The position numbers were made by a program, and so were the translations under genes. Shown here piece after piece: positions 1 to 21,467 of a stretch of DNA of 21,467 bases. Under the pieces are notes generated by a model. The model had not been told where the DNA came from, searched no databases, and was given only the letters and a program-made list of their open reading frames with translations. This stretch comes from a virus: positions 1-21,467 of the IMG/VR virus record IMGVR_UViG_3300010368_000142, one strand, 5' to 3'. The number at the start of each line of letters is the position of its first letter. Position 1 is the stretch's first letter.

Positions 1-302
1 GAATATTTGTTGAACCTAAAGCATCAGGTAAATCTATTGTACAAACATTAGTTAGAGAAACAGGACTTAATGTAAAGGAAGATAAACCACCAACAAAAGA
101 CAAAGTAGCCAGAGTTAGTGATATTAGTGCATCTTTAGAGTCAGGTAGAGTAAGTTTATTGAATGGAGATTGGAATAGAGAGTTTCTTGACCAATTAACT
201 AGGTTTCCTGCAGCAAAACATGATGATATGGTAGATTGTTTAGTTATGGCTGTAAATAAGGAAATATGGGGTGGTGCAGGTAAGGTAGTTTACTTTAATT
301 AA
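1..302 (+). CDS. Terminase large subunit, C-terminal end (5' truncated by window)
   Basis: The open frame enters from the left edge (codons from base 3) and stops at 300-302, giving about 99 residues. It contains AAKHDDMVDCLVMAV, which matches the conserved HDDxVDAxxxA end of the RNase H-like nuclease domain of phage large terminases; the acidic residues there help bind the catalytic metal. The large terminase is the ATP-driven motor and nuclease that cuts and packages phage DNA through the portal. The ATPase domain must lie upstream of the window. The gene is followed by a 99-base gap with a promoter, so it probably ends an upstream transcription unit. The family call is fairly sure from this motif and the phage context, although only the last part is visible. 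Confidence 0.82.
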   Translation, partial: IFVEPKASGKSIVQTLVRETGLNVKEDKPPTKDKVARVSDISASLESGRVSLLNGDWNREFLDQLTRFPAAKHDDMVDCLVMAVNKEIWGGAGKVVYFN

Positions 303-314
303 AGTTTTTTTCAG

Positions 315-363
315 TTTGTTTAAAAATTGTGAAAATATTTCATAGTATATTTACTATTTTTGC
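315..363 (+). promoter_or_regulatory. Bacteroidota-type promoter before the tail module (P1)
   Basis: TATTTTTG at 355-362 fits the Bacteroidota -7 consensus TAnnTTTG. A TTG lies 25 bases upstream (327-329), slightly beyond the usual 17-23 spacing, and a TTTG lies at 315-318. The site sits in the only sizeable gap after the terminase and about 40 bases before the next start codon. It closely resembles the element before the protease gene at 12352-12359. The motif alone also occurs inside genes by chance, so the support comes from location and this resemblance. Confidence 0.5.
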
Positions 364-401
364 CTAGTTTTGAGTAATTCTAAAAAAATTATCAAAAAAT
401 T

Positions 402-839
402 ATGAAAAATACGGAAATATCTTACATAAACGAAAATCACAGAAGTATTGTTGAATTACATCTAAGAAAGATTAAGAAAGAAATGTATTTTGCTACTGAA
501 GATGTTGGAGAGGGCAAGTATCAAGACTTTTTAGATATAATGAACTCAGTTTATTTATATTCTAACAATTTTTACGACACTATGGTGGAAAAGAGGGGTG
601 ATGGTGGTTTGTTGGATGAGTTTATGTTTTTAATACCAAACATGGTGTTTTATACTGCTATTGGGTATTTAACTGCATTGAAAGATGGACATAATGATGA
701 TTTAATGAGAAGTAGTTTAGAAGAAATAGGTTACATTTGCGAAAACGCAACAAGTGAACTTGCAGATATATTGATAGATGAAAAAGAGAGTGTAAAAATA
801 ATGCAAGATATTTTAGATTTAGAATTGACTAAAAATTAA
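402..839 (+). CDS. Hypothetical protein, first gene of the tail module
   Basis: This is a 145-residue, acidic, probably mostly helical protein with no family I recognise. It has no signal peptide. A moderately hydrophobic stretch around residues 76-92 could be a buried helix. The ATG at 402 is the first start after the promoter-like element at 355-362 and is preceded by A/T-rich sequence with no Shine-Dalgarno motif. The stop at 837-839 lies six bases before the tail chaperone gene, so the two are very likely co-transcribed. Its place between terminase and tail chaperone suggests a virion or assembly role, but nothing in the sequence proves this. Confidence 0.7.
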   Translation: MKNTEISYINENHRSIVELHLRKIKKEMYFATEDVGEGKYQDFLDIMNSVYLYSNNFYDTMVEKRGDGGLLDEFMFLIPNMVFYTAIGYLTALKDGHNDDLMRSSLEEIGYICENATSELADILIDEKESVKIMQDILDLELTKN

Positions 840-845
840 TATATA

Positions 846-1526
846 ATGGTAGAAATTAAAATTCAAGACAAAAGTTATGATATTCCAACTGAATGGAAAG
901 ACATAACACTTAGATATTGGTGTGGACTATACTCAATAATAAATCAGTATAATAAAAGAGATAATGAGGGTAATGTTATTGAGGCAGAACACTCAGAAGT
1001 GGAGTTATTGAAGATGAATAGAGATATTTTCATATATCTTACAGGTATTAGTCATAATGAGATGAATATGCTAGATGTTGATAGTGTAAATGCTGCAGTA
1101 GCGACATTCTCACAAACATTGGAAGAATATAAGCCAAAAGGAATAGATAAATTTGAATTTGAGGGTGAGGAATATCTATTTCCAAAAGAATTTCTAAGAA
1201 GAAACACATTTGGAGATTATATTGAATCAACTCACTTAGAGAGTACAATAGAAATAATGAAACATGGAAGGTTTGATGTATTACCTGAACAAATGGCAAT
1301 ACTTTGCAGAAGGGTTGATGAGGAATATGATGATGATGCAATACCTGCCAAAACTGAAAAGTTTAAAGAATTGACAATGGATTTCGTTTGGGAATTCAGT
1401 TTTTTTTTGACAATGCAAAGCGTAAAATTAACAAGGACTTTCCAAATGTTTTTGGGGAAAACAGAGGAAGAGGTGGAAGCGGCAAAAATAGAGTTTCTAC
1501 AGTTGGACTCTATAACAAGTTCATAA
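846..1526 (+). CDS. Tail assembly chaperone-like protein, short (zero-frame, gpG-like) product
   Basis: The 226-residue product resembles a Bacteroidota phage family in which a variable N-terminal half is followed by a conserved region; here that is roughly residues 135-205 (fDVLPEQMAILCRR, EEYDDD, then TMDFVWEFSFFLT). The zero frame runs through a run of nine T at 1400-1408 and continues for about 40 codons while the -1 frame is also open to 1726. That layout matches the G/GT tail assembly chaperones of siphoviruses, where the short form is the major product and helps load tail tube subunits around the tape measure. The tape measure gene lies 7.5 kb downstream instead of directly next to it. 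The family assignment rests mainly on the overlap architecture and position. Confidence 0.62.
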   Translation: MVEIKIQDKSYDIPTEWKDITLRYWCGLYSIINQYNKRDNEGNVIEAEHSEVELLKMNRDIFIYLTGISHNEMNMLDVDSVNAAVATFSQTLEEYKPKGIDKFEFEGEEYLFPKEFLRRNTFGDYIESTHLESTIEIMKHGRFDVLPEQMAILCRRVDEEYDDDAIPAKTEKFKELTMDFVWEFSFFLTMQSVKLTRTFQMFLGKTEEEVEAAKIEFLQLDSITSS

Positions 1527-1726
1527 AGCCTTATGGTTGGCTTAATAGTTTATATATGGTTGCAGAAAAAGGGATATTTAGAGTGAATGGTGAAAACGAC
1601 ATAGATAGTGTAAAGAAAACAGACTTATACAAGGTTTTAACTTATTTAAGTTGGAATACTGCTAAAAATGACTATGAAATTGCTGTTCAGGAGAAAATAC
1701 ATAATAAAAATAATATAACATTGTAA
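846..1726 (+). CDS. Tail assembly chaperone, predicted -1 frameshift (gpGT-like) product
   Basis: Reading 846-1406 and then slipping back one base to continue 1406-1726 gives a 293-residue fusion. The extension begins FDNAKRKINKDF and includes YGWLNSLYMVAEKG and LYKVLTYLSWNTAKNDYE, which looks like a folded helical domain. This frame has no ATG near its 5' end; the only upstream start is a TTG at 1388, and the first ATG is at about 1556, inside the conserved part. Translation by slippage from the upstream frame is therefore the simplest explanation. In lambda-like phages the T part of GT binds the tape measure. The alternative is a single continuous gene whose T-run was read one base short; the well-formed protein in the zero frame beyond the run argues against this. 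Confidence 0.55.
1400..1409 (+). promoter_or_regulatory. Predicted -1 ribosomal frameshift site (T9 slippery run)
   Basis: Nine consecutive T occupy 1400-1408. In the upstream frame the codons are AGT TTT TTT TTG, which contains the canonical X_XXY_YYZ forms T_TTT_TTT (1400-1406) and T_TTT_TTG (1403-1409). Slipping back one base joins the 846 frame to the frame ending at 1726. A weak hairpin (CCAAA at 1442-1446 with TTTGG at 1451-1455) lies more than 30 bases downstream, too far to be a classical stimulator. Confidence 0.55.
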
Positions 1727-1728
1727 TA

Positions 1729-2883
1729 ATGGCAATAACAAGATTAACGGACATAATAACAGTATTTGACAGCAAATGGACTTATGGTGATGTGAAATTT
1801 GGTTACGAGGGTGAAGTAAACCAAGATCATGACACTAAGTACCCATTAATGCTAGTTGAACCACCATCATCAATAATACCAAAAATATATGATGGTAGAG
1901 AGGAATATGAGTTTGAGGTAAATTTTTACAATTTATACCCTCAAGCAGCACAATCAGTAGTTACACTTCAAAAGAGATGGGATAATTTACAGGACTTGGC
2001 TAACGAATGGTTAGATATGGTTTTGAAGTATTATCAAGATTCTGTTTTTACAACTAATGTGGAAGCATATCTAAATGATGAGAGTATTGAAATTGAGAGA
2101 GTAAAAGAAGTAGCAAACGATAGGTTAGTTCAAATAAAACTAACATTTACTATGAGTGGGTTTACTAAGTGTTTCCGACCTGTATCTAACTACCCATCAG
2201 ATTATTCTGATTTAAAAGTATGGTTAAAATCAGATAGTGGTGCTACATTTGATATAGCATCTAAAAGAGTGAGTGCTTGGGCTGACCAATCAGGAAACAG
2301 TAATGATGTGGCTCAATCAACAGCAGCAAATCAACCACTAAGATATGGATATGGTGGAATTAATGATAAATCATATTTTGATTTTGATGGTACTAATGAT
2401 GTTTTTGTTTCAAATAACAACTCTCCAATAACAACAGACTTTACAATATTTGAGGTAAGTAGAATTGATGGGGCAAATGAATATTTATTTGGTTTTGCAG
2501 ATGGTTTAGGGGGTTTAATAGGCATAGGTACAGATTCTAGTGGTTATATTACTGCTACAGTAAGTGAGCCATTTAATACAATAACTGCAAATACTTCTGT
2601 AGATAATAAAGGGAGTAATCATATATCAATATTAAAGAAACATAACAAAAGAATAGATTTAGAATATTATGATTCTGCAAATTCTATAACTGCTACTGAT
2701 AATGATTCTGGATTTAATGCTAGTTATGCTTACAACAGTAAAACATTTAGTATTGGCTCTTTCAGAGTCTTTCCTAAAATGTCTGGACAATTAAACGAAT
2801 TAATAATTTTTAACAGAGCCTTGACTGATATTGAAATTGCTAATGTTAGAGGTTATTTAAATACAAAATATAAAATATATTAA
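1729..2883 (+). CDS. Tail protein with C-terminal LamG/concanavalin A-like module
   Basis: The 384 residues fall into two parts. Residues 1-155 form an alpha/beta domain (FEVNFYNLY, KRWDNLQDLANEWL) of a kind seen in small Bacteroidota phage tail proteins, which I cannot name exactly. Residues 161-384 look like a LamG/concanavalin A-like beta-sandwich: LKVWLKSDSG, VSAWADQSGN, FDFDGTND, and the closing GQLNELIIFNRALTD. Such folds often bind glycans. The C-terminal part clearly resembles the separate protein at 18492-19184. The ATG overlaps nothing and starts two bases after the chaperone extension stops. The layout suggests a core tail component that displays a receptor-binding module; the glycan-binding role is inferred. 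Confidence 0.68.
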   Translation: MAITRLTDIITVFDSKWTYGDVKFGYEGEVNQDHDTKYPLMLVEPPSSIIPKIYDGREEYEFEVNFYNLYPQAAQSVVTLQKRWDNLQDLANEWLDMVLKYYQDSVFTTNVEAYLNDESIEIERVKEVANDRLVQIKLTFTMSGFTKCFRPVSNYPSDYSDLKVWLKSDSGATFDIASKRVSAWADQSGNSNDVAQSTAANQPLRYGYGGINDKSYFDFDGTNDVFVSNNNSPITTDFTIFEVSRIDGANEYLFGFADGLGGLIGIGTDSSGYITATVSEPFNTITANTSVDNKGSNHISILKKHNKRIDLEYYDSANSITATDNDSGFNASYAYNSKTFSIGSFRVFPKMSGQLNELIIFNRALTDIEIANVRGYLNTKYKIY

Positions 2884-2886
2884 GAT

Positions 2887-4665
2887 ATGGCAGGATTAAA
2901 CGGAAGTGCAAGTTGGCAGATACAGCCTTTAGATTTTAATAGTTCAAACTTAGCAGGTTCTTTTTGGGATTATAGATTTAATTATCTTAAAAGTGTAAAT
3001 GACCCATTAAGGTATCAGATTCTTTGGTCATCTGCAGGAATTACTGAAGGAGAAGAACCTTCTTCTAATAATTTTTCAAGTGGTAATGGTGATTTAGTAA
3101 ATGTTATTTTCAAGGTTGAAACAAGTGTTGGTGATGGATATTGGGAAGAATTAGGTAGCATTAAAAAGTCAAGAGATATAGCAAATAAAAGATATAATAA
3201 TGGTAGTCAGCCTGATGGTCATAGATTTACAGTAGATATTAGTCAATTAGTTTCAAATGAACTTTCTTATAGTTTATGCCCAATAAATAAAGGTACTTGG
3301 CAAAGTAATTATTATGGAGGTATGAATGGTGGATTAACAATGCAAGATAATGTACTTAGTGGTACTGGTGCAATGGGTACTCCAATAAGTAGTTATAATG
3401 TTTCTAGGAATGGAACTTTTAGAAGATTAAGAGTAACACCACAATATGAAATAATAAATAGTGATGGGGATATTGTAAGTGCAGGAAGTGGTATTGAATC
3501 AAATAACATTACTGTCATAAACTCAGTTAATCAATTTGAGAAAGATTCTTTGTATTACAATACAATTAATGGAACTACAGGTAGTTATCTAATGACTGAT
3601 GAACCATCTTCTAGTATAAGAAATAGTTTTAAATTCCTATCAAGATGTAACAACACAAGTACATCATCAACTATTCCATTCAAAAAACCTATAAGAGTAG
3701 ATGAGGAGGCTGAATTTTTACAATTCTTTATGTTTGAAGGGGATTCAGACAATATAGGTGGAACAGGGAATAACTCTGTAGGCTCTATTGGATTAAAGAT
3801 AGAAACATTTTTAGCAAATGGAAGTGCAGAAAACACTTTCTATGTAAGGGAATTTGAAGATAATGCTACATTAGCAGGTTCTACACATTGGGCTGCTGCT
3901 CAACAATTAATGTTTATTCAAAACATCTCTCCATCTTTTATTAATAATACTGCAGCAACAAAAACAACACCTACTGCAGGTACATTTCCATATTGGAATA
4001 CATACTCAAGTGGTAAAATAACAGCATCAACTTCTCACTATAGAGTTAGTGTGTCTAAGTTTGCATTAAATAACTTTGCAGAAAGAAGATGTAGTGAATA
4101 TAGACACTACAACATAGATAGAGAAGATGAGAAAATACCTTATGATTTTGTTAGATTTCATTGGTTAAACTCTGTTGGTGGAATTGATAGTTATACTGCA
4201 AAGAGAGATGTAGTTGAAGGATTGACAATAAGCAGAGATGTAATAGAGAGAAAAAGTGGTGATAGGACTTGGTATCAGGATGATGAAAATCAAGGCTCTA
4301 ATATTACTAACACTTCACTTTACCATTCAGACACAATGAGAGGTGGAGATATATACAAAGGAGGTAGAGAGGTTTCTAGTATAAATGCAGAAAGAGTTAA
4401 AAGTGTTTATACAGAACCATTAAATAAAAGTGTATCAAAATGGTTAGAAGAAATGATGTTATCACCTAATGTTTGGATAGAGATGGACACAGAAGCGACA
4501 CAAATGGGTAAAAAAAGAAATCCATACTTACGACCATCTGATAAAGAGTATATACCTGTAATCATTACAAATAGTGATATTGAAACTGTTAATCAAGAAG
4601 CAGGTTTAGTTAAATTTAATATAGAATATACTTTAGCACATAAAGTACAAACTCAAAGAAACTAA
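2887..4665 (+). CDS. Large putative tail/baseplate structural protein
   Basis: The 592-residue protein is rich in Asn, Ser, Gly and Tyr and is predicted to be mostly beta-structured; it has no signal peptide or membrane segment. I do not recognise a named domain. Proteins of this size beginning with short aromatic and Ser-rich strands (SASWQIQPLDF) are common in flavobacterial phage tail modules. The C-terminal third (KSVSKWLEEMMLSPNVWIEM, then IPVIITNSDIETVN) looks like a more compact domain of the type that interacts with other tail parts. It is packed between two other tail genes with gaps of three bases (TAAGATATG and TAATATATG), so it is almost certainly virion-associated. Its exact role (distal tail, baseplate or fibre) is unknown. 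Confidence 0.6.
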   Translation: MAGLNGSASWQIQPLDFNSSNLAGSFWDYRFNYLKSVNDPLRYQILWSSAGITEGEEPSSNNFSSGNGDLVNVIFKVETSVGDGYWEELGSIKKSRDIANKRYNNGSQPDGHRFTVDISQLVSNELSYSLCPINKGTWQSNYYGGMNGGLTMQDNVLSGTGAMGTPISSYNVSRNGTFRRLRVTPQYEIINSDGDIVSAGSGIESNNITVINSVNQFEKDSLYYNTINGTTGSYLMTDEPSSSIRNSFKFLSRCNNTSTSSTIPFKKPIRVDEEAEFLQFFMFEGDSDNIGGTGNNSVGSIGLKIETFLANGSAENTFYVREFEDNATLAGSTHWAAAQQLMFIQNISPSFINNTAATKTTPTAGTFPYWNTYSSGKITASTSHYRVSVSKFALNNFAERRCSEYRHYNIDREDEKIPYDFVRFHWLNSVGGIDSYTAKRDVVEGLTISRDVIERKSGDRTWYQDDENQGSNITNTSLYHSDTMRGGDIYKGGREVSSINAERVKSVYTEPLNKSVSKWLEEMMLSPNVWIEMDTEATQMGKKRNPYLRPSDKEYIPVIITNSDIETVNQEAGLVKFNIEYTLAHKVQTQRN

Positions 4666-4668
4666 TAT

Positions 4669-7600
4669 ATGTCAGTAAAAATTGAGATACTAGATTATAA
4701 GTATGGAGATAGTCCCAGTATAGTTGATGTAGATGCAGGAAGTCCTCAAACAGGTTGGACATCATTATCAGTTAAATCAGCAAAATTTGAAGGAGATGGA
4801 ACTAATAATGTAAAATACTATGAAAATATATCTAGTAGTATAATAGCAGGGAAAACATATAAGATAAGTTTTGAAATAACAAACTATAGTGGTACAGGTA
4901 ATATTGGATTTTCACAAAGTGATTCTAGTTCAACGGCACTTGGTATAAGTAATTCTGCTAAAACATCATCAAATGGTACTGTGAATGAAACATTTACAGC
5001 AGTTGCTGCAGGTCAAATTAGAGTTTTCAGTAGAGGAACTGTAACTAATGCAGTTATGCAAAATATATCTGTTATTGACACAGATGGTATAGATTGGGAA
5101 AATAGTGTAGTTGGAGAGTTAGATGTAACTGACCATTCTGATTTTCCATTAGCAATGACATTTCAAATATCAGAAATAAAAGACCTAACCTCAACAAGTG
5201 GTGATTACAGTAAAACATTTAAAATACCTGCTACAAAGAATAACAATAAGTTATTAAAAAATACTTATATTCCAAATGTAGATACTGATGTAAATATTAC
5301 TGAGAATAAAAAATGTAGAATACTTATCAATAATCTTTTCTCTGTAAAGGGTTTAATTAAAGTTATAGGAGTTGGTGGTTATGGAGAAGTACCATCTTAT
5401 TATAGTTGTGTATTTTTTGGAAGTAATCTAAGTTGGGCTGATGAGTTATCTAATCAATATATGAATGAGTTAGATTGGGGTGTTAATGGAGAGGGTTTGC
5501 AGTACAATAAAACAAGTATTATGGCTACTTGGCAAGATGAAAATTGTGATTCATCCACATCTCCAATAGTATATCCAATAACATCTTATGGTGATTATAA
5601 TCCTGATGGTGAGCCAAAAACGATACAACTGCTAGATACTGCTTATGATTATAGTGGCACAGGAAGTACGACAAAGGTAGGTTATTATGGTTTTTGGAAT
5701 AGTGGTGCTTCTTATGGAACACCTCTACCATCTGCAGATTGGCGACCTGCAGTATTTGTTAAAGATACATTAGAAAAGATATTTAATCAAGTTGGCTATA
5801 ACATAAGTTCATCTTTCATTGGAACAAATATGTTTAAAAAGTTGGTATGGTTATTGCCTAATTTTAAATATAATAATTCTGAAGAAAGGTATAATGAGTA
5901 TTCTGTAAAGAGTAATTTTACAAATACGATAGTCTTAGACACAACAGTTTATGATGGTGGTGTTTCGTATGTTGATACTGATGATGGTGTTACTGAATCA
6001 TTTTATGGAGGCTCTGTTACTTTTAATGATGGAGATGATAATTATATTGGCGACCCAACTGCTTCAGGAATTGAAGGAACGAAACAGATGCCATTAAGTG
6101 CTGACAGACTAAATGTAACTTTAGATGAAGGTTCTTATGTAGATACAACTAATGATTATATAACGATAGGAGAGTATGGTTATTATAATATAAAATTAAA
6201 TGGAATACAGTCAAGAGCAGCAATTATATGGTCGAATACTGCTGCTAGTAATGGTGTTGAAGAAGCAGAAATATGCATAAATGTTGATGTAAATACTGTG
6301 GGTCAGACAAGTTATACAACAATAGATAGAACTTCTATTATAGTTAATCCTACTAGAATTTCTAGTTCATCTAATCTCTCCAATGCAAGTAACAGTCTTA
6401 AGACTGATTTTCAATCATTACCAAGCGTTAATATTGATAATCAATGGTTAAATAAGGGAGATAAAATAAGACTCACAGTAGGATTTAGATTTAATGATAT
6501 GGTTTCTGGTTCAGGTATAAATAATCAAGATTTTACTGTTAATATTTTTAGTCGTGTTGCAAGTTCTACTGAATTTAATATTACTCTTAACTCTGAAGCA
6601 GTTGAGTATGGTCAGACTTATGATTTAAGTGAGGTTATTAATAAAGACTACAAAAGTATTGATTTTGTTAAAGGAATTGCACACGCATTTAATCTTAAAA
6701 TGACTACTGATGAAACTACTAAGACTGTAAGTATAGAACCATTTAATACTTTCTACAAGGACTATGCTGATGCAATAGATTGGACTTATAAATTAGATAG
6801 AAGTAAACAAATAGAGGATAAGTGGATTAAAAGTGACTTAAAAAGAGATGTTCTTTTTAAATACAAATCAGACAGCAAAGATAAGAAAGTTGAGATGAGA
6901 GGTGAGGAATGGTTTGATGGAATAAAAGATGAATATCCATATCAAGAAACACTACCTAAAACTTTTGAGAAAGGTGAGAGTAAGTATGAGAATCCATTCT
7001 TTGCAGGAACACATAATACTCAAGACCAAGATAGTTCATTAGGTGATTACTCTATTTTAGCATATTCTTCTTGTTTATGGGAAGAAAATACTTATGGGTA
7101 TCTAAACAACAGACCAGATAAAGGGTTTGAGTTTTTACCAAGATTATTGTATTGGAATAAATACTCACCAACAGGGATGCCATCTCCTGCAACTTATTTT
7201 GGGTTGCAGAAATTTGCTACAGTACAAACTTGGGCTAGTGAGATAAAATACCTGAATCCAAATGCTGATGCAGGTACATTCGGTAATATAATTTCAAACA
7301 TATATCCTCAAGCAACATCAATCAATAGAGATGATACTTCAAGTCCAATATTATCTTATGGTAATGTTAATGTAAGAGATTATAATGATGCAACATTGGT
7401 ATATTCATCTTATTCAGCAGGTAAGGGTTTATTTGAAACATATTACAGGAATATGTTTGAGATGATTAAGTCAAAACCAAGATTAAGAACTGTTTACATT
7501 GATTTAAAAACAACAGACATTGTTAATTTGGATTTTAGAAAATTAGTATATATAGATGGTGTTTATTGGAGAATAAATAAAGTAGTTGATTATCAGCCAA

Positions 7601-7752
7601 ATAAAAACCAATCTACAAAAGTAGAGTTAGTTGAATGGTTGCAATTAGGTGCATTTGCAGAAACAGCACCATCTTTTGGTGGTAATGATGATACAGGAGG
7701 TATTTTAGGTTCAAGTGTTGCACCACCTAATAATAATAATTTAGGATTATAA
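4669..7752 (+). CDS. Large baseplate/tail-tip protein with an N-terminal carbohydrate-binding-like insert
   Basis: This is the longest gene in the window (1027 residues). Residues 1-12 (KIEILDYKYG) and 145-200 (ENSVVGELDVTDH, FPLAMTFQI, SGDYSKTFKIPATKNNNKL) match the N-terminal core of a tail protein family typical of Bacteroidota phages. Residues about 20-138 between them look like an inserted jelly-roll carbohydrate-binding-type module (IIAGKTYKISFEI, GTVNETFTAVAAGQIRVF). The C-terminal region has LDFRKLVYIDGVYWRINKVV and QSTKVELVEWLQL, also characteristic of this family, and ends in a Gly/Asn-rich tail. A baseplate hub or tail-tip role is inferred from size and family; no lysozyme or peptidase motif was seen. 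It lies three bases after the previous gene and three before the next. Confidence 0.66.
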   Translation: MSVKIEILDYKYGDSPSIVDVDAGSPQTGWTSLSVKSAKFEGDGTNNVKYYENISSSIIAGKTYKISFEITNYSGTGNIGFSQSDSSSTALGISNSAKTSSNGTVNETFTAVAAGQIRVFSRGTVTNAVMQNISVIDTDGIDWENSVVGELDVTDHSDFPLAMTFQISEIKDLTSTSGDYSKTFKIPATKNNNKLLKNTYIPNVDTDVNITENKKCRILINNLFSVKGLIKVIGVGGYGEVPSYYSCVFFGSNLSWADELSNQYMNELDWGVNGEGLQYNKTSIMATWQDENCDSSTSPIVYPITSYGDYNPDGEPKTIQLLDTAYDYSGTGSTTKVGYYGFWNSGASYGTPLPSADWRPAVFVKDTLEKIFNQVGYNISSSFIGTNMFKKLVWLLPNFKYNNSEERYNEYSVKSNFTNTIVLDTTVYDGGVSYVDTDDGVTESFYGGSVTFNDGDDNYIGDPTASGIEGTKQMPLSADRLNVTLDEGSYVDTTNDYITIGEYGYYNIKLNGIQSRAAIIWSNTAASNGVEEAEICINVDVNTVGQTSYTTIDRTSIIVNPTRISSSSNLSNASNSLKTDFQSLPSVNIDNQWLNKGDKIRLTVGFRFNDMVSGSGINNQDFTVNIFSRVASSTEFNITLNSEAVEYGQTYDLSEVINKDYKSIDFVKGIAHAFNLKMTTDETTKTVSIEPFNTFYKDYADAIDWTYKLDRSKQIEDKWIKSDLKRDVLFKYKSDSKDKKVEMRGEEWFDGIKDEYPYQETLPKTFEKGESKYENPFFAGTHNTQDQDSSLGDYSILAYSSCLWEENTYGYLNNRPDKGFEFLPRLLYWNKYSPTGMPSPATYFGLQKFATVQTWASEIKYLNPNADAGTFGNIISNIYPQATSINRDDTSSPILSYGNVNVRDYNDATLVYSSYSAGKGLFETYYRNMFEMIKSKPRLRTVYIDLKTTDIVNLDFRKLVYIDGVYWRINKVVDYQPNKNQSTKVELVEWLQLGAFAETAPSFGGNDDTGGILGSSVAPPNNNNLGL

Positions 7753-7755
7753 AAC

Positions 7756-8475
7756 ATGGCAGACAGAAAAGAAATATCAAGTAGAGGAATAGCACAGCAA
7801 AGTGGATTGGATGTGTTTTGTAGTGTAACAACTTATAATGGAGAGTATTTGAATTGGGGTAGTCCTGTTGCTTATGGCACTCAACTTGGCTCAGATACAG
7901 ATTACGCTACAACAGCAGCAGAACCACATACTGATGCATTAATAAATAGTCCTGCAAATGATATTGGAAGATGGTATAGGTATCATACAAGTGGCGCACC
8001 ATACACATCAGTATCAGCACCTACAAGTGTTGGAGGGTTTTTTATATTCTCTGGGCAGAAAACAGGTGGATTGCAATCATATAGTGGTATATACCAAAAA
8101 CTATCTTTAATTGCAGGTAATGAATATCAGGTAGAAATTGAAACTGCTATTAGTGCAAGTTCAGGTAATATTTATGTAGATACATACAGCCCTAGTGTTG
8201 ATGGGTATGCGCAAGAAAGTACTAACAGAATAGATTACCCTGCTATTAATACTTCTACTAATATTATCACCTCAACATTTACTGCTAAAACTTCTAATGA
8301 TATTATTCAGATATATTTTACTACAGAAGATACATCTTCAGTTAATGTATCAGTAGCAAGGATGTCAATAAAAGAAAAGCAAGAATACTTAGTACCTGTT
8401 TATGCTACTGATAAATTTGGTAATGATCATAAAGTATTAAGAAGAAACTCAGGTAATATAATTTCTAATGATTAA
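7756..8475 (+). CDS. Tail-associated protein with a carbohydrate-binding-like module
   Basis: The 239-residue protein has a short N-terminal segment (MADRKEISSRGIAQQ), a beta-rich middle, and a conserved-looking C-terminus (LVPVYATDKFGNDHKVLRR). Residues about 60-208 resemble a CBM4/9-like jelly roll: the pattern YQKLSLIAGNEYQVEIETAI followed by STFTAKTSNDIIQIYF and a final strand is the one seen in the N-terminal insert of the preceding baseplate protein. The small outer segments read as if they belonged to a short structural protein into which the module was inserted. The stop overlaps the next start by eight bases. Its function is probably surface binding at the tail tip; this is inference from fold pattern and neighbourhood. 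Confidence 0.58.
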   Translation: MADRKEISSRGIAQQSGLDVFCSVTTYNGEYLNWGSPVAYGTQLGSDTDYATTAAEPHTDALINSPANDIGRWYRYHTSGAPYTSVSAPTSVGGFFIFSGQKTGGLQSYSGIYQKLSLIAGNEYQVEIETAISASSGNIYVDTYSPSVDGYAQESTNRIDYPAINTSTNIITSTFTAKTSNDIIQIYFTTEDTSSVNVSVARMSIKEKQEYLVPVYATDKFGNDHKVLRRNSGNIISND

Positions 8476-9007
8476 ATTTAAAAAGACATTAAAGGAGTTA
8501 CAGGTTGTTGGTCAAATGCTAAAGGTAGGTTTGCAGAAAGAACTTATTGCACAAAAGCATAATGCTACAGGTAGATTAAGTAGAGGTTTAAAGTATCACA
8601 TCAAAGGCACTACTTTAAATGTAATGTCATCTGTTAGTTATTGGAAGGCTGTTAATAATCCTTCTTTTGCTAGAATACCAAATCTTAATGCAATAAAAAG
8701 TTGGTTAAATGCAAAAAGAAGAAATGGTACTTTGGTAGAACCTAAAGGTGGTAGTAGTCCAACTGCTATTTTAAAAAGAATGAATAGAAGTGGATATGGC
8801 AATAGGAATTACAATGGTTCAATGAGAGACCCTTATCATTTTTATGAGGAAGGTAATAGATTACCTAGAAGAACAAACTTTGCAGGATATGTGGCAAATA
8901 AGTTTAGTAAAGAAGTAGCAATCAAATTAGCACCATCTATTGGTGCAGATGTAGCAAATATGATTAGAGAAAAAATTAAAAATAATACAAAAGCAAAAGT
9001 TAGTTAA
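8468..9007 (+). CDS. Neck/tail completion-like protein (possibly HK97 gp10-like)
   Basis: The 179-residue basic protein starts inside the previous gene (ATG at 8468, eight-base overlap), which suggests translational coupling. The segment ATGRLSRGLKYHI followed by SVSYWKAVNN and LNAIKSWLNAKRR resembles the arrangement in HK97 gp10-like and related minor tail proteins, where a helix and beta strands are followed by a short helix with a conserved Trp. PYHFYEEGNR also fits that family type. Such proteins sit at the head-tail or tail-terminator interface. Placement directly before the tape measure gene supports a tail assembly role. The family match is weak and made by eye. Confidence 0.45.
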   Translation: MIKFKKTLKELQVVGQMLKVGLQKELIAQKHNATGRLSRGLKYHIKGTTLNVMSSVSYWKAVNNPSFARIPNLNAIKSWLNAKRRNGTLVEPKGGSSPTAILKRMNRSGYGNRNYNGSMRDPYHFYEEGNRLPRRTNFAGYVANKFSKEVAIKLAPSIGADVANMIREKIKNNTKAKVS

Positions 9008-9008
9008 T

Positions 9009-11486
9009 ATGGCAAATACAGAGAAAATTGTAGTTCAGGTAGTAGTACAAGGTGAGAAGGATTTACAAAAGGTAGGCAAAACAGCAGACAAATCAACTAG
9101 AAGTTTTGGGAAGATGGCTGCAGGGATTGTTTCTGCAGGTGCTGCTTTTAATGCTATAAACAAAGCAATAGGTAGTGCAATAACAACATTTAAGAATTTT
9201 GAATTTTCTATGGCTAAAGTAAAGGCAATTACTGGTGCTTCTGAAAAGGATTTTAAAAAATTAACAAATACAGCACAACAATTAGGTCGTTCAACATTCT
9301 TTACAGCATCTCAAGTTTCAGAATTACAAGTTGCTTATGGTAAGTTGGGATTTACAACAACTGAAATATTGGATGCACAAGAGGCTACTCTTATGTTGGC
9401 GACAGCAACACAATCAGATTTGGCTAGGGCTGCTGTTGTGGCAGGTGCTGCAGTTAGAGGTTTTGCTTTAGATGCTAGTGAAACTCAAAGAGTTGTTGAT
9501 GTTATGGCTGTATCATTTACAAGTTCTGCATTAGATATTGAAAAATTCCAAACATCTATGACTAAGGTTGCACCTATTGCATCAGCAGCAGGTATTAGTA
9601 TAGAAACTACAACAGCAATTATGGGTACGCTTACTGATGCAGGTATTGAAGCATCTATTGCAGGTACATCATTAAGAAATATATTCTTAAAAATGCAAGA
9701 CCCAGCATCAGATTTAACTAAAAAATTAGGATTTACAGTTAATAGTAGTGCAGATTTAGAAAGGGCTTTAACTAAATTAAATGATGAAGGGCTTTCTAAT
9801 GCTGAAATGATGGAACTTGTAGATATAAGACAGGTTGCTGCTTTTACAACAATGATTAATGGTACTGACAATGTATTAGACCTTACTGATGCTCTTGAGG
9901 ATGCTAATGGGAAAGCACAGGAAATGGCTGATATTATGGCTGACACTTTAGAAGGAGATATACTAAAGGCTAAGTCTGCTTGGGAAGGGTTAGAGATTTC
10001 TATACTAACAGGTGGAAACAATATATCAAGGTCTTTAAGGTCTGTTGTTAGTGATTGGACAGAGTTTATTAGCACTATAGTTGATAATATGAGAACTCCT
10101 GAACAATTAGGTGCAGACTTCTTGACAGATGCCTTAAATAGGATTAAAGACACGCAAAAAGAAATAAATGATTTGCAAAAATCTGGAGAATCAGTTGAAA
10201 CTAAAAATAGAGTAGAGTTATTACAAGAAGAATCAGAAAAATTAGAGAGGGTACAAGCACTTCAGAAACAGGCATTAGAATTTGCTACAAAAGAAGGTGA
10301 AGGTTTTGGTTTTAGAGCAAAAGCAGCAAGGGATTATGCAGAGGATTTAACAAAACAGATTGAGGCAAGAGAATTTGCTTTAAATGATTTGGAAGAAATT
10401 ATTGATTTAGAGGTAAAAAAAGAAAAAAATAAAAATGATAGAGTTCAGTTAGATAAAGATATTGCAATAGAAAAAGCAAAAAGGGCTAAGGAAAAAGAAA
10501 ATAAAGAAAAACTAAAAGAAAAAGAAAAAGAAGAAAAAGAAGAATTAGCATTAGAGAAAAAAGAATTTCAAGACAAGAAACAACAATTAGATACATTTTT
10601 AACAGAAACTCTTAACAAAGAAAAACAAAGACTTATTGATGGTCAAATTACTCAAGAAGAATATAATTTATTAGAGTTTGAGGCAGAACAGGCTCATTTA
10701 GCAAATATGTTAGGGTTAAATAACGCATACGCAATAGATAATGCTGATATTAATTCTAAACTACTAGACAATGAGTTAAGGATGATTTCTGAGAAGGCTG
10801 CTGCTGAGGTTAAGGCTGCTAAAGATAAAGAAGATGCAAGGAAAAAAGAAATAGATGGTGTTGCTCAATTAGGCGACCAACTTATAAACTTAGCAGGAGA
10901 AGATGAAAAGATGCAAGGTATTAGAAAAGCAGGTATTCAGTTATCTGCTGCTGCTGCAATAGCAAATAATATTGAATCACTTTCACTTGCTGCTAAGGGT
11001 GTTGCAAAACAATCAACTTTATTATTTCCTGCCAACTTAATAGCAATGGCTGGTACAATAGGTACTGTTGTATCATTATTTGCTAATATTAAAGCAATGA
11101 AAGATTCTTTTGGAGATGGTGGTATTGTAGAAACTTTTGCAAATGGTGGTATGGTACATGGTAAATCACACGCACAGGGTGGTGAGAAGTTTGCAGTAGG
11201 TGGTAGAGTGGTTGAGTTAGAAGGTGGTGAGGCTGTTATAAATAAAAGAAGTACGGCAATGTTTGGCAGACAATTATCAGCAATGAACGCTGCAGGAGGT
11301 GGTGTTAAGTTTGCAGATGGTGGATTACTTAATCAACCTTCATTCAGTCAACAACAATTCAATGCAATAGGTCAGAATCAAATGATGGGTGCAATGGGAA
11401 GTTCTGGTAAGGTAGTGGTGGTTGAGGCAGACATTACTGACAGCCAAAACTCAGTAAGTGTAATACAATCTGAGGCAACAATTTAA
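9009..11486 (+). CDS. Tail tape measure protein (TP901 type)
   Basis: At 825 residues this is the tail length ruler. Residues about 62-290 match the TP901/PhageMin_Tail domain (FEFSMAKVKAITGAS, LGRSTFFTASQVSELQ, GISIETTTAIMGTL, AGTSLRNIFLKM). A long Lys/Glu-rich coiled-coil follows at about residues 375-620, then a hydrophobic helical stretch around 640-700 that may insert in the membrane during DNA ejection. The C-terminus has short Gly-rich repeats (GGIVETFANGGMV, KFAVGGRVVELEGGE, VKFADGGLL) and ends VVVEADITDSQNSVSVIQ, as in many flavobacterial phage tape measures. The ATG lies one base after the previous stop (TAATATGG). No peptidoglycan hydrolase motif was found in it. Confidence 0.9.
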   Translation: MANTEKIVVQVVVQGEKDLQKVGKTADKSTRSFGKMAAGIVSAGAAFNAINKAIGSAITTFKNFEFSMAKVKAITGASEKDFKKLTNTAQQLGRSTFFTASQVSELQVAYGKLGFTTTEILDAQEATLMLATATQSDLARAAVVAGAAVRGFALDASETQRVVDVMAVSFTSSALDIEKFQTSMTKVAPIASAAGISIETTTAIMGTLTDAGIEASIAGTSLRNIFLKMQDPASDLTKKLGFTVNSSADLERALTKLNDEGLSNAEMMELVDIRQVAAFTTMINGTDNVLDLTDALEDANGKAQEMADIMADTLEGDILKAKSAWEGLEISILTGGNNISRSLRSVVSDWTEFISTIVDNMRTPEQLGADFLTDALNRIKDTQKEINDLQKSGESVETKNRVELLQEESEKLERVQALQKQALEFATKEGEGFGFRAKAARDYAEDLTKQIEAREFALNDLEEIIDLEVKKEKNKNDRVQLDKDIAIEKAKRAKEKENKEKLKEKEKEEKEELALEKKEFQDKKQQLDTFLTETLNKEKQRLIDGQITQEEYNLLEFEAEQAHLANMLGLNNAYAIDNADINSKLLDNELRMISEKAAAEVKAAKDKEDARKKEIDGVAQLGDQLINLAGEDEKMQGIRKAGIQLSAAAAIANNIESLSLAAKGVAKQSTLLFPANLIAMAGTIGTVVSLFANIKAMKDSFGDGGIVETFANGGMVHGKSHAQGGEKFAVGGRVVELEGGEAVINKRSTAMFGRQLSAMNAAGGGVKFADGGLLNQPSFSQQQFNAIGQNQMMGAMGSSGKVVVVEADITDSQNSVSVIQSEATI

Positions 11487-11505
11487 TAATCAAAGAAATA
11501 AACAA

Positions 11506-11700
11506 ATGTTTGTTGATAAAAAAACCAAGTTAGAGAGATTAGATATATGTAAAAGTTGTAGTTTTTACCGAAACTTTATGTTACTAAAGAAACCAAAGAT
11601 AGCAAGAGGTGCGAGGTGTGCTGAATGTAAGTGTTTCCTAGATGCGAAAACATCACTAACAAAAGAGTTTTTTGGTAAATGTCCTAAAAATAAATGGTAA
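11506..11700 (+). CDS. Small zinc-ribbon-like protein after the tape measure
   Basis: This 64-residue basic protein has paired cysteines C15-x2-C18 and C38-x2-C41, with more at C43 and C59, the layout of a zinc ribbon or small treble-clef-like fold. The core pattern (LDICKSC, then GARCAECKCFLDAKT, and a final CPKNKW) is one I recognise from small conserved proteins lying directly behind tape measure genes in Bacteroidota phages, but I know of no assigned function. It starts 19 bases after the tape measure stop and is followed ten bases later by another small Cys-containing gene. A role in tail assembly or nucleic acid binding is possible. Confidence 0.72.
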   Translation: MFVDKKTKLERLDICKSCSFYRNFMLLKKPKIARGARCAECKCFLDAKTSLTKEFFGKCPKNKW

Positions 11701-11710
11701 AACTTTACAT

Positions 11711-12004
11711 ATGAATTTTAAAGAAATCGCTGAAAATTACAGTAAGAAAAAAAGAAGTATGATGACAGATGCTGTTATCACTAACATGAATTATACTAAA
11801 AATTTCACTACCCATCACTCTGAATCACTTAATATAATGTTTGCAGAATGGCACTTATTATTCCCTCAAAACAAACAAGATATTAATTGTACCTCTTGTA
11901 GAGCAGCAGTTTGTAAGTTTTGGAATACTATGATGGATGAGTGGATTGAAGCCGAACAAACACCTAAAAAGAAAAATGCCTCAAAAAAAAGAAAGACAAA
12001 ATAA
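11711..12004 (+). CDS. Hypothetical small Cys/His-containing protein
   Basis: The 97-residue protein is helical and charged. Cysteines 60, 63 and 68 in NCTSCRAAVCKFW, together with His 35, 36 and 48, could bind a metal, and the C-terminus is Lys-rich. I chose the ATG at 11711 because it follows the preceding stop by ten bases; the upstream ATG at 11672 in the same frame would overlap the zinc-ribbon gene by 29 bases and add only a short, weakly structured leader. Its end overlaps the next gene by 29 bases. I do not recognise the family. Its neighbours suggest a small regulatory or assembly protein. Confidence 0.6.
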   Translation: MNFKEIAENYSKKKRSMMTDAVITNMNYTKNFTTHHSESLNIMFAEWHLLFPQNKQDINCTSCRAAVCKFWNTMMDEWIEAEQTPKKKNASKKRKTK

Positions 12005-12308
12005 GGTAGATGTAGTTAAAGACTTCATTGATATTTGTGGAGTTGAATTAGAAAAGCGATTTGGTCAATCACCAACTTGCAGGGACATGATACGACATCT
12101 TGTTGAGAAAGGCATAATAGAACCCAAGAGAGTAAGAAACTATATGATTATTGCTGACTTTGATAGAATGTTAGTAGGCAATAAAGGTAGCAGAACTTAC
12201 ACTTGGATGGACTTATCTATTAAATATAGTATAAGCGAAAGTCAAGCACAGAATATAGTTTACAAGGAAAGAAAGAAGGCAATTACATCTAATAATATCA
12301 CATACTAA
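11976..12308 (+). CDS. Small protein with C-terminal helix-turn-helix (regulator or small terminase candidate)
   Basis: The 110-residue basic protein carries a likely helix-turn-helix at about residues 75-102 (YTWMDLSIKYSISESQAQNIVYKER), close in pattern to the C-terminal motifs of Mor-like activators and sigma region 4-like folds. An N-terminal helical region (VDVVKDFIDI, SPTCRDMIRHLVEKGII) could dimerise. The ATG at 11976 (MPQKKERQ) is preferred over 11937, which would overlap the previous gene by 68 bases. It ends 43 bases before the -7 element of the protease promoter, so it could regulate that promoter. A small terminase subunit is an alternative, since none is seen elsewhere in the window. 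Confidence 0.62.
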   Translation: MPQKKERQNKVDVVKDFIDICGVELEKRFGQSPTCRDMIRHLVEKGIIEPKRVRNYMIIADFDRMLVGNKGSRTYTWMDLSIKYSISESQAQNIVYKERKKAITSNNITY

Positions 12309-12310
12309 AA

Positions 12311-12360
12311 GTTTTGTAAGAAAATTAGGTAAAATTAATTTCTTTTAATTATATTTTTGC
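12311..12360 (+). promoter_or_regulatory. Bacteroidota-type promoter before the head module (P2)
   Basis: TATTTTTG at 12352-12359 matches the -7 consensus TAnnTTTG, followed by C. A GTTTTG at 12311-12316 sits 41 bases before the -7 start, the same offset as GTTTG in the element upstream of the gene at 402, and both share TATTTTTGCC. No good -33 motif at 17-23 bases is visible. The start codon of the protease begins only five bases after the -7 element, so the transcript may be leaderless. Confidence 0.5.
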
Positions 12361-12364
12361 CACT

Positions 12365-13399
12365 ATGAACGAAAAATGGTATAACATTCAGAACAAAGCA
12401 GGTGAAACTGCTGACATTTATATCTTTGATGAAATAGGAACTTATGGTGTAACTGCACAAGAGTTCATTACTGACATTAAAGGATTAAAAGATATGCCTA
12501 TCAATTTACGCATTAACAGTTTAGGTGGAGATGTATTTGATGGTATGGCAATGTATAATGTAATCAAAAGGAGAGAGGCTAAAACTACAGTTTATATTGA
12601 GGGTATAGCAGCAAGTATTGCTACTATTATTGCTCTTGGTGCTGATGAGGTTGTAATGGCAGAAAACTCTTTATTTATGATACATAACGCTTGGGGAGGT
12701 ACAATGGGTGAGGCTAAAGATATGAGAAAGTCTGCAGATACTCTTGATAAAATCTCAAACGAACTTACAGACATTTATAGAAAAAAGACAGGATTATCTT
12801 ATGATGTTCTTGCTCAGATGATGGATGAGGAAACTTGGCTAAATGCTAATGAAGCATATGAGTTAGGTTTTATTGACACTATCTCTGATTCTATTAAAGT
12901 GGCTGCAAAGTATGATGTTTCTAAATTTAAGAACATCACACAAGAAGAAATACAGAATAAATTAAGTATTAATATAAATAACAAAAAAATGACTAACGAG
13001 TTAAAAGAATGGTTTAACAACAAAGTTGAGGAGATTGTTACTACTGTAAAAGGTGATGTAAAAGTTTCTGAAGATGTTGCTGAACAAACTATGATAACTG
13101 TTAATCTAGGAGATAATGATGAAATTATGAATAAGATTTCTGAGTTTGAAACTGGTAACATTGAATTATCAAACAAAATTTCTTTGTTAGAGGAAGAATT
13201 AGTTGCTTCAAAAGGAACTAACGAAACTTTAACATTAGAGGTTGAAGCGTTAAACGCTAAAATCAACAAAGCAAGTGCTAAAGGTACGGAAATTGTAACT
13301 GAAGCAGACCCTGCAGTAGTTGAGAACAAAAAAGAAGATGCTAATGCAGGTTTTTACAATGTAATGGCAGAGAGAATGAGAAATAAATTTAATAACTAA
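12365..13399 (+). CDS. ClpP-type (S14) head maturation protease with scaffold-like C-terminus
   Basis: The 344-residue protein has an N-terminal ClpP-like serine protease (residues about 15-180) and a C-terminal coiled-coil/scaffold-like part (about 209-344). Catalytic residues by pattern are Ser84 in EGIAASIAT, His107 in FMIHNAW, and an acidic residue near D154/E156 in MMDEETWLNANEAYELGFID; many phage members have Glu where ClpP has Asp. The NLRINSLGGDVFDG segment fits the ClpP oxyanion-strand region. Such proteases process the prohead scaffold and capsid protein during head maturation. The start is directly behind the -7 element at 12352-12359. The gene is followed 13 bases later by the major capsid gene. 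Fusion of protease and scaffold in one reading frame is common in phages. Confidence 0.87.
   Translation: MNEKWYNIQNKAGETADIYIFDEIGTYGVTAQEFITDIKGLKDMPINLRINSLGGDVFDGMAMYNVIKRREAKTTVYIEGIAASIATIIALGADEVVMAENSLFMIHNAWGGTMGEAKDMRKSADTLDKISNELTDIYRKKTGLSYDVLAQMMDEETWLNANEAYELGFIDTISDSIKVAAKYDVSKFKNITQEEIQNKLSININNKKMTNELKEWFNNKVEEIVTTVKGDVKVSEDVAEQTMITVNLGDNDEIMNKISEFETGNIELSNKISLLEEELVASKGTNETLTLEVEALNAKINKASAKGTEIVTEADPAVVENKKEDANAGFYNVMAERMRNKFNN
12989..13399 (+). CDS. Possible internal start: scaffold-only product within the protease gene
   Basis: An in-frame ATG at 12989 (Met209 of the protease frame) lies exactly where the protease domain ends, in an A-rich context (AACAAAAAA before the ATG) like that of the capsid and tail-tube gene starts. 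It would give a 136-residue protein, MTNELKEWFNNKVEEIV followed by a coiled coil, resembling a scaffolding protein. Nested scaffold products of protease genes are known in lambda (Nu3 within C). Here it is a prediction from position and context, with no direct evidence. Confidence 0.35.
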   Translation: MTNELKEWFNNKVEEIVTTVKGDVKVSEDVAEQTMITVNLGDNDEIMNKISEFETGNIELSNKISLLEEELVASKGTNETLTLEVEALNAKINKASAKGTEIVTEADPAVVENKKEDANAGFYNVMAERMRNKFNN

Positions 13400-13412
13400 A
13401 AAATAAATAAAA

Positions 13413-14420
13413 ATGGCAAATGTAGCAAATAAAGGAACTTTCGCAACTTATTCAGGTGCGAACCTTAACGAAATATTTTATGAGCCAGTATTTAGAAGTG
13501 AGGACATTATGAAAAACTATAGAGTTATTCCTAATGTAAAGCACAAAATGAATGTGTTTACTTCTGCTGCTCTTAAAAAAATATCACAAAAATACACTGG
13601 TTGTTCAGCAACAAGTGGTTCTACTCAATTTAATATTGATGAGAAAACAATTACTGCAGGTAGAATGAGAGTTGCTCTTGAGCAATGTACTGATGAGTTC
13701 TTTGGAACTTACATTGAAGAAATGTACAGAAATGGTGCTGATGTAATGAACATTGAAGGTACTCAATTAGCAGATGCGATTGTAAATCGTGCTGTAAAAG
13801 GTATTGCTTCTGATGTAGTAAGATTAGCATGGGGTGGAGATGACTCTACTGCAAACTATCAAGGTGTAACAGGATGGATGAAATTAATGGGAGATGATGC
13901 AACTGTATTAGCAGCAAGAACTGAGTTTAGTGCAGTAGCACCTACAGCACCTACAGCAGGTGAATCACTTTCTTTATTAAGAAAAATGTATGATGATGCA
14001 CCAGCAGCATTACAACAAGTTCCTGCAACAGATAAGAAAATCTTTGTAACTCCTAAGACTTACAATTCTTACTTATCTAACTTAGAAGGTACTTCTGCAG
14101 ATTTAGCAATCACTAACCAACAAGATGGTTTATTAGTTGTTAAGTTCAGAGGTGTTGAGATTGTTCCTATGTATGAGTGGGACACTATTTTAGCAGACTT
14201 AGACCCTGCAATGTTCCTAAGAGGAGGTGTTAATGGTACAGAAGGTGCTTGTTACTGTGCAGTTGATAACTTAATCATTGGTTCTGATGTAACAGACCCA
14301 GAAGGTTCTTTCAAAGTATTTTATGATGATTTAGAAGAAAAAATGTTCTTCAGAGGATACTACAAGTTAGGAGTACAATTCTTGTACCCTTCACTTGTTC
14401 AATGGGGAATCTTTTACTAA
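13413..14420 (+). CDS. Major capsid protein
   Basis: The 335-residue protein directly follows the head protease/scaffold gene, has the size usual for HK97-fold capsid proteins, and resembles major capsid proteins of Bacteroidota phages: EPVFRSEDIMKNYRVIP near the start, KKIFVTPKTYNSYLSNL in the middle, and YCAVDNLIIGSDVTDPEGSF towards the end. It would form the icosahedral shell. The ATG at 13413 is preceded by AAAAATAAATAAAA, an A-rich start context. A GC-rich hairpin follows the stop (14437-14461). No delta domain is obvious in this frame, in keeping with a separate scaffold encoded upstream. Fold assignment is by context and similarity of pattern. Confidence 0.8.
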   Translation: MANVANKGTFATYSGANLNEIFYEPVFRSEDIMKNYRVIPNVKHKMNVFTSAALKKISQKYTGCSATSGSTQFNIDEKTITAGRMRVALEQCTDEFFGTYIEEMYRNGADVMNIEGTQLADAIVNRAVKGIASDVVRLAWGGDDSTANYQGVTGWMKLMGDDATVLAARTEFSAVAPTAPTAGESLSLLRKMYDDAPAALQQVPATDKKIFVTPKTYNSYLSNLEGTSADLAITNQQDGLLVVKFRGVEIVPMYEWDTILADLDPAMFLRGGVNGTEGACYCAVDNLIIGSDVTDPEGSFKVFYDDLEEKMFFRGYYKLGVQFLYPSLVQWGIFY

Positions 14421-14436
14421 ACAATAATGTAATATT

Positions 14437-14461
14437 AGAGGGGAGGCTAGTCCTCCTCTCT
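14437..14461 (+). terminator. GC-rich hairpin after the capsid gene (possible partial terminator)
   Basis: GAGGGGAGG (14438-14446) pairs with CCTCCTCTC (14452-14460) with one G-U pair, loop CTAGT, and an outer A-T pair (14437/14461). It is the most GC-rich spot in an otherwise AT-rich stretch. The following TTAATTACTTTTAAT is only moderately T-rich, so it may terminate part of transcription or protect the capsid mRNA end. Confidence 0.55.
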
Positions 14462-14496
14462 TAATTACTTTTAATAACTTATAAAATAATAAAAAA

Positions 14497-15078
14497 ATGG
14501 CAATAGATAAAGGTATAGGCGTTGAGTGTAGTAATTTACAATCAACAGGTGGTATCACTCAGATACTATTAAGGTCTTGGGACACTAATGATGCAGTTGT
14601 TTATGGTAATGCTGCTTCTGAGCATGATATTGATAGTATTCTTACGAGTGCTTCTGCTGCTAATTGGTTTGTTTTTGAAAATAAAAATGAAACAGGTGCA
14701 TTAACAGTAAACGCAACAAAAGAAAATGGCTCAACTGCTTTTGAGTGTACATTATCATTTATGGTACCACAAATTAACAATGACCGATTTGCAGAATTTC
14801 AAGCAATGTTGGACACTTGTATGATGGGTGCAGTAAAAGACACTAATGGTTCTTGGTGGGTAGTTGGTGCTAGTGAGAAATATGCAAATGAGGATGTTCA
14901 AGCAAAAAATCAAACTTATCTGAACTTTACTTCTATGGAAGGTGGCACAGGTGCTGCTTATTCTGATGAAAGTGGAATGACAATTACATTAACAGCAAGA
15001 CAATTTGAGTTACCTAGAAAGTATGTAGGTACTGTTACTGTTGATACTTCAGCATTAACTGCAACTACAGCAGCATAA
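14497..15078 (+). CDS. Tail tube (major tail) protein-like
   Basis: The 193-residue protein resembles the tail tube proteins of Bacteroidota siphophages. FECTLSFMVPQINNDRFAEF in the middle, VKDTNGSWWVVGASEKY, then GTGAAYSDESGMTITLTARQFELP form the strand-rich pattern of those proteins (compare the D-NG-W/Y-xGxxE and GTG-SDxxG-xxxxT signatures). It would polymerise into the inner tube around the tape measure. The ATG at 14497 has an A-rich leader (AAATAATAAAAAA). It is placed between the capsid and portal genes, far from the other tail genes. A head-decoration or other tail protein is the alternative. Confidence 0.6.
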   Translation: MAIDKGIGVECSNLQSTGGITQILLRSWDTNDAVVYGNAASEHDIDSILTSASAANWFVFENKNETGALTVNATKENGSTAFECTLSFMVPQINNDRFAEFQAMLDTCMMGAVKDTNGSWWVVGASEKYANEDVQAKNQTYLNFTSMEGGTGAAYSDESGMTITLTARQFELPRKYVGTVTVDTSALTATTAA

Positions 15079-15155
15079 TAATTAAAGGTATAATAGTAGG
15101 TTGAACTTAGTTCGTAAAAAGTTTATAACATTTCCTATTAATATCTTTTAATAAT

Positions 15156-15437
15156 ATGTGCAATTGTAATGAAAAAAATATTGTAGATTTATCACACTTA
15201 AAAGTATATACAATTATGGCAGAATATAAAGCAAAATTATCAGTAGGAACAACTTATAAAGGTGATTTTAAAATTAAGTGGGCTATAGCAACTCAAGAAG
15301 AGTTAGCGTATGCTTATGAAGATTTAGGAATGACAGATAAGGTAGAAAAATTATCAACTACAAAAACTAAAGATGAGCCAAAGAAAGCAACCAAAAAGAA
15401 AAAGTCAGGTAAAGAATCTTCAGAATCAAAAGAGTAA
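15156..15437 (+). CDS. Small conserved phage protein with Lys-rich tail
   Basis: The 93-residue product contains KWAIATQEELAYAYEDLGMTDKVEKL, a pattern typical of small Bacteroidota phage proteins that precede the portal gene; their function is not known to me. The last 25 residues are Lys/Ser-rich and probably disordered. Two starts are possible: the ATG at 15156, which gives a CxC-containing leader MCNCNEKNIVDL, or the ATG at 15216 (MAEYKAKLS), which fits the core domain better. I keep 15156 because the gap to the previous gene is then shorter and the leader is open. The end overlaps the portal gene by 65 bases in another frame. Confidence 0.62.
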   Translation: MCNCNEKNIVDLSHLKVYTIMAEYKAKLSVGTTYKGDFKIKWAIATQEELAYAYEDLGMTDKVEKLSTTKTKDEPKKATKKKKSGKESSESKE

Positions 15438-16707
15438 TACTTTTGAATTTGGAGTTTTTAATTTAGCAATTCCTGAGCATATTGAAGAACCTTTAGATTT
15501 AGAAAAGGTAAGAACTAAGTTTATTCCTTTTGGTACTAATAACTTATTTCCTCAGTATTTAGCAGAATTAAAGCGTAAATCTTCTACTCATAGAAGTGTA
15601 CTAGCACAAAAGACTATCTTTACAAGTGGTGCTAAGTTTGTTACGAATAATGAAGATGTTAAAGAATACATCAAAGATGTAAATGCTGATGGAGAATCAT
15701 TAAGAGAGGTTTTTAAGAAATTAGCAGATGATTATTATTCATTTGGAAATGCCTATTTAGAGGGCGTATTATATGATGGTGGACTAAATCTATATCACAT
15801 AGATGCAACTACTGTTAGAATGTCTAAAAACAAGAAAGAAGTATATGTACATCCTGATTGGGCTAAGTACAATACTATGAAAGACAAATTATCTATCATT
15901 CCTATTTATCCTAAAGTCAAGGCAAATAGATTTGTCCTTCAATTTAAAGATTACGAGCCTACATTCCAATTCTATGGTTTACCTGATTACATTGCTGCAT
16001 TAGAGCATATTGCAGTTGATTATGAAATTGGTAAATGGAATCACACTAAATTCAAGAATGGATTTCAACCTTCAGCAATCGTTGAGATTAATGGAGATAT
16101 GGGTGAAGAAGAAGCAAAGAAATTAGTAAGAGAGGCGCAAAAGAAGTTTGTTGGAGATGGAAACAATGGTAAGATTATGTTCATTGTTAAGAATGGAGAT
16201 ACTTCAAGTGCTAATGTTCAGATTATCAAAGATGACCAAGAGGGTAGTTGGATAGACTTACAAAGAATAACTGACCAAAACATTGTAACTGCTCATAGAT
16301 GGCAACCATCATTAAGTGGTTTAGTTAGTTCAGGTAAAATGAATAACACAGGTAGTGAGATTAGAATTGCTTATGACTTAGCAATGACTACTGTAATTAA
16401 AGATACTTCTGATTTATTATTAAATGGAATTAGAGGTATTTTATTTAAAGAGTTAGGTTTCTTACCTGAAGAATTAGTAATTCACTATGAGCCACCAATT
16501 AGTTTTGCAACTCAAATTGACCCTAAACAAGTTCTTACTATTAACGAACAAAGAAGAATGTTAGACGAGGATTTACCAATGTTAGAGGAAGGTAATATGT
16601 TCTTAACTGATAGAGAGCAAATTATTGTAACTAGGGATGATGATGGTGATGGTAAGGGTGATGATGAAGTGGGAGATATGCAAGTAACTGAAATTGAAAA
16701 AGAATAA
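15373..16707 (+). CDS. Portal protein
   Basis: The 444-residue protein resembles portal proteins of Bacteroidota phages: EKVRTKFIPFGTNNLFPQYL near the start, STHRSVLAQKTIFTSGA, DDYYSFGNAYLEG, YHIDATTVRM, and later IVTAHRWQPSLSG. Portals form the dodecameric ring at one capsid vertex for DNA entry and exit and bind the terminase. The ATG at 15373 is the only upstream Met in this frame and lies 65 bases inside the previous gene; the first 20 residues are basic. The C-terminus has an acidic Gly/Asp-rich segment (DDDGDGKGDDEVGD, 16636-16677) reminiscent of calcium-binding loops. It is followed two bases later by the connector gene. Its position downstream of the capsid gene is unusual. Confidence 0.82.
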   Translation: MSQRKQPKRKSQVKNLQNQKSNTFEFGVFNLAIPEHIEEPLDLEKVRTKFIPFGTNNLFPQYLAELKRKSSTHRSVLAQKTIFTSGAKFVTNNEDVKEYIKDVNADGESLREVFKKLADDYYSFGNAYLEGVLYDGGLNLYHIDATTVRMSKNKKEVYVHPDWAKYNTMKDKLSIIPIYPKVKANRFVLQFKDYEPTFQFYGLPDYIAALEHIAVDYEIGKWNHTKFKNGFQPSAIVEINGDMGEEEAKKLVREAQKKFVGDGNNGKIMFIVKNGDTSSANVQIIKDDQEGSWIDLQRITDQNIVTAHRWQPSLSGLVSSGKMNNTGSEIRIAYDLAMTTVIKDTSDLLLNGIRGILFKELGFLPEELVIHYEPPISFATQIDPKQVLTINEQRRMLDEDLPMLEEGNMFLTDREQIIVTRDDDGDGKGDDEVGDMQVTEIEKE

Positions 16708-16709
16708 CT

Positions 16710-17294
16710 ATGGCAAATGTAAACCAATATATACCTTTAGTAACAGCAGCAGAAGTTATAAGTAATAGTTTTACTAACGCTAATACTGATACTGCTTTAA
16801 TTTCTAACAACACAATACTACTCTCTGAATTAGCACATTTAAAAGAGGCGATTGGTAAAAAGTTTTATGAGGAATTAAAAACTCAACATAATAATGGTAC
16901 TTTAACTACTGCAAATCAGACTTTAATGGATGACTTCTTAACGAGATGTCTGTGTTGGTTTGTGAGATTTGAAGTGATTAATGAAGTTCAGAGTAACAGT
17001 AGTAGTGCAGGTATTGTGCATAATATTGATGAGTTTGCCACTATTATAGACCCTTCTGAGTTAAATGCTTATAAGCAAGACACTTACAGAAAGGCTGAGA
17101 TATACCTAAAAGATATGCTAGATTATATGAATGATAGCGACCAAAGTGGTGATTATCCAACTTATGAATCTAACAAACCTTGTAATGATGATGTTTACAA
17201 GAATCATGGTATAATAATGTATGACAGTATATATTCAAGACCTACTAGAAATTATAATAGTTGGAAGAATAACTGTCCTTGTGATGATTGTTAA
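16710..17294 (+). CDS. Head-tail connector-like protein
   Basis: The 194-residue protein sits two bases after the portal gene. Residues 35-95 (LSELAHLKEAIGKKFYEEL, GTLTTANQTLMDDF, CLCWFVRFEVINEV) match a family of helical connector/head-completion proteins common in Bacteroidota phages and comparable in position to gp6-type adaptors, which attach under the portal ring. The C-terminus has a short Cys-rich end (NCPCDDC). A connector role is inferred from family pattern and place next to the portal. Confidence 0.62.
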   Translation: MANVNQYIPLVTAAEVISNSFTNANTDTALISNNTILLSELAHLKEAIGKKFYEELKTQHNNGTLTTANQTLMDDFLTRCLCWFVRFEVINEVQSNSSSAGIVHNIDEFATIIDPSELNAYKQDTYRKAEIYLKDMLDYMNDSDQSGDYPTYESNKPCNDDVYKNHGIIMYDSIYSRPTRNYNSWKNNCPCDDC

Positions 17295-17307
17295 AATAAA
17301 TATATAA

Positions 17308-17946
17308 ATGGCTGCAAACGAACATAAAAATTTAAGTAGTATAAACAGACACAATCCAAAAGGGTTTGAACCTGCTATTAATGATACTGTTTTAAGTAAA
17401 ACTATTGGTACTTCTGCAACAGGAACTGATGGTAACTTAGAGTGGAAAGGTAAGTCTTATATGGGTGTTACTAATTATCAGATGCAGGGATTTACAACTG
17501 GTGCTACAAACTACTACTATGGAGAAGATATAGCAGATACTAAATCTCCTTATGAGATGGCTGTTGATTATGGTAATAGTGCTGTTGCATCAGGGAGTAT
17601 AAATCCATCAGATGCTTTTAGAATAGGTCAGGGCTGTGTAATTCCTGAAACTTCTACTGTTACATCTGTAAAAGGATGGATTACAAGTAATGGTGGTAAT
17701 AATATTACTATTGCTATATGTAAAATAACACCTGCAGTTGGTGTTACTACTGCTCTTGTTCCAGTTGTTGTTGATGAGATTACTGTAACAGGGCTTTCAA
17801 ATAATAATAAATTAGTAGCAATAGATGAAACTACTATAAGTACAGCAGCATTATCTTCAGGAGATATTATATTTCCAATGATTAAAGAAGTATCAGGAGG
17901 TTCTACTATTTATATGAATTTAACTATACAAACAACAACATTCTAA
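17308..17946 (+). CDS. Putative virion/appendage protein
   Basis: The 212-residue protein begins MAANEHKNLSSINRHNPKGFE, a start I associate with small structural proteins of flavobacterial phages (N-E-H-K-N-L, then HxPKGFE). The rest is beta-rich (VTSVKGWITSNGGNNITIAI, STIYMNLTIQTTTF) without membrane segments or signal peptide, as expected for a fibre or decoration-type surface protein. Its stop codon overlaps the next start (TAATG), so the two are translationally coupled. The N-terminus probably anchors the protein to the virion and the beta-rich part is exposed; this is inference. Confidence 0.55.
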   Translation: MAANEHKNLSSINRHNPKGFEPAINDTVLSKTIGTSATGTDGNLEWKGKSYMGVTNYQMQGFTTGATNYYYGEDIADTKSPYEMAVDYGNSAVASGSINPSDAFRIGQGCVIPETSTVTSVKGWITSNGGNNITIAICKITPAVGVTTALVPVVVDEITVTGLSNNNKLVAIDETTISTAALSSGDIIFPMIKEVSGGSTIYMNLTIQTTTF

Positions 17947-18179
17947 TGACAACTAAAGAAGAAATAGTATCAATGAAAAAAGACATTAGTTCAATCAATG
18001 AGAAGATAGATAATTTAGATGGTAAATTAGATATGCTTACAGAAAGATTATTAAACCCAGACAATGGAGTTGCTGCTAGAGTGAACAGAAATACAGCAAT
18101 GAGAAAGATTTTAGTAAGAGCAATGTGGATGATTTATGCTATAACTTTAGGTGCGTTAGTAAAACTTTTTACAGAATAA
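17946..18179 (+). CDS. Small coiled-coil membrane protein (XhlA/holin-like candidate)
   Basis: The 77-residue protein has an N-terminal coiled coil (about residues 5-36, MKKDISSINEKIDNLDGKLDML) and one C-terminal membrane segment (about 56-75, ILVRAMWMIYAITLGALVKLF), which is the XhlA-like layout seen in some phage lysis cassettes. The start overlaps the previous stop by one base. It is separated from the lysis genes by about 2 kb of appendage genes, so a tail- or membrane-associated role is equally possible. Confidence 0.58.
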   Translation: MTTKEEIVSMKKDISSINEKIDNLDGKLDMLTERLLNPDNGVAARVNRNTAMRKILVRAMWMIYAITLGALVKLFTE

Positions 18180-18213
18180 AAATAAAATAATAACAATTAA
18201 AAAATAAAATAAA

Positions 18214-18486
18214 ATGGGTACAGAATTTGATACAGATAATACGCTTCTAATGATGCAATTAGGTAAAGGTGGTGGTACTGAGGTTTTTACTACTGCAGCA
18301 CAAACAGGAAAAAATTGGTTTTGCGTACACTTTCCAGTTGAATCTGTTGTTGCTAGTATTGCAGCAGATGGAGTTACAGGTGAAACTGCACTTCAAACGA
18401 CACTTAGTGCAGGAACGACATTGTTTATGAATATTACATCTATTACACTCACGAGTGGAATTGGAATAGGATATAGAGATATATAA
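18214..18486 (+). CDS. Small putative structural protein
   Basis: The 90-residue protein is Thr/Gly-rich and probably beta-structured (NWFCVHFPVESVVASIAADG, TTLFMNITSITLTSGIGIGY), with no membrane segment. I do not recognise a named family. It starts in an A-rich context (AAATAAAATAAA before the ATG) after a short gap and is followed six bases later by the LamG-like gene. Neighbours suggest it belongs to the virion surface or appendage set; the product could be a small decoration or fibre partner. Confidence 0.52.
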   Translation: MGTEFDTDNTLLMMQLGKGGGTEVFTTAAQTGKNWFCVHFPVESVVASIAADGVTGETALQTTLSAGTTLFMNITSITLTSGIGIGYRDI

Positions 18487-18491
18487 ATAAT

Positions 18492-19184
18492 ATGTTAAGT
18501 TTAAAACAAAGTTTAAGTTTAAATACTAGAAAAACTGTAGGGGGTTCTTGGAATCCAAATGTTGAGGGTAGCGTTGTTGCTTGGTATCAAAAAGGAGAAG
18601 GAATTACTTTAAATGGGTCTGATGTTTCTGCTTGGGCAGATAGTGCCACAGATGTTCCATATAACATGGCTCAATCAACTGCATCTGAGCAACCTGCTTA
18701 TTCAGCAGGGGCATTAACATTTGTAAGTGCTGATAGTACCAATCTTCAAACAACTTCTCAAATAACTTTAACAGGTGCTTTTACAATAGGTGTTAAATTA
18801 ACACCAACAGGAAGTAATACAGGTACTTTCTTAGCAGATATAACTACAAATAATGAGTTTTTTAAACTTACCTCTACTACAAATTTTAGAGCAAAAATTG
18901 ATGGTAATCTGGCTAGTATTAATTTAGATAGTGGCACATTTGGAGATGATTATTTAGTTATAACTAGAGATGGTTCTAATCTACTTACTTTGAATAAAAA
19001 TGGAGTAGCACAAAGCACAACAACAACTACAGCAGGTACAGCAGATATTGATGCTATTGGTTTAAGAAGTGGCTCAGGTTCAGGAGTAAATGGTTTTGAT
19101 GGAGTTATAGAGGAAATACAAATTTTTAGCAGTACAAGTGCTGCGTTAACTGCTAATGTAAATGCTTATTTAGCAGGATTATAA
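18492..19184 (+). CDS. LamG/concanavalin A-like surface protein
   Basis: The 230-residue protein is almost entirely one LamG-like beta-sandwich (residues about 25-230): VVAWYQKGEGITLNGSDVSAWADS, FTIGVKLTPTGS, DDYLVITRDGSNLLTLNKNG, and the closing GVIEEIQIFSSTSAALT. The short N-terminal segment (MLSLKQSLSLNTRKTVGGS) may attach it to the virion. It corresponds clearly to residues 161-384 of the tail protein at 1729-2883, including the shared SAWAD and AQSTAxxQP motifs, and 13 bases (TGGCTCAATCAAC) are identical in the matching place. Such modules commonly bind polysaccharides, so this is a candidate receptor-binding or surface-binding protein; that role is inferred. Confidence 0.65.
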   Translation: MLSLKQSLSLNTRKTVGGSWNPNVEGSVVAWYQKGEGITLNGSDVSAWADSATDVPYNMAQSTASEQPAYSAGALTFVSADSTNLQTTSQITLTGAFTIGVKLTPTGSNTGTFLADITTNNEFFKLTSTTNFRAKIDGNLASINLDSGTFGDDYLVITRDGSNLLTLNKNGVAQSTTTTTAGTADIDAIGLRSGSGSGVNGFDGVIEEIQIFSSTSAALTANVNAYLAGL

Positions 19185-19207
19185 AATAAATAAAATAACA
19201 ATATAAT

Positions 19208-19672
19208 ATGGCAACAACAGTAACAGTACAAAATTTAACAGTAACAATAACAGAGCAATACACTCTAAATGGTGTTTCTTATGGTAATACAATGAATAAA
19301 ACCTATACAAATAATGGTCAAGTATCTCAAAGAGTTATGACTGTTTCAGGTAAAGGTGATGGAGGAGATTGGACAAATATATTGGCTTTATCAACTGCTG
19401 ATGGTCAGGGTCAGGTAGTTAAGGCAGAATACAAATACTTTAGAATAACTAATTTAGATGATACAAATACATTGCATCTTAGAGTTTATAATGGTTCAGA
19501 TTATGTTGCAGTTGAGGTTAATCCTGCAAGTAGTTTACTACTTATGGATGCAGGTATAGATTCTCCTACAGGAACAGGTGCTATAACATTTGCAGATATT
19601 CAAGCAATAGCAGGTCAATCATCTCACGCTAGTGATTCTTTAGATGTTGAATTTATAATGGTTACTTCTTAA
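19208..19672 (+). CDS. Putative structural (appendage) protein
   Basis: The 154-residue protein is predicted beta-rich and has no signal peptide or membrane segment. Segments such as VTVQNLTVTITEQYTLNG, YFRITNLDDTNTLHLRVYNGSDYVAVEVNPASSLLLMD and SLDVEFIMVTS read like a small jelly-roll or fibre-type domain whose strands alternate polar and hydrophobic residues. I do not recognise a family. It lies after the LamG-like gene and one base before the next start (TAATATGCC), so it is co-transcribed with the appendage genes and probably belongs to the virion surface. Confidence 0.55.
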   Translation: MATTVTVQNLTVTITEQYTLNGVSYGNTMNKTYTNNGQVSQRVMTVSGKGDGGDWTNILALSTADGQGQVVKAEYKYFRITNLDDTNTLHLRVYNGSDYVAVEVNPASSLLLMDAGIDSPTGTGAITFADIQAIAGQSSHASDSLDVEFIMVTS

Positions 19673-19673
19673 T

Positions 19674-20150
19674 ATGCCTTGCTACGAATGTGAAAATGGT
19701 AGTTGGAGGTTTGGTGAAACTGGTGAATGTCAGTATGACTCTAAATCTTCTTGTGAAACTGCTAATAAAGATTATTATGCAGCAGAAACTTATAATGACT
19801 ACCCACAGGCAGCAACTAACAATGCTAAGAGGGCTATAAAGTATAAAGAAGAAAATGGTAGTGATTGTGGAACTCAAGTTGGATGGACTAGAGCAAGACA
19901 ATTAGCCAACAGAGATAATTTAAGTAGAGATACTATTGCTCGTATGGCTTCCTTTAAAAGACACCAACAACATAAGGATGTTCCTTATGATGAAGGATGT
20001 GGAGGTATTATGTGGGATGCTTGGGGAGGAGATGCAGGTGTAAATTGGGCTATAAAAAAGTTAAAACAAATTGACTCTGAGAATAAAATTAAAGAAGATT
20101 TTGAAAGTTTTTTTGAAGATATTATCAAGTCTATCAAAGACAACAAATAA
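19674..20150 (+). CDS. Conserved phage protein with Cys-rich N-terminus
   Basis: The 158-residue protein has two parts. Residues 1-30 hold C3, C6, C19 and C27 (PCYECENGSWRFGETGECQ), a possible small metal-binding knuckle. Residues about 40-133 match a domain I have seen in phage head-morphogenesis and protease-associated proteins: NNAKRAIKYKEENG, VGWTRARQLANRDNLS, TIARMASFKRHQQH, MWDAWGGDAGVNWA. I cannot give a family name or known activity. C65 and C109 lie within the domain. The gene starts one base after the previous stop and ends one base before the M15 peptidase start, so it is tied to the lysis genes. It may be a virion or assembly factor rather than a lysis protein. Confidence 0.6.
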   Translation: MPCYECENGSWRFGETGECQYDSKSSCETANKDYYAAETYNDYPQAATNNAKRAIKYKEENGSDCGTQVGWTRARQLANRDNLSRDTIARMASFKRHQQHKDVPYDEGCGGIMWDAWGGDAGVNWAIKKLKQIDSENKIKEDFESFFEDIIKSIKDNK

Positions 20151-20151
20151 A

Positions 20152-20511
20152 ATGACTTTAAAATACTTTAAAAGAAGTGAATTTAACTGCAAGTGTGGAT
20201 GTAATACTAACTACATTGATAGTGATTTCTTAGAAATGATGGATAAAGCAAGAAGAATCGCAGGAGTTCCATTTAAAATAAATAGTGGTTTTAGATGTGA
20301 AAATCATCCACTATCTAAGAAAAATCCAACCTCATCTCATATAAAAGGTATTGCTGCTGATATTAAGTTTATTGACAGTAAAAACTTAGCACTAATAATG
20401 GGAGGATTAGGAGGTGCAGGATTTGAAAGATTTGGTATAGATTTTAAAAACAAATTTATACATACTGATTGTGATCATGACAAAACAAACCCTTGCATTT
20501 GGGGTTACTAA
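20152..20511 (+). CDS. M15-family peptidase (endolysin, D-Ala-D-Ala carboxypeptidase type)
   Basis: The 119-residue protein matches the M15_3-type zinc peptidases used as endolysins. The zinc ligands are His63 and Asp70 in SSHIKGIAADI (SxHxxGxAxD) and His104 in KFIHTDCD. The N-terminal part (YFKRSEFNCKCGC, then FKINSGFRCENHP) is the usual start of this family, so the whole protein is a single catalytic domain without a cell-wall-binding module. It would cleave peptide cross-links of peptidoglycan in the periplasm at lysis. I chose the ATG at 20152, one base after the previous stop; the upstream ATG at 20071 would add 27 non-homologous residues that overlap the previous gene. No signal peptide is visible, so a holin would release it. 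Confidence 0.87.
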   Translation: MTLKYFKRSEFNCKCGCNTNYIDSDFLEMMDKARRIAGVPFKINSGFRCENHPLSKKNPTSSHIKGIAADIKFIDSKNLALIMGGLGGAGFERFGIDFKNKFIHTDCDHDKTNPCIWGY

Positions 20512-20540
20512 ACAGAATATTAACTAATTAAATATATATT

Positions 20541-20702
20541 ATGAATTTTATTACAGAAAATTGGATTGAATTATTGATTGGACTAATGGCTTTCGCTAAG
20601 GTTATTACTAATTTAACTCCAACAGAAAAAGACAACAAAATCTTTGGATGGTTGGATTCAGTTATTGATGCTCTAGTTCCTAACTATACAAAAAAGAAAT
20701 AA
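20541..20702 (+). CDS. Small single-pass membrane protein (lysis cassette)
   Basis: A 53-residue ORF, starting at ATG 20541, reads MNFITENWIELLIGLMAFA at its N-terminus, with a membrane segment at about residues 8-25, followed by a charged, Lys-rich tail ending in TKKK. Its stop overlaps the start of the next gene (TAATG), so the two are translationally coupled. It lies between the endolysin and the holin-like gene, which suggests a holin partner or small lysis accessory. Its short length explains why it could be missed by automatic annotation. Confidence 0.65.
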   Translation: MNFITENWIELLIGLMAFAKVITNLTPTEKDNKIFGWLDSVIDALVPNYTKKK

Positions 20703-20980
20703 TGATACAGAAATGGATAGGTCAAGCATTGTTAAAGGGTGGTATAGCACCGATAACAGAATTGTTAAAAGCAGTAAAAGAACTTTTTACAGACACAAAA
20801 GGCAAATGGAGTAGCAAAAGAACCATTAGTGGAGTGATAGTACTTGCTGCTAGTTTATACATTGAGAAAAATGGCATTGATACTAATGCGTTGATATTGA
20901 CTGCGTTAGGCGTTTTACCATTATGTTTTTCTGTATTTGAAAAAAATAAATGTAATTGTACTGATAATTGTAAAAAATAA
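20702..20980 (+). CDS. Holin-like small membrane protein
   Basis: The 92-residue protein has two hydrophobic segments (about 41-54, TISGVIVLAASLYI, and 61-79, ILTALGVLPLCFSVF), preceded by an amphipathic helix (PITELLKAVKELF) and a basic stretch (KGKWSSKR), and a Cys-rich, Lys-ending C-terminus (CNCTDNCKK). Size, topology and position after the M15 endolysin fit a phage holin, which would form membrane lesions and release the endolysin. The start overlaps the stop of the 53-residue gene. No named holin family is certain from sequence alone. Confidence 0.62.
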   Translation: MIQKWIGQALLKGGIAPITELLKAVKELFTDTKGKWSSKRTISGVIVLAASLYIEKNGIDTNALILTALGVLPLCFSVFEKNKCNCTDNCKK

Positions 20981-20990
20981 TTATCTTTGC
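20956..20990 (+). promoter_or_regulatory. Bacteroidota-type promoter after the holin gene (P3)
   Basis: TTG at 20956-20958 and TATCTTTG at 20982-20989 are separated by 23 bases and fit the flavobacterial consensus TTG-N17-23-TAnnTTTG. The -33 part lies inside the end of the holin gene and the -7 part directly follows its stop. A transcript from here would begin near 20993 and include both hairpins of the following intergenic region. Confidence 0.5.
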
Positions 20991-20997
20991 ATAACTC

Positions 20998-21017
20998 AGG
21001 TAGGGTTGTGCCTATCT
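20998..21017 (+). other. Short hairpin in the structured intergenic region
   Basis: AGGTAGG (20998-21004) pairs with CCTATCT (21011-21017) with one G-U pair and a six-base loop (GTTGTG). It sits just after the predicted start of transcription from the promoter at 20956-20990 and before the larger hairpin at 21041-21074. Together they may form a small RNA or a structured leader. Confidence 0.4.
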
Positions 21018-21040
21018 TTGTTTTCATTGTTTATAGTTTT

Positions 21041-21074
21041 CAAGAGTGGGGTGTTCAAAAACATCTCACTTTTG
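21041..21074 (+). terminator. Strong hairpin, probable rho-independent terminator of the late operon
   Basis: The arms 21041-21055 and 21060-21074 (CAAGAGTGGGGTGTT and AACATCTCACTTTTG) can pair over 15 positions with three G-U pairs, around a four-base loop CAAA. The 3' arm ends in TTTTG and is followed by ATTTATAT, so it is moderately U-rich. It lies about 60 bases after the last lysis gene, where late transcription would be expected to end. A run of nine T follows at 21088-21096. Confidence 0.55.
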
Positions 21075-21106
21075 ATTTATATAAGCATTTTTTTTTGTAT
21101 AATTGC
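21071..21106 (+). promoter_or_regulatory. Possible promoter of the gene at 21129 (P4)
   Basis: TTTG at 21071-21074 and TATAATTG at 21098-21105 (one mismatch to TAnnTTTG) are separated by 23 bases, the same spacing as the promoter after the holin gene. A transcript would start about 20 bases before the ATG at 21129. The nine-T run lies within the spacer. Confidence 0.4.
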
Positions 21107-21128
21107 ATCATAACCAATACATAAAACT

Positions 21129-21467
21129 ATGAAGAAATATGGTAAAAGACTTAGACTATCTAAAGAAGAAGTTGAGATGGTTTATGAAAACAGAGCAGAA
21201 AGCACAACAAACATTAATGGGAATACAGCATTAGATATACACCTTTCAGAGAGGGGTATAAAGAAAGATGATGTTGTAAGTGTAAAGCATTGGCAATCTG
21301 CTAGTGGTGAGTATAGGTTTAGCATTGTAACTAAAGAAGATATAACTACTAATGAAAATGATATGCTAGATAAGATTAGTGATTTTATTGAAAATCATTC
21401 ACCTTACTACCCTTCAGTAAAAAGAGATAACAAAGATGCTAATCATCTATTAGTAATAAATCCTGCA
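21129..21467 (+). CDS. N-terminal part of an unidentified protein (runs off the window end)
   Basis: The frame opens at ATG 21129 and is still open at the window end after 113 codons. It begins MKKYGKRLRLSKEEVEMVYENRAE, a Lys-rich helical start, followed by LDIHLSERGIKKDDVVSVKHWQS, and ends DANHLLVINPA. The layout (helical leader, then a hydrophobic strand HLLVINPA at the cut end) is reminiscent of phage calcineurin-like phosphoesterases, in which such a strand leads into the DxH metal motif; that motif would lie just beyond the window, so this stays a guess. The gene has its own promoter-like element and follows the late terminator, so it probably starts another transcription unit. Confidence 0.6.
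   Translation, partial: MKKYGKRLRLSKEEVEMVYENRAESTTNINGNTALDIHLSERGIKKDDVVSVKHWQSASGEYRFSIVTKEDITTNENDMLDKISDFIENHSPYYPSVKRDNKDANHLLVINPA

Follow-up and report, generated by a model that had tools for sequence, protein, structure and literature searches.

A predicted two-product gene at a run of nine Ts

The window (the whole stretch of DNA analyzed here, 21,467 nucleotides of the IMG/VR record IMGVR_UViG_3300010368_000142) contains a gene whose reading frame starts at position 846 and is crossed, near its 3′ end, by nine consecutive Ts (1400-1408, followed by G1409; Table 1). In the frame of this gene the codons across the run are AGT TTT TTT TTG ACA, and the two slippery heptamers that an earlier note on this DNA had pointed out, T_TTT_TTT (1400-1406) and T_TTT_TTG (1403-1409), are both in phase with it; T_TTT_TTT is an in-phase heptamer of the X_XXY_YYZ kind by which ribosomal -1 frameshift sites are recognized. 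The zero frame stops at 1526 and gives 226 aa; the open stretch of the -1 frame extends over 1367-1726, and a slip at the run would give a fusion of 293 aa ending at 1726, so that the computed translations agree with the product sizes in that note. The +1 frame meets a stop immediately 3′ of the run. The stretch 3′ of the run that is read in two frames (1409-1526) measures 118 nt, where about 120 had been estimated, and the -1 frame indeed has no ATG near its start: the earliest is at 1556, within the conserved domain, and the only start-like codon near the beginning of the frame is a TTG at 1388, which lies 5′ of the run. A slip site near the 3′ end of an ORF, with an overlapping shifted ORF that has no start of its own, is the layout of G/GT-type genes.

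Table 1. Features of the window around the T run and of the neighboring late genes.
Feature	Position	Strand	Evidence
145-aa ORF directly upstream of G; in relatives between the terminase large subunit and G	402..839	+	ORF
G-like gene, short product of 226 aa, zero frame	846..1526	+	ORF; relatives to 47% identity; hhalign to second lineage; AlphaFold2 mean pLDDT 75
Candidate upstream stem-loop, 8 bp UGGAUUUC / GGAAUUCA, loop GUUUG, 1 nt 5′ of the T run	1378..1398	+	Folding z; GC3 excess
Putative T9 slip run, codons AGT TTT TTT TTG	1400..1408	+	T9/T10 in 203/203 de-duplicated homologous sites
T-like domain, -1 frame, 108 codons, predicted access by slippage only, open from 1367	1400..1726	+	hhalign 96.9% to lineage B T-domain, E=1.6e-10
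Dual-coded overlap	1409..1526	+	Per-site diversity drop in both frames
Virion structural gene, 384 aa, LamG-like C-terminal part by eye	1729..2883	+	PHROG 10356 E=1.1e-16
Tape measure protein, 7.3 kb downstream	9009..11486	+	PHROG 1533 E=3.8e-60; Pfam PF10145 E=4.8e-31

Relatives in two lineages

We scanned IMG/VR for the 226-aa product and recovered 56 loci (lineage A, the window's relatives), 53 of them with a full or nearly full gene at 62-98% identity; profile searches extended these relatives to 47% identity. At all loci of the scan that cover the site, T9 has the same phase, the zero frame stops 218-236 codons after its start, and the -1 frame ends just 5′ of the next gene. One relative (L130, 6522-7722) differs from the others examined, in that its -1 frame has no stop and continues into the next structural gene (400 codons). 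Among the 132 unique lineage A sites, 127 have T9 and five have T10, with the additional T at the 5′ side (in a GTT or CTT codon) and the same relation between the frames; both Phe codons are TTT in all 132.

Foldseek matches of the modeled short product (AlphaFold2; Table 1) were uncharacterized viral proteins, including one of Nonlabens phage P12024S. In this phage P12024S_38, picked out by its length of 175 aa, also carries T9, and its -1 frame is annotated separately as P12024S_39: the two hypothetical proteins (JQ823122.1, 23136-23830) correspond to the G frame and the T frame, which meet at T9. Nonlabens phage P12024L has the same G/T pair. Scanning with the P12024S G protein gave 63 loci at 25-99% identity (lineage B), with T9 or T10 wherever the site is covered; in a scan with the lineage B T-domain profile, the best 80 loci of at least 600 stretches contained 73 unique sites, all T9. 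The G proteins of the two lineages are linked by profile-profile comparison (hhalign; 95.8% probability, E=8e-9), and so are their T domains (96.9%, E=1.6e-10). The same arrangement is present in cellular contigs listed as Flavobacterium, Winogradskyella, Galbibacter pacificus, and Dysgonomonas (a part of them from metagenome bins); these contigs and the IMG/VR relatives of the Dysgonomonas copies, with GC contents up to 46%, have T9, and T10 once. A genome-collection scan with the G alignment found no matches; with the T-domain alignment, matches were found. Judged from these sequence comparisons, the T9 arrangement recurs in phages and prophages of Bacteroidota that fall into two homologous lineages (marine, freshwater, and from Dysgonomonas), and the relatives together with the frame architecture support the earlier assignment of the window to a Bacteroidota phage with a G/GT layout.

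Another Foldseek match, Flavobacterium phage 6H, was set aside: no T9 site is seen in it, and either it shifts frame in some other way or the similarity is spurious. In its genome (KC959568.1, minus strand, 10040-10930) an unannotated gap of ∼305 nt follows a 191-aa gene and contains an open frame. The zero frame there ends in CFFYSTR and a stop near T_TTT_TTC, and the -1 frame stops at once, so any frame change at this place must be of another kind.

Length, register, and rarity of the run

Across 203 de-duplicated homologous sites we counted 196 with T9 and seven with T10; none has T7 or T8. These counts are not independent because the sequences are related, and the fairer figure comes from clustering the upstream proteins at 90, 70, and 50% identity (105, 50, and 19 clusters, respectively), all of which have nine or ten Ts. 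The final tally covers FF-containing sites and those relatives that the profiles recovered, so it could overlook a distant branch that uses a different site. The register of the run varies between the lineages while its length holds at nine: it is 1+3+3+2 (NNT TTT TTT TTR) in lineage A and the Dysgonomonas group, and 2+3+3+1 (NTT TTT TTT TAY/TGG) in most of lineage B. The third frame has its stop 0 codons after FF in lineage A and two codons after it in nearly all of lineage B. An in-phase T_TTT_TTT is found at all 203 sites except one TTC-containing variant, but every T9 run includes this heptamer; no other X_XXY_YYZ heptamer takes its place among the relatives recovered. In lineage B the second Phe codon could be TTC instead of TTT without any effect on the protein of either frame; all 42 unique genes have TTT, and two other conserved Phe columns of the same lineage have 45-56% TTC.

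For 17 of these phages (195 ORFs, 174 kb of coding sequence) we compared the numbers of long runs to expectations obtained by synonymous permutation. Runs of nine or more As were observed once, against 14 expected, and runs of nine or more Ts 17 times, all at the slip site, against about 4.5 expected. With these figures and T9 or T10 at all 203 sites, coincidence is a very poor account of the run. Long A or T runs are thus depleted outside the slip site, which indicates that they are selected against except at this site; avoidance of mutational or ribosomal slippage could contribute to the depletion. The sole A9 run is in one relative (L046), in a 137-aa ORF that resembles the window's ORF at 402-839. 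The longest A run of the window itself is an A8 at 11983-11990, in the overlap of the ORFs at 11672-12004 and 11937-12308, which may be an ordinary overlap or a slip site. A hairpin-like stretch (GAGTGGGGTGTT..AACATCTCACTT, 21043-21096) follows the last complete gene of the window, and 3′ of it there are a second T9 run and a TATAAT-like stretch, then a new ORF; these are probably a terminator and a promoter.

RNA structure around the run

Downstream stimulators are common in programmed -1 ribosomal frameshifting and are not required for it. Folding of the sequence downstream of the run gave z of about 0 against shuffles in lineages A and B, with no stem-loop or pseudoknot stimulator. The earlier statement that there is no evident stimulatory structure nearby therefore holds downstream of the run and has to be amended upstream, where a moderately supported candidate stem-loop is located (1378-1385 paired with 1391-1398). 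In lineage A the stem positions end 1-2 nt 5′ of the run, and the third bases of codons -6, -5, -2, and -1 are G or C at frequencies of 0.62, 0.76, 0.93, and 0.98 (expected 0.21, 0.09, 0.31, and 0.14), whereas the loop codon -4 does not depart from background (0.12 vs. 0.12). Compared to codon-usage-matched synonymous variants, the upstream region of lineage A folds with z=-2.18 (control windows are near zero), and with z=-0.83 once GC is matched. No covariation or compensatory changes above shuffles were seen in the hairpin, in which few positions are free to vary under the constraint of coding for protein; it was not flagged at the thresholds of the terminator scan, and the folding analysis found no upstream stem-loop signal in lineage B. 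We consider the hairpin plausible in lineage A. From the known footprints, a hairpin so near the slip site would be inside the ribosome during a ribosomal slip, yet it would form immediately behind the RNA-DNA hybrid when a polymerase holds U9. A Shine-Dalgarno-like stimulator (GGGAG, 5 nt before the heptamer) was also considered and set aside: it fits the GAG preference, not those for TTC, ATC, and GAC. Bacteroidota make little use of Shine-Dalgarno-like pairing.

Polymerase or ribosome as the agent of the slip

Frameshifting in tail chaperones is textbook ribosomal recoding, and to our knowledge a ribosomal frameshift is assumed to be universal for tail chaperone genes. The earlier note, too, had described a programmed -1 frameshift on slippery heptamers at this site; we retain the access to the -1 frame at the T run and rate the ribosome below the polymerase as the agent, since the length of the run is kept whatever its register. 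Conservation of a run of nine As or Ts across homologs very likely marks purposeful transcriptional slippage (PMC1088944), and an A or T run of about nine whose length is conserved in homologs is what we found at the 203 sites, together with the avoidance of such runs in the other coding sequence of the same genomes. Slippage of bacterial RNA polymerase needs at least seven Ts, favors poly(T), and gives insertion more than deletion; Shigella mxiE slips on T9 (PMC6260861).

The sequence evidence leads us to favor RNA-polymerase slippage slightly over ribosomal -1 frameshifting, because what is conserved is a length of at least nine, not a register, and this length exceeds the seven Ts that a -1 heptamer needs. 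That the locus is a G/GT-type tail-assembly-chaperone gene decoded at T9 by a polymerase that adds one extra U is, in our judgment, an evenly balanced proposition. Under polymerase slippage, the bulk of expression would go to the 226-aa G product, and a minority to the 293-aa GT fusion via a -1 frame change at the nine-T run; RNA polymerase would add one U while its RNA-DNA hybrid of ∼9 bp is all rU:dA, a hairpin forming just behind the run would help it to slip in the window's lineage, and ribosomes would translate the U10 transcripts into T with no change of frame. Further points on the side of the polymerase are the lack of a downstream stimulator, the stem-loop bias just 5′ of the run in lineage A, and the stop of the third frame at or soon after FF.

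Classical programmed -1 ribosomal frameshifting of the same gene into the same products, by a tandem tRNA-Phe slip on T_TTT_TTT (or T_TTT_TTG) without a stimulator, is a strong contender, and we place it somewhat below an even chance. All phage tail chaperones with studied decoding provide a precedent for it, some of them free of stimulators (PMC5009743), and T_TTT_TTT is in the right phase at every site but the TTC-containing variant, although any T9 run guarantees that phase. Ribosomal slippage too may rise with run length (10% on A7, 40% on A9, and 63% on A11; PMC3711429), UUU may be a better A-site codon for it than UUC, and the flanking Ts appear to be partly a by-product of the conserved residues around FF, with [SAG]FFL leading to 1+3+3+2 and [VLI]FF[YW] to 2+3+3+1 when the heptamer is already in place. 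The hairpin that would assist a polymerase also loses strength after GC matching, shows no covariation, and is missing in lineage B. Seven Ts, however, would be enough for a ribosomal slip, yet none of the 203 sites has seven or eight; the register shifts and the length does not; the silent change of T to C at the A-site codon occurs in 0 of 42 unique lineage B genes; and the relatives recovered offer no alternative heptamer. Polymerase slippage and ribosomal frameshifting may also act together.

Identity and neighborhood of the gene

The two-product gene is likely a tail assembly chaperone. Neither G nor T matches a curated family, so this function is deduced from layout and synteny, which are the parts of the earlier chaperone assignment that stand; searches of Pfam, PHROG, and PDB gave no significant match of G or T to a curated family, solved structure, or annotated chaperone. 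The BFVD matches of G are uncharacterized phage proteins, the sole structural match to a named chaperone is at rank 50 (E=1.1, not significant), and the AlphaFold2 model of the T domain (pLDDT 54) is too poor for structure search. Tail assembly chaperones are a very divergent class. G and T are upstream of the tail genes, in the same direction, and adjoin the terminase; a chaperone is typically just before the tape measure gene (this is not strictly defining), which starts here at 9009, as far away as the more than 7 kb previously noted. In a 34-kb relative the order is a small ORF in the position of the terminase small subunit (without a family match), the terminase large subunit, a small ORF, G, T, and the structural gene; in P12024S the terminase, G, and T are followed by a weak tape-measure match ∼6.4 kb on. 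The structural gene of the window (1729-2883) and the ORF at 18492-19184 have similar LamG/concanavalin-like C-terminal parts, by eye.

The gene could be a real two-product gene with some other late function near the terminase, which would suit its place beside the terminase and 7.3 kb from the tape measure gene as well as its lack of matches to curated families, solved structures, or, at significance, named chaperones. We regard this as unlikely, given the two-frame G/GT layout, the late-operon position upstream of the tail genes, the product sizes, and the dependence of a small conserved domain on the frame shift; we know of no other class of phage genes with such a layout. If the gene is a chaperone, lambda would be the model for its products: G would be expected to cover the tape measure protein, and the T portion to bring in subunits of the tail tube.

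Dual coding of the overlap

In 36 gap-free sequences, third-position diversity in the zero frame falls from 0.354 upstream of the site to 0.120 in the overlap, and that in the -1 frame is 0.320 downstream and 0.056 in the overlap. Both frames of the overlap are thus under protein-level selection; a misread T10 or a pseudogene is excluded because both are constrained. The comparison of both frames in related phages that the earlier note had proposed as a check thus found them conserved and jointly constrained, and the outcomes it had named as fatal (ten Ts in a single continuous gene, or unconserved frames) are excluded by the relatives and the dual coding.

The -1 frame might still be a separate gene, expressed by an internal start or re-initiation without slippage, as in the GenBank annotation of P12024S_39, which starts at an ATG; the window offers the TTG at 1388 and the late ATG at 1556. 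This is very improbable: in both frames conservation sets in at the run itself, well ahead of the first ATG, and the invariant T9 would be left without a purpose. That the true sequence has T10 through an assembly error, or that the gene is broken, with a single continuous 293-aa ORF, draws on the fact that homopolymers are error-prone in some sequencing methods, and we reject it as next to impossible, given T9 in more than 100 contigs assembled independently of one another and also in two isolate genomes, those of Nonlabens phages P12024S and P12024L, a zero frame that is itself conserved past the run, and T10 relatives that also keep the two frames out of register.

Implications

A search of non-subscription literature on the recoding of tail chaperones, whether in phages of Bacteroidota or through transcriptional slippage, found no description of T9-dependent decoding of this family; absence there is not proof. 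We would give just under an even chance to the general statement that tailed phages and prophages of Bacteroidota decode this tail chaperone by programmed polymerase slippage on an invariant T9, hairpin-assisted in one lineage, and not ribosomally. If true, evolution would be keeping a fixed-length homopolymer rather than a heptamer in a widespread family, and the ratio of the two products could be set at transcription. For hundreds of Bacteroidota phages, an annotation rule would be a T9 run on an FF motif, followed by a -1 frame containing GW; in these phages the T domain is currently overlooked or treated as a hypothetical gene of its own.

Comparison with known systems

The G/GT genes of lambda have equivalents in P2 (E/E+E′) and HK97. 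As in lambda, two products would arise from one start, with -1 access to a downstream frame that has no start of its own, the long product would carry a T domain C-terminal to G, and the gene would belong with the tail genes (PMC5009743). Unlike lambda-type genes, which have varied heptamers, the family described here has an invariant T9; its gene follows the terminase, 7.3 kb before the tape measure gene, and has no detectable match in sequence or solved structure.

The mxiE gene of Shigella flexneri is similar in that nine Ts join two overlapping ORFs by a one-nucleotide insertion in the transcript, with the same run and the same direction (PMC1088944, PMC6260861). The protein and the host are unrelated, and slippage is experimental in mxiE and predicted here. 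Stem-loop-stimulated transcriptional slippage was reportedly described by Penno in 2015 for an IS element of Roseiflexus, where a hairpin, resembling that of an intrinsic terminator, is said to be immediately behind the slippage run, as the candidate hairpin of lineage A would be; that run is heteropolymeric and the slip a deletion, in contrast to a homopolymeric T9 and a predicted insertion here, where the hairpin is moderately supported and lineage-specific.

The closest known counterparts are Nonlabens phages P12024S and P12024L, which have homologous G and T genes (38 and 39 in P12024S), T9 at the junction, and the same position adjoining the terminase. They differ from the window in that the two frames are annotated as two unrelated hypothetical proteins, and in the register of the run, which is off by one codon position.
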